This document shows, in pieces, positions 1 through 64,000 of a stretch of 64,000 nt of DNA. Under the pieces are notes generated by a model, which saw only the letters and a list, made by a program, of their open reading frames with translations, made no database searches and was not told the DNA's origin. Numbering within the stretch: position 1 is the first letter of the stretch; each line of letters starts with the position of its first letter. A program made the position numbers and the translations under genes. Origin of the DNA: SAR324 cluster bacterium (GTDB taxonomy: Bacteria > SAR324 > NAC60-12); assembly GCA_015232315.1 (NCBI GenBank), contig JADFZZ010000004.1:177414-241413 (forward strand), given 5' to 3'.

Positions 1-2
1 TT

Positions 3-602
3 GATTTTATTCTCAAACCTTTCAAACTGAACTTCCTCAGAGAAAGTCTGGATAAACTTCAAATCTATAAAATTCCAGTGAATGATTTGAAGGAAATCAT
101 GAAAAAGCCTGAAATTGATATTCAGTTAACAATCGACAGCAACACCAGGCTTATTTCGGCAGTGTCACAATATTTCCAGAACATGATTGAACCGTTATGC
201 AGAGTTTATGATATCAGCATTTACCAGATCAATCTTTGTCTGGTCGAATCGTTATCCAATGCGATTATTCATGGGAATTTAATGGTGCCTTCGACGTATC
301 GGGAGAATTCCTATGAAATCTACATGGAGGAAATCAAAAAACGTGAACAGGCTCCGGAATATTTATCCAGGCAGGTGATTCTGGGGTGTCGGGTGCGAGA
401 TCATGTCCTCACTCTGAAAATTCAGGATCATGGCACTGGCTTTAATTGGAGCAAACTGCCTCTGTATGATCCCTTGAGTCTGGCTGTGCATGGCAGAGGA
501 ATCCTGATCATGAAAACGACTATGGATGCCATCGAATGGAATGAAACCGGCAATTGTGTGACGATGACCAAAAATCTGAAACCTGCTGAGCAATCCTCTT
601 AA
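3..602 (+). CDS. Receiver domain (C-terminal end) fused to HATPase_c anti-sigma-type kinase, 5'-partial
   Basis: The reading frame is open from the left edge of the window, so the gene starts outside it. The first visible residues (DFILKPF, then an amphipathic helix) are the end of a response-regulator receiver domain with its conserved Lys-Pro. A GTG at 78 could start a shorter protein but would cut this domain off, so the fusion is preferred. From about visible residue 45 on there is an RsbW/SpoIIAB-like HATPase: an N-box (ESLSNAIIHGN), a G1 box (DHGTGF) and a glycine-rich stretch (HGRGILIM). Known families of this build act as serine kinases or anti-sigma/anti-anti-sigma switches controlled by phosphorylation. 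The partner is not visible. It lies next to a leftward chemosensory operon but on the opposite strand. Family assignment is good; target unknown. Confidence 0.8.
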   Translation, partial: DFILKPFKLNFLRESLDKLQIYKIPVNDLKEIMKKPEIDIQLTIDSNTRLISAVSQYFQNMIEPLCRVYDISIYQINLCLVESLSNAIIHGNLMVPSTYRENSYEIYMEEIKKREQAPEYLSRQVILGCRVRDHVLTLKIQDHGTGFNWSKLPLYDPLSLAVHGRGILIMKTTMDAIEWNETGNCVTMTKNLKPAEQSS

Positions 603-673
603 TTCTCAAGTAAACCACTGTATCATTGAAAAACCATCAAATTCATAATTTTTGATTCTGGAAAGGCCATTTT

Positions 674-1375
674 TTGCATGGCTTGTTTCAGACTGTTTTG
701 CTTGTCAATTTTTTCCTGATGATGTCAATGAAATATTTTTTCCTCATTTCGGGAATGTTGTGTTTTGGTATGTCTCTGGTTTCGGGAGCTGAACCCCCCC
801 GGAAAATGGCAAGCGCCGAGTATTATGTTGTCGGGGTATCTCCACTGATTAGACGTTATGAAGGTTTGTCCGCGACACCATTGCGGTTTGGAATGTTCGT
901 CAATCAGCATGATATGATGGGCCTGGAAACTGGCAGCGGATCTTTCAGAGCAAAATCAGAGGGGGAGACCAAGAATCTTGATTACAGCACTCTTGGTGTT
1001 TATTACCGTTTTTTCCTGGGGGATGCCCTCAATGCGATGGCTGGCTTTTTTCAGAGAGTGGTCTCCGGGAATATGACGTTCAAAGGGGATGATGTCACGT
1101 CTTCCGCACAGACCGCCTTGAGCGTTGAGACCAATCTGATTGGCTGGAGTGTCGGTCATCAGTGGTTGTTTGAAGGGGGCGCTGTACTCGGTGTGGACTG
1201 GGTTTATGGCTCAGCACTGATTTACCATAACAGTTCTGTTTCCATTCAGACGTCTTCTCTTACCGTAGAACGCAAGGCCACTATCCATAAAAGACTCCAA
1301 TCAATTGCTGACAATGCCATTGATGAAACAATTCCTGCCGGTGTCTTGATGATGACCTTCGGACTTTCCTTTTGA
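674..1375 (+). CDS. Hypothetical secreted, probable outer-membrane beta-barrel protein
   Basis: Not recognised as a named family. The frame starts at 674, but a typical signal peptide begins at an internal Met (about residue 19, position 728): Met-Lys, a hydrophobic core (FFLISGMLCFGMSLV) and a Ser-Gly-Ala cleavage site before Glu-Pro-Pro. The true start is probably 719-728, although no strong ribosome binding site decides it. The mature part has alternating polar/hydrophobic segments, many Gly and aromatic residues and a C-terminal Phe (MTFGLSF), which is typical of small outer-membrane barrels. It ends one base before the convergent receiver/PilZ-like gene. Function cannot be inferred. Confidence 0.6.
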   Translation: MHGLFQTVLLVNFFLMMSMKYFFLISGMLCFGMSLVSGAEPPRKMASAEYYVVGVSPLIRRYEGLSATPLRFGMFVNQHDMMGLETGSGSFRAKSEGETKNLDYSTLGVYYRFFLGDALNAMAGFFQRVVSGNMTFKGDDVTSSAQTALSVETNLIGWSVGHQWLFEGGAVLGVDWVYGSALIYHNSSVSIQTSSLTVERKATIHKRLQSIADNAIDETIPAGVLMMTFGLSF

Positions 1376-1376
1376 T

Positions 1377-2129
1377 TCAAACATTCGGCATATATTGCTG
1401 AATAAGCGCCGCAATGCCCTGTGAACGAAGAATTTTAGTGGTATATTCTATTTTGGCCACAGTTCCATCAGCATGTCTTCCGGCGGATGAAACCATTCCC
1501 TTGACTGGATCAAACCATCCCGCATTCTGGTCATTCGCGAGTTGAAACTGTACCCGACTTCCAATTCCCAACTCCAATTCAGAAACAATCTGACATTCCT
1601 TGAGCGATAATTCCAGACAGAGTCCATTGGTCGTTTTATGTCCAGAGGTGATCTGAACAGCAATCTCCACTTTGACCTTGGCGTTTTCCATTTCAAGTTT
1701 GCGTCGTTTGATTTTTGAGGCCTCTTCAATCGCGGGTTTGAGAGAGTCCCAGGCAAAGGGTTTGCACAGGTTGAGATCAGCCCCCAATTGAAGGGAATTT
1801 TGCTGATATTCCTCATTTTGATCGGGCAACAGCATGATAATGACAGTTTCATGAAATTTCTTTTCCTGGGTAATTTGATGCAGTAATTTCAGGCCATGCA
1901 CGTCAGGCAATTCAAAATTACAGAAAATCACCCCCATCTCTCTGTTTGCTTTCAGGATCATCAGGGCGTCTTTGGCACTTTCGGCCTCAACGATCTGGGT
2001 AATTCCTGCATTTTTGAGTGTACGAATCATGGCTCGACGCAAGGCACCATTCTGCTCAATGATTAAATAACTTTTTTTACGAAGTTCCGGTTCAAGCAAT
2101 GATTCATTATTTGAGTTTTCAACAGGCAT
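1377..2129 (-). CDS. Response-regulator-like protein with degenerate receiver and PilZ-like domain
   Basis: The last gene of the leftward chemosensory operon. Residues about 15-135 fold like a receiver, with a Lys-Pro-Phe near the end (LCKPF), but the phosphoacceptor Asp is Asn (the C-N-F-E-L-P-D stretch; codon AAT) and the acidic pair at the domain start is Glu-Gln. It is therefore probably not phosphorylated in the usual way. Residues about 150-245 resemble a PilZ domain in predicted strands and position. The c-di-GMP motif is poor: no clear RxxxR, and ELSLKE where D/NxSxxG is expected. The longest frame begins with TTG at 2141, but ATG at 2129 is preceded by AAAGGAG and is preferred, although the spacing of about 2 nt is short. 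It may be a constitutive output or scaffold component; this is inference. Confidence 0.7.
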   Translation of the reverse strand: MPVENSNNESLLEPELRKKSYLIIEQNGALRRAMIRTLKNAGITQIVEAESAKDALMILKANREMGVIFCNFELPDVHGLKLLHQITQEKKFHETVIIMLLPDQNEEYQQNSLQLGADLNLCKPFAWDSLKPAIEEASKIKRRKLEMENAKVKVEIAVQITSGHKTTNGLCLELSLKECQIVSELELGIGSRVQFQLANDQNAGWFDPVKGMVSSAGRHADGTVAKIEYTTKILRSQGIAALIQQYMPNV

Positions 2130-2162
2130 AACTCCTTTCAAATTGGCTAACAGCTCTTTTCA

Positions 2163-2190
2163 GTAGAGACGCACGATCGTTCGTCTCTAC
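2163..2190. repeat. Palindromic repeat, GTAGAGACG family, copy 1
   Basis: A 28-base near-perfect palindrome with outer arms GTAGAGACG and CGTCTCTAC around a CGATCG core. It lies between the chemoreceptor and receiver/PilZ-like genes. Similar copies are at 9842, 44220 and 62507. It can form a strong hairpin in mRNA and may work as a REP-like element. Confidence 0.8.
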
Positions 2191-2200
2191 AATTTCTATT

Positions 2201-5026
2201 TTATAATCGAACTTCTTCTTCCAGCGAATTGACCAAGGTGCTGAGTTGTTCCACAACGACCTTCAACACATTGGCGGCTTCCTCACCACTGAGAATGTTG
2301 GTGCGGGTATCTTCGATGGTTTTGGCAACCACCTGAATGTTATTCACGACTTCTTCCACGGAATGCGCGGCATCCGACATGGCACGAGCAATGTCGTTGG
2401 TGGTTGAAGACTGCTCTTCTGTGGCACTGCTGACACTTTCCGAAATTTCGTTCATTTCTGAAATCACTTCACTGACGCTGGCAATGGATGAAATCGCATG
2501 GGTTACATCACGCTGAATGGTAAGAATACTGGAGGTGATGTCCTCTGTCGCCTGGGCCGTTTGTTGTGCCAGAAGTTTCACTTCTCTGGCAACCACCGCA
2601 AACCCTTTTCCGGCGTCGCCCGCAGAAGCGGCTTCAATGGTCGCGTTGAGCGCGAGCAGGTTTGTCTGTTGGGCAATCCGATGGATAACGCCTGTGACGT
2701 TGCCAATCTGTTCCGAGTTTTTGCCAAGATCTGTCACAATGTCTCGAGCCTCACGACTGGCCTGAACGGCCTTCTTGGAAATTTCAGCGCTATCCGCAAC
2801 ACTGTTGGCAATTTCTTTGGTCGTGACAGACATTTCTTCAACAGCGGTGGCGATACCACTTACATTGGAATTGATTTCCTGAATGGCGGTTAGAACACTA
2901 TTGGTCTGATTGTTGGTGACACCAGAGAAATGTACCATTTTTTCCACGGTATCCGTCATATCCCGGGAAGATTTTTCTACAAGTTGGGCAATTTCCTTGA
3001 GTTCAACACTGATGTCCTTGAGTCGATGAATTTGTCGGGATTCTTCGTCGCGGGCATGTTGCAGACTGTTGATCATGTTTTTGAGTCCATGAGACAATTC
3101 TTCGAGCGAACTGTCTTCAAAATCAGGTATTTTGACCGAATAATTCCCCTGTCCAACCGCCTGAACAAACTTTTTAAGATTTTCCACCCGTTCAGCCTGT
3201 TTGGAGGCCTGTTTTTGTTGCTGTATCTGGATTTCTTTCTGATTCCGTTCGTTGTGCCGCAAATCTGTCACTACATTCCATGAAAACATGGGTCCCTGAT
3301 ATTCCACATTTTTATCGTAAACTGGTGACGTGGTGATGGCAAAAATGTCTTTGTCAATCTGGACTTCTGTGGTCAATGATTTGCCACGGGATTTCTGGAG
3401 TTCTGAAATAATATGCGTGTCCTGAACAATATCCTGCCAGAGATGACCAATGACTTCTGACGGTGGAAAGGGCAGAGTATGAGCAAGGCGTTCCATCAAC
3501 TGCATTCCCGTCCGGTTGATAAAGCGGATGATGTCTTTTCTGTCAGCGATCATCATGGCCAGGGGGACATTTTCCACCATGGAATTGATTTGAACCATAT
3601 GTCGCTGGAGTTCTTCCTGTTCTTCCTGATCGGATTTCCATTGCAACAGCATTTCATTCAATCCATCTGACAGTTTTGCCAGAATAGGATCATCAAAATA
3701 TGGAATCTGCGCTTCAAAATCTTTTTTCTTGATCCGTTCAATCTGCAATAACATGGCATCCATTTCATCATACAGATCACGCGATTTCTGATGTTCAAAA
3801 ACGTAGGCGTTTTCCAGTTTGGCAACCATTTCACTCAGGGACAGGGCCAAGGCGCCGAGTTCATCTTTCTGATTGAAATAGATTCTGAGATTTTTTTCGC
3901 CATCGCCCACTCGTTGAGTGAAATCATAAAGTTGGGTGATCGGTTTGATGATTATGAGGTAAATGGTAATCAGGGAAATGATGAGTGCGCCCAAAACGGA
4001 AAGGGCATAAATCAGATGCAGGAAATTCAACTGCCCGAGTCCGGATTTCAAAATCCGTTGATGTTTGGCCATTGAGGCCATCTGGAACTGGATAACATTC
4101 TCAAATTCTTTAAGCCAGTTGGATGTTTTTTCTTCGATGGTCGCAAGATTGTGTTCCTGGTAATTGCCATCAAAAAACGCAAACAGGGGTTCCAGATTCG
4201 TCAGGTTCTGTTTGATGGAGTTGAACTGATTATAACGCTTTCGGCCTTCCAGCGGTTGATAGCGTTGATCCAGTTCATTGACCAGCATGTTGAGTTGCTT
4301 GCCTGATTCTTTCAGTTTCTGATATTCGTTACTGGAAAAGCTCCATTTTTGCAGCATGGTGATCTGGAAATGGAGGATATTCTGCATTTCCAGAAGTTGT
4401 GCCATGATATTTTCAGGAACAGCAACCGAGGCTTCTGTCTGTATCAGTTCCTGAATGCCAACAAACAGGTTCTCCATTTTTTTAACGATGCCTGTCCCCG
4501 GAAAATCCTGCTGGATTTTGAAATACAAACCGTTGATGGCTTCCAGTTGTGCCAGCAATTGAACAATTCGCACATTGAAATCGGTGTCATCCGCTGTTTT
4601 CGCCTGCTCTTTCAAATGGCCTGAAAGCCGTTCGATGTTGTTCCAGGTCAGTGACTGCTGTGCCTGAAAAGTGGAATCACCGGTCTGAATCCATTGCCGC
4701 AGGGTGGTCATGGCATACAGCAGTTCACGTTGCAGGGCCTGCGCTTCAATGATCGCGGGAACCAGTTTTTCATGCAGAGTTACATTGTTCTCAGAGACTT
4801 GTGACAACTGAACATTGGTATAAAAAATCAGTACACCAAGAATCAGTGAAAAAGTGCCACCAAGTCCAATGAGTTTCCACCAGAGACTGGTGCGGGCCTG
4901 GTATTTTTTAATAACAGGCGATTGACTGAACTCATTCTGCCGTGCATGTGTGTCGAGTGAATGCAGAGACGGTTTTTCCTGCACTGCCTTCGATGAGTTG
5001 GTAGAAGGCAAGTTTTCAGTGACCAT
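2201..5026 (-). CDS. Methyl-accepting chemotaxis protein with internal PAS and HAMP-like domains
   Basis: An inner-membrane chemoreceptor of about 941 residues. Seen in order: a cytoplasmic N-tail of about 50 residues, TM1 (about 52-70), a largely helical periplasmic region to about 335, TM2 (about 340-362), HAMP, a second HAMP-like linker, a PAS-like region (about 485-590, [17 protein letters not shown]), another HAMP-like linker, and the MCP signalling domain. The hairpin tip has the conserved [17 protein letters not shown] and GKGFAVVA stretches. The C-terminus (EEEVRL) lacks a CheR/CheB docking pentapeptide. The longest frame opens at TTG (5041), but ATG 5026 has GGAGG at ideal distance. 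It lies downstream of cheA-cheW and presumably feeds that kinase. The ligand is unknown; the periplasmic part is not a recognisable Cache domain. Confidence 0.93.
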
Positions 5027-5136
5027 GATTTCCTCCATCAAGGTGCGGATTTCTGCTGATAATGCGAATTAGGCGTTGAAATAGCATGTTATTCCGGGTT
5101 TGTTACGGAATCCAGTGGCCTGCTGAGATTTTCGGG

Positions 5137-5157
5137 ATGCCGGATCAAGTCCGGCAT
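5137..5157. repeat. Inverted repeat between cheW and the chemoreceptor gene
   Basis: A 21-base palindrome, arms ATGCCGGA and TCCGGCAT, within the 258-base gap between cheW and the mcp. It could be a REP-like element or an attenuating hairpin inside the operon. No other copy was noticed in the window. Confidence 0.55.
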
Positions 5158-5284
5158 GACACATTTATCAATAAATCCTTGCAAAATCACAGGGTGCTAT
5201 ACATTTTATCAATTAAGCCATAAGGCTTTGTTTATTCTGAATTTTGCCCCATGCATGAAAACATGAAGTGCGTGCGGAGCTGTG

Positions 5285-5785
5285 TCATTCAAATTGCAAC
5301 AAGGTCATCGGATTCAGGATAATCATGATTTCTTTTTGAAACTGGAATACGCCCTGAACCAGATTTTGTCCGATTTCCGCGTCTTTTACCCGCAACATTT
5401 CCAATCCTTCCATCTGAACTTCAGGATTATAGGTCTCAATCAGATTGCTCTGAACTCTAATGACATCCTGAAGAGAATCGACAAGAATGCCGGAAAATTC
5501 CATTTCATCGCTTTTGAATAAAATAATCCGATGGTGTTCATCAATCATAATGGGTGGAAAGCCGAAACAGTTTCTTAAATCAAAAATGAGATAAACCTCG
5601 CCCCTGATGTTCACAAGTCCTTTCACATTGGCCGGTGAATGTGGCACAGGACTGATATGCAATTCCTGATTGATTTCCTTGACATACCGAATGTTCACTC
5701 CATAGAGATATCCGGCAATCCTGAAGGTACAGATTTGCTGAATATCTTCGCCTTTTGTATCTGATTCCTGTTCAGAAATTAACAT
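5285..5785 (-). CDS. cheW: Chemotaxis adaptor protein CheW
   Basis: A single CheW domain of 166 residues, the usual length. Family features visible are the N-terminal strand FRIAGYLYGVNI, the VKEI segment, PHSPANVKGLVNIRGEVYLIFDLR (the conserved N-x-R-G-x loop) and a second beta-barrel half (SGILVDSLQDVIRV). CheW links chemoreceptors to the CheA kinase. Its ATG (5783-5785) directly abuts the TAA of cheA, so the two are probably translationally coupled. Confidence 0.93.
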   Translation of the reverse strand: MLISEQESDTKGEDIQQICTFRIAGYLYGVNIRYVKEINQELHISPVPHSPANVKGLVNIRGEVYLIFDLRNCFGFPPIMIDEHHRIILFKSDEMEFSGILVDSLQDVIRVQSNLIETYNPEVQMEGLEMLRVKDAEIGQNLVQGVFQFQKEIMIILNPMTLLQFE

Positions 5786-8700
5786 TTAAACCGTTTCTAT
5801 TTGATGTTCCAAAATTTTATTCATGCAATCTTTTAGCCCCGTCCGGTTGAGTTTGGTCAAAACCTCATTGAAGCCCGCCTGTAGAATCTGCTCAGGTGGC
5901 GCTTTTTCTGAAATTGCAATCAGGAAACTGTTTTGGGATGCCAGACTGTCATGCAGGAGTTGAGTGATTTCTCTGGTAGTCTGATGTTCCATCTGGTTGT
6001 CCAGTTGAACAATGATCGCATGAAAGCGGGCGCCCGCATCCAGAATTCTCAAGCCCTCCTTCAAGGTGTTCACGCCGACAACTTTATGCCGATCATTCCT
6101 CAAATAGCTTTTGATGACCGTGTGATACATGGGGGATGGTTCGATCAGCAAAATTTCCAGATGTTTCTGATAAACCGGTCGCGACTGAAACCATTCAGCA
6201 TCCATCAGTTCCATGAGTGCATAAAAATCAAGAAAAATGCTGAGACGTTCCTCAAAAATAAAACTGCCCAATGTGCCGGGTTCCAGACAGGCTTCAAGAT
6301 TGAGATCAGCCGAGACTGCGGCAATATCAATCAAGGATTGTGCCAGTATGCCGCAAGGGCGCGGAGCATTTTTGGCAACAATCAGAAAGGCTTCGTTATT
6401 GATGGGGGTGACAGGAGATACATTCATGAGATGGTCCAGTCGCAAAACGCGATAAACCACCTCATTGATGGTCAGAAGTTCACGATTACCGATGTATTCA
6501 ATCCGTTCTATCTGGACTTGCTCAACCCGTGAAATCAAGGGCAGAGCCACTGCGAATTGTTCTGTTTCTCCGGTGCGGAAGAACAGCAGATTCTGAATTT
6601 CTTCCTCTTCACCCAGTACCTTCTGTTCCCTGACCAGATTGTGGAACTGCAAACCTGAGTGTTTGATAATGCCCGCAATGTCCAGAATCAGTGCCACCTG
6701 TCCGTCTCCCATGATGGTCGCGCCAGAAAAGCAACGGCAATTTTTCAGACGGGAATGCAGGGGTTTGACCACGATTTCCTCAGTATCGAGAACGCTGTCC
6801 ACGATCAACCCGAACTGATGGATTCCGTTTCTCAGGACAATGATCATTTTTTCATCCTGCATGGACATGTCATAGGTTTGAGATAATTGCTGGTTGGTGC
6901 GATAGAGTGTCTGCTGGTTGCGAAAGTCATCCACAATTTTACGGTGTTCGAAGCGTTTGAGCGGTTCTTGATGGTTTAAAATATGCGTCAGATGGATCAG
7001 GGGTAACAGTTCATCCCTTAAACGGTAAAATTGAGTGTCCTGAATGACTTCAATCTTTTCAAAGACTTCCTCATTGTGCAGACAGACCACTTCCACCAGT
7101 TCTGTTTGTGGAATGGCAAAACGTTGATTATTGTTCATGGTGATCAGTGTCGGCATGATGGCCATGGTCAGAGGCAACGAGATTTCAATACGTGTTCCGA
7201 TATTTTCCCGTGAGCGCAGATGGATGAAGCCGCCAAGTTGTTCAATGTTTCTCCGCACCACATCCATTCCGACGCCACGTCCTGAAACATTGGTGACTCG
7301 TTCTGCCGTAGAAAATCCCGGATGAAATACAAGATTCAGCAAATCCCGTTCGGACATGACATCGAGTTGTGCGGTCGTGAACAATCCTTTTTCAACAGCC
7401 TTTGCCTTGATTTTATGGAGCGACATCCCTTTGCCGTCATCACTGATCTCAAGCAAAACCATTCCTTCTTCATGGGATGCTTTTAACAGAATTTTTCCAA
7501 CATCAGGTTTTTTCGCCCTTCGGCGCTCTTCGGGCAACTCAATCCCGTGATCTGCCGCATTGCGAATCAGATGGGTCAACGGATCAGACAAAGATTCCAA
7601 TATAGTCCGGTCCAGTTCGACATCCTGTCCCTCCAGTTGAAGTTCAATCTTTTTATTGAGATTTCGGGAAAGATCCCTGACGATTCTGGGAAATTTACTG
7701 AATACATTGTTAATGGACTGCATACGGGTGCGGGTGATATTTTCCTGGAGTTCACTGGTCACCAGATTCAACCGCTGGGTAATGACCTTCATTTTTTCCA
7801 GGCTCATGTTTTCTATCACCTGCAACTGTTGATTGCGAATCAGAACAAGTTCTCCTGCCAACCCCATCAGACGATTTAACAGCGTGGTTGAAACACGAAT
7901 GCTGTTTCCGGCGGTTGATGCTGCTGGAACGTTTGTTTCATCACGCACAGGGGCGCGTGATGCTGTGGGCTTGACTTCCTGCGGATGGGGTGTTGAGGGT
8001 TCACCGGATTCAACAACTGCTGTCGGAAGAGCCGGCATGTTCTGGCCTTCCAGGTAGGGGGTCACATCAATGGCTTCATCATGTTCCACATGTTCCAGCA
8101 AAACCCGGAGCAGATCCACACCACTCAGAAGTTTGGAGGTGATGTCAGGCGTGCATGGTTGGGAACCCGTTCTCAAGCGATCGAGAATATTTTCCATGAT
8201 ATCAGAAACCCTGGTCACTTTTACCATTCCAAAAAAACCTGCTCCACCTTTGATGGAATGCACCGATCGGAACAATTCATCAATGATGGCCTGGGGGGGT
8301 TCTCCTCCCATATTTTCTACATAAAGCAGACGTTCTTCCAGAATGGAAATGTGTTCGAAGGCCTCTGTGATGAACTCTTTGACAATTTCAGCGACTTCAA
8401 TTTTTTTAGTGGGGGCTGAAGTGGTTTTGGACGGTTTCGATTTTTCAGGCTGAATTTCTACATGTTTTTCCGGGATTCTGACGCTCTTTGACGGTTGTGG
8501 TGCTTTGGGAACCAGCGCATCCATTTTTCCGGTGAGTTCCTTGATATCCTGAAGATATTTTGCGGGGTCTGAAGTCTGAAGCAGTGTCATGACACGATAT
8601 TTGCTGTCGATCAGCAAATGACGAATGCTGGGATGGAACTCAATGGTTTTATGCTCAATGCCGTGAATGAGGTTTTGCAGAGCATCCCCCATGATTCTCA

Positions 8701-9310
8701 GATCTGGCATATTCCATAGATCTGATTTGATATTTAGAATCCTGATCAACTGTGCGAAGGCTTCATGTGCCGTGGGTTCCAGGCCTTGCTCAGGAGGATT
8801 CAGCACATTGGCATCCTTGATCTGATTGAGCAGTTTCAGTGCCTTGTCGATCAATTCTTCCACATTCTGGTTTGCGGAGGCACTGATTTGCTGGCCCATG
8901 CTCGCATGTGAGAGGTCCGGATTAAAATCCTGCCGTGCAAAATTGGCGAGGACCTCATTGATTTCCTGAGTCAGTTCTTTTTCACCTTTGTTGAAAATCT
9001 TTTCCAGCATGTTTCTGCTTTGTTCCAGCAGTCCGGTATGCATTTCAGTAGGGGGGTCTTTGGAAATCTGGATTGTTTGCAAAATCTGCTGAAATCCGCC
9101 GCACAGTCTGATCACCGCAGGCATTTTGAAGAACCCTGCCCCACCCTGAATGGCATAAATAATATCCCGAATACTTTCAAGAATGTCTCCACGTTTGGAC
9201 GATGGCACTGAACCAAGTTGTTGGATCAGCGTTTTGAGACGATCCTGGTATCCAAGGCATTCCTGAATATACTGTTGTGCCAGATGTTCATTATTTCCAG
9301 ATGAACTCAT
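5786..9310 (-). CDS. cheA: Hybrid chemotaxis histidine kinase CheA with two Hpt-like modules, two CheW-like modules and a receiver
   Basis: A cytoplasmic kinase of 1174 residues, much longer than classical CheA (about 650). In order: an Hpt-like domain (about 8-110) in which the phosphorylatable His is Tyr52 (YAIQGGAGFF); a helical linker region; a complete Hpt domain with His351 (RSVHSIKGGAGFF); a Pro-rich linker; the dimerisation helices (RLMGLAGELVLIRNQ); HATPase with N-box LIRNAADHGIE, DDGKGM and GRGVGMDVV; two CheW-like modules; and a C-terminal receiver that keeps the Asp (QLDNQM) and Lys (LTKLN) positions. The ATG is preceded by AGGAAGG. It starts the leftward operon with cheW, mcp and the receiver/PilZ-like gene. 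The architecture resembles alternative chemosensory or FrzE-type kinases. No cheR, cheB or cheY is adjacent, so whether it controls flagella, pili or gene expression is open. Confidence 0.93.
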   Translation of the reverse strand: MSSSGNNEHLAQQYIQECLGYQDRLKTLIQQLGSVPSSKRGDILESIRDIIYAIQGGAGFFKMPAVIRLCGGFQQILQTIQISKDPPTEMHTGLLEQSRNMLEKIFNKGEKELTQEINEVLANFARQDFNPDLSHASMGQQISASANQNVEELIDKALKLLNQIKDANVLNPPEQGLEPTAHEAFAQLIRILNIKSDLWNMPDLRIMGDALQNLIHGIEHKTIEFHPSIRHLLIDSKYRVMTLLQTSDPAKYLQDIKELTGKMDALVPKAPQPSKSVRIPEKHVEIQPEKSKPSKTTSAPTKKIEVAEIVKEFITEAFEHISILEERLLYVENMGGEPPQAIIDELFRSVHSIKGGAGFFGMVKVTRVSDIMENILDRLRTGSQPCTPDITSKLLSGVDLLRVLLEHVEHDEAIDVTPYLEGQNMPALPTAVVESGEPSTPHPQEVKPTASRAPVRDETNVPAASTAGNSIRVSTTLLNRLMGLAGELVLIRNQQLQVIENMSLEKMKVITQRLNLVTSELQENITRTRMQSINNVFSKFPRIVRDLSRNLNKKIELQLEGQDVELDRTILESLSDPLTHLIRNAADHGIELPEERRRAKKPDVGKILLKASHEEGMVLLEISDDGKGMSLHKIKAKAVEKGLFTTAQLDVMSERDLLNLVFHPGFSTAERVTNVSGRGVGMDVVRRNIEQLGGFIHLRSRENIGTRIEISLPLTMAIMPTLITMNNNQRFAIPQTELVEVVCLHNEEVFEKIEVIQDTQFYRLRDELLPLIHLTHILNHQEPLKRFEHRKIVDDFRNQQTLYRTNQQLSQTYDMSMQDEKMIIVLRNGIHQFGLIVDSVLDTEEIVVKPLHSRLKNCRCFSGATIMGDGQVALILDIAGIIKHSGLQFHNLVREQKVLGEEEEIQNLLFFRTGETEQFAVALPLISRVEQVQIERIEYIGNRELLTINEVVYRVLRLDHLMNVSPVTPINNEAFLIVAKNAPRPCGILAQSLIDIAAVSADLNLEACLEPGTLGSFIFEERLSIFLDFYALMELMDAEWFQSRPVYQKHLEILLIEPSPMYHTVIKSYLRNDRHKVVGVNTLKEGLRILDAGARFHAIIVQLDNQMEHQTTREITQLLHDSLASQNSFLIAISEKAPPEQILQAGFNEVLTKLNRTGLKDCMNKILEHQIETV

Positions 9311-9460
9311 GCTTGACCTTCCTGATAATCAACAAACTAAAGCGCTAAACTCATGCCGCAAGTTTTTGAACTTGCAAATCCGATTGCCGGGGTACTATTT
9401 ATACAGTTCAAATCGCACTGATAAAAGCAATACGAAAGAACAATTTAAGCAGGAAGCGCT

Positions 9461-9760
9461 ATGTCAAAAAATAAATTTCCGGGAAGTTTTATAACTTTGA
9501 GCGCGGAACGTGTCGCTGAATATTTTTCAAAAGAGTGGCACAAATTCCAAAATGGACTCTCCCGAATCTATCGTGAAGACTTAGATCCGCTTCATCCTCA
9601 GGGAAATGAGGCGTTGCCCTTCTACCTGTCACATCCCAAAGTACAGGGTACTGTTAAGATGTTTAACAAAACATTGAAGAAGGCACAACAAAGATTATCA
9701 AAAGGAAATCCTCATATCCGCGATCATACGTCAACAACATCCAAAAAACATCAGGATTGA
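9461..9760 (+). CDS. Hypothetical small basic protein
   Basis: A 99-residue protein, not recognised. ATG 9461 is preceded by AGGAAG at good spacing. The sequence is hydrophilic and rich in Lys/His near the C-terminus, with a helical segment (ERVAEYFSKEWHKFQNGLSRIY) and no membrane segment. It is divergent from cheA, with about 150 bases between that probably hold both promoters. A real gene is likely from the ribosome binding site and composition; function unknown. Confidence 0.55.
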   Translation: MSKNKFPGSFITLSAERVAEYFSKEWHKFQNGLSRIYREDLDPLHPQGNEALPFYLSHPKVQGTVKMFNKTLKKAQQRLSKGNPHIRDHTSTTSKKHQD

Positions 9761-9841
9761 TTTCTATTGTCACAGAATTATGCGCAGAAAATCATTTAGG
9801 AACGACAAAAGAATATTCAACCAACCTCTATTCTCAAGTCT

Positions 9842-9870
9842 GTAGAGACGTGCGAATCGCGCGTCTCTAC
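9842..9870. repeat. Palindromic repeat, GTAGAGACG family, copy 2
   Basis: Outer arms GTAGAGACG and CGTCTCTAC around a GCGAATCGC centre, 29 bases. It lies between two convergent genes, where a hairpin could act as a bidirectional terminator. Confidence 0.8.
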
Positions 9871-9928
9871 GTGTGCCCGGCAGAAGAAATTGTTTAAAAA
9901 GGATTCTGTTTTATTTTTCGAATGTTCC

Positions 9929-10378
9929 TTAGTTGCAAAGGGATCTGGCGGCGAGGGATTCTTCCATTTCGATGAGACGGTCTTCAAATTCTTTCAAAGC
10001 GGTCTCAATCTGTTCTGAATATTTTCTCAACTCCTGGAGCTGTGTCATCAGAATTTTCATGGTTTGTTCTTGCTGGGGAATGCTTTCGGACTGTCCTTTT
10101 CCGCGAGAAAGCAAGGACTCACACTCCTCGGTGATATGATGCAGTTCGTCGCGGATCGCGAAAAATGAAAAACTGTTCAGTTGTTCAATTTCTTCAGGGC
10201 TTTGCTTTTGCCCGAAGGTGTTGATGATATGACGGTTGTTCCGCATATACTCAGATATTTCCTGCAAAAGATTTTCATACTTCTGGATCAATCCTTCGCA
10301 ATCATTTTTGTATTTGGAAATTTCTGAGTCAGAAATTGATCCGAAATAATTTTTTACATTTTTTATCCAGTTTTTCAT
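9929..10378 (-). CDS. Hypothetical coiled-coil protein
   Basis: About 149 residues, not recognised. It is acidic and almost entirely helical, with heptad-like stretches near the end (MTQLQELRKYSEQIETALKEFEDRLIEMEESLAAR), so probably a cytoplasmic coiled coil. The longest frame starts at TTG 10393; the first ATG (10378, MKNWIKNVKNYFG) is preferred on codon grounds, but no clear ribosome binding site decides. Its neighbours give no hint of function. Confidence 0.55.
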   Translation of the reverse strand: MKNWIKNVKNYFGSISDSEISKYKNDCEGLIQKYENLLQEISEYMRNNRHIINTFGQKQSPEEIEQLNSFSFFAIRDELHHITEECESLLSRGKGQSESIPQQEQTMKILMTQLQELRKYSEQIETALKEFEDRLIEMEESLAARSLCN

Positions 10379-10525
10379 AACAGCATAGGGCAACTTGTGA
10401 TTGGCAAAGGTCTGATATTCTGTGCCTCAGGCAGATGGTGACCGTTTCTTTAAATAAAATGCTTTAGACTGTTTGTCAATTCCTGGTTTATTAATCGATC
10501 ATTGTTCACATTATAAAAAGGTATT

Positions 10526-11401
10526 ATGGCTTATTCAATGACAGGTTTTGGAAGCGCTCAACTCAGCCGGGATGGCTGGCAATGTCAGATCGAAATCAGG
10601 TCTGTCAATTCCCGGTTTCTTGATTCCAGAATCAAACTTCCCACAGGCTTCCAGAATCTTGAACAATCGCTGAATCAAACCATCAAGGAGCATTGTTCCA
10701 GAGGAAAAGTGGACTGCACCATCAATCTGCAAAACACTGAAAATGCTGAAAACGCCTTGTGCCTCAACAAAACATTGGCCCGCCATTATGGCCAACTGGT
10801 TCGTGATTTTGAACAGACGACGGGACTTCCTGTTCAGCTTTCTCTCAGAGATCTGTTGGCGATCAAGGATCTGATTCAACTTCCCACGGTGGATGCGGAA
10901 TCGCCGTTTTTTAATCAGTTGATCCAGGAATGTCTGACAGATGCAGTGCTTCAACTCAAACAGATGCGGCAAGTTGAAGGGGGAAAACTCACCGGGGATA
11001 TTCAGACACGACTTAAATCCTGTGGTGGCTATCTGGATCAGATCGAACAATATGCCAAAGAATTGCCCAACTTATATTTTCAGAAAATCGCGGCACTCAT
11101 TCAAACACTGGAAACCAAAGTCAATGTTGATCAGGGAAGACTGGAACAGGAAATTGCCATCCTGACCGACCGGAGCGACATCACCGAGGAAATTGTCAGA
11201 TTTCGGAGTCATCTGGCCCATGTGGATGAGGTCTTTCTACAGAATGAATGTGGCAAAAAACTGGATTTTCTGCTGCAGGAATTGAATCGTGAAACCAATA
11301 CCATTGGTTCCAAGGCCGGACATCAGGGAATCAGTCAATTGGTGATTCTAATCAAAAGTGAACTTGAAAAAATCAGGGAGCAAATACAAAATCTGGAATA
11401 G
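10526..11401 (+). CDS. yicC: YicC/YloC family endoribonuclease
   Basis: 291 residues, the usual family length. The diagnostic N-terminus MTGFG is present, followed by the EIRSVNSRFLD motif. The C-terminal DUF1732 region includes LDFLLQELNRETNTIGSKA and ends in the usual helix. YicC proteins are RNA-cleaving enzymes; in E. coli YicC affects sRNA stability. In many bacteria the next gene is gmk. Here the downstream gene, 32 bases on, is another small nucleotide kinase-like protein, so the association is similar. An AAGG ribosome binding site precedes the ATG. Confidence 0.92.
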   Translation: MAYSMTGFGSAQLSRDGWQCQIEIRSVNSRFLDSRIKLPTGFQNLEQSLNQTIKEHCSRGKVDCTINLQNTENAENALCLNKTLARHYGQLVRDFEQTTGLPVQLSLRDLLAIKDLIQLPTVDAESPFFNQLIQECLTDAVLQLKQMRQVEGGKLTGDIQTRLKSCGGYLDQIEQYAKELPNLYFQKIAALIQTLETKVNVDQGRLEQEIAILTDRSDITEEIVRFRSHLAHVDEVFLQNECGKKLDFLLQELNRETNTIGSKAGHQGISQLVILIKSELEKIREQIQNLE

Positions 11402-11433
11402 TAAAACCTTAACCCTTTAGATGGAGTACCCCC

Positions 11434-11979
11434 ATGAAAATTACACTTTCAGGTGTTCCCGGTTCCGGAAAATCCACTGTCAGGGCCGCACTTGCCGCAA
11501 GATATCATCTAAGCATCCGTGGAACGGGAGATTTTGTGCGGACAATCTGTGTCCGATATGGTTATCAGGATATCACAAAATTCATTGTGGAATACGTGTC
11601 TCATCATCCGGAAGTCGATCTGGAAATTGATCAGGAACAAAAAAAATTCGGTGAGGAAAATGACGCGTTTGTGCTGGATGCGCATGTCGGTTTTTTATTC
11701 ATACCCGACGCCATCAAAATTTTTCTGCAATGTGATCCCGAAGTGGCCGCACAGCGTATTCTTGACGCAAAACGAGCCACTGAAGACGCAAAAAGTATTC
11801 AGGATGCGGTTCAGGCTAACCAGAACCGAGCCCAGGCCATGCGCCAGAATTTTCAGAAGTTGTATAAGGTGGATATGTATGATGAGAAAAATTTTGATCT
11901 GGTGGTGGACACCTCATCGTTGACACCGGATCAGGTCGTTCAGCGGATTTGTGATTACATTGACGGTCGGGGGGAATGA
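11434..11979 (+). CDS. Cytidylate-kinase-like P-loop kinase
   Basis: 181 residues. A Walker A (GVPGSGKST) at residues 7-15 is followed by a short P-loop kinase fold: GTGDFVR (compare G-D-x-F-R of the compact archaeal-type CMP kinases), DQEQKKFG, LDAHVGFLF (Walker B-like) and a lid region with repeated Arg/Lys. Length and motifs fit the cytidylate kinase-like family that phosphorylates nucleoside monophosphates; substrate not proven. A GATGGAG ribosome binding site precedes the ATG. It is probably co-transcribed with yicC. Confidence 0.75.
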   Translation: MKITLSGVPGSGKSTVRAALAARYHLSIRGTGDFVRTICVRYGYQDITKFIVEYVSHHPEVDLEIDQEQKKFGEENDAFVLDAHVGFLFIPDAIKIFLQCDPEVAAQRILDAKRATEDAKSIQDAVQANQNRAQAMRQNFQKLYKVDMYDEKNFDLVVDTSSLTPDQVVQRICDYIDGRGE

Positions 11980-12257
11980 TAAAAAGGCCTAGTCGTTGTT
12001 TCGTCAGATTCAGACGGTGGCCAGTAAAAAATGCGGGAATCATCGAGGGTAAATACCCTTTCGAAGAGGGTTGCATTGTGTTACGTCCCGATGAAATTCC
12101 ACGGTTTGTCACCTTCCCCGAGACGTAACCCGGGACTACTGTTCCCGGTATCGTCCTGCCCGGTTTGAGCCACTCACTGGCGAAACGATGACTAAAGCCT
12201 TTACGATTTATAGTGTGATAGCAGTTTTGGCAGTTCAGCATATTTTCAATGATTGCT
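11980..12257. other. Intergenic region with small hairpins
   Basis: No gene is supported in this region between convergent genes. It holds small hairpins, for example GGGTA-aa-TACCC near 12050 and CCGGG...CCCGG near 12129-12148, which could terminate either transcript. No known RNA motif was recognised. Confidence 0.4.
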
Positions 12258-12557
12258 TCACTTATCCAGTTTCTCTTCGATTTTCTTAATTCTATTTTCC
12301 AGATTATCAATACGATCTGCTGACACCAGCGATCTCACGCTTTTTGCTTTTTCGACCACGTCATTTTTTATTTGTTCAAATACGTTTTTTATCTCTTCAA
12401 GGTCAATTTGCTGAATTGTGCTGACAATCTCGGTTTTAATTTGTTCAAAGGCGACTTTCACATCATCAGGATTCATGTTTTTTACTTTCTCAACCGAGTC
12501 TGTTACCAGTTGCTGTAAAATGGTTTGCAGATCGTCCACTTTAATTTCTTTTCCCAT
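12258..12557 (-). CDS. Hypothetical small helical (phasin-like) protein
   Basis: 99 residues from ATG 12557, which is preceded by AAAGGAG at good spacing; the longer frame to 12638 is not needed. It is all-helical, with repeated F-E-Q-I-K units (VAFEQIKTEIV and VFEQIKNDVV, 26 residues apart) and a C-terminal coiled coil (DNLENRIKKIEEKLDK). Size and composition recall phasins or apolipoprotein-like amphipathic helix proteins, but there is no diagnostic motif. The internal duplication is seen directly. Confidence 0.6.
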   Translation of the reverse strand: MGKEIKVDDLQTILQQLVTDSVEKVKNMNPDDVKVAFEQIKTEIVSTIQQIDLEEIKNVFEQIKNDVVEKAKSVRSLVSADRIDNLENRIKKIEEKLDK

Positions 12558-12786
12558 TGTTTCTCCTTTGTATATGGTTTCATTGATGTTCTTGATAATC
12601 CCATGACAGGCACTTATTGGGGTCCATATCATTTTCATGATGGGTCTGTCTATCTATATTTTGAAAGATTCAATAATTGATTTTACAATATTCACGATCT
12701 CTCCCGTTGGTCGAAGTGACACCACTTCCAAATACCCGACCATAAATCCATCGGTTTGAATTTTGTCCCTTAGTAGCAACAAAAAA

Positions 12787-12870
12787 ATAAGTTGAAAAAA
12801 AGTTTGCTCGTGCCCTACGTCCCGTTCGTAACCAGAAAGTTTTCCATGTTATTTTTTGAACGTTCCTTTG
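12787..12870. repeat. Truncated copy of the 187-bp MITE-like element
   Basis: It begins with ATAAGTTGAAAA...TTTGCTC and carries the ACGTCCCGTTCGTAACC, AGAAAGTTTT and TTTTTTGAACGTTCCT blocks found in the full element at 52280-52466, but lacks that element's internal hairpins and right terminus. It runs straight into another repeat (12881). Confidence 0.7.
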
Positions 12871-12880
12871 AGCCAGACCT

Positions 12881-12951
12881 GTGTGTCTGCCCGGGATCAG
12901 TGCGAACACAAAGGTTTACCCCGACAATTTGTGGCCGAAAACAGGAGCAAT
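12881..12951. repeat. Dispersed repeat, 'GGCCACAAATTGT' family, copy 1
   Basis: It carries GTCTGCCCGGGATCAG and, 40 bases on, ACAATTTGTGGCCGAAAACA. The same two blocks, in either orientation and with varying spacing, occur at 15817, 19549 and 47319. Confidence 0.65.
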
Positions 12952-13038
12952 CGCCAGATGGCGAAGCTATTATAGTGTTCACCATATGACTTGATATTTT
13001 TCAAAAATTCATGTGACAAAATCATGTCTGATACCGTC

Positions 13039-13131
13039 TTAAATTTCCTCTAACAGAGCATCTTCTTCCCAAAATTTATCTTCAATAGACTGAATTTTCT
13101 TTACTACCCCATCACAAGGTTTAGGTGTCAC
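13039..13131 (-). other. Possible 30-codon ORF or gene remnant
   Basis: An open frame from GTG 13131 encodes TPKPCDGVVKKIQSIEDKFW followed by an acidic C-terminus ending EDALLEEI. It looks protein-like (amphipathic, acidic end) and continues upstream in frame for a few codons to a stop. There is no ribosome binding site. It may be the 3' end of a decayed gene inside the repeat-rich stretch 12.6-13.2 kb. Confidence 0.2.
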
Positions 13132-13177
13132 CGCTTCGTTTGAAACCCGTCTCTACCGGTTATTTCTTTATGTTCCC

Positions 13178-15616
13178 TTACTGAACCTGTTGTGGGAGCG
13201 AAAAATAAAAAGTCGCCCCCTGTCCCACCTGGCTTTCGGCCCAAACCTGACCGCCATGTTTCAGTATAATGCGTTGAACCGTGGCGAGACCAATGCCTGT
13301 TCCCGGAAAGTCTTCATTGGTGTGTAACCGTTGAAAGGCGCCAAACAGTTTACCGGCATAAAGCATGTCAAATCCCGCCCCATTGTCTTTCACATAAAAA
13401 ACGGACGCACCGGAATCCTGAGTGCCCTGAAAATTGTTGGATTGTCCACACTCAATCCGGGTTTGAGGCTGTTTGCCGGTGAACTTCCATGCATTATGAA
13501 TCAAATTGGTGAGCATGATTCGCAGTAACTCGGGATCAGCCTGGATTTCCATGTCTGGAGCAATAAGGATTTGAGCATCACGTTCAGGCTCACTTTCTTT
13601 CAATTCCATGCTGATTTCCTGAATCATGCCTGTCACATTGACTTTTTGTTTATCCAGGGTTCGTTGTGTCAGACGTGACAACATGAGTAAACTCTCTATC
13701 AGGCGTCCCATCCGCTGACTGCTTTTTTGGATGCGTTGCAGATAATCCTGCCCTGTTTCATCCAACTGTTGCAGATAATCTTCCAGCAGGGCCTGACTGA
13801 AGCCATTGAGACTCCTGAGTGGCGCGCGCAAGTCATGCGAGACGGAATAACAGAAGGCTTCCAGTTCTTTATTGGCGGCTTCCAGCAGGATGGTACGCTC
13901 CACCACCCGACGTTCGAGTTCCGTGTTCAGTTGCCGGATTTCTTCTTCCATCTGCTTGCGTGCGGTGATATCAAAACTCAACACAACTACGGCCTCAGCA
14001 ATGCCCTGTTCATTGATATCCGGAACATAATTGACTTCAACCCACCTTTCAGTTCCGGCAGTGACAAAACGGTTTACATAGGATGTCGCCTGGCCTGTAC
14101 GGACAATATCGAGATATTTTAAGGAAAATTCGTAGTTGGCTTGTCCAATGATGTCCTTGATGTGGGAACCAACGATCTGCTCACGGGGGATCTTGAAGGC
14201 ATCTTCAAATTTTTTATTCACAAACCGATATCGCAGATCGTCTAGCCCGACATAGCTCACAAAAGCTGGTAAATTATCGGTAATGAGCGCCATTTGACGT
14301 TCGCTTTTAACAAGTGCGGCTTCTGCGCGTTTTCGCTCTGTAATATTGCTGATGAACGCGATGATCAGATTTTGAGGCGCAAGATAAATGGTGCTTATCA
14401 GCACATCAAGAATGGTTCCATCGGCATGACGGTGCTGGCTTTCATAACGGTCCCACCCCTGAAGTTCAAGGAGCGTTACGCGTTCACGCAAAGTTGTCGC
14501 GGAAGCGCTGACGTCCAGATCAGAGATGCTCATGGTGAGCAGTGCTTCCCGTGAATAGCCTATCATGTCGCAATAGGTTTTGTTGACCTCAAGGATTTTT
14601 CCCTCCAGATCGACCGTCCAGAAACCATCTGGAGAGGTCTGTACAATGGCCTGATACCGATCATCACTCTTTTCAAGTCGTTCTTCGACACGTTTACGTT
14701 CCTCAATTTCCAGTTCAAGGGTTTTTGTGCGGGAAGCAACCAGCTTCCTGAGTGAGAACGAGAACAGGATCAGTCCAAACCCCATCAGCACTCCGATCAG
14801 GATGATTCCTCCCAGAACCGTCACCGTTGTCCGGAACCATCTTAGTTTGCCGGCGTCAGACTGGGCTAACCCCATCCAGTGTCGGTAGCGTTGATGATAA
14901 TAGGATTCAGGATCAGCCTTGAGGCTGGAAAAATAGTGATCGAGCGTTTGACGAAGTTCCTGGTGCTGGTCTTTTTTTACAGCAAAACCAATTTTTACTG
15001 GAGAAAACAGGATTTGGGTACGCGTGATATTATAATGACTTTCCATGCGGAAACCTGAGACATTGGCATTGATTCCGGCCTCCACCTCATGGTTTTCAAG
15101 AGCGTCAAACACTTGTGAGTATTCATCTTTTTCCACAGGTTTCCACTGGATGCCAAATTGATCCAGCAGTTGTTTGAAGTGGGTGGTGTAGATACTGCTT
15201 TTGAGCACGCCAATGGTTTTATTTTCCAGATCAAAAATGGTTTTAATGGTTGAGTGCTCTGGCACATAAACCAAGCCCCAATCCAGAAAAAGAAACACCT
15301 TGATGAAATCGAATTTACGGGTTCTTTCCTCGGAATAGCCAATGCTTGCCAGCAGATCAATTTCACCATTCTCGAGACGTTGCAGACACTCACTCCAGGA
15401 GCCTGAAATGTATTCCAGTTTCCAATTTTCATTCGTGGCCACATGATTCAGCACATCCACAAACAACCCTTCGGCCTGCCCCCGCGGATCTATGAACACC
15501 AGCGGTTCAAAATTATAAACCCCCACACGGATGGTTGTTTGAGCATTGGCAACAGGAATCGCCAAACACCAACAGAGGCATAAGAATCCCAATATTTTCC
15601 AAACAATTTGCTTCAT
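13178..15616 (-). CDS. Sensor histidine kinase with periplasmic solute-binding (SBP_bac_3) sensor and two PAS domains
   Basis: An inner-membrane two-component sensor of about 812 residues. A signal peptide (IVWKILGFLCLCWCLAIPVANA) leads to a periplasmic amino-acid-binding-type domain (about 25-245: IRVGVYNFEPLVF, GLFVDVLNHVA, DLLASIGYSEERTRKFDF). Then come a membrane helix (about 270-292), a coiled coil, PAS1 (SPDGFWTVDLEGKILEVN), PAS2 with a PAC segment, HisKA with the phospho-His in YSVSHDLRAPLRSLNGF, and HATPase (LIHNAWKFTG, DNGAGFDM, GTGIGLATV). The start was moved from TTG 15634 to ATG 15616, which has GAGGAG upstream. No receiver or cognate regulator gene is adjacent, so it is an orphan kinase whose ligand is probably a small polar solute (inference). 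Confidence 0.93.
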   Translation of the reverse strand: MKQIVWKILGFLCLCWCLAIPVANAQTTIRVGVYNFEPLVFIDPRGQAEGLFVDVLNHVATNENWKLEYISGSWSECLQRLENGEIDLLASIGYSEERTRKFDFIKVFLFLDWGLVYVPEHSTIKTIFDLENKTIGVLKSSIYTTHFKQLLDQFGIQWKPVEKDEYSQVFDALENHEVEAGINANVSGFRMESHYNITRTQILFSPVKIGFAVKKDQHQELRQTLDHYFSSLKADPESYYHQRYRHWMGLAQSDAGKLRWFRTTVTVLGGIILIGVLMGFGLILFSFSLRKLVASRTKTLELEIEERKRVEERLEKSDDRYQAIVQTSPDGFWTVDLEGKILEVNKTYCDMIGYSREALLTMSISDLDVSASATTLRERVTLLELQGWDRYESQHRHADGTILDVLISTIYLAPQNLIIAFISNITERKRAEAALVKSERQMALITDNLPAFVSYVGLDDLRYRFVNKKFEDAFKIPREQIVGSHIKDIIGQANYEFSLKYLDIVRTGQATSYVNRFVTAGTERWVEVNYVPDINEQGIAEAVVVLSFDITARKQMEEEIRQLNTELERRVVERTILLEAANKELEAFCYSVSHDLRAPLRSLNGFSQALLEDYLQQLDETGQDYLQRIQKSSQRMGRLIESLLMLSRLTQRTLDKQKVNVTGMIQEISMELKESEPERDAQILIAPDMEIQADPELLRIMLTNLIHNAWKFTGKQPQTRIECGQSNNFQGTQDSGASVFYVKDNGAGFDMLYAGKLFGAFQRLHTNEDFPGTGIGLATVQRIILKHGGQVWAESQVGQGATFYFSLPQQVQ

Positions 15617-15655
15617 AGATTGTCTCCTCAACAAAACACTGGGGTTTCAGAAATG

Positions 15656-15793
15656 GTAAGCGTTCAGCTTTCAGTATTCAGCTTTCAGTATTTATGCGTT
15701 TCAGAAGCATAATGACTCAATAGCAGAAAATATCGTTTGGCTTCCTGGCCTTGAGAATTCTTGAAAACTGATAGCTGACGACTGAACGCTTAC
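15656..15793. mobile_element. MITE-like repeat (~137 bp), copy 1
   Basis: Ends are GTAAGCGTTCAGC and, after about 137 bases, GCTGA...CTGAACGCTTAC, i.e. terminal inverted repeats. The interior contains CAGCTTTCAGTATT repeated and is about 93% identical to the copy at 29604-29739. It has no coding capacity. It lies upstream of the histidine kinase gene. Confidence 0.85.
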
Positions 15794-15816
15794 CAGAAAT
15801 GAGTACCCGGTCCTAG

Positions 15817-15870
15817 GGGGTGATCCTGTTTTCGGCCACCAATTGTGCGAATCTGTGTGTTCGCACTGTG
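15817..15870. repeat. Dispersed repeat, 'GGCCACAAATTGT' family, copy 2
   Basis: Reverse orientation: GGGTGATCCTGTTTTCGGCC followed by ACCAATTGTG and an inverted TGCGAA.../TTCGCA pair. It follows the MITE-like copy within 25 bases. Confidence 0.65.
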
Positions 15871-15998
15871 AACAAAACTGCTTGCATGATCCAGCCTTTT
15901 TGATATGGTCCGGCATGATTCGGACAATATGGCTTCAAACGTAGTGCTTAAGCCATCAGGAATGTTATTTTCAGGGGAATTTTAGTCAAAAGGAAACT

Positions 15999-17492
15999 AT
16001 GACACAGCGCGCATCAGGGATATTGGTTCATCCAACGTCTTTTCCGGGAAAATTCGGAATTGGCGATCTGGGATCCGGAGCATACCGGTTTATGGATTTT
16101 CTGGCACGGGCAAAACAGTCCCTGTGGCAGATTCTTCCAATTGTTCCCACTTCCTATGGAGATTCACCCTATTCCGGATTGTCAGCCTTTGCTGGAAATC
16201 CCCTGCTGATCAGTGTCGAAATTCTGGAAAAAGAAGGCTATATCGCCGCAAAAAGTCTGGAAGATACAAGGGATTTTCCCGAAGATTATGTGGACTATCC
16301 CAGAGCCCGTGCCTGGAAGATGGAGTTGCTGGAAGAAGCTTTCGCTAATTTTTCAAAACATGCCAAACCACAGGAAAAACAGGATTTTGAATCATTTTGC
16401 AAACTACACCAGGAGTGGTTGGAGGACTTTGCCTGTTATGTACCCTTGAAAGCGGAGCATCATGATCAGCCCTGGAACGCCTGGACTACCGCGTTGTCTT
16501 TACGCGAACCGGCCGCACTGAATAAATGGAAAACAAAAAACGAAGCAAAAATTGAATTTCAAAAATTCTTGCAGTATCAATTTTTCAGACAATGGAAAAA
16601 CCTGAAAACCTATGCCAATGAACGTGGAATCCGGATTATCGGCGATATCCCGATCTTTGTGGCTTATGACAGTGCCGATGTGTGGGCAAAATCGAATCTG
16701 TTCACTCTCGATTCCAAAGGGAATTCCACCGTCGTGGCCGGAGTTCCACCTGATTATTTCAGCAGTACCGGGCAACGTTGGGGGAACCCGCTGTATCGCT
16801 GGGATGTCATGGAAAAAAACGGCTATCAATGGTGGAAAGACCGCATCAAATGTTTGCTGGATCTGGTGGATATCATCCGGATTGATCATTTCCGTGGCTT
16901 TGAAGCCTTCTGGGAAATTCCGGCGACCGAGCCCACCGCCATGAATGGTAAATGGGTTAAAGGACCGGGGATCCGTTTGTTTGATGCTCTGAAAAACAGT
17001 ATGGGAAAATTGCCCATCATCGCTGAAGATCTGGGCGTGATCACTCCGGAAGTCGAAGCACTGCGTGATGAAAGCGGATTTCCCGGAATGAAAATTCTTC
17101 ATTTCGCGTTTTTCAATGGCAAAAATAATCCCTATCTTCCCTTCCAATATGACAAGAACACCGTCGTTTATACAGGAACCCATGACAACAACACGACCCG
17201 GGGATGGTTCAGGGAAATTGGTGATGAAGACCGACAACGCCTCAACCAGTATGCCGGTTATGAGATCAATGAATATAATGTGTGTGAAGCACTGATCCGC
17301 ATGGCCAGCGCGTCCACCTCACTTACCGCTATCATTCCACTTCAGGATGTCATGAATCTGGGAGAACAAGCCCGCATGAATTACCCGGGCAAAGCAGAAG
17401 GCAACTGGAAATGGCGATACTGTGATGACATGCTGACCGATTCTCTGGCTGACTGGCTGGCACACATTACCGATATTTATCAAAGAGGCTGA
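15999..17492 (+). CDS. malQ: 4-alpha-glucanotransferase (amylomaltase)
   Basis: 497 residues, GH77 length for the short bacterial form. Family motifs: ASGILVHPTSFPGKFGIGDLG at the N-terminus, DSPYSGLSAFAGNPLLIS, RIIGDIPIFVAYDSADVW, VAGVPPDYFS, IRIDHFRGFEAFWEIPA with the catalytic Asp, IAEDLGVITPEV with the acid/base Glu, and YTGTHDNNTTRGW. It transfers alpha-1,4-glucan segments between maltooligosaccharides in glycogen or maltodextrin metabolism, in the cytoplasm. There is a run of hairpin repeats directly downstream, before the CBS-domain gene. Confidence 0.96.
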   Translation: MTQRASGILVHPTSFPGKFGIGDLGSGAYRFMDFLARAKQSLWQILPIVPTSYGDSPYSGLSAFAGNPLLISVEILEKEGYIAAKSLEDTRDFPEDYVDYPRARAWKMELLEEAFANFSKHAKPQEKQDFESFCKLHQEWLEDFACYVPLKAEHHDQPWNAWTTALSLREPAALNKWKTKNEAKIEFQKFLQYQFFRQWKNLKTYANERGIRIIGDIPIFVAYDSADVWAKSNLFTLDSKGNSTVVAGVPPDYFSSTGQRWGNPLYRWDVMEKNGYQWWKDRIKCLLDLVDIIRIDHFRGFEAFWEIPATEPTAMNGKWVKGPGIRLFDALKNSMGKLPIIAEDLGVITPEVEALRDESGFPGMKILHFAFFNGKNNPYLPFQYDKNTVVYTGTHDNNTTRGWFREIGDEDRQRLNQYAGYEINEYNVCEALIRMASASTSLTAIIPLQDVMNLGEQARMNYPGKAEGNWKWRYCDDMLTDSLADWLAHITDIYQRG

Positions 17493-17497
17493 ACCCG

Positions 17498-17628
17498 GAG
17501 GCGATCCGCCGGTCGCCCCTACAACACCAAATATTCGGAAAAACCAATTGTAGGGGCGACCCGCCGGTCGCCCTATCACACACGGAAAAACCAATTGTAG
17601 GGGTGACCAGCCGGTCGCCCTATGACAC
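17498..17628. repeat. Tandem GGGCGACC/GGTCGCCC hairpin repeats, locus 1
   Basis: Three hairpin cores of the form GGGCGACC-CGCC-GGTCGCCC (the first and third diverged) fill the gap between malQ and the CBS gene. The second and third share a 47-base period with the spacer CGGAAAAACCAATTGTAG. The same core with different spacers occurs at 40318-40769 and 49144-49290. Confidence 0.85.
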
Positions 17629-17665
17629 GAAGAATTTAATAAAAACAGATGAGGAGTTTAGTCTT

Positions 17666-18103
17666 ATGTTATATGTGAAAGACCTGATGAGCAGAAATGT
17701 TGTGACCATTGATCCGGAAGATTATTCTGGAAAGGCACTGGAACTGCTGAAGAAATATAAAATTCATCATCTGGTGGTGAAAAATACTGAGGGAAAAGTT
17801 GTGGGAATGCTTTCGGACAAGGACTTGAGAACTGTTATCAATGTGCTGGCGTCTTCCGGCGAAAGAAAAACAGATGCCGAGGGCACCGATTTGTCCAGTT
17901 TGAGGGTGTATAACGTGCGGGTGCGCACCATTATGAACCCCAATCCGGTGATGATTGAAGCCGCCGCATCGTTGCAGGATGCGGCAAAAATCATGATTGA
18001 GAATCAATTTCATTGCCTCCCGGCACATGAAGGTGGGGTACTCCGGGGAATTGTCACCCACCAGGATATTCTGAAAGCTGTTGCCGAGGGCCAATTGACA
18101 TAA
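17666..18103 (+). CDS. Tandem CBS-domain protein
   Basis: 145 residues made of two CBS motifs (about 5-60 and 90-143): VKDLMSRNVVTIDPED, HHLVVKNTEGKVVGMLSDKDL, VRTIMNPNPVMIEAAASLQDA and CLPAHEGGVLRGIVTHQDIL. CBS pairs bind adenine nucleotides and regulate partners; no partner domain is fused here. The start was moved from GTG 17603, which lies inside the upstream repeat, to ATG 17666, which has GAGGAG nine bases before. Probably a stand-alone energy or nucleotide sensor (inference). Confidence 0.88.
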   Translation: MLYVKDLMSRNVVTIDPEDYSGKALELLKKYKIHHLVVKNTEGKVVGMLSDKDLRTVINVLASSGERKTDAEGTDLSSLRVYNVRVRTIMNPNPVMIEAAASLQDAAKIMIENQFHCLPAHEGGVLRGIVTHQDILKAVAEGQLT

Positions 18104-18118
18104 CAGTCATCTTCCTGA

Positions 18119-19417
18119 TCATTTCATCACAGACGGCTGTCCAGTCGAGAGGAGAACCTGACGCCAGAGTTCTCCTGCCGGTTCGATTTTTTTCCGGCCT
18201 TTGATCACTTCTTCAAGCGGCACATGCGTGAAGCGACCATTCCAGTAGCCAATCATCATGTCCGTTTTTCCCGACATTCCCGCATGCACCGCGTTTTCTG
18301 CCAGGTGATGGCAAAAAATGGAATCATGGGCGTTTGCCGGAACAGACCGGATCATGTAGCTCGGTTCAATATACTTGATGTTGATGGGCAAACGATCCTG
18401 AAAATATTTCTGGATTTTTGTTTTTAACAAGATCCCGATATCTCCATAACGAATGTTTCCTGAAGCATCTGTGGTATCCAGGTTAAAAAATTTCTGCCCA
18501 GCCCCTTCTGCCACGACAATCACCGAATGAGGATGTTTCCCTTCACTGACTTTCTGGAGCAAGGCCTTTTCCAGCGTTGCCAGCATTCCATGATCACCAT
18601 CAAATTCAAAATCCACTTCCGGCACCAGAACAAAATTCACATCCGGTGATGCCAGCACTGTATTGGCCGCGATGAATCCTGAGTCCCGCCCCATCAATTT
18701 TACGATCACCACGCCATAGGGAATTCCCTGAGCTTCCACATGCGCCGCCTGGATCGCTTGGGCCGCAATGGAAAACGCTGTCTCAAACCCGAAAGTCTTC
18801 ACACAATACAGAATGTCATTATCAATTGTTTTGGGAATACCGACCACACCGATTTTCAAGCCGCGTTTCTTGATTTCCTGGGCAATGGCATGAGCCCCTT
18901 TCAGTGTTCCATCGCCACCAATACAGAACAGGATGTTGACATTGTTGACCACGAGACAATCCACAATTTCACCGGTATCCTGTTTTCCACGGGATGAAGA
19001 AAGAGCACTGCCGCCCATATGATGATAATCCTTGACCACTTCCGGTGTCAGTTTGACAATGTCATGTTTGTACTTGGCAATGAACCCTTCATAACCATAA
19101 CGGAAGCCGATGATGTGTTTGACGGAATAATGATACCACAACTGCATGACCAGCGTTCGGATCACATTGTTGATACCGGGACACAAGCCACCGCAGGTGA
19201 CTACGCCCACCCGTGTTTTGGCAGGATCAAAATAGATTTTTTCACGTGGCCCCGCGGCCTCAAAGGATCTGGATTTACTTGGAACATGCTTGATCCCGAC
19301 ATCCTCCAGCACATAGGCATTGTCGTCCATATAGAACGAGGATTCCTGCATGTCAGAAAATGGCAGGGGCGATTGTAGTTTGCGGGGACCTAACGAATCA
19401 ATTTTAAAATTGGACAT
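18119..19417 (-). CDS. pfkA: ATP-dependent 6-phosphofructokinase, plant-type (group III)
   Basis: 432 residues. Motifs: VVTCGGLCPGINNVIR (nucleotide loop), IGFRYGYEGF, CIGGDGTLKGA, VVGIPKTIDNDI, and GRDSGFIA for the active site and substrate binding. The Gly in GGDGT predicts ATP rather than pyrophosphate as phosphoryl donor. The Lys in PKTIDND and the whole pattern are like the plant/spirochaete-type enzymes rather than E. coli PfkA, which has PGTIDND. It phosphorylates fructose 6-phosphate in glycolysis. AAGGAG precedes the ATG. It is convergent with the CBS gene, 15 bases apart. Donor preference is inference from these positions. Confidence 0.9.
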   Translation of the reverse strand: MSNFKIDSLGPRKLQSPLPFSDMQESSFYMDDNAYVLEDVGIKHVPSKSRSFEAAGPREKIYFDPAKTRVGVVTCGGLCPGINNVIRTLVMQLWYHYSVKHIIGFRYGYEGFIAKYKHDIVKLTPEVVKDYHHMGGSALSSSRGKQDTGEIVDCLVVNNVNILFCIGGDGTLKGAHAIAQEIKKRGLKIGVVGIPKTIDNDILYCVKTFGFETAFSIAAQAIQAAHVEAQGIPYGVVIVKLMGRDSGFIAANTVLASPDVNFVLVPEVDFEFDGDHGMLATLEKALLQKVSEGKHPHSVIVVAEGAGQKFFNLDTTDASGNIRYGDIGILLKTKIQKYFQDRLPINIKYIEPSYMIRSVPANAHDSIFCHHLAENAVHAGMSGKTDMMIGYWNGRFTHVPLEEVIKGRKKIEPAGELWRQVLLSTGQPSVMK

Positions 19418-19548
19418 ACAGACTCTCCTTAATTACATTTTTCAAAACACGTCTATTTTGAGTGATGATAATGGCAACAACAGCGCCTACATTTTAGTCA
19501 TTTTCAAATTCATATAAAAAAATCAACAACTAAAATAGGGTATTTGGA

Positions 19549-19633
19549 GGGTGATCCTATTTTCGTCCACAAATAGTAGAATCGAACCTGTTTATTGGGC
19601 CTGATCCCGGGCAGACACACGGGTCTGCCCCTA
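19549..19633. repeat. Dispersed repeat, 'GGCCACAAATTGT' family, copy 3
   Basis: GGGTGATCCTATTTTCGTCC and ACAAATAGT are followed by CTGATCCC and the hairpin GGGCAGAC-acacg-GGTCTGCCC at about 19610-19629. Confidence 0.65.
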
Positions 19634-19670
19634 CGGGACAAAACCTAACCCGGTATAGTCGGAACCGATT

Positions 19671-19741
19671 TTTGCCACAGAGACACAAAGACACAGAGAA
19701 TTTTTTAAAACATACTCTGTGACACTGTGACTCTGTGGCTA
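19671..19741. repeat. Imperfect inverted repeat of CACAGAG units
   Basis: TTGCCACAGAG and repeated CACAGAG/CACAAAG on the left pair with CTGTGA, CACTGTGACTCTGTGGC on the right around an A/T-rich centre. It is a long imperfect hairpin in the gap between the phosphofructokinase and acyltransferase genes. No coding capacity. Confidence 0.6.
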
Positions 19742-19782
19742 AATTCTTTTGCCATTTTGCGCAGAATTTAACTTCTAAGAAA

Positions 19783-20451
19783 CTAAGGCTTCACTGCGAG
19801 TTGTTGCCGAATCATTTGCCTGTGATCATTCATATGCTGTTCCAGTGCTTCGGCGTATTCAGGGATCTGTTCTGAGGTGAGTTTGGAAGGAACATAAAAC
19901 GGTTGCCCATAGCCTGCGACAATCCGACTGAAGGGCTTGGGAAATTTATGACGGTCCCAACTGCGGGCTTCCCATTGACGGGAAGCTTCGGCATGCCAGG
20001 GGATGATCGGAAGACCTGTCATTTTGGCAATCATGAGGATTCCAGGCTGGACCTTGTAAATGGGACCACGGGGACCATCCGGTGTGACGGCCGCCGGTGT
20101 TCCCTGTTTCAAAGACCTGCTCATTTCCAACAGGGCCTTGGCACCACCCCGTGAAGAAGAACCCCGGATGGCGGTAAACCCAAAACGATTCACCACCGAA
20201 TAAATCCCTTCTCCATCCTTGCTTTGACTGATCAGTGCGGCATACCCCTGAAACCGCAACAGCCAGGCACTGATAAAAATATTGTTGTGCCAGGTGGCTA
20301 GGATGTAGTTGCCATGGGATTCACGCATTTGTTGAGGAATGTCGCTCCTGATGATTTCAGCTCTGGCGAGCTTGCCCAGACCACGAACAAGCAGGACAAT
20401 CAACTGAATGCTCAACCAGCGTTTCAAGGCTTTCCATTTTTCGGATTGCAT
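19783..20451 (-). CDS. DUF374 lysophospholipid acyltransferase-family protein
   Basis: 222 residues. The DUF374/LPLAT pattern is visible: a hydrophobic N-terminal helix (about 12-28), ATWHNNIF with the His of the H-x4-D/N motif, SQSKDGEGIYSVVNRFG, IRGSSSRGGAKALLEM and VTPDGPRGPIYKVQPG. The family transfers acyl chains to lipid A or lysophospholipid precursors at the inner membrane; the substrate of DUF374 members is not established here. It lies 7 bases after mrp and is likely in one transcript with it. Confidence 0.85.
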   Translation of the reverse strand: MQSEKWKALKRWLSIQLIVLLVRGLGKLARAEIIRSDIPQQMRESHGNYILATWHNNIFISAWLLRFQGYAALISQSKDGEGIYSVVNRFGFTAIRGSSSRGGAKALLEMSRSLKQGTPAAVTPDGPRGPIYKVQPGILMIAKMTGLPIIPWHAEASRQWEARSWDRHKFPKPFSRIVAGYGQPFYVPSKLTSEQIPEYAEALEQHMNDHRQMIRQQLAVKP

Positions 20452-20458
20452 AACAGAA

Positions 20459-21532
20459 TTACAGCGCTTCCAGTGATTTGATCACATTCAACGCAATATT
20501 CTTAAAACTTTCCGTTGCGACATGACTGACATCCGTGGCCATGACCGGTTTGCCTTCATCCCCACCCTGACGGATCGCAAGATCAATCGGAATGCCGCCC
20601 AGGAAGGGAACATTCATTTTTTTACTGGTGGCCTCAGCTCCATGGGTGCTGAAAATCGGCGTTTCTTTTTGGCAATGCGGACACACAAACATGCTCATGT
20701 TTTCCACAATTCCCAAAATACTGATATCCACTTTGGTAAACATGTGGACTGCCTTGACAGCGTCCAGCAAAGCGACATCCTGCGGAGTGGAAACGATAAC
20801 GGCACCTGAGACTTCACACAGTTGGGAAATGGTCAGTTGGGCATCACCTGTTCCCGGAGGAAGATCCAGAATCATGAAATCTCCGCCGGGCCATTCGGTA
20901 TCCCGCAACAATTGTTCAATGGCCTGATGCACCATGGGCCCTCGCCAGATCATGGAGGCGTCTTCTTCCACCAGATTGCCGATAGACATGGTATGCAGAC
21001 CATACGCTTCAATGGGTATAAGGCGATTGTTCTCAATCAGGGGTCGTTCGCCTCGGAGTCCCGTCATGATTGGCAGACTTGGACCATAGATATCCGCATC
21101 GAACAATGAAACCTTGTAGCCCATTTTGGAAAGGGCAATGGCAAGATTCACAGAAACCGTGGATTTTCCCACACCCCCCTTGCCACTGGCAACCGCGATC
21201 ACGGCATCGTAATTCTGAAGATACGCGGTACGTTTGGGCTGTTGAACGGGACGACTGGTTTGGCTGGGTGGTCCCTGTTCCTCTGCCGGTGGTTCACTGA
21301 GAATCTCCACAGCGACACGGTTGATTTCGTCCAGTGCCTTGAGGCCTGATTCAATTTGACCGGGCAGGGTCTTTCGCAAGGAGGATGATTCAGGCAGAAT
21401 CAGGGTTATTTTGGTGAAATCCTCATTCACCAGACAACTGTAAATCAGATCCGAAGCAAGCAGGGTTTTTCCGGCATCATCCAGTTTGATTGAGTTAAAC
21501 ACCTGCTCAAATTTTTGTTGTAAAGAATCCAT
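20459..21532 (-). CDS. mrp: Mrp/ApbC iron-sulfur cluster carrier P-loop ATPase
   Basis: 357 residues. The N-terminal about 90 residues occupy the place of the MIP18/DUF59 domain but are diverged. The ATPase has Walker A VASGKGGVGKSTVSVNLA, SLFDADIYGPSLPIM, MIWRGPMVHQAI, DFMILDLPPGTGDAQLT and the Cys pair VCPHC needed for cluster binding by the dimer. It delivers Fe-S clusters to apoproteins in the cytosol. A Pro-rich linker (EEQGPPSQTSRPVQQPKR) separates the domains. Confidence 0.93.
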   Translation of the reverse strand: MDSLQQKFEQVFNSIKLDDAGKTLLASDLIYSCLVNEDFTKITLILPESSSLRKTLPGQIESGLKALDEINRVAVEILSEPPAEEQGPPSQTSRPVQQPKRTAYLQNYDAVIAVASGKGGVGKSTVSVNLAIALSKMGYKVSLFDADIYGPSLPIMTGLRGERPLIENNRLIPIEAYGLHTMSIGNLVEEDASMIWRGPMVHQAIEQLLRDTEWPGGDFMILDLPPGTGDAQLTISQLCEVSGAVIVSTPQDVALLDAVKAVHMFTKVDISILGIVENMSMFVCPHCQKETPIFSTHGAEATSKKMNVPFLGGIPIDLAIRQGGDEGKPVMATDVSHVATESFKNIALNVIKSLEAL

Positions 21533-21608
21533 AGAAACATTCCAATTAAAGGGTTCAGGGTTGACTAAAGCGGGTTACCTTCGGATGAACGTTCTGAAAA
21601 ATCAAGCC

Positions 21609-22778
21609 TCAGTTTTCTTCCAGTAATTCAACCCTCATAAAATAAAAAGTGCTGTCGGAAAGGTTGGTTTTAGCAAAGGTTTTCCCTGATTCATCAAGCC
21701 ATTTGATGGAATGCTCCGCAAGCTGTCCCATTCCCCAGTGGATCACCAACGGCATCCAGGCGTGCCATGCCAGGGATAGGGTGGATTTGATCTGGGTATC
21801 ACGGAGTACCGCGCTGTTCCAGGGTTCCTCTTCAGACAAACGGTAGTAGGTGGTGGGTTTCCAGGACATGAGCATCAAAGAAAAATAATCTGAAACCGGA
21901 ATGCCCATCGTGAAAAAATAAGGAATTCTGGTTTCAATCAGCACATCCCCCCATGTTCCCATGTAACCAGCAGACCAGGATTCACCTTCGGCTTCAACAA
22001 ACCAGAAATTTTCGCCGAGATACAACTCATAGCGCAGCAGTCCTTCAAGTGTGGATTCACTGCCAAGCACCGACCTTTGGATCGCGCCCGCATACCAGAC
22101 GCTGTCCGACGATTCCCAACCGAAGGTGATTCCATACTGCTGGTTATAATCCTCTTCTGAAATATCTTTCTGGTCTGTCGTGATGGAATGCCCCCCCAGC
22201 AAAGAGATGGAACCATGCTCAAAGGCAATGGGGAGTGTGGCATAAATCCCGCTGGCATAGAGTTTAACCGGTAGATCCGCTGACTCAACCTGGTGAGACT
22301 CCTGGTAAAGATTTTCCGCAAAAAGAGTTTCATTGGTAATGTCGAGGGTGGTTTGCCCCTGAAACAGGTAGATGTTCCATAATCTGAAAAATCCGTATTG
22401 ATTACTGATTGAAATGGATGCTGGTTCCTCTGAAATTACAGCAGATGACTCTATGGTGTTATCCTCAATATTTTCCTGTTGCAACAAAACCCATGGATCC
22501 TTGTAAAACAGTGGAACTGGTGCCATATCCATGGAAACCTGAGCCTGAGTTGTCTGATTAAAACAGAACCACAGAAATCCAGCCAACACCAACCGGCTAA
22601 TAAAACAGAAGGAGGCCCACCCGTGAATATCCCCCCGGATAATAGGTATCTGCTTTGAATGATGCACAATTCTCTGTTTCATGAAGTCAGGGTCCATGAT
22701 GAATTTGGATATCAATGCCTGTTTAAGGTCTAGAATAACCACAGCATCAGTGAAATACAAGCCTGCGTTCAAATGCAT
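21609..22778 (-). CDS. Hypothetical secreted, probable outer-membrane protein
   Basis: 389 residues in the longest frame, not recognised. A hydrophobic export segment (FCFISRLVLAGFLWFCF followed by NQTTQAQ) lies about 58 residues in, so translation probably starts at a later Met (22697 or 22682); no ribosome binding site settles this. The rest is rich in aromatic residues and alternating strands (SISLLGGHSITT, YGITFGWESSDSVWYAGAIQ, LLRYELYLGENFWFVEAEGES), suggesting a beta-barrel. It lies 76 bases upstream of mrp. Function unknown. Confidence 0.6.
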   Translation of the reverse strand: MHLNAGLYFTDAVVILDLKQALISKFIMDPDFMKQRIVHHSKQIPIIRGDIHGWASFCFISRLVLAGFLWFCFNQTTQAQVSMDMAPVPLFYKDPWVLLQQENIEDNTIESSAVISEEPASISISNQYGFFRLWNIYLFQGQTTLDITNETLFAENLYQESHQVESADLPVKLYASGIYATLPIAFEHGSISLLGGHSITTDQKDISEEDYNQQYGITFGWESSDSVWYAGAIQRSVLGSESTLEGLLRYELYLGENFWFVEAEGESWSAGYMGTWGDVLIETRIPYFFTMGIPVSDYFSLMLMSWKPTTYYRLSEEEPWNSAVLRDTQIKSTLSLAWHAWMPLVIHWGMGQLAEHSIKWLDESGKTFAKTNLSDSTFYFMRVELLEEN

Positions 22779-22888
22779 GATGTTCCATTGATGAATCCGC
22801 TTGACCCAACTGATTCAGATGGTTAATATCCATACAGTAACAGTTGACTCGTGTTGGAGTCATCAGGATGTTCATTGGGGAGATTGGT

Positions 22889-23089
22889 ATGGTTCGTATT
22901 ATAATTTTGGCTGTGATTGGAATTGTCTCCTTTTTGGCAGTATTTATTCCGGGATATTTTCTGGTAGTGCCCCGACCGCCTGAAGTTTCTCAGCAGCAAG
23001 GGATGGTACCGGATATGGATGTGGTCAATCCCGAAATTCCTGAGGCTCCCGGTGCTGAGCCTGTCAGTGCTTCCGCGGGGAACAAATAA
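22889..23089 (+). CDS. Hypothetical small single-pass membrane protein
   Basis: 66 residues from ATG 22889, which has GGGGAG six bases upstream; a longer frame starts at 22844. One N-terminal membrane helix (VRIIILAVIGIVSFLAVFIP) is followed by a Pro/Glu-rich, low-complexity tail (PRPPEVSQQQ...NPEIPEAPGAEP). Not recognised. It precedes the ribosome hibernation factor gene. Confidence 0.55.
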   Translation: MVRIIILAVIGIVSFLAVFIPGYFLVVPRPPEVSQQQGMVPDMDVVNPEIPEAPGAEPVSASAGNK

Positions 23090-23194
23090 ACTTTTTGTCA
23101 CGAAGACCACGAACATCGGTTCTTCTAAACAGTCTTAAATCTTAGTGTCCGTCAATGGACAAATTAATTCACTTCTTTGTCAATGAGGCTTGAT

Positions 23195-23482
23195 ATGTCA
23201 ATACATCTTACCTTTACACACATTAAACAATCTGAAGCTGTTGAAGAGCATATAACTGATATTATGGCGGAGTTACTGAAAATTACCGACAATAAATTTC
23301 CCTTTCATATCAATCTTACCAAAGAAAATGAAGAACACAGTGTCACTATCAACTGTAATTATAAAAACAAGCCACTGGTCAGTAAAGCCAATCATGAGAA
23401 TCTGTATAAAGCAATTGCCAAAAGTGTGGATACCATGAAAACCCAGGTGATCAAAAAAACCGACAAACTTAAGCATGTCTAA
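23195..23482 (+). CDS. hpf: Short ribosome hibernation promoting factor (HPF/RaiA family)
   Basis: 95 residues from ATG 23195, preceded by GAGG; the frame could extend to TTG 23177. The HPF fold is seen as SIHLTFTHIKQSEAVEEHI, FPFHINLTKENEEHSVTINCN and a final helix (NLYKAIAKSVDTMKTQVIKKTDKLK) with its basic face. There is no C-terminal extension, so it is the short form, which binds the decoding region of 30S subunits in stationary phase. It is more diverged than typical HPF. Confidence 0.8.
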   Translation: MSIHLTFTHIKQSEAVEEHITDIMAELLKITDNKFPFHINLTKENEEHSVTINCNYKNKPLVSKANHENLYKAIAKSVDTMKTQVIKKTDKLKHV

Positions 23483-23496
23483 ATCATCAGATTCAG

Positions 23497-26400
23497 TTGA
23501 CGGAATATTATTTCGTCAACTGTTTCCTCTTCAAATCAAGTAATCCTGTCCTTCCCTATGCGCTCATGTCTTTTGCTCCCTTGATCAGGATATTGAAGTG
23601 GTTAATGCTGTTTACAGGGTTGATCTTACTTTTTATCATGGGTGCAGGAACATGGATCTATCTCAACTCACATCGTATTCCATCCTGGATTCATCAATAT
23701 ACCGGACTGCAACTTGAAACTCGCTCTATAGAACTCACATCACCGGACAGGTTTCAGTTCACCCTGACCGCCAACCATATCAATCTTTTTGAAAATTCTC
23801 CTGAGGAACCTGTTCTGACGCTGGAAAACTTTAAACTCAGTATTGATGCAAGCCATCTGCTGAAACGCAAATTGATCATTCAGGAACTCCTGATTGCCAA
23901 ACTTCAGGCAGAACTCTATATTTCAGCAGAAAACGATCTACGGTTGGGAACATTTGCTCTCAAAAAAAGCTCTTCGGAATCCTCTTCTTCAGGATTTTCA
24001 TGGATCGAAATCCTGTTTAAAAAACTGAATATCCATGATTCGCATCTCACCATCCAATATCCGGAGTCCTATCAAATCCCACCCTTGAGAATCACAGGAA
24101 TCGAAAGTCAGATTGACTGGGAAAACGCTCTCAAACAGGCGGCGTTTCAAACAGAAGTGTTTCTGGGCAACTACCACGGACAAGTTCAACTGAAAGTCGA
24201 GGGAACTGGTGAATCATGGGACGGAACCTGTAACATTATCGATGTTCCTCTTGATTTCCTCCAGATTCCTGCGGTTGATGGTGTATTTTCAGCAATCCCT
24301 GTCTCTGGAATTCTAAACGTAACAGGAAAAATCCATTCCCAAAATCTGGCTGAGTGGAATGCCCAAATCAACTGGGATGTGAAAGACTTGCGGCTAACAA
24401 ATCCGGCTTTTCCAGATGAGGTCCTCAATCTATCGACCATCAGTGGTCAAGGCAGTGTTAACTCAAATCATGACAGCCTGGTAGCACGAATGGATATTCC
24501 CTCGGTGCAGTTGCCCTTTGGCCACATCCGTTTCAATGGCTCATGGATCAAAACCAATGAGATCGCTGGACGACTGAATGTGCAGGGAATCACGGATTCA
24601 TGGAAAATTGAGGAAGTCAAACCCTGGCTGACCGTGTTTCTCCCGCAAGGTGCCGGACAATGGATCCAAACATCTCTGCACCGGGGAATGCTTGATCAAC
24701 TTCAGCTTTCAATCGCTTATGATCAACAAAATGAAACTTCTCCACTGGATCTGAAACTGACCGGTCAATTTTCTGAAGTTAAAATGTCTCCCTTTGAAAA
24801 CATTCCAGATATTGAGCAAGGCAAAGGAACCCTGCAACTTGATCTGAAAAAACTGCTGCTTTCATTTGATTCCGGCGTTTTACCCGGGATCCGGATTTCC
24901 GGGGGGAGCCTGCAACTGGAATATGGCATGCCTGACCGGGTACCGCTCCATATTGATGCGGTTGCGAGTGCTGATAGCAATCAGGCATGGCAAGCCTTTC
25001 GTCCTTTGTGGAGTCCCGGACTGCCCTTGCTGAATCATGTGGAACTCGCAGGTGGCGTTGAGGGGAAATTTAATCTGGATATTCCTGATCTTTCTCATGA
25101 CTTGACTGTCGCTATGACCATTGCCTTGAGTCCCCAGGGGATAGAAGCGTCCTTGAAAGAAGCGGGCAATATTTATCAGATAAAACATCTCACCGGCTTA
25201 ATGTCTGTCACGCTGGAGGCCCTCAAATTTGAAAATATCAGATTTGAGCATGAGCAACAGCAAGGCGAACTGAATGGGCAATTTGCTCTGGCAGCCGCAC
25301 AGGATACCACCTTGACCCTGGCTCTCAGCAATCTTGGGCCATACCTGCCTGTTTATGCTGAACCTGACCATTTTATGGCACAATGGTTACCCAAAAATAT
25401 GGATGCGACTCTAAAGATCAAAAAATCCTCTGAAAAATCCCAACCAACACCATGGTTGTTTGAAATTGAAACAGTGGATGATCAGAAACAGAGCCTTGAA
25501 ATTGAATCAAAACTTGAGCAGGAACAGTTTTCCATCACCAACATGACCGGCAAACTGGGACAAATTTTCATGTCAGGCAATCTGGATTTTTCGAAGAGCA
25601 ACAGCTCTCTGAAAACAAGAATTGGCCGGGAGAATCCTTTCCTGAACATGGATTGGCAATGGAATAATCATGCGGGAATCATTAAACTTGAAATCAACCG
25701 ATTGGACATTGAGGAATGGAAAAAATGGGAACTTTCCCCCGCTTTAAAACAACTCCTGCCCCGGGAAAATAATACGGATGAAACTAAAGTTGAATCGGTG
25801 CCATCCAGGCGACCGGATCTGATGATCAATCAATGGACTGTTGACGCAAAACTCAAGGAACTGATTCTGCCCGATGGCACCATCATTCCTGTTGAGGTGT
25901 CAGGAAATCTGAAAATTGATGAGCAATATCATTTGAATCTGTCAAAACTGGCATCAGGGGATGAACATGGACATTTGAATTATAACGGAACCTTGAATGA
26001 AGGAAAACTGGTTTTATTCTGGAATAAACTCGATGTACCTTATTGGATGAAAACGTTTGCTCATTCCTCAAGTCCGCAACACACAACAACCGCTCCGCAA
26101 ATACCACTACAGCAGAAAACCGGGGACTCCAATACCGAGCAACCTGAGCAGAATGACAACAATCTCCAGTTCTTCCGGAATTATGAGATGTCACTGGAAA
26201 TTCCAGAATTGATTCTTCCGGGTAATGCTCCGGCCCCTCTGAAAGGAAATATTGCATTTCATCAGGGAAACAACACTCTGAAAATCGATTTTCCAGAGAT
26301 CCAATATGGCCCGCAATCAGCAACAGGTTCTGTCACCTACCAGAACAAAAAAGTGGAAGTTTTTCTGGAAGACGCGAAAATTGAGGCTCTTCCTTGGGTC

Positions 26401-28002
26401 AATCTGGCACGGACAATGCCAAGGAGTGAATCAACTTCAGACAATACAATTCTGGAAGAAGAAGCACCCCTGGATTATATCAGGCTCAAAGCCATTGTGA
26501 GCTCCTTTCGAATCAGTCCCGATTTTGAATTCCCGGTACATTTTGAAGTCCAGATCGTACCAGGTCTGGGCCTGACCAGAGTTTTTGTGGATGAATGCAG
26601 AACGCCCTATTTTCTGGCAAAATCCTCAATCACCTTGTGGCCGAACGCACAGGATTTGATTTTGAATTTCAAAACACTGGAAGTTGCCGAACTGATGAAA
26701 GTTATCCAAAGAGAAGACTGGCCTCAATGGATGAATTCCACATTGGTCGGTCAACCGATAGAAACACCCCCATCCTCCGGGCAAGTGACTTTTAATTTTA
26801 AGTCTGAAGAAAGTTTTATTGACGCTCTTGATCCTGTGCCATTGTCCTTGAAAGGAAAATTTCAATGGGACGCCGTTGGAAACTGGAATGGCGACTTGTA
26901 TGAAATCGCCTGGGCACGCCAGGCAGGCAACCTGACAATGAGCAACAATAACCGGCAGTTTAAAATCGGAGGAGATTTCGAATATCTGGATTTCGCGTTG
27001 TGGCGACAACTGGCAGACGCATGGTCTGAGGGCACCCCCCATGAAGAAAAAAAAGAAACACCACAACCATCCGTGGAAAATACTAATAAGGAAACTCCAC
27101 CATGGTACGAATTGACCATTCCTGCCATCAATGCAGAGTTCAACATCAAAGCCCAGAGAATGAAATTTCTGGAATCTGTTTTCAGTAATTTTCAAATCAA
27201 GGGCCAGTTCACTCCTGATAAGCTCAAGATCTCACGACTTTTCTGGGAAAAACGCGCTGATCCGGCATTCAGTCTGATGGGCTATCTAAAGAGAAATCCT
27301 CAGGATAATTACTGGCGAGGCAACATTGTGACTGAAGTTTATGATCTGGGGGATTTGCTCACTCTGCTTCAAACAGATTCCAGCGAAGAACCGCTTGAGA
27401 TCCGTCAGGGCAATACCCAGGTTCAAGCGGATATTGTGCTTTCGCCTTTAGCGGATCGACGTTGGACGTTCAATGCGGATCTTCGGGGAGAATCGTTTGA
27501 AGGAATCATTCCACGGGGAAATTCAATTGTTTTTATTGTTGCCGCCTTGTCAATCCAGAGTTATGTCAAGGCGGCTGAAGGCAAATTGAGTGGCCTTGAA
27601 GGCAAAGGTCTTGTCTACAACCATCTGTCCGCGGACATGCAGATTCGTGGAGGACAATTGCAGATCAGGGATTTCACGATCAATAGTCCTACGATAAAAA
27701 TTGTTTCACTGGGGAAAATGGATCTGGCTCAGGATTCTCAATTGTTGCTGGTCTGCCTCCAGCCATTTGAGTCTGTGGATAAGGTTTTCAGCAACATTCC
27801 ACTGGCCAGTTGGATTCTGACCAATAAACGAGGTGCCTTCATTGAATTTTGTTATGAGGTTTCAGGAAATACAGAAGACCCGACTATCATCGCGTTGCCA
27901 CAATCTGTCTTACCGGGCCGTATCAGCGATTTTTTCATGTATGATGTGAACAAGGGAAAGGGGCAAACCGATACCCCGATTTTTAAATTGATCAAACCCT
28001 GA
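23497..28002 (+). CDS. Large AsmA/YhdP-like inner-membrane-anchored periplasmic protein
   Basis: 1501 residues in the longest frame, which begins at a TTG; ATG 23566 (MSFAPLIR) directly before the membrane helix (LIRILKWLMLFTGLILLFIM) is the more likely start, though no strong ribosome binding site is seen. The rest is a long series of repeated beta-strand segments with low internal similarity, typical of AsmA-like/TamB-fold bridge proteins. The C-terminal 200 residues (LSADMQIRGGQLQIRDFTI, SPTIKIVSLGKMDL, WILTNKRGAFIEFCYEVSG) match the AsmA C-terminal type. Known relatives (YhdP, TamB) help phospholipid flow to the outer membrane. Longer than E. coli YhdP (about 1270). It ends one base before the convergent thiI. 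Confidence 0.82.
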   Translation: MTEYYFVNCFLFKSSNPVLPYALMSFAPLIRILKWLMLFTGLILLFIMGAGTWIYLNSHRIPSWIHQYTGLQLETRSIELTSPDRFQFTLTANHINLFENSPEEPVLTLENFKLSIDASHLLKRKLIIQELLIAKLQAELYISAENDLRLGTFALKKSSSESSSSGFSWIEILFKKLNIHDSHLTIQYPESYQIPPLRITGIESQIDWENALKQAAFQTEVFLGNYHGQVQLKVEGTGESWDGTCNIIDVPLDFLQIPAVDGVFSAIPVSGILNVTGKIHSQNLAEWNAQINWDVKDLRLTNPAFPDEVLNLSTISGQGSVNSNHDSLVARMDIPSVQLPFGHIRFNGSWIKTNEIAGRLNVQGITDSWKIEEVKPWLTVFLPQGAGQWIQTSLHRGMLDQLQLSIAYDQQNETSPLDLKLTGQFSEVKMSPFENIPDIEQGKGTLQLDLKKLLLSFDSGVLPGIRISGGSLQLEYGMPDRVPLHIDAVASADSNQAWQAFRPLWSPGLPLLNHVELAGGVEGKFNLDIPDLSHDLTVAMTIALSPQGIEASLKEAGNIYQIKHLTGLMSVTLEALKFENIRFEHEQQQGELNGQFALAAAQDTTLTLALSNLGPYLPVYAEPDHFMAQWLPKNMDATLKIKKSSEKSQPTPWLFEIETVDDQKQSLEIESKLEQEQFSITNMTGKLGQIFMSGNLDFSKSNSSLKTRIGRENPFLNMDWQWNNHAGIIKLEINRLDIEEWKKWELSPALKQLLPRENNTDETKVESVPSRRPDLMINQWTVDAKLKELILPDGTIIPVEVSGNLKIDEQYHLNLSKLASGDEHGHLNYNGTLNEGKLVLFWNKLDVPYWMKTFAHSSSPQHTTTAPQIPLQQKTGDSNTEQPEQNDNNLQFFRNYEMSLEIPELILPGNAPAPLKGNIAFHQGNNTLKIDFPEIQYGPQSATGSVTYQNKKVEVFLEDAKIEALPWVNLARTMPRSESTSDNTILEEEAPLDYIRLKAIVSSFRISPDFEFPVHFEVQIVPGLGLTRVFVDECRTPYFLAKSSITLWPNAQDLILNFKTLEVAELMKVIQREDWPQWMNSTLVGQPIETPPSSGQVTFNFKSEESFIDALDPVPLSLKGKFQWDAVGNWNGDLYEIAWARQAGNLTMSNNNRQFKIGGDFEYLDFALWRQLADAWSEGTPHEEKKETPQPSVENTNKETPPWYELTIPAINAEFNIKAQRMKFLESVFSNFQIKGQFTPDKLKISRLFWEKRADPAFSLMGYLKRNPQDNYWRGNIVTEVYDLGDLLTLLQTDSSEEPLEIRQGNTQVQADIVLSPLADRRWTFNADLRGESFEGIIPRGNSIVFIVAALSIQSYVKAAEGKLSGLEGKGLVYNHLSADMQIRGGQLQIRDFTINSPTIKIVSLGKMDLAQDSQLLLVCLQPFESVDKVFSNIPLASWILTNKRGAFIEFCYEVSGNTEDPTIIALPQSVLPGRISDFFMYDVNKGKGQTDTPIFKLIKP

Positions 28003-28003
28003 G

Positions 28004-29200
28004 TCAACTGACAGGCTTGATGCTGTCAGGGTAAAAATCATACATTTCAGCCCCGTCCAAAGCTTCCTTGACCAGTTTATCAGGATCGGCAATCATGGCT
28101 TCAGCCCTGTGGATTGAACGGAGCGAAGCGCGTGTCGCTGGTTTTTGCGGTTGAAATACGGTGCAGCAATCAGGAAAATCCAGAATACTGAGAGGATACG
28201 TTCCTATTTTACGGGCTACAGCAATAATTTCATGTTTATCCATGCCGATCAGAGGGCGCAAAACGGGATAAGCCGCATTTTCAGTCGTACAAACCAGATT
28301 GTCCAGCGTCTGGCTGGCGACCTGAGAGAGCGAATCACCAGTGATGATGGCCAAGCCTTTTTCCCGGAGTGCCAGATCATTGGCAATTCTGTTCATAAAC
28401 CGTCGGTAAAGCAGGGTTCTGAGTGAGTCAGGGCAGTCATTTTTTATGGTTTTCTGAATTTCAGCAAAGGGTACCACATACAGTCGTGTATGCGGTTGGG
28501 TCGCGGCAAGATGCCGAACAAGATCAATTACTTTTTCCTTACTTTGTTCGCCTATGTAGGGAAAACTGTGAAAATGTAGAAACACCACCCGGCAACCACG
28601 TTTCATCAACATCCAGCTTGAGACAGGACTGTCAATACCGCCACTGATCAAGCCAATCACAACTTGCCTCGGATCCACGGGCATTCCACTGATCCCTTGT
28701 TTTTTACTCACAAAAATCACACTGTTTTCGGCCCAGATTTCAATGCCGACTTCCATTTCAAAGTGGTTGAGATCCACCTTGAGTTGCGGAAATTTCTGTA
28801 CCAGACAACCCCCGATATCACGTTCAATAGCGGTGGAATATAAATGGAAATTTTTATTGGCACGTCTGGCAGAAACTCGAAATGTGATTGTTTTTCCCGG
28901 GTTGGCGTCAATCATGGCCTGCACAGAGGTTTCGCATTGCTGCTGGATGTCTGTCATTTCATGGGTTGAGAAATGAACCGGACTCACACTGGAAATTCCC
29001 GGAATTTTGCATAACTGATCCAAAAATGTTTCTTCATCATAATCAAACCAGACGACCAGACGTCCTCTTCTCAATTCGACCTTGTGGATCCCATAAGTCT
29101 TGAGATGAGTACGGATGTTGCGCTTGAGCAATTCTTCAAACGTACGACGATTCTTTCCCTTGACGCCTATTTCAGCGTAACGGATGATGGCACAATTCAT
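28004..29200 (-). CDS. thiI: tRNA 4-thiouridine synthase ThiI (without rhodanese domain)
   Basis: 398 residues. An NFLD/THUMP N-terminal part (MNCAIIRYAEIGVKGKNRRTFEELL, then the THUMP fold to about 165) is followed by the PP-loop adenylation domain, IGLISGGIDSPVSSWMLMKRG. The C-terminus ends after the CCTVFQPQ segment without the rhodanese-like domain seen in E. coli (482 residues), so sulfur presumably comes from a cysteine desulfurase such as IscS (47928) by another route. The role is s4U8 in tRNA and possibly thiazole synthesis. Confidence 0.93.
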   Translation of the reverse strand: MNCAIIRYAEIGVKGKNRRTFEELLKRNIRTHLKTYGIHKVELRRGRLVVWFDYDEETFLDQLCKIPGISSVSPVHFSTHEMTDIQQQCETSVQAMIDANPGKTITFRVSARRANKNFHLYSTAIERDIGGCLVQKFPQLKVDLNHFEMEVGIEIWAENSVIFVSKKQGISGMPVDPRQVVIGLISGGIDSPVSSWMLMKRGCRVVFLHFHSFPYIGEQSKEKVIDLVRHLAATQPHTRLYVVPFAEIQKTIKNDCPDSLRTLLYRRFMNRIANDLALREKGLAIITGDSLSQVASQTLDNLVCTTENAAYPVLRPLIGMDKHEIIAVARKIGTYPLSILDFPDCCTVFQPQKPATRASLRSIHRAEAMIADPDKLVKEALDGAEMYDFYPDSIKPVS

Positions 29201-29261
29201 GGGGTTTCAATGCCGGAGGAGAATAGAAAGTAGAGGGGAAAAGGGGCAACTGCCCCCTGAC

Positions 29262-29414
29262 TCATGATTTTGTTTTATCTTTTTCAGATGGGAGATAATT
29301 GAGAATCTGGGCACCGAGTCCGGCAAACAGCATCGTCATCACAATTCCCGGAACATTGGCAATCAGGATAATCCAGGGAATCACAAACAAATAAAACACA
29401 TATTCTGATATCAT
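29262..29414 (-). CDS. Hypothetical 50-residue membrane protein
   Basis: A complete short gene: ATG 29414 with GGAG seven bases upstream, 50 codons, TGA. The product has one or two membrane helices (VFYLFVIPWIILIANVPGIV, then MTMLFAGLGAQIL) and a charged tail (PSEKDKTKS). It lies 61 bases upstream of thiI on the same strand. Not recognised. The ribosome binding site, hydrophobic periodicity and codon use make it credible. Confidence 0.6.
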   Translation of the reverse strand: MISEYVFYLFVIPWIILIANVPGIVMTMLFAGLGAQILNYLPSEKDKTKS

Positions 29415-29603
29415 AAGGAGGCTCCGTCAATCAGTGGGCAAATAAAAAAACGTGCTATATTTCCTGTAAATACGTTGATCCTGCAAGCTTATTTTTAAAA
29501 GAAATTGCTGTCGACAGATTTCAAATAGTAAATTATCATAACGTCGCTCTCCGTCCTTTAACAGGGACAAATCTCCAGTTTTAATAACCAGAAAAAAATA
29601 CGT

Positions 29604-29739
29604 AAGCGTTCAGCTTTCAGTATTCAGCTTTCAGTGTTTATGCGCCTCAGAAGCCTTATGACTCAATAGCAGAAAATATCGTTTGGCTTCCAGGCCTTGA
29701 GAATTCCTGAAAACTGATAGCTGACGGCTGAACGCTTAC
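29604..29739. mobile_element. MITE-like repeat (~137 bp), copy 2
   Basis: Nearly identical to 15656-15793, same orientation, with terminal inverted repeats GTAAGCGTTCAGC and GCTGAACGCTTAC. A short ACGTA/TACGT pair flanks it (TACGTAAG... and ...AAAATACGTT), which may reflect a target duplication but is not clean. Confidence 0.85.
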
Positions 29740-29764
29740 AAAAATACGTTACATCCGCTTGCGA

Positions 29765-31507
29765 TCAGACGGCTTTTTTCCGGAATAACCTCAGTATTCG
29801 TCTAAACAGAGAACGAACCCCAAAAGTGAGGCCTACCCCAATCACAAAGGCAATGGCTGGACGAGCCGTTACACTGGTATCCCACCAGACTTTGAATCGG
29901 CGATGCAGGTCTTCAGAAGGACTGAACATCGAGGTTTGTGTATTCTGAAGTGCCATCAGGTAATTGCTCAGGGTTTCAATATCCGCATCCGATAAATTCA
30001 ATTGCGGCATCTGTGATTGTTCCACATCAAATCTTGGCTCTTTCAAACGATGCTGAATCCAGAACCGCACTCCTTCTTCCCCATGGAGTTGACGCAATTT
30101 ATCACGAGCTTCCTGATACAGCGTATGAGGCTCTGTCGTGATTTTATCAATTTGATTGAGTTGTGTCAGATACTCCGGTGACTCTATCCGTTGTCGAATG
30201 CGGTCAACAAGGCCATCGAGGGCAGGTCCCATGCTGCCGCCCACCCCATTGATCTTGTGGCATCCCTCACAGCCTTTATCCTGAAACAGACTCATGCCTG
30301 AGATCTGAAAACTTCGGGAAAGATCACTTTTTCCCGGAACAATTTTCAGCACCTGGTTTTCACCATGCCTGTCTGGAAAAAATACCGTGAAATAAATACC
30401 GTCGCGGCCTTGTGCGATGGACGTGAGCAACTGTGGCATTTCCCCTTGATACCACAGCAGTCTTTCTGGTGCGGTTTGTAAACCTCGTCCCTGTTTCAAC
30501 AGAAAACTTTTAATGGTTCTGGCTCCACGCTGATTGGATTCATCAATTCCAAGAATTCCCGAATAGGCAATCAACAGCCTGTTTGCCAGGGGAAGAATCG
30601 CGGGATCTTTGTTGGTGTAGGTCAGTGATGACACTCCAAGATAGCCGGGATCGACCCAAATGCCATTGATTTTAAGGGTTTCCGCATCGCCATCCCAATA
30701 ATAGTTTTGACCGGGTATGATTTCGATAAGACGGCTATGAGCTCCAAGGTCTACCACATACACCGTTCCCTGAGGATCTATCGCAAAATCAACCGGATTC
30801 ATAAAACCATAGGCAAACACATAACTGGCAGGACTCTGAGGATTGCTTTCCTCATACAGCGGATTATCCTGTGGCGCGGTAAAATCGAGGTTCATCCGCA
30901 AAATTTTCCCATGCCAGGACGCCATGTTTTGCGCGTTTGCAGAATTTCCACCATCACCGATTCCAACATACAATTTCTGGTCGGGTCCGATTTCACAATG
31001 AGTGATCGATCTTGAAAGGACTGTAGATTCCTGTTGAAAAGTTCCGTCAAATTCAGTCCATTTCACCGGTTTCATTGCAAAACCTGTCACGCCATGCTCA
31101 AACCTGACGATCCGGTTCACCCAGCGTCCACCGTTGAAGCCGATAGCGACAGCATAGAGCCAGCCCTGTTCCGGAGCCACGCACAATCCTGATAATTGAA
31201 GCGGTGTGGACGCGTCAGGCATAGCCAGTGGTCTTGCCAGCAAATCGGAATAGAGGGTACGTTGTTTCTGCCGGTTGACCGCATAGATATTTCCATCATA
31301 TTCCAGCACAAAATATTCAGGGGCTTCCACGTTTTCAGACGAGGGCACAAACACCAGATCAACAGGATTTTTCCAACCGCTGGAATCCTGTTTGACCATG
31401 AAATTCGTGATGGTCGTCCACTCCTGAACTTCTTCCCCATGGATGTTGGCGCCGAGGAACATCACACAGGTCATGAACCCGATAATAGAAATAAAAATAC
31501 GTGTCAT
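29765..31507 (-). CDS. Secreted beta-propeller sugar dehydrogenase-like protein with cytochrome c domain and C-terminal membrane anchor
   Basis: 580 residues. A signal peptide (ISIIGFMTCVMFLGANIHG) is followed by a six-bladed glucose/sorbosone-dehydrogenase-type propeller (about 45-400: LQLSGLCVAPEQGWLYA, CEIGPDQKLYVGIGDGGN, SWHGKILRMNLD, AYGFMNPVDFAIDPQGTVYVVDLG). Next comes one c-type haem motif CEGCH (about residue 413) with distal MGPAL, and a C-terminal hydrophobic helix (ARPAIAFVIGVGLTFGV) with a basic tail. Such proteins oxidise sugars or alcohols with PQQ and pass electrons to haem c in the periplasm; the PQQ ligands could not be verified. It is monocistronic and flanked by a MITE-like repeat downstream. 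Confidence 0.82.
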   Translation of the reverse strand: MTRIFISIIGFMTCVMFLGANIHGEEVQEWTTITNFMVKQDSSGWKNPVDLVFVPSSENVEAPEYFVLEYDGNIYAVNRQKQRTLYSDLLARPLAMPDASTPLQLSGLCVAPEQGWLYAVAIGFNGGRWVNRIVRFEHGVTGFAMKPVKWTEFDGTFQQESTVLSRSITHCEIGPDQKLYVGIGDGGNSANAQNMASWHGKILRMNLDFTAPQDNPLYEESNPQSPASYVFAYGFMNPVDFAIDPQGTVYVVDLGAHSRLIEIIPGQNYYWDGDAETLKINGIWVDPGYLGVSSLTYTNKDPAILPLANRLLIAYSGILGIDESNQRGARTIKSFLLKQGRGLQTAPERLLWYQGEMPQLLTSIAQGRDGIYFTVFFPDRHGENQVLKIVPGKSDLSRSFQISGMSLFQDKGCEGCHKINGVGGSMGPALDGLVDRIRQRIESPEYLTQLNQIDKITTEPHTLYQEARDKLRQLHGEEGVRFWIQHRLKEPRFDVEQSQMPQLNLSDADIETLSNYLMALQNTQTSMFSPSEDLHRRFKVWWDTSVTARPAIAFVIGVGLTFGVRSLFRRILRLFRKKAV

Positions 31508-31657
31508 AAACTTCTCATAAAAAGGTACGAATAATCAGGCTGGAACTTAGATTCATGACATTTCAGATGCAAGGCAATTACAAGAAAGGCATTGGACAAA
31601 CAGGATCAGAACCACCTGAATTCTCTAAACTTTAAATCCTGTGGGGATTCAGTCTCT

Positions 31658-33133
31658 TCAATCAGCCTTATTCAGAACAATCGAATTCGCAATACCTCTA
31701 AGCATACCGGGAAAAATGAATATGTGAAAGGGGGCTGTTGCATACCAGTACAACAGTCCGAACGTTCCCTTTGGAAAAAAACGTGCCCGTTGGTGAAGTA
31801 CCGTTTTTCCATCCTCCTGTGCTTGAAGACGGAATTCCAGAACGGCCTTTCCCGGTAGCTTCATTTCAGCAATCAATGCCAGGTGTTCCCGGGGCTTCAC
31901 CACACTCACCCGCCAAAAATCGACAACATCCCCCAACATTAGTTTTTCAGAATCCCGACGGCCTCTTCGCAAGCCAACGCCCCCAACAAGTTTATCGATC
32001 ATGCCGCGGAGTTTCCATAGCCAATTCCCATAATACCAACCTGTCTGCCCCCCAATTCTCACGACAGGAAGCCACACCTGCTGTACGGGAGCATCAATCG
32101 TGATCTGACGATAATCTTCGAAAACAGTGCCTCCGGCCCAGTCCGGATCACCTGGAACAGGCCATTCCACTGGAAGCAATCCCGAATCCGTCCAATGTGT
32201 CTCTACGTGTTGTTCGTAAGTTCGTTCCAGTGCTTTCGTAATAGCCTCAGCACAGCTCAACAATTTCTGTGGAATGAGTTTTTGGATGGAATCATCTTTA
32301 CAGACAACCGGATTCTTCAATCCTTCTGCCAAAGGACGGGCAATGTAGGCGGGTAATGGCGTTACCAAATGGATCCAATAGGAACTGAGACGGGGTGTCA
32401 GTACTGGTACAGGGATTACTTTTCTTTCAGGAATCCCGGTTGCCCGTGCATAGATATGCATCAACTCCAGATAAGTAACTACATCGGTCCCTCCAATATC
32501 AAACGTTTGTCCTGCTGTCGTTTCAACTTTCAGGCAAGAAATCAGATATTGCAGAACATTCGACACCGCAATCGGCTGGACTGGAGTGTTGACCCACTTT
32601 GGAGTAATCATCACGGGCAGACGATCCACCAAATAGCGCAATATTTCGAAGGAGGCACTGCCGGAACCAATGATCATAGCGGCATTCAAAATGGTGACAG
32701 GCACTGTTCCCTGCCGCAAAATGTCTGCTACTTCATGCCTAGACCGCAGGTGTTTGCTCAGAGACGCATCATTCAGCCCCAACCCCCCTAAATAAATAAT
32801 TCTCTGCACTCCATGCTGTGCACAGGCACTGACCAAATTTTGGGCCGATGTACGGTCTGCTTCTTCAAAATTGCTTTGTCCCGCCACCATGGAATGCACG
32901 AGATAATACACCACATCACACCCTTCGACAGCCTTTTGAAGATCCTCCGAGTGAAGCACATCACCCGCCGCCAGTTCGAGATTGGGATAATGGTGCCAGG
33001 GACGAGCCTGCAGTTTTTTCAGGGAACGGCTCATCGCCCGGACTTGATATCCGGCCTCCAGCAGACGTGGAACCAGTCGTCCTCCAATGTATCCTGTCGC
33101 GCCTGTAACTAGTATTTTAGGTTTCATCTTCAT
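31658..33133 (-). CDS. NAD(P)-binding SDR-family protein with C-terminal DUF2867
   Basis: 491 residues. An extended-SDR Rossmann N-terminus (ILVTGATGYIGGRLVPRLLEAG, with the GxxGxxG loop) and the segment VYYLVHSMVAGQSNFEEAD mark an atypical SDR. From about residue 330 a DUF2867 domain follows (VFEDYRQITIDAPVQQVWLPVVRIGG, GWYYGNWLWKLRG, GDVVDFWRV). The family is widespread in bacteria and its substrate is unknown. It lies upstream of the propeller dehydrogenase on the same strand and downstream of another SDR gene. Confidence 0.88.
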   Translation of the reverse strand: MKMKPKILVTGATGYIGGRLVPRLLEAGYQVRAMSRSLKKLQARPWHHYPNLELAAGDVLHSEDLQKAVEGCDVVYYLVHSMVAGQSNFEEADRTSAQNLVSACAQHGVQRIIYLGGLGLNDASLSKHLRSRHEVADILRQGTVPVTILNAAMIIGSGSASFEILRYLVDRLPVMITPKWVNTPVQPIAVSNVLQYLISCLKVETTAGQTFDIGGTDVVTYLELMHIYARATGIPERKVIPVPVLTPRLSSYWIHLVTPLPAYIARPLAEGLKNPVVCKDDSIQKLIPQKLLSCAEAITKALERTYEQHVETHWTDSGLLPVEWPVPGDPDWAGGTVFEDYRQITIDAPVQQVWLPVVRIGGQTGWYYGNWLWKLRGMIDKLVGGVGLRRGRRDSEKLMLGDVVDFWRVSVVKPREHLALIAEMKLPGKAVLEFRLQAQEDGKTVLHQRARFFPKGTFGLLYWYATAPFHIFIFPGMLRGIANSIVLNKAD

Positions 33134-33210
33134 GGTTTATCTATAATGAAAAATGTGGATGGTCAACGGTGACACATGTCATTGGTGCAAGCACTCATAG
33201 GTCCTCTCTG

Positions 33211-34182
33211 TTATGATTCTTTCCATTTTCCAAGCTGAGCACAAAGTTCCCACAAACGCTTCGTGTCTGCGGGAGTATGGTGGGTTTTGTCCGAACGATG
33301 AATGGAACGGGCTTTGCGGTCAAACCAGAATTTCCCACTTTCCTGAGCCGTCAGATGCGGCGCAACTGCCAGCCAGATGATGGTATCCGCACCCTGTTCT
33401 GAAGTCCGTAAAACCCATTTGGTTATTTTCCTGAAGGTGGGCAAGGAATTTTGCACACCTTTCGTATCGGCCCACCCAGGATGCATCGCACTGACAATCA
33501 CATTCCTATCCTTCAGTCGCTCTGCCCACAGTTCGGTTAAAATCACTTCAGCTCTTTTACTTTCTGCATAGGCCATGACCCCATTATAAGGGCGATTCTG
33601 GTATTGTGGATCGTCCAACTGTAGAGGAGTCGCATACATTCCACCTGAAGATACATTAATGATCCTGGCTTCTTTGGCCTGCAAGAGCTGAGGCAACAGC
33701 AAATTTGTCATTAAAAAATATCCCAGTGTATTGGTAGCAAAGGTTTTCTCCAGCCCTTCCGAATTTTCTTCGCGTTGATTCAACAAAACCCCTGCGTTAT
33801 TGATCAATATATCGAGGTGCGGTTCTTTGAAACGAAATTGTTCTGCAAATTCCCGAATCTGCGAGGGTTCGCTCATATCTACGATTTCCAAAAATATGTT
33901 GGAATGGTCACTGGCGTTCATGATTTCATGTTGGGCCTTTTTTCCTGACTCCGCATTGCGACAAATGAGGTAAAGCCTGGCTCCCAGTTTGGCAAGATGC
34001 AAACTTGTGGCTTTGCCCAAACCCGAATTAGCACCAGTGACCAGCACCGTTTTTCCTTTCATGGATACCTGGGTGTCGGCATCGTTCCAAAGTTTTTTTC
34101 GAACAGAGTACCCCACTCGGTCATACCCGAAGATTACTGTCTTATTCAGCACATCATCCATCGTTTTACGTAAACCTGCCAT
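33211..34182 (-). CDS. Short-chain dehydrogenase/reductase
   Basis: 323 residues from ATG 34182, which follows AGGAG; the longer frame begins with TTG. A classical SDR of the retinol-dehydrogenase-like group: KTVLVTGANSGLGKATSLHLAKLG (TGxxxGxG), DILINNAGVL (NNAG), INVSSGGMY (catalytic Ser) and YAESKRAE (YxxxK). The N-terminal 40 residues (VIFGYDRVGYSVRKKLWND) precede the Rossmann fold. An oxidoreductase of unknown substrate. Confidence 0.9.
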   Translation of the reverse strand: MAGLRKTMDDVLNKTVIFGYDRVGYSVRKKLWNDADTQVSMKGKTVLVTGANSGLGKATSLHLAKLGARLYLICRNAESGKKAQHEIMNASDHSNIFLEIVDMSEPSQIREFAEQFRFKEPHLDILINNAGVLLNQREENSEGLEKTFATNTLGYFLMTNLLLPQLLQAKEARIINVSSGGMYATPLQLDDPQYQNRPYNGVMAYAESKRAEVILTELWAERLKDRNVIVSAMHPGWADTKGVQNSLPTFRKITKWVLRTSEQGADTIIWLAVAPHLTAQESGKFWFDRKARSIHRSDKTHHTPADTKRLWELCAQLGKWKES

Positions 34183-34192
34183 GTTCAAACTC

Positions 34193-34294
34193 CTATTCAG
34201 TCAGAGAAACACTGTCATTTGCCATCTTCAGCAATACCAGCGACACAATACTATACAAAACCCCACCGCAATCAACCAGCCACAAACTCATCAT
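34193..34294 (-). other. Possible 33-codon membrane ORF or gene remnant
   Basis: ATG 34294 opens MMSLWLVDCGGVLYSIVSLV followed by LLKMANDSVSLTE; its TAG lies just before the ribosome binding site of the SDR gene. The frame stays open upstream for about 17 more codons (RRGVGILIDGSRNWF) before a stop. It could be a tiny membrane peptide coupled to the SDR gene, or the 3' end of a lost gene. There is no clear ribosome binding site of its own. The rest of the gap to 34574 shows nothing supported. Confidence 0.25.
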
Positions 34295-34573
34295 AAACCA
34301 ATTGCGGGAACCGTCAATGAGGATTCCAACTCCCCGGCGTGTGGCCAGTCCTTAGTTTTTACCGGATATTCGAGCTGTATTTCTGAAAACGACAATCTGC
34401 TCATTTTTCAGACGGATTATCCGGAAATGATGAATCTTTATGCAAAGTTTCCCTGGATAAGGCTGATACGTTCCAATAAGTCATTGTTTTTATTTTTAAA
34501 ATTAAAATGGCATATTCCATGAAGTATCTGCTATGACTGATCAGTTCATCCCGCAGATTTGAAAGGAGGCCTT

Positions 34574-36028
34574 ATGTTTCTAAATTATCAGACAAATTCC
34601 ATGTATGATGAAATGTTTACTGAACCACCCCATGCCAGAGATGGAGCCGATCTTCTGGTTCAAAAAATCAGCTCACTTTCTGATGGCGAATTGCTCATTC
34701 GCCAGTCGGCCGCTGAAAAAAGCATGCTCAGAATGGGGATCACGTTCAATGTGTATGGCGATCAATCTGGCAAAGAACGTATTTTCCCCTTTGATATCAT
34801 TCCCAGAATCTTTTCCGCTAAAGAATGGAAGTTGATTGAAAAAGCGCTCAAACAACGTATTTCCGCACTCAATCTGTTTATCCATGACATTTACCATGAA
34901 CAGAAAATTCTCAAGGACAAGGTCATTCCCGAGTATGTCATCTATTCTGCCAGCACCTTCAGAAAACAATGCGTGGGCCTCAATCCGCCACGGGGTGTCT
35001 GGGCACATATATCCGGCATTGATATGGTGCGGGAAAAAAACGGGCAGATGTATGTGCTGGAAGATAACCTGCGCTGTCCTTCCGGAGTGTCCTATGTGCT
35101 GAAGAACAGACAGGTGATGAAGCAGGTTTTTCCACAAGTGTTTGAGGCGTCTCATGTCGCCCCGGTCGATCTTTATCCAAATCTGCTTTACAAAACCCTC
35201 CGCTCCATTGCTCCTGAAGGGGTGGATGATCCGACCATCGTGGTGCTCAGTCCGGGAATGTATAATTCAGCGTACTTTGAACACTCCTTCCTGGCCCAGC
35301 AGATGGGCGTTCCGTTGGTGGAAGGGAGTGATCTGGTGGTCAAGAATGGCTTTGTGCAAATGTCCACAACCCGTGGACTGCAACGGGTGGATGTGATCTA
35401 TCGCAGAATTGATGATGATTTTATTGATCCGTTGGTGTTTAACAAGGATTCCATGCTCGGAGTTCCGGGACTCATGGATGTTTATATGAAAGGCCGTCTG
35501 GGGATGGCCAACGCGCCGGGAACCGGAATTGCGGACGATAAGGTCGTGTATGCCTATGTGCCTCAGATGATCAAATATTATTTGGGAGAGGAAATTCTGA
35601 TTCCAAACGTGCCAACCTATCTGTGCTGGGAAGAAAAAGACATGACTTATGTGCTGGAACATATTGACCAACTGGTGGTGAAAGCCGCTAACGAAGCCGG
35701 TGGTTACGGCATGCTTGTCGGACCGCATTCCACAAAGGAACAGCAGGATGAATTCCGGTTGAAAGTCAAAGCGAATCCCCGAAACTATATCGCACAACCA
35801 ACACTGACCCTGTCAAGAGTCCCGACCATTATCGGTGATCATCTGGAAGGACGACATGTCGATTTTCGTCCGTTTGTGCTGTATGGCGAAAAGATTGAGG
35901 TATTGTCAGGCGGGTTGACCCGGGTTGCGTTGAAAAAAGGCTCGCTGGTGGTCAATTCCTCTCAGGGCGGAGGCAGCAAGGATACCTGGGTGATACAACG
36001 CGAGGAAGGAGAAATCTATGCCGATTAA
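34574..36028 (+). CDS. Circularly permuted type 2 ATP-grasp protein (DUF404/DUF407)
   Basis: 484 residues from ATG 34574, with AAAGGAGG immediately upstream; the longer TTG frame is rejected. ATP-grasp features: [26 protein letters not shown], a [21 protein letters not shown] segment with the metal-binding Glu/Asp/Asn, [31 protein letters not shown] and [17 protein letters not shown], ending [22 protein letters not shown]. These proteins are predicted to form amide or peptide bonds with ATP. It overlaps the alpha-E gene by 11 bases, indicating an operon. Substrate unknown; the neighbours place it in an alpha-E/transglutaminase system. Confidence 0.92.
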
Positions 36029-36977
36029 AGACATTATGCTGAGTCGGACAGCCAACCAGATTTACTGGCTGAGTCGCTATCTGGAACGTGCCGAAAATGT
36101 CGCACGTTTCATTGATGTGAATTTACAGTTGATGATTGATCTGCCCCAGGTCACATACCGGCATTGGGAAGCTGTGGTGATGACCTCCGGAGATATTCAG
36201 CTTTTCAGTGAGCTCTTCACAGACGTTACCCAGAAAAACGTCATTAAGTTTCTGACCTTTGAAACCGAAAATCCCAATTCCATTTTGTCCACGGTCCGGT
36301 TTGCCAGGGAAAATGCCCGCAGTGTGAGAGAGATCATTTCTTCGGAAATGTGGGAACAGATCAACAGTCTGTATCTGTTACTCCAGGATGCGAAAAACGA
36401 CAGCAAGGTTCTGGAATCTCCGCATGATTTTTTTGATGCGGTAAAACGTGAATGTCATTTGTTTGAAGGGATCACTCAAAACACCTTGTCCCGGAGTGAA
36501 GCCTGGTATTTTCTGCGTCTGGGGCATTTTATCGAACGGGCCGATAAAACCGCCAGAATTCTGGACATGCACCATTACATGCCCGGACAACAGGAAGGCA
36601 ACCCGACCTATGAACTGCTCCGCTGGCATGCTGTGCTTAAATCCATCAGCGCACTGGAAATGTACCGTCAGAATTATCGGGAAGTGAATCAGATGGATGT
36701 TTATAATTTTCTGTTGCTGGATAAAAATTTTCCCCGTTCGATTTACTGGTGCCTGATCCGGGCTGAAGAATCATTGCGAATGATTTCCGGCTCCCGGGAA
36801 GGGCGTTACGCCAACAAGGCTGAACGCTTTCTGGGCAAGTTGAAATCGGAGGTGGATTACTGCGATCTGCAGGAATTGATTGAAGAGGGCATCACCCGGT
36901 TTCTGGATAACATTCAATTCAAAATCAATGAGATCGACGATATGATTTATGAAACTTTTTTCAAAAGTTCTGTTTGA
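36018..36977 (+). CDS. Alpha-E domain protein (DUF403)
   Basis: 319 residues, all-helical. The diagnostic N-terminus [20 protein letters not shown] and the mid-motif [21 protein letters not shown], each with conserved Arg-Ala/Glu-Asn, define the alpha-E family. The C-terminal helix bundle contains [17 protein letters not shown]. The family always travels with ATP-grasp and transglutaminase-like genes. Its role is unknown, possibly carrier or substrate presentation. It overlaps the previous gene and is 21 bases before the next. Confidence 0.93.
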
Positions 36978-36998
36978 TCTCTTTCCGGAGAATTCCTT

Positions 36999-39900
36999 AT
37001 GAGCATTCGTGTAGCGCTTCGACATGAAACCAGTTATTCCTATGATCGTCTGGTGAAACTTTCGCCACAGGTCATCCGGTTGCGTCCGGCTCCACACTGC
37101 CGAACACCTGTGACCGCGTATTCGCTGAAAATTGATCCCAAACCCGAATTTATCAACTGGCAACAGGATCCCTTCGGCAATTTTCTGGCGCGTATCACCT
37201 TTGAAGAAAAGCAGACCGCGTGGAGGGTGGTCGTTGATCTTGTGACAGAAATGACAGTGATCAATCCTTTTGATTTTTTTCTGGAAGATTCTGTTGAACA
37301 ATATCCTTTTCACTATGCGCCGAATGTTGCCAAGGAGCTTTCACCATACCTCGAAATTCAGGAGGATGGACCGTTGATCAAGGAGTTCCTCTCAACCATC
37401 AAAGTTGAAAAAGGACGAACCATTGATTTTCTGGTGGCTGTGAATATGAAACTCCATCAGGCAATCCGCTATGTCATTCGTCTGGAACCGGGAATCCAGT
37501 CCTGTGAGGAAACACTCGGTCTCCGTTCCGGATCGTGCCGAGACAGCGCGTGGTTGATGGTTCAGGTACTGCGACATTTTGGTCTGGCGGCACGTTTTAC
37601 GTCAGGCTACCTCATTCAACTCACCCCGGATGTCAAATCCCTGGATGGGCCCTCAGGCACCGATCATGATTTCACAGATCTGCACGCCTGGACTGAGGTT
37701 TATCTTCCGGGGGCCGGTTGGGTTGGTCTTGACCCCACTTCCGGATTGTTTGCGGGTGAAGGTCATCTTCCCCTGGCCAGCACCCCGCATCCGGTAGATG
37801 CGGCCCCCATCACCGGACTGGTGGATGAATGTGAATCAGACATTCATTTTGAAATGCATGTGGATCGAATCCATGAAGATCCCCGTGTCACCAAACCTTA
37901 CACTGACGAACAGTGGACTGATATTCTTAATCTTGGCTGGTCCGTTGATCAAAAACTGGAAGCTGATGATGTCCGCCTCACCATGGGTGGCGAACCCACC
38001 TTTGTTTCCATTGATGATCAGGATGGTCCTGAATGGAATTATACCGCTCTGAGTGAAAAAAAATTTCAGTTGGCCAACAATCTGCTCCAACGCCTGAAAC
38101 AGCGTTTTGCGCCTAAAAGTCTGCTGTTTTACGGGCAGGGGAAATGGTATCCCGGAGAAATCCTGCCCCGCTGGTCGCTGGGATGTTACTGGAGAAAAGA
38201 TGGTGTTCCGGTCTGGCAGAACGAAAAGTTGATTGCGCAGACTCCTGTTTCTGACAAAACCGCAATGGAAATCAAGGCCAGGGAATTCATGGAAAAACTG
38301 GCCGAAAATCTGGGCGTTTCGACCGAATTCATTCTTCCCGGCTATGAGGACGCGTTTTATTATCTGTGGAAAGAAGGAACTCTGCCGGTTAATTTTGATC
38401 CCCTGCAAAAACAACTGGAAGACAAAGTGGAACGGAGCCGTCTGGTAAAGCTTCTGGAAAAAGGATTGGGAAGTTTGACAGGCTATGTTTTGCCGCTGGC
38501 TGAGGATCATTCAGGCGAGCGTTTTTCATGGAAAAGTCGCAGTTGGGTGTTTCGTCGTGATCGCATGTATCTCATTCCCGGTGATTCTGTGATGGGTTTC
38601 CGCTTACCCTTGAATTCACTGGTCTGGGAAGCCGCTGATCAGCGACATCAGATTTATGAACAGGACACCATGCACCCCAGAAAACCGCTGCCGGATCTGG
38701 AAAAATTTCGACAACAGATTGAAGAACGTCATGAGTCCCCACAACCACAGCAGGATATGTCACTCAATCCTTCTGTCTTGAGAACAGCGATTTGTATTGA
38801 GCCCAGAAATGGAATTCTCTATGTGTTTCTCCCGCCGGTCTATGCGCTGGAATCCTGGCTGGATCTGATTTCCACGCTTGAAAAAACGGCCGGTGAACTG
38901 AATACTCCGATCAGGCTTGAAGGCTATCCACCTCCTAAAGACTGGCGTTTGGGTTCCTTTCAGATCACTCCTGATCCAGGTGTGATTGAAGTGAATATTC
39001 ATCCTTCCTCTCATTGGGAAGAACTGGTTTGGAACACCGAAATTCTCTATGAAGAAGCGCGCTTGTCACGTCTGGCCACAGAAAAATTCATGCTCGATGG
39101 CAGGCATACAGGAACTGGTGGCGGAAACCATGTCACCATCGGCGGATCAACGCCTGCGGACAGTCCGTTTTTACGCAGACCAAACCTGCTGAAAAGTCTG
39201 GTGAATTTCTGGCAGAATCATCCCGGTTTGTCCTATCTGTTTTCAGGTCTGTTCATTGGACCAACAAGTCAGGCGCCAAGGGTGGATGAAGCCCGTGATG
39301 GTGCATTGTATGAACTGGAAATCGCGTTTCAGCAATTAGCCGGTTTTACAAATCCATCTCCATGGATTGTCGATCGTGTTCTACGGAACATGCTGGTTGA
39401 TCTTACCGGAAATGGACATCGTGCTGAATTCAGCATCGACAAACTGTATTCTCCCGACAGTTTGAGCGGAAGACAAGGACTGGTTGAACTGCGTGCTTTT
39501 GAAATGCCGCCGCACTCAAGGATGAGTGTGGTTCAACTGTTGTTGATCAGGGCCCTTGTCTCCGCCTTTTGGAAACAACCTTATTCCCAGGCACTGGTCC
39601 CCTGGAATACAGAGTTGCACGATCGGTTCATGCTGCCTCATTTTGTAAGACAAGACCTGCTGGATGTTCTGAAATATCTGGAATTATCGGGTTTTTCTTT
39701 TGATCCGGAGTGGTTTGCTCCATTTATGGAATTCAGATTTCCACATTACGGCACCATCAACGCGGATGACATCAAACTCGAACTTCGCATGGCACTCGAA
39801 CCATGGAATGTGCTGGGCGAAGAAATGGTGACCGGTCTCACGTCAAGGTTTGTGGATGCTTCTGTCGAACGGCTTCAGGTGGAAATCACCGGTTTGACAC

Positions 39901-40283
39901 CAACCCGACATCTGGTTTTGTGCAATGGCCGGAGAATTCCCTTGACCAATACGGGCACACAGGGGCATTACGTCGCAGGTGTTCGGTATCAGGCCTGGAA
40001 AGCGCCATCTTCTCTGCATCCGACCATTCCTGTGCATAATCCACTGGTGTTTGATATTTATGACAAGTGGAATCAACGGTCTATTGCCGGTTGTACTTAT
40101 CATGTCTCCCATCCTGGAGGCTTGTCTTACGAAACACGCCCGGTGAATGCCTATGAAGCCGAAACCCGCAGAATCTCCCGGTTTATACCGTTCGGTCACA
40201 CACCGGGAAATATACCCTGCCCTCCAGAAGAAACCAATCCCTGGTATCCCTACACGCTTGATCTACGCAAACAACCTGTGTAA
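36999..40283 (+). CDS. Transglutaminase-like protein with DUF2126 (putative amidoligase) region
   Basis: 1094 residues. The N-terminal part (to about 290) is a bacterial transglutaminase/protease-like module: RVALRHETSYSYDRLVKLSPQ, the catalytic Cys in SGSCRDSAWLMVQVLRHFG, His in DLHAWTEVYLPGAGW and Asp in LDPTSGL. From about 320 on DUF2126 begins (LTMGGEPTFVSIDDQDGPEWN), with later blocks DGRHTGTGGGNHVTIGGST and a basic C-terminal barrel. DUF2126 has been proposed as a glutamine-synthetase-fold amidoligase-type partner of these operons. The triad is intact. Cytoplasmic by lack of a signal peptide. Third gene of the first set. Confidence 0.92.
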   Translation: MSIRVALRHETSYSYDRLVKLSPQVIRLRPAPHCRTPVTAYSLKIDPKPEFINWQQDPFGNFLARITFEEKQTAWRVVVDLVTEMTVINPFDFFLEDSVEQYPFHYAPNVAKELSPYLEIQEDGPLIKEFLSTIKVEKGRTIDFLVAVNMKLHQAIRYVIRLEPGIQSCEETLGLRSGSCRDSAWLMVQVLRHFGLAARFTSGYLIQLTPDVKSLDGPSGTDHDFTDLHAWTEVYLPGAGWVGLDPTSGLFAGEGHLPLASTPHPVDAAPITGLVDECESDIHFEMHVDRIHEDPRVTKPYTDEQWTDILNLGWSVDQKLEADDVRLTMGGEPTFVSIDDQDGPEWNYTALSEKKFQLANNLLQRLKQRFAPKSLLFYGQGKWYPGEILPRWSLGCYWRKDGVPVWQNEKLIAQTPVSDKTAMEIKAREFMEKLAENLGVSTEFILPGYEDAFYYLWKEGTLPVNFDPLQKQLEDKVERSRLVKLLEKGLGSLTGYVLPLAEDHSGERFSWKSRSWVFRRDRMYLIPGDSVMGFRLPLNSLVWEAADQRHQIYEQDTMHPRKPLPDLEKFRQQIEERHESPQPQQDMSLNPSVLRTAICIEPRNGILYVFLPPVYALESWLDLISTLEKTAGELNTPIRLEGYPPPKDWRLGSFQITPDPGVIEVNIHPSSHWEELVWNTEILYEEARLSRLATEKFMLDGRHTGTGGGNHVTIGGSTPADSPFLRRPNLLKSLVNFWQNHPGLSYLFSGLFIGPTSQAPRVDEARDGALYELEIAFQQLAGFTNPSPWIVDRVLRNMLVDLTGNGHRAEFSIDKLYSPDSLSGRQGLVELRAFEMPPHSRMSVVQLLLIRALVSAFWKQPYSQALVPWNTELHDRFMLPHFVRQDLLDVLKYLELSGFSFDPEWFAPFMEFRFPHYGTINADDIKLELRMALEPWNVLGEEMVTGLTSRFVDASVERLQVEITGLTPTRHLVLCNGRRIPLTNTGTQGHYVAGVRYQAWKAPSSLHPTIPVHNPLVFDIYDKWNQRSIAGCTYHVSHPGGLSYETRPVNAYEAETRRISRFIPFGHTPGNIPCPPEETNPWYPYTLDLRKQPV

Positions 40284-40317
40284 ATAGTGCCTACATATTT
40301 TCAGGATTTGATTGGGC

Positions 40318-40545
40318 GATGGCATTCAAACAGGGCGACCGCCGGTCGCCCCTACACATGGTGATGGCATTCAAACAGGGCGACCCGCCGGTCGCCCCTA
40401 CACATGGTGGGATGGCATTCAAACAGGGCGACCCGCCGGTCACCCCCACACATGGTGTGATGGCATTCAAACAGGGCGACCCGCCGGTCACCCCCACACA
40501 TGGTGTGATGGCATTCAAACAGGGCGACCCACTGGTCGTCCAATA
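40318..40545. repeat. Tandem hairpin repeats, locus 2a (five ~48-bp units)
   Basis: Units start at 40318, 40363, 40411, 40459 and 40507 with GATGGCATTCAAACA followed by GGGCGACC-CGCC-GGTCGCCC or variants, and CACATGGTG. The period is 45-48 bases. Variants share compensating changes (for example GGTCACCC twice), showing local amplification. The array is open in several frames but no translation is credible. Confidence 0.9.
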
Positions 40546-40769
40546 GGGCATTAATAATTGTTTTTCATGATTTGATGTAGGGGCGACCCGCCGGTCGCCC
40601 ATTAATGCGCCGGGATAAAATAGAACAATGGCATTAATAATTGTTTTTCATGATTTGATGTAGGGGCGACCCGCTGGTCGTCCAATAGGGCATTAATAAT
40701 TGTTTTTCATGATTTGATGTAGGGGCGACCCGCCGGTCGCCCATTAATGCGCCGGGATAAAATAGAACA
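40546..40769. repeat. Tandem hairpin repeats, locus 2b (82/142-bp units)
   Basis: GGGCATTAATAATTG...TTTTCATGATTTGATGTAG plus the hairpin core recur three times (40546, about 40629, 40688). The first and third copies extend to GCGCCGGGATAAAATAGAACA, giving a 142-base higher-order duplication. It ends at the ribosome binding site of the next gene. Confidence 0.9.
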
Positions 40770-40775
40770 GGGGAT

Positions 40776-43307
40776 ATGCAACAATTTCAGCAGAATAGTT
40801 CAGTTTCGTTCCAGAGCATGGAAAGCCAACAGGGTCTGTTCAGTGAATGGGGAAGTTACGCGCCTTTGCTGGAGATGGATGAAATCCTTTCACCCGAAGG
40901 CGACGTGCGCGCTCACTGGAAATTTCTGGTGGATTCCATGCAGAAACTGGGACCCGAGGAAGTTTGGCGCCGACAGCAGGTGATTGAAGACTGGCTCAGG
41001 CAGGATGGTGCCAGCTATAACATTTATGATGGTCAGAAAACAGAAAATCACCCGTGGAAACTGGATCCCTTGCCGGTGTTGTTCAGCAGTCAGGAGTGGA
41101 CAGTCATTGAACAGGGACTTTCTCAACGGGCTGAACTGCTCAACCGTGTGTTTGTGGATCTTTACAGCGAACGGAGAATCATCAGGCACGGACTGGTTCC
41201 ACCTGATATTATTTTCAGGCATCCCGCCTTTTTACGACCATGCCAACACACCTTGCCCCAAAATCATAAGGCACTGATGTTTTACAGTGCCGATTTGATT
41301 CGGGGAATGGATGGTGCTTTGAGGGTGATGGGTGACCGGACCCAGAATCCTTCCGGTCTGGGATATGCCCTCGAAAACCGCCAGACCCTCATGAAAGTCA
41401 TGCCCAGCCTGTTCAGGGATTCCCATGTCCATCGTCTGGTGCATTTTTTCCGCAGCATGACCCAATCTCTCAGGCGACTGGTTCCGGGAGAAGAACTGCC
41501 GTTGATCATTGTCCTGACTCCAGGCAAGGAAAGTGAAACCTACTATGAACACGAATTCCTCGCCAACTATTTGGGTTACACGCTGGTGCAGGCGGAAGAT
41601 CTGGTGGTACAGCGCCAAGTGGTTTATTTCAGATCCATGGAAGGACTCCGCAAGGTCGATGTGATTCTTCGAAGAGTCGATGAGGATTATTGTGATCCCC
41701 TTGAACTCAGAGGCGATTCTCTGCTGGGAATTCCCGGACTGCTTCAGGTGGTCAGAGCTGGCAACGTTAAAGTTGTCAATCCCCTGGGCAGTGGAATTCT
41801 GGAAAGCCCCATCCTGATGGCATTTCTCCCTGCCCTGTCAGAATATTTTCTGGGTGAAAAACTGTTGTTGCCCTCGGTGAAAACGTTGTGGTGCGGCAAT
41901 TCATCTCATCTGGAAGCCGTGATGGACCAGATGGAAAATTATGTCATCAAACCCATCCATCCATCAGTTTCTACAGAGATTGTCTTCGGGAAAACACTGA
42001 TTCCAGAAGAGTTGGAAAAATTAAGAAAGAAAATTCTCGGCAATCCGGAGTTGTTTGTCGCGGAGGAATACATCGGGTTGTCTACCGTTCCTGTTGTGCA
42101 TGAACATCATATTGAACCATGCCGTGTCGGATTCCGGGGGTTTGTGTTCGCGCATCAGGATGAATATCAGGTGCTTTCCGGTGGTCTTGCCCGTGTTGCG
42201 CCGAACCCTGACGCACTGGTCATTTCCAATCAGTATGGTGGACGCAACAAAGATATCTGGGTGCTTGCGTCTGAACCTGAAGAAACCGTGGAGACCTTCA
42301 AGATCCCCCGATCAACACTACAGTTTAGAGTGGAAAAAAGTGTTTCCGGAAGAATCGCGGAAAATTATTTCTGGATGGGACGATATGTGCAACGCACGGA
42401 AAATCTTCTGAGAATCCTGCGACAGATTATGCAGATGGCTCAGCCTGAAGCCGAAGAACAGGGTTATCTCCGATTGTTGATGCGGATGCTGACCCATTTC
42501 ACAGCCAATTATCCCGGATATGCTGGAATTTCTTCAGATTGGATAGAAAATCCTGTGCCAATGCTTGAAAAAAACATGCTGGATCCCCGGCATTTCAGCA
42601 GTCTGGCTTTTAATATTGAGCAGATCAACCGCAACTCACAAAATCTTCATGATCAGATGTCAGAAGAATTGCGAGGTTACGTCAACCAACTTTCTGAGGT
42701 GATTCAGGAGGATGCGCCCCGGGATTTTCAGAAAATGGTACAAACCCTGTCCATGAATCTGTGCGCCATCCGTGGTGCACTGCATGATTCCATCGACGAC
42801 AGCATGGCCTGGATGTTCTGGAATTCGGGACGCCGTTTGGAATGGTCCATTAATGTCGTGATCATGATGTGGAGTGTTGCGATCAATCCTGAAGCCCTGC
42901 CACGGGATGTATGGAAATCCATGCTGTCTCTGACAGATAGCTGGACCATGTTCCGTAACCGTTTTTCGATCATTCCCGATTTTCAAAGTTTGCAGGAAAT
43001 TCTTTTGACCGATGTGAGCAGTCCGCATTCGGTAACGACCCAGGTGATGATCCTCAAGGAGCATCTTGAAAAAATAAAACGTGACTCTCAACGATATACG
43101 ACAGAGGATGAGGAAGAACTCCTGCATGAATTGCTGGCTCGTCTGAAAGTCGCTAATTTCAATTTTGTCAGTCCTGAACAGGATCAGATTTCACCACGTA
43201 GTTCCTTCGGGCGATTCATGCTTGAAGTGAATACGCTGTTAAGAAATTTGTCCGACACCATTCAGACAGATTTTATTCTGCCCAAAGAATTACCCCGACA
43301 GATTTAA
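40776..43307 (+). CDS. ATP-grasp / alpha-E fusion protein
   Basis: 843 residues. Residues about 60-510 repeat the circularly permuted ATP-grasp fold (LFSSQEWTVIEQGLSQRAELL, LGYTLVQAEDLVVQ, VDVILRRVDEDYCDPLEL, YQVLSGGLARVAPN). In the metal-binding segment the first set's [10 protein letters not shown] is MGDRTQNPSG here, so catalysis may differ. Residues about 520-830 are an alpha-E domain (GRIAENYFWMGRYVQRTENLL). It is thus the fused counterpart of the two separate genes at 34574 and 36018. AGGGGA precedes the ATG, right after the repeat array. It is 4 bases before the next transglutaminase gene. Confidence 0.92.
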   Translation: MQQFQQNSSVSFQSMESQQGLFSEWGSYAPLLEMDEILSPEGDVRAHWKFLVDSMQKLGPEEVWRRQQVIEDWLRQDGASYNIYDGQKTENHPWKLDPLPVLFSSQEWTVIEQGLSQRAELLNRVFVDLYSERRIIRHGLVPPDIIFRHPAFLRPCQHTLPQNHKALMFYSADLIRGMDGALRVMGDRTQNPSGLGYALENRQTLMKVMPSLFRDSHVHRLVHFFRSMTQSLRRLVPGEELPLIIVLTPGKESETYYEHEFLANYLGYTLVQAEDLVVQRQVVYFRSMEGLRKVDVILRRVDEDYCDPLELRGDSLLGIPGLLQVVRAGNVKVVNPLGSGILESPILMAFLPALSEYFLGEKLLLPSVKTLWCGNSSHLEAVMDQMENYVIKPIHPSVSTEIVFGKTLIPEELEKLRKKILGNPELFVAEEYIGLSTVPVVHEHHIEPCRVGFRGFVFAHQDEYQVLSGGLARVAPNPDALVISNQYGGRNKDIWVLASEPEETVETFKIPRSTLQFRVEKSVSGRIAENYFWMGRYVQRTENLLRILRQIMQMAQPEAEEQGYLRLLMRMLTHFTANYPGYAGISSDWIENPVPMLEKNMLDPRHFSSLAFNIEQINRNSQNLHDQMSEELRGYVNQLSEVIQEDAPRDFQKMVQTLSMNLCAIRGALHDSIDDSMAWMFWNSGRRLEWSINVVIMMWSVAINPEALPRDVWKSMLSLTDSWTMFRNRFSIIPDFQSLQEILLTDVSSPHSVTTQVMILKEHLEKIKRDSQRYTTEDEEELLHELLARLKVANFNFVSPEQDQISPRSSFGRFMLEVNTLLRNLSDTIQTDFILPKELPRQI

Positions 43308-43311
43308 ACCT

Positions 43312-44223
43312 ATGCCTGTTTACAATATCACGCATAAAACACATTATCGCTATGAAGAACCGGTCAGCTTATGCCACAATGAAATACGCATGCTTTCCCG
43401 GGAATTTCCTCATCAGCGCAGCCTCAAAACAGAAGTACACATCAACCCCCAGGCCAGCATTTATTCAGAACGTGAGGATTTTTTCGGAAACCGGGTCGCC
43501 TATTTTTCTGTGGAACGTCCCCATGCGTTACTGGAAATTGTTGTCAATAACATCGTTGAAACGGTATCGCAACCCCCGGTAAATTTTAAGGATAGCCCTG
43601 CCTGGGATGACATGTGTCATTGGCTTGAAACAGGCGGAAACGCCGAATGTTTTGAACTGCGCGAATTCTGTCATCCCTCCCCCAAAGTCCCCCTTCTACC
43701 GGGGATGAAAGATTATGCGCTGATTTCATTTTTACCGGGAAGGCCCGTTCTTGAAGCCGCCATGGATCTCACCTCAAGAATTTTTAAGGACTTTATATTT
43801 GATCCCAAAGCCACCGATGTTTCCACACCTTTGTCAAAAGTATGGCAACAAAAACGGGGAGTGTGTCAGGATTTCGCGCATGTCGGGATTGCTTGTCTGA
43901 GGTCTTTGGGATTGCCGGCCCGCTACATGAGTGGTTATCTGGAAACGTTGCCGCCTCCCGGGAAACCCAAGCTGATCGGGGTGGATATGTCTCATGCCTG
44001 GTTTTCAGTCGGCGTCCCGCAACTGGGATGGTTCGATTTTGACCCCACCAATAACCAGATGCCCTCTTCCCGGCATATCAGCATCGCCTGGGGGCGTGAC
44101 TACAGTGATGTCACTCCGCTGAAAGGCATCATTTTCGGGGGCGGCGACAAACAGGAACTCAAAGTATCTGTTGATGTTTCCCGCCGACCTGACCGCACAT
44201 CGGGCTTACTGCTTAGGCCGTAG
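43312..44223 (+). CDS. Transglutaminase-like superfamily protein
   Basis: 303 residues. Bacterial transglutaminase-like N-terminus (YNITHKTHYRYEEPVSLCHNEIRM) and core with intact triad: Cys in KRGVCQDFAHVGIACLRSLG, His in SHAWFSVGVP and Asp in WFDFDPTNNQ. No DUF2126 region. It closes the second set and is presumably translationally coupled to the ATP-grasp/alpha-E fusion. The stop codon lies inside a palindromic repeat (44220-44241). Probably a peptidase or amide-exchange enzyme acting on the ligase product; inference from family context. Confidence 0.93.
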   Translation: MPVYNITHKTHYRYEEPVSLCHNEIRMLSREFPHQRSLKTEVHINPQASIYSEREDFFGNRVAYFSVERPHALLEIVVNNIVETVSQPPVNFKDSPAWDDMCHWLETGGNAECFELREFCHPSPKVPLLPGMKDYALISFLPGRPVLEAAMDLTSRIFKDFIFDPKATDVSTPLSKVWQQKRGVCQDFAHVGIACLRSLGLPARYMSGYLETLPPPGKPKLIGVDMSHAWFSVGVPQLGWFDFDPTNNQMPSSRHISIAWGRDYSDVTPLKGIIFGGGDKQELKVSVDVSRRPDRTSGLLLRP

Positions 44224-44241
44224 AGACGTGCGCATCTCTAC
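44220..44241. repeat. Palindromic repeat, GTAGAGACG family, copy 3 (short)
   Basis: GTAGAGACGTGCGCATCTCTAC with a shortened right arm. Its first bases supply the TAG stop codon of the transglutaminase gene. It sits between convergent genes, so it may serve as a terminator hairpin. Confidence 0.7.
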
Positions 44242-44243
44242 GA

Positions 44244-45122
44244 TTATTCAAACACACCTTTACTCTGGCCTGTCACATTTTTCATATTCTCACGGTATGG
44301 CCCCCACAAGGCACTTCCTTCTTTCAGGGTAACGGTTCCCTGTGACTGAATGACAGCCTGACCTTCCGGCGATTTGATATAGTCGATAAATTTAGCGACA
44401 TCCGGAGTCATTTTTACGGCCGTTACGATATACAGCGGGCGAAAGAGTTTATAGGTTCCATTGGAAATATTCTGAACAGAAGGATCGACACCATTGAGGT
44501 TCAAAATCTTGACCTTGCTTTTTTTAGCGGAAGACACCCCGTCGAGTCCAATCGAGTATTTGGATTTTTCGACAGCTTTTTCCAGCGGACCTGTACTTTC
44601 AAATTCCTGGGTCACCTTGAAATCAGCGTCGGCATTACCAAAAATCAGTTCCCTGGCCATCATGCCAACTCCTGAAATTTTACCTTCCCGGGCAAACACA
44701 TCAATTTTATGATCGTCGCCGCCCAGTTGTTTCCAGTTGGTGATTTCGCCGGAAAACACTTTTCGCAAATCACCATGGCTGATATCACTCACCGGGTTGT
44801 CCGGATTGACGATAGCGACAAGCGCGTCCCAGGCGATAGCATGCAGTTTCACACCTTTTTCTGAATCTTCGAGCATCAAATGCCGACAGGATCCTCCCAG
44901 ATCAGCCACACCTGCTGCTGTTTCCCGGATCCCTTTGGTCGCGCCGCCGCCATCAATGGTAATGTGAATCCCTTCTTTTTTTTCAAAGGCTTTGGCGATT
45001 TCACTCATGTAGGCTTTTTTGGAAATTCCACACCCCACCCATGCCAGCTCAGCCTGGACAGCGGGAACATGGATCAGACTGGCGAACATCAGTCCGGTAA
45101 TCATCGCTTTGATATGTTTCAT
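44244..45122 (-). CDS. Periplasmic phosphate-type (PstS-like) substrate-binding protein
   Basis: 292 residues from ATG 45122 (GAGGAG upstream). Signal peptide MITGLMFASLIHVPAVQA. The PBP-like domain shows ITIDGGGATKGIRETAAGVADLGGSCR, VAIVNPDNPVSDIS, LRKVFSGEITNWKQLGG and a second lobe ending FIDYIKSPEGQAVIQSQGT. The pattern is that of phosphate ABC-type binding proteins, although the usual SGSG/T phosphate loop is not evident. No pstCAB transporter is present. It lies 29 bases downstream of a chemoreceptor on the same strand, so it may be a sensory binding protein (inference). Confidence 0.87.
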   Translation of the reverse strand: MKHIKAMITGLMFASLIHVPAVQAELAWVGCGISKKAYMSEIAKAFEKKEGIHITIDGGGATKGIRETAAGVADLGGSCRHLMLEDSEKGVKLHAIAWDALVAIVNPDNPVSDISHGDLRKVFSGEITNWKQLGGDDHKIDVFAREGKISGVGMMARELIFGNADADFKVTQEFESTGPLEKAVEKSKYSIGLDGVSSAKKSKVKILNLNGVDPSVQNISNGTYKLFRPLYIVTAVKMTPDVAKFIDYIKSPEGQAVIQSQGTVTLKEGSALWGPYRENMKNVTGQSKGVFE

Positions 45123-45151
45123 AAAACTCCTCAGATTCAAGGTTGAAAAAA

Positions 45152-47131
45152 TCACGTGATTTGCTCACGTGGATCCATCAAAACGCCAACAGGCGCATGA
45201 AGGTTGGTAAATTGGGAAGAATCCTCAATTTCAAATGAAGCGATGGATTGTTTCAGGTTGTTTGCCAGCACCAGCAACTCATCAGCTTTCTGCCGGGTGA
45301 GGGTGACTCTTTGGGTAAAATCGCTGGAAACTTGCTGGATGTGTTTTATTTTTTCATCCACCTGTCGCACTTCAACAGACACCATGGACGCGTTTTTAGC
45401 GACCTGGTTCAAACCCGTTGTTTCTTCATTGATGCTCCGCACCGCTTCACGGGCCGATACAGAAATTTGCTGGGTATGACTGGAAATTTCCCTCAGTCCG
45501 GTAGTGGCTTCCTGAACGTTCATCAGCGATTCCCTGCTGAACTGGGCCATCTGGCTCACCGTCTTGACCATTTGAGTGGAATGACTGGTTTGTGATTCTA
45601 CGGCCTCATCAATTTTCTGATTGATCTCCATCACTTTTTCGATGATCTCGCTCACATGCTGTGCATGAGAATAAACAGATTCCGTCCTTTTCTGAATTTC
45701 CTGTACATGATTGCCGATTTCATTGTTCACATCCGCGGTCTGGTTGGCCAGGGCTTTGACTTCCGCGGCGACTACCGCAAAGCCTTTGCCTGCTTCTCCC
45801 GCGCTGGCGGCCTCAATCGTGGCGTTCAGGGCCAGCATGTTGGTTTGTGAGGCAATCGAATCAATTTGACGGACGGCCCTGACGATATTGTTGGTCAGTT
45901 CATTCAATTGTCCAACCACCACCAGTGTTTCACCGGAGCTTTTGTTGGCGGATGTTGAAATTTCAGAGGCGTTTTCTGTCAATTTTTCAATGCCGGATAA
46001 GGCGGAGGCCATACTGTTTACAACCTGAAGAATAGAATTTATGTCTGACGAAACTTGATTGATATTGCTTTGAATGCCGCTCATGTTGGCTGATGATTCT
46101 TCCGTTGCGGCCGCCACCATCGTCAGGTTTTCCTGCAAGTTCCCGACAGAAGAACTGGTGGCCGTGGCACTGGAGGATACCTGTTCGGTGGAAGACGCGA
46201 CAGTCTGGATGTTGGCGGCAATATGCCCTGAGGAAGACGCGATGATATTGGCTTCTTTTTGAAGATCTTTGGAATGTTGAGCCATCAGTGCTTCATTTTC
46301 CATGATTTCGTGGGCTGCATGGTCGAGAACAGTGGCATTTTGAGCGATATGCTGGATCATGCCCGAAAGATTTTGGGCCATGTCATTGACATGACTCGCC
46401 ATTGTCCCGATTTCATCTTTCTGGGTCAAGATGACACGATGTCCCAGATTGCCATTACCCAGGCTATGAATGACCTCTGCGATGGAGGATAAGGGCTTGA
46501 TGATCAGTTTCCGGAGAATCAGCGAAATACTCACCAGCAGTAGCATGCCTGAAACCAGAGCCATGACGAATAACTCCTTGCGTAAGGTTGCGGCACTGCT
46601 TTTTTTATAATCCCCGAGTTCCTGCAACACGGTTTCCATGTTGTGTTCGGAACGCTTGATTTTTTTGTTATTGAATTCACTGGTCACCAGCATGACCACT
46701 TCGCCCAGATTTTCTGTGCCCTGTTTTATGGGTTTGCGCAGTTCCCTGACGTTGGGGGTGTTGTCCAACGCTGTTTTGGTCGTCATGGCGTTTCCGCCGG
46801 AATCCACAAAATAGATTCCAAGAAATTCCCGGTCTTTGCTGACTTCGTCCACCAGGGATTCCAGCATGGAAAAATCATAAGTGGAATAAGCCTCAGGCGC
46901 AATGGACGCTAAAAACGTGAGCATCATCTCAGCTTTGTTGTTCAAGGCAATATCCAGTTCCTCTTTAATCTGGGCATTGGCATCTTTCAACGCTGATGCG
47001 CTCTTGTCCATGTACCGATCAAACATCTGGTTCTGATCATTGTCTATCAACCAAAACAAAATAATAAAAATCAGAGACAGAATTCCCAACAAAAATATAT
47101 TTAATTTTTTGGATAACGAAATGTATGGCAT
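45152..47131 (-). CDS. Methyl-accepting chemotaxis protein
   Basis: About 659 residues from ATG 47131 (AGGA upstream); the TTG-initiated longer frame is rejected. TM1 ([20 protein letters not shown]) and TM2 ([21 protein letters not shown]) flank a periplasmic domain of about 150 residues with a single-Cache-like ending ([15 protein letters not shown]...[14 protein letters not shown]). HAMP follows ([22 protein letters not shown]), then the signalling domain with [20 protein letters not shown] and [15 protein letters not shown]. No C-terminal docking pentapeptide. It is followed by the PstS-like gene, a likely two-gene operon. Confidence 0.93.
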
Positions 47132-47318
47132 GATTTCCTGATGACTCAAAGGTTTTATTCGTTTCAATTGTAATAGCTCGCGCAAATTTCATGCACCCGG
47201 TTTCATGGTAGCAAAATTTGTATTTTCGATACTTGGATAATTTTGATAAATCCAGTTATTTTCCCATAACAAATTTAAGTCTCTTTGGTCAATACTCAAA
47301 GAACTTTGTCATGGCTGT

Positions 47319-47385
47319 GTGCCTGCCCCGGATCAGAGATAACCCACAGGCCCCTACAATTTGTGGCCAAAAACAGGATCAACCC
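47319..47385. repeat. Dispersed repeat, 'GGCCACAAATTGT' family, copy 4
   Basis: Same orientation as copy 1: GTGCCTGCCCCGGATCAG, then CCCCTACAATTTGTGGCC and AAAAACAGGATCAACCCC. It occupies part of the otherwise empty gap between the chemoreceptor and iscR genes. Confidence 0.65.
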
Positions 47386-47462
47386 CGAACTTTGAAATGG
47401 GCCCGATTATACAACAGAAATCATTGTTGCAAAAAAGTCTTTCTTTTCATTATTTATTAAAG

Positions 47463-47481
47463 TAGTACTGTAACGGTACTA
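47463..47481. promoter_or_regulatory. Probable IscR/Rrf2 operator
   Basis: A perfect dyad TAGTAC-TGTAACG-GTACTA centred 34 bases before the iscR start codon. It sits where an Rrf2-family autorepressor would bind. The sequence does not match the E. coli type 1 IscR site closely, so the assignment rests on symmetry and position. Confidence 0.6.
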
Positions 47482-47505
47482 TTAAATCATGACAAAGGAG
47501 GGGAT

Positions 47506-47907
47506 GTGCTGAAACTATCAAAAAAAGTGGATTATGCCATTATTTTACTCATTCACCTGGGGAAATCAGGCAATCCGGTGAGTGCTCAGGAAATTGCGGG
47601 GATGTATCAACTTCCCGGGCCCATGATTGCCAACATTCTGAAACAACTGGCATCCAATCAGATGATCCAGTCCAGAAGGGGACAACAGGGAGGATACCTT
47701 CTGAATAAACTACCTGAGGAAATCACACTGGTTGATGTCATTCAATCCATTGATGGCAATTTCAATCTGGTGGAATGCGCGGATGATGGCGGATGCAGAA
47801 TTTCCGGAAATTGTCCGACCAAAGGTCCTCTGGCGGCGTTGCATAACCAGTTGAAGCAGTTTATGGAAACCATTACACTGGCTTCAATGATTCAACAACA
47901 ATATTAG
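47506..47907 (+). CDS. iscR: Rrf2-family Fe-S regulator IscR
   Basis: 133 residues starting at GTG 47506 with AGGAGG upstream. N-terminal winged helix ([52 protein letters not shown]) and three Cys at residues 91, 97 and 103, the 6-6 spacing of the IscR [2Fe-2S] site. IscR senses cluster sufficiency and usually represses its own isc operon when loaded. It heads iscS-iscU-hscB-hscA here. Confidence 0.93.
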
Positions 47908-47927
47908 AACCCAATGGAGAATTACTC

Positions 47928-49142
47928 ATGAAATTTCCGATTTATCTTGATTACCAGGCCACCACTCCCGTTGATCCCCGGGTGCTTGAGGCCATGCTCC
48001 CGTATTTCACTGAAGTTTATGGCAATGCGGCCAGTAGAAATCATGCTTATGGCTGGAAGGCTGAAAAGATAGTTGAGGATGCGCGGGACAGCATTGGAAC
48101 CGCGATTGGAGCAACCGGGAAAGAAATGGTATTCACCAGCGGAGCCACAGAGTCGAACAATCTGGCAATTCTCGGCGTGGCCGATTTTTACAAAGACAAG
48201 GGCAGGCACATCATCACGGCTCCCACTGAACACAAGGCAGTGATTGATCCCTGCCAGTATCTGGAACAACAGGGTTATGAAATCACGTTTCTGAAAGTAG
48301 ACAAACAAGGTTGTATTGACCTCGATGAATTGCGTCAATCCATTCGTCCAGATACAATTCTGGTGTCCTTGATGGCGGCGAATAATGAAATTGGAACCAT
48401 TCACCCGCTTGAAGAGATCGGTGCCATTACCCGTGAAAAAGGCACGCTGTTCCATTGTGACGCGACTCAGGGTGTGGGGAAAATCCCGATGGATGTGAAC
48501 CGTATGAATATTGATCTTCTGTCCATGTCCGGCCACAAGATTTATGGCCCCAAAGGTATTGGTGCCTTGTATGTCCGCCGAAAAAAACCGCGCGTAAGAA
48601 TTTCACCCCTCATGTTTGGTGGTGGACATGAACGTGGAATGCGTTCAGGAACCTTGAATGTACCGGGAATCGTTGGACTGGCAAAGGCACTGGAATTATG
48701 TGTTCAGGAAATGGATTCTGAAACGGAACGACTCATCAGCTTGCGACAACGATTATATGACAAACTGGCCGCTGAACTGGATTATCTGTTCATCAATGGA
48801 CATCCAGTGGATCGTTTGCCGGGCAATCTCAACATCAGTTTTGCCTTTGTGGAAGGCGAAAGTCTGATCATGGGTATGAGTGACATTTGTGTTTCCTCTG
48901 GTTCAGCCTGCACCTCTGCCAGCCTGGAACCATCTTATGTCCTGAGGGCACTGGGGGTTGGCGATGATCTGGCGCATTCTTCCATTCGGTTTGGTATGGG
49001 ACGGTTCACTACCATGGAAGAAATTGATTACACCGCGACCAGGGTGATTGACGCGGTCAAACGTTTGCGGGAAATGTCCCCGTTGTACGAAATGGTTCTG
49101 GAAGGTGTTGATTTATCCACCGTTCAATGGAGTTCACATTAA
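47928..49142 (+). CDS. iscS: Cysteine desulfurase IscS
   Basis: 404 residues, the standard length. Pyridoxal-phosphate Lys in [19 protein letters not shown], His in [25 protein letters not shown] near the N-terminus, and the active-site Cys in [23 protein letters not shown]. It delivers sulfur from Cys to IscU and other acceptors such as ThiI. It follows iscR by 20 bases. Confidence 0.97.
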
Positions 49143-49143
49143 C

Positions 49144-49290
49144 GTAGGGGCGACCCGCCGGTCGCCCTAAAACAGGCACAACAAAATGACCACATCAACG
49201 TAGGGGCGACCCGCCGGTCGCCCTGAAATTGGCACAACAAAATGACCGCATTAACGTAGGGGCGACCCGCCGGTCGCCCTGAAATTGGCA
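49144..49290. repeat. Three tandem hairpin repeats inside the isc operon, locus 3
   Basis: Hairpin cores GGGCGACC-CGCC-GGTCGCCC at 49148, 49204 and 49260 with a 56-base period and the spacer AAATTGGCACAACAAAATGA or close variants. They fill the whole 171-base gap between the iscS stop and the iscU ribosome binding site. Confidence 0.92.
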
Positions 49291-49313
49291 CAACAACATT
49301 TAAAGAGGTACCT

Positions 49314-49694
49314 ATGGCATACAGTGAAAAAGTAATTGATCATTATAACACACCCCAGAATGTTGGCTCCTTCGCCAAAACGGAAGAAGGGATCGGCACC
49401 GGACTTGTCGGGGCACCTGAATGTGGGGATGTCATGAAACTTCAGATCAAGGTGGAAAACAATGTGATCGTGGACGCAAAATTCAAAACATTTGGCTGCG
49501 GGTCCGCAATCGCCAGTTCCAGTCTTGCAACTGAATGGGTAAAAGGTAAAACACTGGACGAGGCCGCGGCTATTAAAAACACAGAAATTGTTGAGGAATT
49601 GTCGTTGCCACCTGTAAAAATCCACTGTTCGGTGCTGGCGGAAGATGCTATTAAGGCCGCAATTTCCGATTTTCGCAAACGAAGTGAATCCTGA
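49314..49694 (+). CDS. iscU: Fe-S cluster scaffold protein IscU
   Basis: 126 residues. Three cluster Cys in GAPECGDVM, KTFGCGSAIASSS and KIHCSVLAEDAI, with the Asp after the first Cys and the LPPVK motif recognised by HscA. Clusters are assembled here with sulfur from IscS. Ribosome binding site AAAGAGG. Followed 23 bases on by hscB. Confidence 0.97.
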   Translation: MAYSEKVIDHYNTPQNVGSFAKTEEGIGTGLVGAPECGDVMKLQIKVENNVIVDAKFKTFGCGSAIASSSLATEWVKGKTLDEAAAIKNTEIVEELSLPPVKIHCSVLAEDAIKAAISDFRKRSES

Positions 49695-49717
49695 TAACCA
49701 TCTGTCTTGGCCGTGCG

Positions 49718-50344
49718 ATGATTCATTCCGCTGAACCTGTCGTTTGTACAGGGTGCAAAAATACTTTGCTGTCGCCCCTGTACTGTTTTTCATGTTCGGT
49801 ATTCCAGCATTTGAGCTCGCGTCCCAACTATTACGCAATTTTTGGAATTCCTTACACCTATAATATCCGGCCCAAACAGTTGGAACTCATGTTCCATAAA
49901 CTGGCGACAGAATTGCATCCGGATTTTTATCTCACCGCGACTCCAGATGTTAAAAAACAGAGCGAAGAAGCCTCCGCCCTGCTGAATCGTGCCTATGAAA
50001 CCCTGCGATCTCCCGGAACAAGAGCCGCCTATCTGATGGGCTTGCTGGCACAGGATCAACATCTTGATGAAAAACAACTTCCAGAGGGCTTCCTAGAACA
50101 CATGTTTGAACTTCAGGAAAATCTGGATGAACAAATCGACAATGACAACAAACAAGCCATTGCTGAAATGAAAACTGACATAGAAACACAATGGCAAAAT
50201 CTGCTTAGCGAATATCCAACACTGTTCAGTGAACTTGAGCGGGAAAACCCCCTGGATCCCAAACAACTTCAAACCATTCAGACCCATTTAAACGCGGAAC
50301 GCTATCTCAAACGATTGCTGGAGCGTATCGCTCTTTACCTCTAA
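49718..50344 (+). CDS. hscB: J-domain co-chaperone HscB with N-terminal zinc-finger-like Cys pairs
   Basis: 208 residues. The J-domain is about residues 37-110 (YYAIFGIPYTYNI, LHPDFY with the HPD motif) and the C-terminal HscB oligomerisation helices follow. The N-terminal 30 residues add two CxxC pairs (VVCTGCKN and YCFSCSVF), as in eukaryotic HSC20 and unlike E. coli HscB. It brings IscU to HscA and stimulates its ATPase. The ATG lies just past the iscU stop. Confidence 0.9.
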   Translation: MIHSAEPVVCTGCKNTLLSPLYCFSCSVFQHLSSRPNYYAIFGIPYTYNIRPKQLELMFHKLATELHPDFYLTATPDVKKQSEEASALLNRAYETLRSPGTRAAYLMGLLAQDQHLDEKQLPEGFLEHMFELQENLDEQIDNDNKQAIAEMKTDIETQWQNLLSEYPTLFSELERENPLDPKQLQTIQTHLNAERYLKRLLERIALYL

Positions 50345-50375
50345 CCTCAGATTCACCTCTCAACGGTATCGTTTC

Positions 50376-52214
50376 ATGGAAGAACGGATTATAGGCATTG
50401 ATTTAGGCACCACCAACAGTTTATCTGCCACCGTGTTTGAAGATGGCCCTGAAGTGATTTGTCTGGATCAGGAAAATCCCATCACGCCGTCCTTGTTATG
50501 TCATGATGGTGAAAAATGGATTGTGGGTGAAGAGGCCAAGCCTTATCGGTTCTCCAATCCTGAGTCTACGGTTTACTCGGTAAAACGCCTTATGGGCCGT
50601 GATATTTCAGAGGTTGAAGCAGAATTGGAACAACTCCCGTATCAGGTGGTTGCCGCACAACGGAAACTGGTCAAGGTACGCTTGGGTCAGCGGGAATTCA
50701 CGCCGCAGGAAGTGTCTGCCGAGATTCTTAAAAAAGTAAAACAGCGTGCAGAACAAGCCTTGGGCCAAACGGTGACCAAAGCAGTCATCACGGTTCCGGC
50801 CTATTTTGATGACGCTCAACGCCAGGCAACCCGGGATGCCGCAAAAATTGCCGGACTGGATGCTGTTCGAATCATCAATGAACCCACTGCCGCGGCCATC
50901 GCTTATGGGCTGGATGAAAAAAAAGAAGGCATTGTCGTGGTTTATGACCTGGGAGGGGGCACATTTGATGTTTCTGTACTCAGTCTGACCGGGAAACTGT
51001 TTAAAGTCGTATCCACGCATGGTGATACTCGCTTGGGCGGTGATGATTTTGACCAGGCCCTGACAGGTTATTTTCATAAAAAAATTCTTGAGAAATATCC
51101 TGACATATCCCTGGTGGATTCTTTTGCCCGCCAGACACTCAAGGATGCTGCTGAAACCATAAAATTCCGACTGAGCACCCAACCTGAAACCACGTATCAC
51201 ATTGACTTGGCTGACCGGAAAATTCATTTGGATGGCACCATCACTGTCGAAGAATTCAATGCGATGATTGACCCCTGGATTCAAAAAACCATCCTGAGTT
51301 GCGGACACGCCCTTCGAAACGCGGGTATTTCCGTGGCGGAAGTGGATGATATCGTCATGGTCGGTGGCTCAACCGTGATTCCGTATGTGCGCAAAAAAGT
51401 CACCGAATTTTTTGGTAAAAAACTGCATGTCGCCATTGATCCGTACAAGGTGGTCGCCATTGGGGCCGGCATCCAGGGACATCTTCTGGCTGGCGGACGA
51501 CGTGATTTTCTGCTGCTGGATGTCATTCCCCTGTCTCTCGGAATTGAAACCCTCGGTGGTACCTTCAGCAAACTCATCATGCAGAACACCACGATCCCCA
51601 CACAAGCCAGTGAAATGTTCACGACCCATGTGGACAACCAAACCGCGATCGACATCAATATCTATCAGGGCGAGCGGGAGCTGGTGAGTGATTGTCGCTA
51701 TCTGGGGCAATTCAAATTGAGGGGAATTCCACCGATGCCGGGCGGATTGCCGTTGATGGAAGTGACCTTCAAGGTAGATGCCAATGGAATTCTGACTGTT
51801 TCAGCCCTGGAAAAACGCAGTGGCCAACAGACTGAAATTGAAATCATTCCGTTTCATGGTCTCACACGCCGGGAAATTGACAAAATCATGGAGGATTCCT
51901 TTGAGCATGCCATGGAGGACTTTAAAAACCGGCAGTTGATTGAATTTCGTCAAACGGTAGACCGGGTTCTTGGTGGAATCCGGAAATTCTGGGACCTGGC
52001 CGAAAAAACCTTGTCACCTGAGAGACTGGAAGCCATTCGCCAACAGATGGATGTGGTTCTAACTGCCGCCAAAGGTGAGGATCCACAATATCTCAAACAG
52101 GAAATGGATCGATTGGGTGAATACACACGGGTTCTGGCAGACACAGCCATTGGACAGCAGGTTCTGAGAGAATTGAAAAAAGCTGACGAATTGCCATCCC
52201 CCGCAAATGAGTGA
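50376..52214 (+). CDS. hscA: Hsp70-type chaperone HscA
   Basis: 612 residues, close to E. coli HscA (616) and shorter than DnaK. ATPase signatures [26 protein letters not shown] and [16 protein letters not shown]; substrate-binding domain [14 protein letters not shown] with a short lid. The operon position after hscB supports HscA rather than DnaK. It recognises IscU and drives cluster transfer. No iscA, fdx or iscX follows within the window. Confidence 0.95.
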
Positions 52215-52279
52215 TCCTTCCTGACAGAATTCCACAGTTTTCCATCAAACCTCTTCGATCCCTCAGGGACGGCAAAAGA

Positions 52280-52466
52280 ATAAGTTGTAAAAGTTTGCTC
52301 CTACGTCCCGTGGGGCACGCTATCCCTCAGGCGAAGCTCTGCTTCGCACCCACCTCCGGTGGGTCATGGAACGGTTACGAACGGGACGTTCGTAACCAGA
52401 AAGTTTTCTCTGTTATTTTTTGAACGTTCCTAAGGGAAGTAGGGCGAGCAAACTTTTACAACTTAT
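52280..52466. mobile_element. 187-bp MITE-like element with perfect 21-bp terminal inverted repeats
   Basis: Ends begin ATAAGTTGTAAAAG...GCTC and finish GAGC...CTTTTACAACTTAT, perfectly complementary over 21 bases. The interior is highly structured: GCGAAGC-tct-GCTTCGC, CCCACC-tcc-GGTGGG and GGTTACGAAC-gggac-GTTCGTAACC. No coding capacity. A truncated relative lies at 12787-12870. Confidence 0.88.
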
Positions 52467-52742
52467 GTTATTTCGTTCCTAAATATTTGAAAATTTGGTG
52501 AATTTTAAAATTGTTGTTTAAGATTCAATTTTTTATTTGACCAAATGAAAGGGGAACTGTTATTGCCCATAGTGATTGCGTTTCTTTTTCTGCAATTAAT
52601 CCTGAAAATGAATCGTAACAACAGATGTGCCATTTTCCAAAATAATTAAATGATTAATACTTGTGCTTAATGGGGTTGAATGACTAATGTCGCTACAGAA
52701 TTCAATTCTGGATACTGGCAAAACATTCTGGGGAGTCAGCTT

Positions 52743-53102
52743 ATGCGTGTGCTCGTGATAGACGATGAGCAGATCATTAGAAACATGTTGAGTGCCTATT
52801 TGACGAAACAGGGGTATGAAGTTCAAACCGCTGAAAACGGTGAAGAAGGCACCACCATTTTTTATCAGGATCCGAATCTGTTCAACCTGATCATCACAGA
52901 TCTTCAAATGCCTAAAATGAACGGAATAGAATTTTTAACCAAAATCCGGGGTGATGGCTATAACACTCCGGCCGTAGTTGTCACAGGTCATTTGCATCTG
53001 GCGGAATCCGAAGAAATCAATGCTTTGCAGGTGATGCAACTCGTGAATAAACCATTCAAACTGTCGCTTATCAAAAGCCTGATTGATAAACTCCCGCATT
53101 GA
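52743..53102 (+). CDS. Single-domain response regulator (CheY-like)
   Basis: 119 residues from ATG 52743 (GGGGAG upstream); the longer frame from 52680 adds residues without family support. A receiver only: RVLVIDDEQIIR with the acidic pair, phospho-Asp in LIITDLQMPKMNG, Thr/Ser switch VVVTGH, and Lys in LVNKPFK. It could serve either chemosensory kinase or the orphan kinase at 13178. No output domain. Confidence 0.9.
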   Translation: MRVLVIDDEQIIRNMLSAYLTKQGYEVQTAENGEEGTTIFYQDPNLFNLIITDLQMPKMNGIEFLTKIRGDGYNTPAVVVTGHLHLAESEEINALQVMQLVNKPFKLSLIKSLIDKLPH

Positions 53103-53185
53103 ATCTTTATCGGGCCAATCTTCTGTATTAGGCCTGTTTCATTCCACATGGCAGTTATACCTTCCACGGGTGAATACTTTATTTT

Positions 53186-53254
53186 TGTCGTTCTGAACAA
53201 AATGGAGGATCTCTTGCCACTGTATAAGATTCTATGTGTTGCTCAGAATGACAA
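53186..53254. repeat. Inverted repeat with TTCTGA/TCAGAA arms
   Basis: TGTCGTTCTGAAC on the left pairs with GCTCAGAATGACA on the right, 45 bases apart, a common type of intergenic repeat. It lies just upstream of the lipoprotein gene; the long frame from 53236 starts inside it and is rejected as start. Confidence 0.6.
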
Positions 53255-53304
53255 AATCCCGGAGTCTAACCGTTTTCTCAGCCTCTCCATCAACTATCAG
53301 TGAT

Positions 53305-53988
53305 ATGCGTGCTTACAAGCATTTGCCCTGTGTCGGTGTTGTTTTGTTGTGGTGTCTGACAGCGGGATGCACCATTCGTCCGGATTTTCCGGTGAATCTC
53401 CGTCAATCCGTCCCTGTTAGCGCTGTGCATGTCCAGTCTGAAGATCTTTATCTGGAAGAGGTTCTGTGTCAGCAACTCAAAACGTCATGGTCCGAAGCGA
53501 CAATAACCTGTGGAAAAATCAATGTTACCGATGTGACAACAACGCTACAGGTATCCGCAACCCTGCATGAGTCTTCAATAGATTTTTGGCGCAATACGCA
53601 GTTCTCGCTTCTGTCCCTGTGTTCCGTGCTACTGGTGACAAGCAGTGCTGGAGTGGACTATCAATGGACGATCAAACAGCCTGAAAAAACGCCGGAAACA
53701 TGGCAATCAGAAAGTTTTGGGCGAATCGGCATCTGGGGCATGCAGATCCCTGTCATGGGCGTTCTGGGCACGATGATAGGCAGTGTCCTGAATTATGATA
53801 AACTCCCTGAAAGCCTTCAGGAACAATGCCGTATAGACAATCAAATTCCCTCCAGTGCCAACTATTCCTGCGAGGCCTACCGTCGTTTTTTTGAGGACAG
53901 CCTTAGCCGGAGTTGGCCCGAAATGCTTCTGCAACTCCAATCCCATGTTTCAGGGATGAGGCAACGCACTGTTGCGGTGACAGAATAG
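53305..53988 (+). CDS. Hypothetical probable lipoprotein
   Basis: About 227 residues from ATG 53305. N-terminal export signal MRAYKHLPCVGVVLLWCLTAGC with a lipobox-like LTAGC, so probably lipid-anchored. The rest is not recognised; a central hydrophobic part (FSLLSLCSVLLVTSSAGV) and a second (IGIWGMQIPVMGVLGTMIGSVL) may be membrane-associated. No ribosome binding site is obvious. Alternative start: 53236. Confidence 0.55.
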   Translation: MRAYKHLPCVGVVLLWCLTAGCTIRPDFPVNLRQSVPVSAVHVQSEDLYLEEVLCQQLKTSWSEATITCGKINVTDVTTTLQVSATLHESSIDFWRNTQFSLLSLCSVLLVTSSAGVDYQWTIKQPEKTPETWQSESFGRIGIWGMQIPVMGVLGTMIGSVLNYDKLPESLQEQCRIDNQIPSSANYSCEAYRRFFEDSLSRSWPEMLLQLQSHVSGMRQRTVAVTE

Positions 53989-54128
53989 AAAATCACCACT
54001 TGAAGGACACTCCCGTTGTCCACAGAAGGATGGATTCACTGCGAATAAACTTTCAAAATGTCTATAAATCTTTATGAATATCCCACAAATTTTTACTCTT
54101 TTCCCCCGTTGATGACCATGAGGACTAT

Positions 54129-54767
54129 ATGCGAAAACCTGTCAAAATAGGAATTGGAGGTCCGGTAGGATCTGGAAAAACAGCGTTGCTGGATCGCTTG
54201 TGCAAGGCCATGAGGAATCACTATGATCTGGGAGTGATCACCAATGATATTTTTACCCGGGAAGACATGGAATTTCTGATTCGAAGTCAGGCCCTCACAC
54301 CCGATCGGATTTTGGGCGTGGAAACCGGCGGATGCCCGCATACCGCTATCCGGGAAGACGCATCCCTCAATTTTGACGCAATCGAGAATTTGCTGGAACG
54401 GTTCCCGGATGTGGAAATCGTTTTTGTGGAAAGTGGTGGTGACAATCTGGCCGCAAGTTTCAGTCCTGAACTGGTCGATGCCTCCATTTATGTGATTGAT
54501 GTCGCTGGTGGCGACAAGGTTCCACGGAAAGGTGGACCGGGAGTGACCCGTTCTGATTTGTTGATTATCAATAAAATTGATCTGGCACCCTATGTCGGTG
54601 CGGATCTGGGGGTGATGGATCGGGACGCAAAAAAAATGAGAGGCGACAAACCCTTTATTTTTACCAATCTGAAAACCAGACAGGGGTTGGCTCAGGTCAT
54701 TGAATGGATTCAGCGGGAACTGCTGTTTGAAACGTCACCACGAAAAGTGGATCTGGATTTTTCATGA
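54129..54767 (+). CDS. ureG: Urease accessory GTPase UreG
   Basis: 212 residues. P-loop [16 protein letters not shown], nickel-binding [10 protein letters not shown] (Cys-Pro-His), [35 protein letters not shown] and [13 protein letters not shown]. UreG hydrolyses GTP to insert nickel into urease, with UreD and UreF. Ribosome binding site GAGG. It overlaps ureD by 4 bases. No urease subunits are in the window. Confidence 0.95.
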
Positions 54768-55603
54768 CAATCGGGTCCATGAAAGCTTCATCAGAGGACC
54801 GACAGTTGGATCTGGTGTTTGGGATAAGTTCCGGAAAAACAGTTCTCAAACATGCGTTTTGCGCGATTCCCTACAAAATCACCCGGATCTATCATGAGCC
54901 GCTATCGAATTTGGCACAGTTGATTCTGATGAGTCCAACGCCGGGAATTTTCGGGGGCGATATCACCCGACTCAGGATTCATGTGGAATCAGGCGCCGCG
55001 GTTCAGATACTGACGCAAGGCGCGACCAAACTTCACGCCAAAGACAACATGAAAGCCTTTCAGCATATTGAAATCACGGTGGAGGCAGATGCTGAATTCC
55101 ATTGGTGCGGAGAACCGTTGATTCCCTTCAGGAATGCGGATTTGACACAAACATGGGATATTCATGTGGCTTCAACAGGCCGTTATTTTCATTGGGACAG
55201 TTTCACGTCCGGTAGAATTCAGCATGGTGAAACCTGGCAATTCAAGCATTTCACAAATGAACTAAAACTCTTCAGAAACAACGAACTGATCTATCTGGAT
55301 CGATACCGGATTCAACCTCTCGAACAGACCCTGGTTGATTCATTTTTCAGCAAAAACTATCATTATTTTGGTTCCCTGCTGATCCAGCATCCGGGAATCC
55401 ATGAAATTCTCAAAACCCTGCATGAGGAAATTCCACAACTGACGGATATCACAACAGGCATTGATTCGCCTGAAAAAAATCTTCTCACAGGAAGGTGTGT
55501 TGCCCGGGGTGGGACCAATTTCAAGAAATTGCAGAAATTTCTTTTGAGTCAGTCATGGACTCTCCTGAACAACACCCCCTATCCATCATCCCGTATTTTG
55601 TAA
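54764..55603 (+). CDS. ureD: Urease accessory protein UreD (UreH)
   Basis: 279 residues. Family blocks: [90 protein letters not shown] and [13 protein letters not shown]. It is the scaffold that binds apo-urease. The ATG overlaps the ureG stop (ATGA), so the two are coupled. It normally lies with ureABCEF; here the pair stands alone with empty flanks. Confidence 0.92.
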
Positions 55604-56252
55604 ATAAGGCGAATCAGCGAAAGAGAGACCTTCTATGAACTCCTAACCCAACATAGCAGGAACCAAAAAGGTAAATAAACACTCGAGTTAAATCGCTAAA
55701 GAGTAGAACGAGTGCTTTCAGCCTCAAGAACGATCATATCATTGTCATCACCCGGGGTGAAATTATTATTTTCATGATCGGTAATGTGACACCGTCATCT
55801 TTTTTAAATTACATGGTTGTATAATCAAATTCTTGTGTTATGCTCCACCCACTTCAGTAAGCAGAAGTCTTCTGGATAGAGACTGATCATTCAGCAAATC
55901 AAACAGTATTTCGATTTGCAAGAGTTTAGCAAAGCTTCCTTCGAGGGAATTGGAGAAGTAAATCAAACTTAAGACAAGATAGTCATTTTTCGGTACTCCC
56001 ACCACCTGTTGTAATCAACAGTTAGCTTTCTGCATCTAAATGCCACTTTATCTCAGCCACCGTTTCTAAAATGAACCGGCAGGGTTGAGCGACCACTCGC
56101 TTGCAATCAAAATTCCCCTTGCGATCGGCAGTCTGTCATGTCTGACCCGTACTATGCGTTCATTGCGCAAGGACTGGAAGTCAGCAATTGACACAGACTA
56201 AAGGTCACTTTCCTAAATTGCCGCATTATGCGGTTTCAATGAGACCATTACT
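55604..56252. other. 649-bp gene-free region upstream of rhlE
   Basis: No protein gene is supported. The part nearest rhlE contains the palindrome CCGCAT-t-ATGCGG (56221-56233) and the imperfect GGTTTCA-at-GAGACC just before the start codon. A long leader would be typical for DEAD-box helicase genes that are regulated after transcription, but no known RNA motif was recognised. Confidence 0.4.
56221..56233. promoter_or_regulatory. Leader palindrome before rhlE
   Basis: CCGCAT-t-ATGCGG, 20 bases before the ATG, close enough to the start codon to mask initiation if folded. Regulatory role is inference. Confidence 0.35.
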
Positions 56253-57572
56253 ATGACTTTTTCTTCTCTTGGTTTGTCTGAATCCATTTTACGTGCTGTT
56301 ACCGATCAAGGCTACAACACACCAACTCCAATCCAGTCCAAAGCGATTCCTGTCGTGCTGGAAGGCCGCGATATCGTAGCCGCTGCCCAGACAGGCACTG
56401 GAAAAACAGCCGGGTTCACTTTACCCATTTTGCACCTTTTGTCTCAGACTCCTGCCACCAAGGGCAAACGTCCTGTCAGGACTCTGGTATTAACCCCCAC
56501 CCGCGAACTTGCCGCCCAGGTTTCAGAAAGTTTTGTGAATTATGGACGCTACCTGAATCTGCGTACTACCGTGGTATTCGGCGGAGTGAAAATCAACCCT
56601 CAAATTTCAAAACTTCAACATGGCGTGGATGTGCTGGTGGCAACTCCAGGACGACTCCTGGATCTGCACAATCAACGCGCGGTGGATTTGTCACAGATTC
56701 AATATCTGGTGTTGGATGAAGCAGACCGTATGCTGGATATGGGATTTATTGTGGACATCCGCAAATTGATGAACCTGATGCCCGCAAAACGTCAGACCCT
56801 GTTGTTTTCCGCAACGTTTTCAAATGATATTCGTCAACTGGCTGACAAGATCATGCACAATCCTGTCAGAATTGATGTAGCACCTCAAAACACCGTGGTG
56901 CAAACTGTGAAACAAAAAGTGTATTCCGTGGAAAAATCACAGAAAGCCGAAATTGTCAGCCAGATGATTCAAAGCGGTGGATGGGAACAGGTTCTGGTAT
57001 TCACACGGACCAAACATGGTGCGGATCGTCTGACACGCAAACTTGAAAATGATGGCATCCGGGTTGCCGCCATTCATGGCAACAAAAGCCAGAATATGCG
57101 AACTCGCGCCCTTGCCGCCTTCAAAAACCAATCCATTGAAGTGCTGGTTGCGACAGATATCGCTTCACGGGGACTGGATATCAACCAGTTGCCCAAAGTG
57201 ATTAATTATGAATTGCCCGATAGTCCGTCTGATTATATCCACCGGATTGGTCGAACAGGCCGTGCGGGTTCTATCGGGGAAGCCATATCCCTGGTTTGCT
57301 CAGAAGAAAGAGGCAATCTGGCGGATATTGAGCGATTGATTCAGCAAAAAATAATCAGGGAAACCCTGCCTGAATTCAAGGGCATTGTGATTAAACCTGA
57401 AAAACCTGCTGTCAAAATGAGTCAGCCTCACGCAACGGAGACCAGAACCTTCAAAGGCAAACCGGATCAAGCCAAACGACCTTCAAGGGGACGTAACGAT
57501 TCAGGCCGAAAGCCTTCATCCTCCGATAAGCGCCCAGGACGCCCAGCGCCCAGAGTAGCGTCAGTCCGATAA
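56253..57572 (+). CDS. rhlE: DEAD-box RNA helicase, RhlE type
   Basis: 439 residues. Q-motif ([14 protein letters not shown]...GYNTPTPIQ), Walker [36 protein letters not shown] box in [16 protein letters not shown] in LFSATF, then domain 2 with [13 protein letters not shown] and [10 protein letters not shown]. The C-terminal about 60 residues are basic, low complexity ([21 protein letters not shown]) for RNA binding. It unwinds structured RNA in ribosome assembly or decay. A hairpin terminator follows. Confidence 0.95.
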
Positions 57573-57585
57573 CAAGATAACACAG

Positions 57586-57609
57586 AGTTCCCCGTTCAAT
57601 CGGGGGACT
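57586..57609 (+). terminator. Hairpin terminator after rhlE
   Basis: AGTTCCCCG - ttcaat - CGGGGGACT, a 9-base stem with one G-U pair, starting 13 bases after the stop codon. The following bases (TTGCTATT) are only partly T-rich. Confidence 0.65.
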
Positions 57610-57736
57610 TTGCTATTCGGGCAACAGATTCCCCCTTTTGAACCGGATGCCGTCACCAGAAATTTCCAGTAGGAATTTTTCCGCTCCAGGCTCCTTCTTT
57701 GAACTGTACTTCCTCTCCTGTTTCCGCTAAATACCC

Positions 57737-57798
57737 CACTAAATTTCCCTTGGATTTAGTTGCCAATAAAACAGTTTAGTTCAACAGGAAATTTAGTG
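57737..57798. repeat. Perfect 12-bp inverted repeat
   Basis: CACTAAATTTCC and GGAAATTTAGTG, 38 bases apart, upstream of the YceI-fusion gene. It could be an operator dyad or a remnant small element; the intervening sequence also carries TTTAGT motifs. Confidence 0.5.
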
Positions 57799-57866
57799 CA
57801 GGCTGCATTGCGCTAAACGTCTTTTGCGTTAAACCACCTGAATAAAACATTCCTTACGAGGTGAAT

Positions 57867-58934
57867 ATGTTAAAAACAAAGGTACACGGTATTGCTGGAA
57901 GTATTGCCTGTTTGATTATAGCGACTTTCTGGACTTCCACTGTGCTGGTGGAATTAACAGGTTCTGCGGAATCAGTCGCTTTGGTTAAACGCTGCATAAT
58001 TTGGGGAATGGGAATTCTTATTCCGTCACTTATTCTCACTGGTGTGAGTGGAAGGATTTTGGGGCGATCCAGTGAAGGAAACCTGGTTACCAAAAAGAAA
58101 AAACGTATGCCCATCATTGCTTTCAATGGACTATTTGTCCTCCTTCCCTCTGCTATTTTTCTGGATCGATGGGCTTCCAGCGGGCAATTTGATAGTGCTT
58201 TTTATACGTTGCAGGCAATCGAATTGCTGGCAGGAGCCATGAACCTATTTTTGATAGGGAGCAATATCCGTGATGGGTTACGCCTCACAGGCAAATTAGC
58301 CGTATTTCCTGTATCCAGAATATCAGCCATTGTCTTTATGATAAGTATGTTATCCGTCACTTCAGGAAAGGCTGAGTCGATTTTTCAGGAAAACGACCAT
58401 TGCGTAGCGTATCGCACGGAAAAGGAAATGTTTTTTATGGCGAATGTCGAGGTTATCGGCAAAAACTGTCAGGTGGATTTCAAGAGTCAATGGTCGGATC
58501 AAAAGGATCAGGTAACTTTTGAAGTCACTGTACCGATTCATAGCTTCGATTCAGACAACAGCAAACGGGATACAGAAGTGTCCGAGATTCTCAACGCCGA
58601 CAAATATCCTCATCTTCGTTTTACCAGTGCTTCCCTTTCAGTCGATGAATTGAAGACTATTGGGGAGACAGGAAAAGGAGAGGTCGCGGGTATTTTAGAG
58701 TTTGCGGGAAGCTCATTTCCCATCAAATTTCCACTGACAATTTCCACAACGGCTAACATATCCCTGATTGAAGGGAAATTGGTCACCTCATTTTCTACCT
58801 TCAAAATTTCACCACCCAGAGTGGGAATTGGTGGAATGATCGCGGATACAAAAGATTATTTGGAAATTTTGCTGCATTTGCGTTTGGATCGGCTAGGTAA
58901 TCTCCAGGAGATCATAAAATCCGGGATTCAATAA
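57867..58934 (+). CDS. Four-helix membrane protein fused to YceI-like domain
   Basis: About 355 residues from ATG 57867, with GAGG six bases upstream (GTG at 57861 is an alternative). Residues about 1-170 hold four to five membrane helices (IAGSIACLIIATFWTSTVLV, CIIWGMGILIPSLILTG, IIAFNGLFVLLPSAIFL, ISAIVFMISMLSVTSG). Residues about 178-345 are a YceI-type lipocalin-like barrel (VEVIGKNCQVDFKSQW, VTVPIHSFDSDNSKRDTEV, LNADKYPHLRFTS). YceI proteins are usually secreted with a simple signal peptide and bind polyisoprenoids. Here the last helix may have replaced the signal, or two genes have fused. Function unknown. Confidence 0.8.
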   Translation: MLKTKVHGIAGSIACLIIATFWTSTVLVELTGSAESVALVKRCIIWGMGILIPSLILTGVSGRILGRSSEGNLVTKKKKRMPIIAFNGLFVLLPSAIFLDRWASSGQFDSAFYTLQAIELLAGAMNLFLIGSNIRDGLRLTGKLAVFPVSRISAIVFMISMLSVTSGKAESIFQENDHCVAYRTEKEMFFMANVEVIGKNCQVDFKSQWSDQKDQVTFEVTVPIHSFDSDNSKRDTEVSEILNADKYPHLRFTSASLSVDELKTIGETGKGEVAGILEFAGSSFPIKFPLTISTTANISLIEGKLVTSFSTFKISPPRVGIGGMIADTKDYLEILLHLRLDRLGNLQEIIKSGIQ

Positions 58935-59060
58935 AAGGGAGCTTAACGGGTCGTTCGAGACGGCTTTTTTATGGGAGTCACTTTGCTCTGTTCCAATAAA
59001 TCGTTTCAATCATCGTTGGGCATCAAAAATTTAGACTGAAATATACATTTGGAGGTTTTA

Positions 59061-59435
59061 ATGAGTGAACATGGAATGAAATCAACGGAGGTGGACGAGT
59101 ACATCTCACAATTTCCTCCTCCAACCCGAAAGGCGCTTGAAGATTTGCGGCACTGCATTACGGATGCTGCGCCCAACGTTTCAGAACTCATGAACTACAA
59201 AATACCAGCCTTTGCGTTAGTAAAGGGTGGGAAGCGAGACCAGCAAATCATGATTGCCGGTTTTTCCAGGCATGTTGGTTTTTACCCCTCACCATCTGTA
59301 ATTGAAGCGTTTTCGGATCGGCTTAACGAGTACAAGTTTGCCAAAGGGTCGATTCAATTCCCATTGAACAAGCCGATCCCCAAGGAACTTGTCAGTGAGA
59401 TGGTCAAATATCGGTTGACACTTTTGCCTTCGTAG
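59061..59435 (+). CDS. DUF1801 (YdhG-like) protein
   Basis: 124 residues from ATG 59061 (GGAGG upstream). The DUF1801 pattern is clear: VDEYISQFPPPTRKALEDLRHCI, NYKIPAFALVKGG, HVGFYPSPSVIEAF and YKFAKGSIQFPLNKPIPKELV. The frataxin-like fold of the family has been linked to iron binding in a Bacillus member. Next to another small protein of a related group. Confidence 0.88.
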   Translation: MSEHGMKSTEVDEYISQFPPPTRKALEDLRHCITDAAPNVSELMNYKIPAFALVKGGKRDQQIMIAGFSRHVGFYPSPSVIEAFSDRLNEYKFAKGSIQFPLNKPIPKELVSEMVKYRLTLLPS

Positions 59436-59514
59436 ATGACGGCCACAGAACGCAGGGAATCACGATGACTGAACTAAAAACCGCACGGGACGACAAGTGC
59501 CAAGGGAGAATGCA

Positions 59515-60135
59515 ATGATCACAGAAATTGAAGATTATTTCAAAAAAGGGTGCGGGCGTTGCGAACGTTTTGACACGCCTGATTGTTCTATTCGGCAATG
59601 GACTGGCGGACTGCTCGCACTTCGCCACATTTGTCGCGATGTTGGCCTCATGGAGACTGTCAAGTGGGCACATCCCTGTTATATGCATGCAGATCGCAAT
59701 ATAGCTCTTATTGGTGCCTTTCGCTGTGATTTTCGACTCAGTTTCTTCAACGCATCGTTGATGAAAGACCCCCATTTGGTACTTGAAAAGCAGGGCCCGA
59801 ATACACCCTACCCTGATATGATCCGCTTCACTGACAATTCACAGGTTGCGTCGATGGAGACAATCATTGTTTTCTACTTGAAGGAAGCGATGAGTTACGC
59901 TGATGCTGGAATTAAGCCACCCAAAGACGAAAGCGTTATCGAACTGCCTTACGAATTGGTTGAGGCGCTGGACTCAGACTCTGAACTTGCAGAGGCCTTT
60001 CACAGTATGACACCGGGACGGCAAAAGAGTTATGTCATCCACTTGAAATCGGTCAAAAAGTCAGAAACACGGATTTCACGCATTGCAAAATTTCGAAACC
60101 AAATCCTGGCCGGAAAGGGAGCCTTGGAGCGATGA
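59515..60135 (+). CDS. YdeI-family (DUF1801 plus OmdA-like) protein
   Basis: 206 residues from ATG 59515 (GGGAG upstream). An N-terminal DUF1801-like half (IEDYFKKGCGRCERFD, VKWAHPCYMHADRNIALIG, DFRLSFFNASLM, DPHLVLEKQGPNT) is followed by the C-terminal OmdA-type half (LPYELVEALDSDSELAEAFHSMTPGRQKSYVIHLKSVKK). The biochemical role of the family is not established. Probably co-transcribed with the preceding gene, 80 bases upstream. Confidence 0.85.
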   Translation: MITEIEDYFKKGCGRCERFDTPDCSIRQWTGGLLALRHICRDVGLMETVKWAHPCYMHADRNIALIGAFRCDFRLSFFNASLMKDPHLVLEKQGPNTPYPDMIRFTDNSQVASMETIIVFYLKEAMSYADAGIKPPKDESVIELPYELVEALDSDSELAEAFHSMTPGRQKSYVIHLKSVKKSETRISRIAKFRNQILAGKGALER

Positions 60136-60346
60136 CATGAACCTTTGAATTATGTGGACACCTCCTATGTTTACTGGTTTCGAAATGGGGTGTCTAAGAA
60201 CGCTCCCCTATTGCCTGTAAATGTTACCGGTCATGTAAACTGACCCAGTAGCGGACAATAAAATTGACCCACCTTTATTGATAAAAAAGCCATAGCTTGT
60301 ATGGCACTCCCGTTAAAATGATGAATCATTTTTTTGGGAGGACTAA

Positions 60347-60616
60347 GGATTTCTTTTATGGGGACAGTTTTGCTCAAATGGAAGACCTCCGGCGCTGATT
60401 TCCTGGCAGTCCAACAAATATTCGGTTCCAGGCCAATATCAGTCATCCTCCGTGTTTGTCAGGCAGGAAGAGGGTTGGTTGTTGATTCACGCGCCGGATT
60501 CCAATCAACCGATCGCAAGACACCGGATATCCGCCCGCAAGGGAGTAGTGATCAAGAATCTGAATCATTATCGTTCCCGGCAGGATCAAATACCAAAAAA
60601 CAGATCGCGTCGTTGA
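60347..60616 (+). pseudogene. istA: IstA transposase C-terminal remnant
   Basis: In the frame ending at the TGA of 60614, the translation contains ISWQSNKYSVPGQYQSSSVF, EEGWLLIHAPDSNQPIARHR and KGVVIKNLNHYRSR, the typical IstA beta-barrel end (N-K/R-Y-S-V-P and I-A-R-H-...-K-G). The integrase core with its DDE residues is absent. The frame has a stop at 60344 and no start. Confidence 0.7.
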
Positions 60617-60678
60617 TGGACTTTTCTTTCCTTGAGCATCGACACAATGTCATCTTTATTGGTCCGCCGGGCGAATGA
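60592..60678 (+). pseudogene. istB: IstB ATPase remnant
   Basis: KKQIASLMDFSFLEHRHNVI followed by FIGPPGE, then a stop: this matches IstB just before and into the Walker A (FLGPPGVGKT) and breaks exactly there. It overlaps the istA remnant end, as in intact elements. Confidence 0.7.
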
Positions 60679-60794
60679 AAGGTGCCAATAATTTGATTGA
60701 TTTTTATCACAATATTCATGTATTTGAATATTCAGTTAAAAATTGTCAATCAATCACGATTGGCTGATTATTCAACTTCAGTTGGAGTATCTCT

Positions 60795-61370
60795 ATGAAA
60801 TTTTTATTGCCCTTGCTGGGTCTGGTCCTGCTATCTGTGATCGCTTCTGGAACGCTGGCTGCGGAGGATGAAGCGCTGGTTCTGAAATCCAAAGAAATCA
60901 TTATGAAAATGGGAGGTCAATTAAAAGAACAGTTACAGCAGCAAATGAAGCTCAATGGTCCCAAGGCGGCCATCCAGGTTTGTGCGGAGTTGGCTCCAAG
61001 CCTGTCATCGTCACTGTCAAGAGAAACAGGTCAGGTCATCAGGCGAGTCAGTCTGAAAGCCAGAAATCCTCTTGATATTCCGGATGTATGGGAACAACAG
61101 GTCTTGATGAATTTTGATCAACAGCAAAAACAGGGAAAAGATCCTGCAAGCCTTGTGTATTCAGAAAAGGTAACAGAAGGAAATCAGGAATATTTTCGTT
61201 TCATGAAAGCCATTCCTACAGAAAAGGTATGTCTGAATTGTCATGGCGATGACAAAACAATAAATGCTCCAGTAAAAGACGTTCTGGAAATCCTGTATCC
61301 TCATGATCAGGCAACAGGCTATCAGGAAGGAATGATCAGAGGCGCTTTTTCAATCAAAAAACCTTTGTAA
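60795..61370 (+). CDS. Tll0287-like (DUF3365) periplasmic c-type haem protein
   Basis: 191 residues. Signal peptide MKFLLPLLGLVLLSVIASGTLA. The Tll0287-like domain follows with ICxxLAPSLSSSLSRETG-type core, RRVSLKARNPLDIPDVWEQ, and a single haem c site VCLNCHGD near residue 151, ending GMIRGAFSIKKPL. Such domains sense redox or gases, usually at the N-terminus of sensor kinases, and also occur alone as here. Monocistronic. Confidence 0.85.
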   Translation: MKFLLPLLGLVLLSVIASGTLAAEDEALVLKSKEIIMKMGGQLKEQLQQQMKLNGPKAAIQVCAELAPSLSSSLSRETGQVIRRVSLKARNPLDIPDVWEQQVLMNFDQQQKQGKDPASLVYSEKVTEGNQEYFRFMKAIPTEKVCLNCHGDDKTINAPVKDVLEILYPHDQATGYQEGMIRGAFSIKKPL

Positions 61371-61525
61371 ACCCGGGGCTGTTCATTTCTCCTTATTTTG
61401 AGCGTCAACCGGAGGGGTCGGTGAGGATTACAGGCCCCGCAAACGCCCCAAATCGTATGTTTGACTGGCACGTAGTCCCGTCCTATCAACTTTGAATGCT
61501 TGAGTTCCATTGGAATTTGATACCA

Positions 61526-62473
61526 TTAAATATCGACCACTTCGATATTCTGGATTTTGAGGGACTTGATTTGATTGGGAAGATTGGAAAGGATGCTTTC
61601 TTCCAGAGCAGTGATGATCGTTTCCTTTAAAAAACTTCTGCTGTAAACAAGGCTCACTTCTCTTGTCGGAACAGGGCTTTTGAATTTTTTGATGTGCTCA
61701 GCGATCTCTGTGGGAGAAAGTCCGTTGACCGCTAATTGAGGCAGCAAAGTGAAGCCCGAATTGGATTTCACCAGTTTGATCAGTGTTTCGAGGTTTCCGC
61801 TTTCGAATTTGATATTGGGGAGCACGCTTTTGTTTCGATCCATTGAGCAGACTTTCAATACCTGATCTCTGAAACAGTGCCCTTCTGACAACAACCAAAG
61901 GTCGCCACTATCCAGATCGTCGCCTGAAATCAATTTCTTTTTGGCCAGGGGGTGATTTTTATTCAGATAGCAATAAAAGGGTTCATAAAACAGGTGTCTC
62001 TCGATCAGTCTGTCATCCTCAAGCGGTGTCACCAGAAGTCCGGCGTCAATCTCATCATTGGTGACCAACTTGATAATATCTTCTGTTTTGTACTCATTGA
62101 TTCGCAGATCAATCTGAGGATACTTTCTGGAAAAATCGCCTATAAACAGAGGAATCAAATAGGCCGCGACGGTGGGAATGACAGCCAGTTCAAACTTCCC
62201 ACTGGGCTCGAGGGCTTTCTGATCAACAATTGTTTGCAATTTTCTGTGTTCTTGAATGATGATTCTTGCCTGTTTGAGGATTGCTTTACCGACTTCCGTG
62301 GTCAATATGGGTTTTTTGGAGCGGTCAAAAATGACAACCTCCAGTTCTTCCTCGAGTTTCTGTATCTGTGCGGAAAGGGAAGGCTGAGAGACGTGGCACT
62401 CCTGAGCAGCCTTCCCGAAATGCCGTTCTTTTTCAACAGCCAGTAAATATTCAAGTTGCGTGATGGTCAGCAT
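61526..62473 (-). CDS. oxyR: LysR-type peroxide regulator OxyR
   Basis: 315 residues. N-terminal winged helix (LTITQLEYLLAVEKERHFGKAAQECHVSQPSLSAQIQKLEEEL) and a substrate-binding-fold sensor with two redox Cys in the arrangement GHCFRDQVLKVC, matching Cys199/Cys208 of E. coli OxyR. When oxidised it activates peroxide defence genes. It is preceded by ahpF on the same strand, a likely target. Confidence 0.93.
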   Translation of the reverse strand: MLTITQLEYLLAVEKERHFGKAAQECHVSQPSLSAQIQKLEEELEVVIFDRSKKPILTTEVGKAILKQARIIIQEHRKLQTIVDQKALEPSGKFELAVIPTVAAYLIPLFIGDFSRKYPQIDLRINEYKTEDIIKLVTNDEIDAGLLVTPLEDDRLIERHLFYEPFYCYLNKNHPLAKKKLISGDDLDSGDLWLLSEGHCFRDQVLKVCSMDRNKSVLPNIKFESGNLETLIKLVKSNSGFTLLPQLAVNGLSPTEIAEHIKKFKSPVPTREVSLVYSRSFLKETIITALEESILSNLPNQIKSLKIQNIEVVDI

Positions 62474-62506
62474 CTTCGTGACTTCTCATGTTCTAATGGG
62501 TTTGCA

Positions 62507-62534
62507 GTAGAGACGCGCGATCGCACGTCTCTAC
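62507..62534. repeat. Palindromic repeat, GTAGAGACG family, copy 4
   Basis: GTAGAGACGCGCGATCGCAC followed by GTCTCTAC: outer arms GTAGAGACG/CGTCTCTAC around a GCGATCGC core, 28 bases, between ahpF and oxyR. Confidence 0.8.
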
Positions 62535-62587
62535 AAGTATTTGGCAGGATTTATTTGGAAAATTTAAAGGTTATCTTTTTTACATTC

Positions 62588-64000
62588 CTAAGAAACGAGA
62601 AGTTGTTCTTCAAAGGCGGTTAAAGCCGCTTTGGCACCTTCTCCCATGCTGATGATGATCTGCTTGAAGGGGACCGTGCTCACATCACCAGCCGCATAAA
62701 TCCCTTTGACATTGGTCCGGCACTTGTTATCAATGATTATTTCTCCAAAACGGTTTGTTTCAACGATGTCTTTGACAACAGCGCTGTTGGGCAAAAGACC
62801 GATCTGAACAAAAACTCCATCCAGGTCTTTTTGGTGCACTTCATTGGTTGCCCTGTCTTTATAGGCCAAACCCACCACCTTTTCGCCATTCCCCACAACT
62901 TCGGTTGTCTGCGCGTTCTTAATGATCGACACATTCTTCATGGACTCCAGCTTGTCGACCAGGACCCGATCAGCCTTCAATTCAGGTAAAAACTCAAACA
63001 GCGTGACGGATTTGACCATGCCCGCCAGGTCGATGGCCGCCTCTACTCCGGAGTTACCACCGCCAATGACCGCAATGTCTTTTCCTTTATAGTAGGGACC
63101 ATCGCAGTGTGGACAAAAGGCAACGCCGCGTCCAATATATTGTTTTTCTCCTGGAATATTCAACTCTCGCCACTTTGCTCCTGTTGCCACAATGATTGCT
63201 TTGGTCGTTAAGAATTCACCACTGTTCAATTCCAGATGTTTCACAGAATCATTTTTGATATGATCCACCCGCCGGTGTTCTAATACCTTGATGTCATATT
63301 CCGCAATATGTTTAGCGAGTTTGTCAGACAATTCAGGGCCCTCGGTGTAGGGCACAGAAATGAGATTTTCAATGCCCTTGGTGTCTTTCACCTGCCCGCC
63401 GATTCTTTCCGCCACAATCACGGTTTTCAATCCTTTTCTGGCCGAATAGATCGCGGCCGAAGCTCCAGCCGGACCGCCCCCGAGAATGGCCACATCGAAC
63501 AGTCCCAAATCCACAGGTTCCTGTTTGATCGATTCATCACGGCCGAAATGTTCCTCCAGTTTGCTCAACAACTGAGGCAGATCAGATTTTCCAGAGTGAA
63601 CCAACGAATCACCATCCATCACACAGGGAACCCCCTGAATGCCCAGCGATTCAATTTCGTCCTGAAAAAACGCCCCATCCACCATCTCATGGGTGAAATC
63701 CTGGTGGAAGATCGCCATGATATTCAAGGATTGAACGACTTCAGGACAATTTTCACAGGAAAGCGAGATGTAAGTCTTTAGCTTGATCGGGCCTTTCAGG
63801 CTTTGAATGCGTTTGACAATGCCATCATCGGGAAGTTTCCCTTTTTTATCCACATTCAGTATGGACAATATCAGGGACGTAAACTCATGCCCACCGGGAA
63901 TTCCACTGAACTTGATTCCAGAACTTTTATTTTCATGAACGATTTCAAAAAATGGCGTTTTGGATTCCACACTGGAAGAAACAGCATGAATGTGTTCCGA
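62588..64000 (-). CDS. ahpF: Alkyl hydroperoxide reductase subunit F, 5'-partial
   Basis: About 470 residues visible; the frame is open to the right edge, and AhpF is normally about 520-530, so roughly 50 N-terminal residues are missing. The GTG at 63970 is internal. Visible: the N-terminal thioredoxin-like module ([15 protein letters not shown]) with redox pair SCENC, FAD loop [20 protein letters not shown], active disulfide [18 protein letters not shown] loop [18 protein letters not shown] and the C-terminal [16 protein letters not shown]. It passes electrons from NADH to AhpC; ahpC is probably upstream beyond the window. oxyR lies downstream. Confidence 0.95.

Follow-up and report, generated by a model that had tools for sequence, protein, structure and literature searches.

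The gap between iscS and iscU in the isc operon of a SAR324 cluster bacterium holds three hairpins. Are they a special switch of iron-sulfur cluster assembly, or repeat DNA that settled behind a housekeeping gene? We analysed the locus within a stretch of 64,000 nucleotides (the window), to which all plain coordinates refer. The operon lies on the forward strand and is headed by an Rrf2-family, IscR-like regulator (47506..47907), which matches TIGR00738 with 102.5 bits (cut-off 73.3) and the IscR model TIGR02010 with 66.6 bits, under its cut-off of 207.55. After a spacing of 20 nt follows iscS (47928..49142), a cysteine desulfurase gene by profile match (NF010611, 648.5 bits with a cut-off of 548; TIGR02006, 634.3 bits, just under its 643.2). 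The Fe-S scaffold gene iscU (49314..49694; TIGR01999, 210.6 bits, cut-off 192.4), an hscB-like co-chaperone gene (49718..50344; at best 64.2 bits, under the cut-offs of all models shown), and an hscA-like chaperone gene (50376..52214; NF003520, 668.6 bits, cut-off 620) complete it.

The original prediction of three identical hairpins between iscS and iscU holds: the 24-nt hairpin GTAGGGGCGACCCGCCGGTCGCCC is the same in all three copies, and 171 nt separate the iscS stop from the iscU start. The hairpins belong to three tandem units of 56 bp on the forward strand, which fill positions 49135-49302 and whose spacers differ by a few bases. Unit 1 (49135..49190) comprises the last codons and the stop of iscS (CACATTAAC), a hairpin at 49144-49167, and a spacer. 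Unit 2 (49191..49246; hairpin at 49200-49223) is 93% identical to unit 1, and unit 3 (49247..49302; hairpin at 49256-49279) is 86% identical to it and continues into the unique iscU leader. The iscS end recurs in units 2 and 3 as CACATCAAC and CGCATTAAC, with one mismatch each in 9 nt, which suggests that the duplication came after the insertion. A GTAG foot (49144..49147, forward strand) opens the first hairpin, separated by one base (49143) from the iscS stop TAA (49140-49142); the predicted stem begins at 49147, the fifth base after the stop. Folding of 58-nt pieces gives each hairpin a 9-bp stem and a 4-nt loop, with energies of −18.4, −19.8, and −19.7 kcal/mol for hairpins 1, 2, and 3 (z −2.33, −2.66, and −2.33), and the whole iscS-iscU junction folds at z of about −4. 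The motif AAAGAGG (49302..49308, forward strand), read from the sequence as the likely ribosome binding site of iscU, lies outside the third hairpin and is likely left free by it. Pairing of the third-hairpin foot with CCUAUG at the iscU start was not found beyond chance (z −1.09).

Strong GC-rich hairpins between genes may act as intrinsic terminators or as an attenuator. We regard this as very improbable here because a T-run is absent behind all three hairpins and a terminator scan of 47100-50500 lists none at the array; for a regulatory RNA, an Rfam scan of 46500-53000 at the gathering threshold, which also served as the search for small RNAs, returned no family. The regular 56-nt period of three 24-nt palindromic repeats also recalls a short CRISPR array. 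The spacers, however, are copies of one another, the units being 86–93% identical, and at other loci the repeat has other periods. The homologous spacers refute this candidate, and we give it practically no credence.

Instead, the hairpin proved to be a dispersed repeat. Within the window, the 24-mer has nine matches at up to three mismatches against none in 100 shuffles, and six of the nine sit at two places outside the isc gap. One is a cluster of three copies with a 47-bp tandem unit (17499..17620), and the other a cluster of at least seven copies in both orientations with 48- and 59-bp units (40318..40743). In the 5.25-Mb assembly of this genome, which is 95% complete, the 24-mer has 94 strand-wise matches at up to three mismatches, and a reversed-pattern control has none. 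Counted with the hairpin core at up to four mismatches, 80 copies lie in 32 clusters, a count taken at the 32 places found with the 24-mer, so that more degenerate copies elsewhere would be missed. Such many dispersed copies per genome are also a mark of the GTAG REP elements considered below.

These counts bear on one alternative, that the array is a selected, isc-specific post-transcriptional element which sets the IscS:IscU ratio or protects the iscRS mRNA under iron stress. In its favor, the three hairpins are identical and their spacers differ, and hairpin 1 lies close behind iscS. Its stem begins at the fifth base after the stop, and REPs at a distance of up to 15 nt are described to lower translation in E. 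coli (PMC12306157). Against it, the same repeat occurs at 31 other clusters of this genome. Since a dispersed repeat of 80 copies is at hand, the presence of the hairpins needs no isc-specific role. Selection on the hairpin is not evident from divergence either: within arrays, hairpins differ at 7 of 240 positions and spacers at 28 of 461, which is not significant (p 0.10; full spacers, 12 overlapping comparisons from eight arrays, with L040 left out for its non-homologous spacers). A larger contrast in the same direction (10/440 versus 119/1257) was discarded as biased, as the spacers had been extended into non-homologous edges.

How the arrays are built can be read from their spacers. A neighbour at 160 nt or less was found for 66 of the 80 copies, with homologous spacers in 26 neighbour pairs; for the foreign stretches, among the matches listed, the corresponding figures are 28 of 162 copies and two pairs. 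Spacers and periods are specific to each site, and the periods of simple arrays range from 44 to 85 bp (for example 44, 48, 50, 53, 56, 64, and 85 bp). Arrays are therefore formed when the DNA surrounding a REP is duplicated on the spot. Another REP subfamily of this genome (G000) with the GTAGGGGC head, of stem AATTCGGGAATT, forms a tandem array with a 60-bp unit at L340 (G000:C12:35900-36300); hence, local amplification is not limited to one stem.

The clusters are placed as expected for REPs. According to a home-made gene caller, the neighbouring genes are co-directional for 19 of the 32 clusters, convergent for 6, and divergent for 5, and 2 clusters lie inside a called gene. Among the 25 clusters facing the 3' end of a gene, 8 are at most 2 nt, 9 at most 5 nt, and 13 at most 15 nt away from the stop codon, where an even spread over the gap predicts 3.6, 4.8, and 7.3 (p 0.005, 0.008, and 0.002). 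At L033, L046, and L050 (L050:5422), the TAG of the REP foot is itself the stop codon of the upstream frame. Most clusters are thus intergenic, flanked by genes that point the same way or towards each other, and close to 3' ends.

This is the picture drawn for the GTAG-tagged REP families, which are described as close to 3' ends, with GTAG sometimes serving as the stop codon (Di Nocera, De Gregorio and Rocco 2013, PMC3733652). As in that description, the isc hairpin is a palindrome of 20–40 bp with GTAG at one end, it is present in many copies, and these lie mostly between co-directional or convergent genes near 3' ends. Large clusters of GTAG REPs are described there as tandem reiterations with flanking DNA of variable length (PMC3733652), and head-to-tail tandem arrays are common in this genome. 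The likeness rests on the described features and not on the 24 consensus sequences of PMC3733652. With a high degree of confidence, we thus read the isc array as a GTAG-type REP element that was multiplied locally in tandem, a form of mobile repeat DNA.

The genome contains further small repeats. Several hairpin families with the GTAGGGGC head, which was fixed by the search pattern, coexist in it. One dispersed element consists of two opposed GTAGGGGC hairpins of 26 nt bounded by inverted GGGGTTGGTCA ends, and the piece CCCCTACAATTTGTGGCCAAAAACAGGATCAACCCC at 47351-47386, upstream of the iscR-like gene, resembles by eye one end of it (compare L336-L339). Four copies with two opposed GTAGGGGC hairpins about 200 bp apart were seen at L332-L335 (G000:C11:45709, C15:78187, C20:32492, C29:58667); their conserved inside contains AATCCCCCTTTTCAAAGGGGG and looks by eye like another small element lying within the first one. 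At L001:1-1000 (the start of G000:C2), a truncated IS200-like transposase gene lies beside an inverted repeat, about 60 bp long by eye, and other small hairpin repeats (TAGCCCAGCGATTGATCGCTGGG). At 15663-15692 and again far away at 29609-29635, the window contains one and the same 14-bp tandem unit, TTCAGCTTTCAGTA.

The gap in relatives speaks for the same reading. We examined 50 iscU loci, and iscS lies directly upstream in 43 of them, namely the present locus, one duplicate, and 41 others; the genome sets searched contained no second genome of the same genus. None of the 41 other loci has the isc-type repeat in a gap that ranges from 9 to 243 nt. In 24 of them, the gap is 37 nt or shorter, which argues against a selected isc-specific element, and the six iscS-iscU gaps of genus g2, whose IscU is among the most alike, measure 65–68 nt. 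At up to two mismatches, the 24-mer was found in 1 of the 57 other genomes of the relatives set (G033), with a single match. In most loci, the alignment with the IscS of the relatives spans the 404 residues in full or almost in full, so that the insertion did not truncate IscS.

One relative deserves separate mention. In G034, which belongs to another family of the same order, the iscS-iscU gap (L081, G034:C47:1780-1857) carries three tandem hairpins TGCGGGCCGGGGCCCGTACC with a 29-nt unit and of unrelated sequence. This hairpin was not found elsewhere in G034 at up to two mismatches, and G035 and G039 have one match each. When all gaps of at least 60 nt were folded (17 loci), z fell below −3 in three: the present genome, G034, and G033. 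Both observations can be placed in favor of a selected isc element. On the other side, the motifs of the G033 gap recur in a 400-kb sample of that genome (9, 6, 2, and 12 matches for four motifs, with mismatches allowed and no chance control). The unrelated triple hairpin of G034 gives a weak hint that structure in the iscS-iscU gap may be favoured, and the evidence from structured gaps is a hint only because the folding had no matched control of other gaps. Taken with the dispersal of the repeat, we consider a selected, isc-specific element unlikely.

The REP itself reaches far beyond this lineage. We counted at least 119 stretches with the exact 24-mer (two positions as S); their titles, as we read them, carry about 19 names of phylum level, and the carriers include the strains Desulfosarcina widdelii PP31 and Thermalbibacter longus CFH 74404. 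Nearly all other stretches with the 24-mer are metagenome-assembled, so that single cross-phylum cases could be binning errors. In 38 of 40 repeat-bearing genomes (39 chosen from the listed stretches plus the present one), the 24-mer has at least two strand-wise matches, a perfect palindrome being counted on both strands; the remaining two have one match. An exact-string literature search for GTAGGGGCGA found no related publication as judged by titles.

In other organisms, the core is often the 28-bp palindrome GTAGGGGCGACCGGCCGGTCGCCCCTAC. We inspected the feet in 137 copies outside this genome, taken from the matches listed at up to two mismatches after removal of duplicate and cut-off copies. 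Both feet (GTAG...CTAC) are present in 66 of them, a single foot in 65, and neither foot in 6. Directly outside the 28 bp, conservation drops to 27–39% per position, i.e., these positions are not conserved. The search pattern accounts for part of the conservation seen in the first foot and the core, but not for the conserved second foot or the unconserved flanks. In the present genome, both feet were found in 1 of the 80 copies, one foot in 72, and none in 7.

The REP was most likely copied as single-stranded DNA by a Y1 transposase, a RAYT/TnpAREP of the subclass 2.4 kind, an action that we infer from the following comparisons. Subclass 2.4 of TnpAREP, which is group 4 of Bertels in Table 1 of PMC6006769, is described with double-foot REPs and with in-frame REPs inside tnpAREP (Quentin et al. 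2018, PMC6006769). The Y1 domain as such tracks the repeat poorly: Pfam Y1_Tnp was found in 30 of 40 repeat-bearing genomes (28 over the cut-off) versus 29 of 58 in the relatives set. At the 49 Y1 loci first inspected, no isc-type hairpin was found; L274 and L275 have only the GTAGGGGCG head. L275, a Y1 protein from Nitrospira whose frame contains GTAGGGGC hairpins, served as the query for a RAYT clade. This clade is present in 27 of 40 repeat-bearing genomes and in 5 of 58 of the relatives set, with the present genome in both; without it, the figures are 26 of 39 versus 4 of 57 (Fisher 5e-10, for sets unmatched for phylogeny). In those four genomes of the relatives set, the adjoining GTAGGGGC hairpins have other stems. 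This counts against the preferred reading, as does the lack of a hit to the RAYT query in 13 of the 40 repeat-bearing genomes.

A motif search delineated one frame in 21 of 34 RAYT loci and missed 13, among them L276, L280, and L283, in which RAYT frames with hairpins are visible. GTAGGGGC hairpins lie between the HuH and the W motif (or the frame end if there is no W) in 17 of the 21 frames and in the flanks of 16. Where a locus has both, the in-frame stem matches the stem of the flanking REP (at most two differences) in 12 of 13 cases; a control of 2000 shuffles gave a mean of 1.7 and a maximum of 7. This speaks for a stem-specific pairing of RAYT and REP. The isc-type stem itself, in its commoner form GACCGGCCGGTC, lies inside the RAYT frame at L297, L299, L304, and L305. 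In L297 and L299, it encodes GRGDRPVAPT, and in L304 and L305, it is also present in the flank.

In the present genome, the Pfam Y1_Tnp profile hits one gene, without the first 38 model positions. The one complete RAYT, L285:1480-2058, is an open frame of 192 aa with the motifs NHLH, WQ, and YILNNP; it scores 68.1 bits with NF047646 REP_Tyr_transpos (under the cut-off of 80) and 25.8 bits with Pfam Y1_Tnp (above 23). In a PDB search, E. coli TnpArep 4er8 matched with an E value of 0.015; two antibody chains followed at 0.36 and 0.94. Compared with the subclass 2.4 motifs NH[IFV]H, WQ, and YIxNNP, WQ and YILNNP agree, and NHLH has an L outside the set. As in subclass 2.4, a REP is inserted in the frame between the HuH and Y motifs. 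The stem in front of and inside this RAYT, GGTTCGCGAACC, differs from the isc type, which also counts against the preferred reading, and a cognate RAYT for the isc-type stem was not found with two queries in this genome (95% complete). It is possible, if rather doubtful, that L285 moves the isc-type REP in trans by recognizing mainly the GTAG foot, or that a cognate RAYT was present and has since been lost. The open frame with its motifs and the coexistence of several GTAGGGGC-headed families in one genome would fit an action in trans; the match of in-RAYT and flanking stems in 12 of 13 loci elsewhere argues against it.

The family thus differs from the subclass 2.4 REPs described in PMC6006769 in two respects, as its copies are nearly all single-foot and its RAYT bears another stem. 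The first of these is a further point against the preferred reading. Because 1 of the 80 copies is double-footed, compared with 66 of 137 elsewhere, we file the isc element as a GTAG REP related to subclass 2.4 and not as a double-foot REP. The locus is a cross-phylum GTAG REP array in an isc operon; this kind of REP is already known, and the array is new.

The hairpins are therefore best read as mobile repeats behind the iscS stop rather than as a special iron-sulfur switch. In the sequence of events that we propose, one REP, made of a GTAG foot and a hairpin with a 9-bp stem, would have come to lie one base behind the iscS stop. A 56-bp segment comprising 9 nt of the iscS end, 24 nt of REP, and 23 nt of downstream DNA would then have been duplicated twice, probably via slippage or unequal recombination at the hairpin.

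REPs can shield upstream mRNA from 3' decay. The role of the array in the RNA would most likely be that of other intra-operon REPs, i.e., 3' exonucleases would be hindered behind iscRS; the stabilization of mRNA by REPs is named as a hypothesis in PMC3733652. A second effect may concern translation. In E. coli, REPs no more than 15 nt from a stop codon stall ribosomes and lower translation, as reported in PMC12306157 on Liang, Rudd and Deutscher (2015); cleavage of the upstream gene also belongs to the characteristics of such REPs. The isc hairpin likewise lies within 15 nt of the upstream stop, but it is another REP sequence in another organism. The position of hairpin 1, which begins no more than five bases behind the stop like the REPs reported to stall ribosomes, makes an effect on the mRNA plausible. 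The array may slow termination on iscS and would have no dedicated iron-dependent role; the likeliest effects would be a lower yield of IscS and a protection of the iscRS mRNA from 3' decay. Hence, the original prediction of a changed iscS:iscU ratio or a protected iscRS mRNA may be right in kind, and the isc-specific role attached to it is not needed.

The parallel to E. coli that had been drawn at the iscS-iscU junction was misplaced. There, the site at which RyhB binds the iscRSUA message lies upstream of iscS, and the portion with iscR remains stable (PMC5040110); this differential decay is credited to Desnoyers (2009). Consequently, the parallel concerns the iscR-iscS junction. The two cases share an isc operon with a possible decay boundary, but the boundary described for E. 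coli is upstream of iscS and depends on a small RNA, whereas the hairpins of the present operon are downstream of iscS. No tie of the array to iron was seen in the analyses made.

What appeared to be an isc-specific regulatory structure thus becomes a case of mobile repeat DNA in a housekeeping operon. It is also a clean example of a REP sequence common across phyla together with a transposase family that is able to carry the REP in frame. A bolder view, to which we assign little probability, would be that the palindrome GTAGGGGCGACCGGCCGGTCGCCCCTAC travelled nearly unchanged through about 19 phyla with a transposase carrying it in frame and now multiplies in tandem here, single-footed and without a detected cognate transposase. 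Arrays behind stop codons would then be copy-number dials for operon output; at isc they would set IscS against IscU, in a gap for which another genome has come up with a triple hairpin of unrelated sequence. Should the arrays indeed act on mRNA decay or termination, changing the number of units would offer a simple and evolvable means of adjusting the ratio of two proteins encoded by one mRNA.
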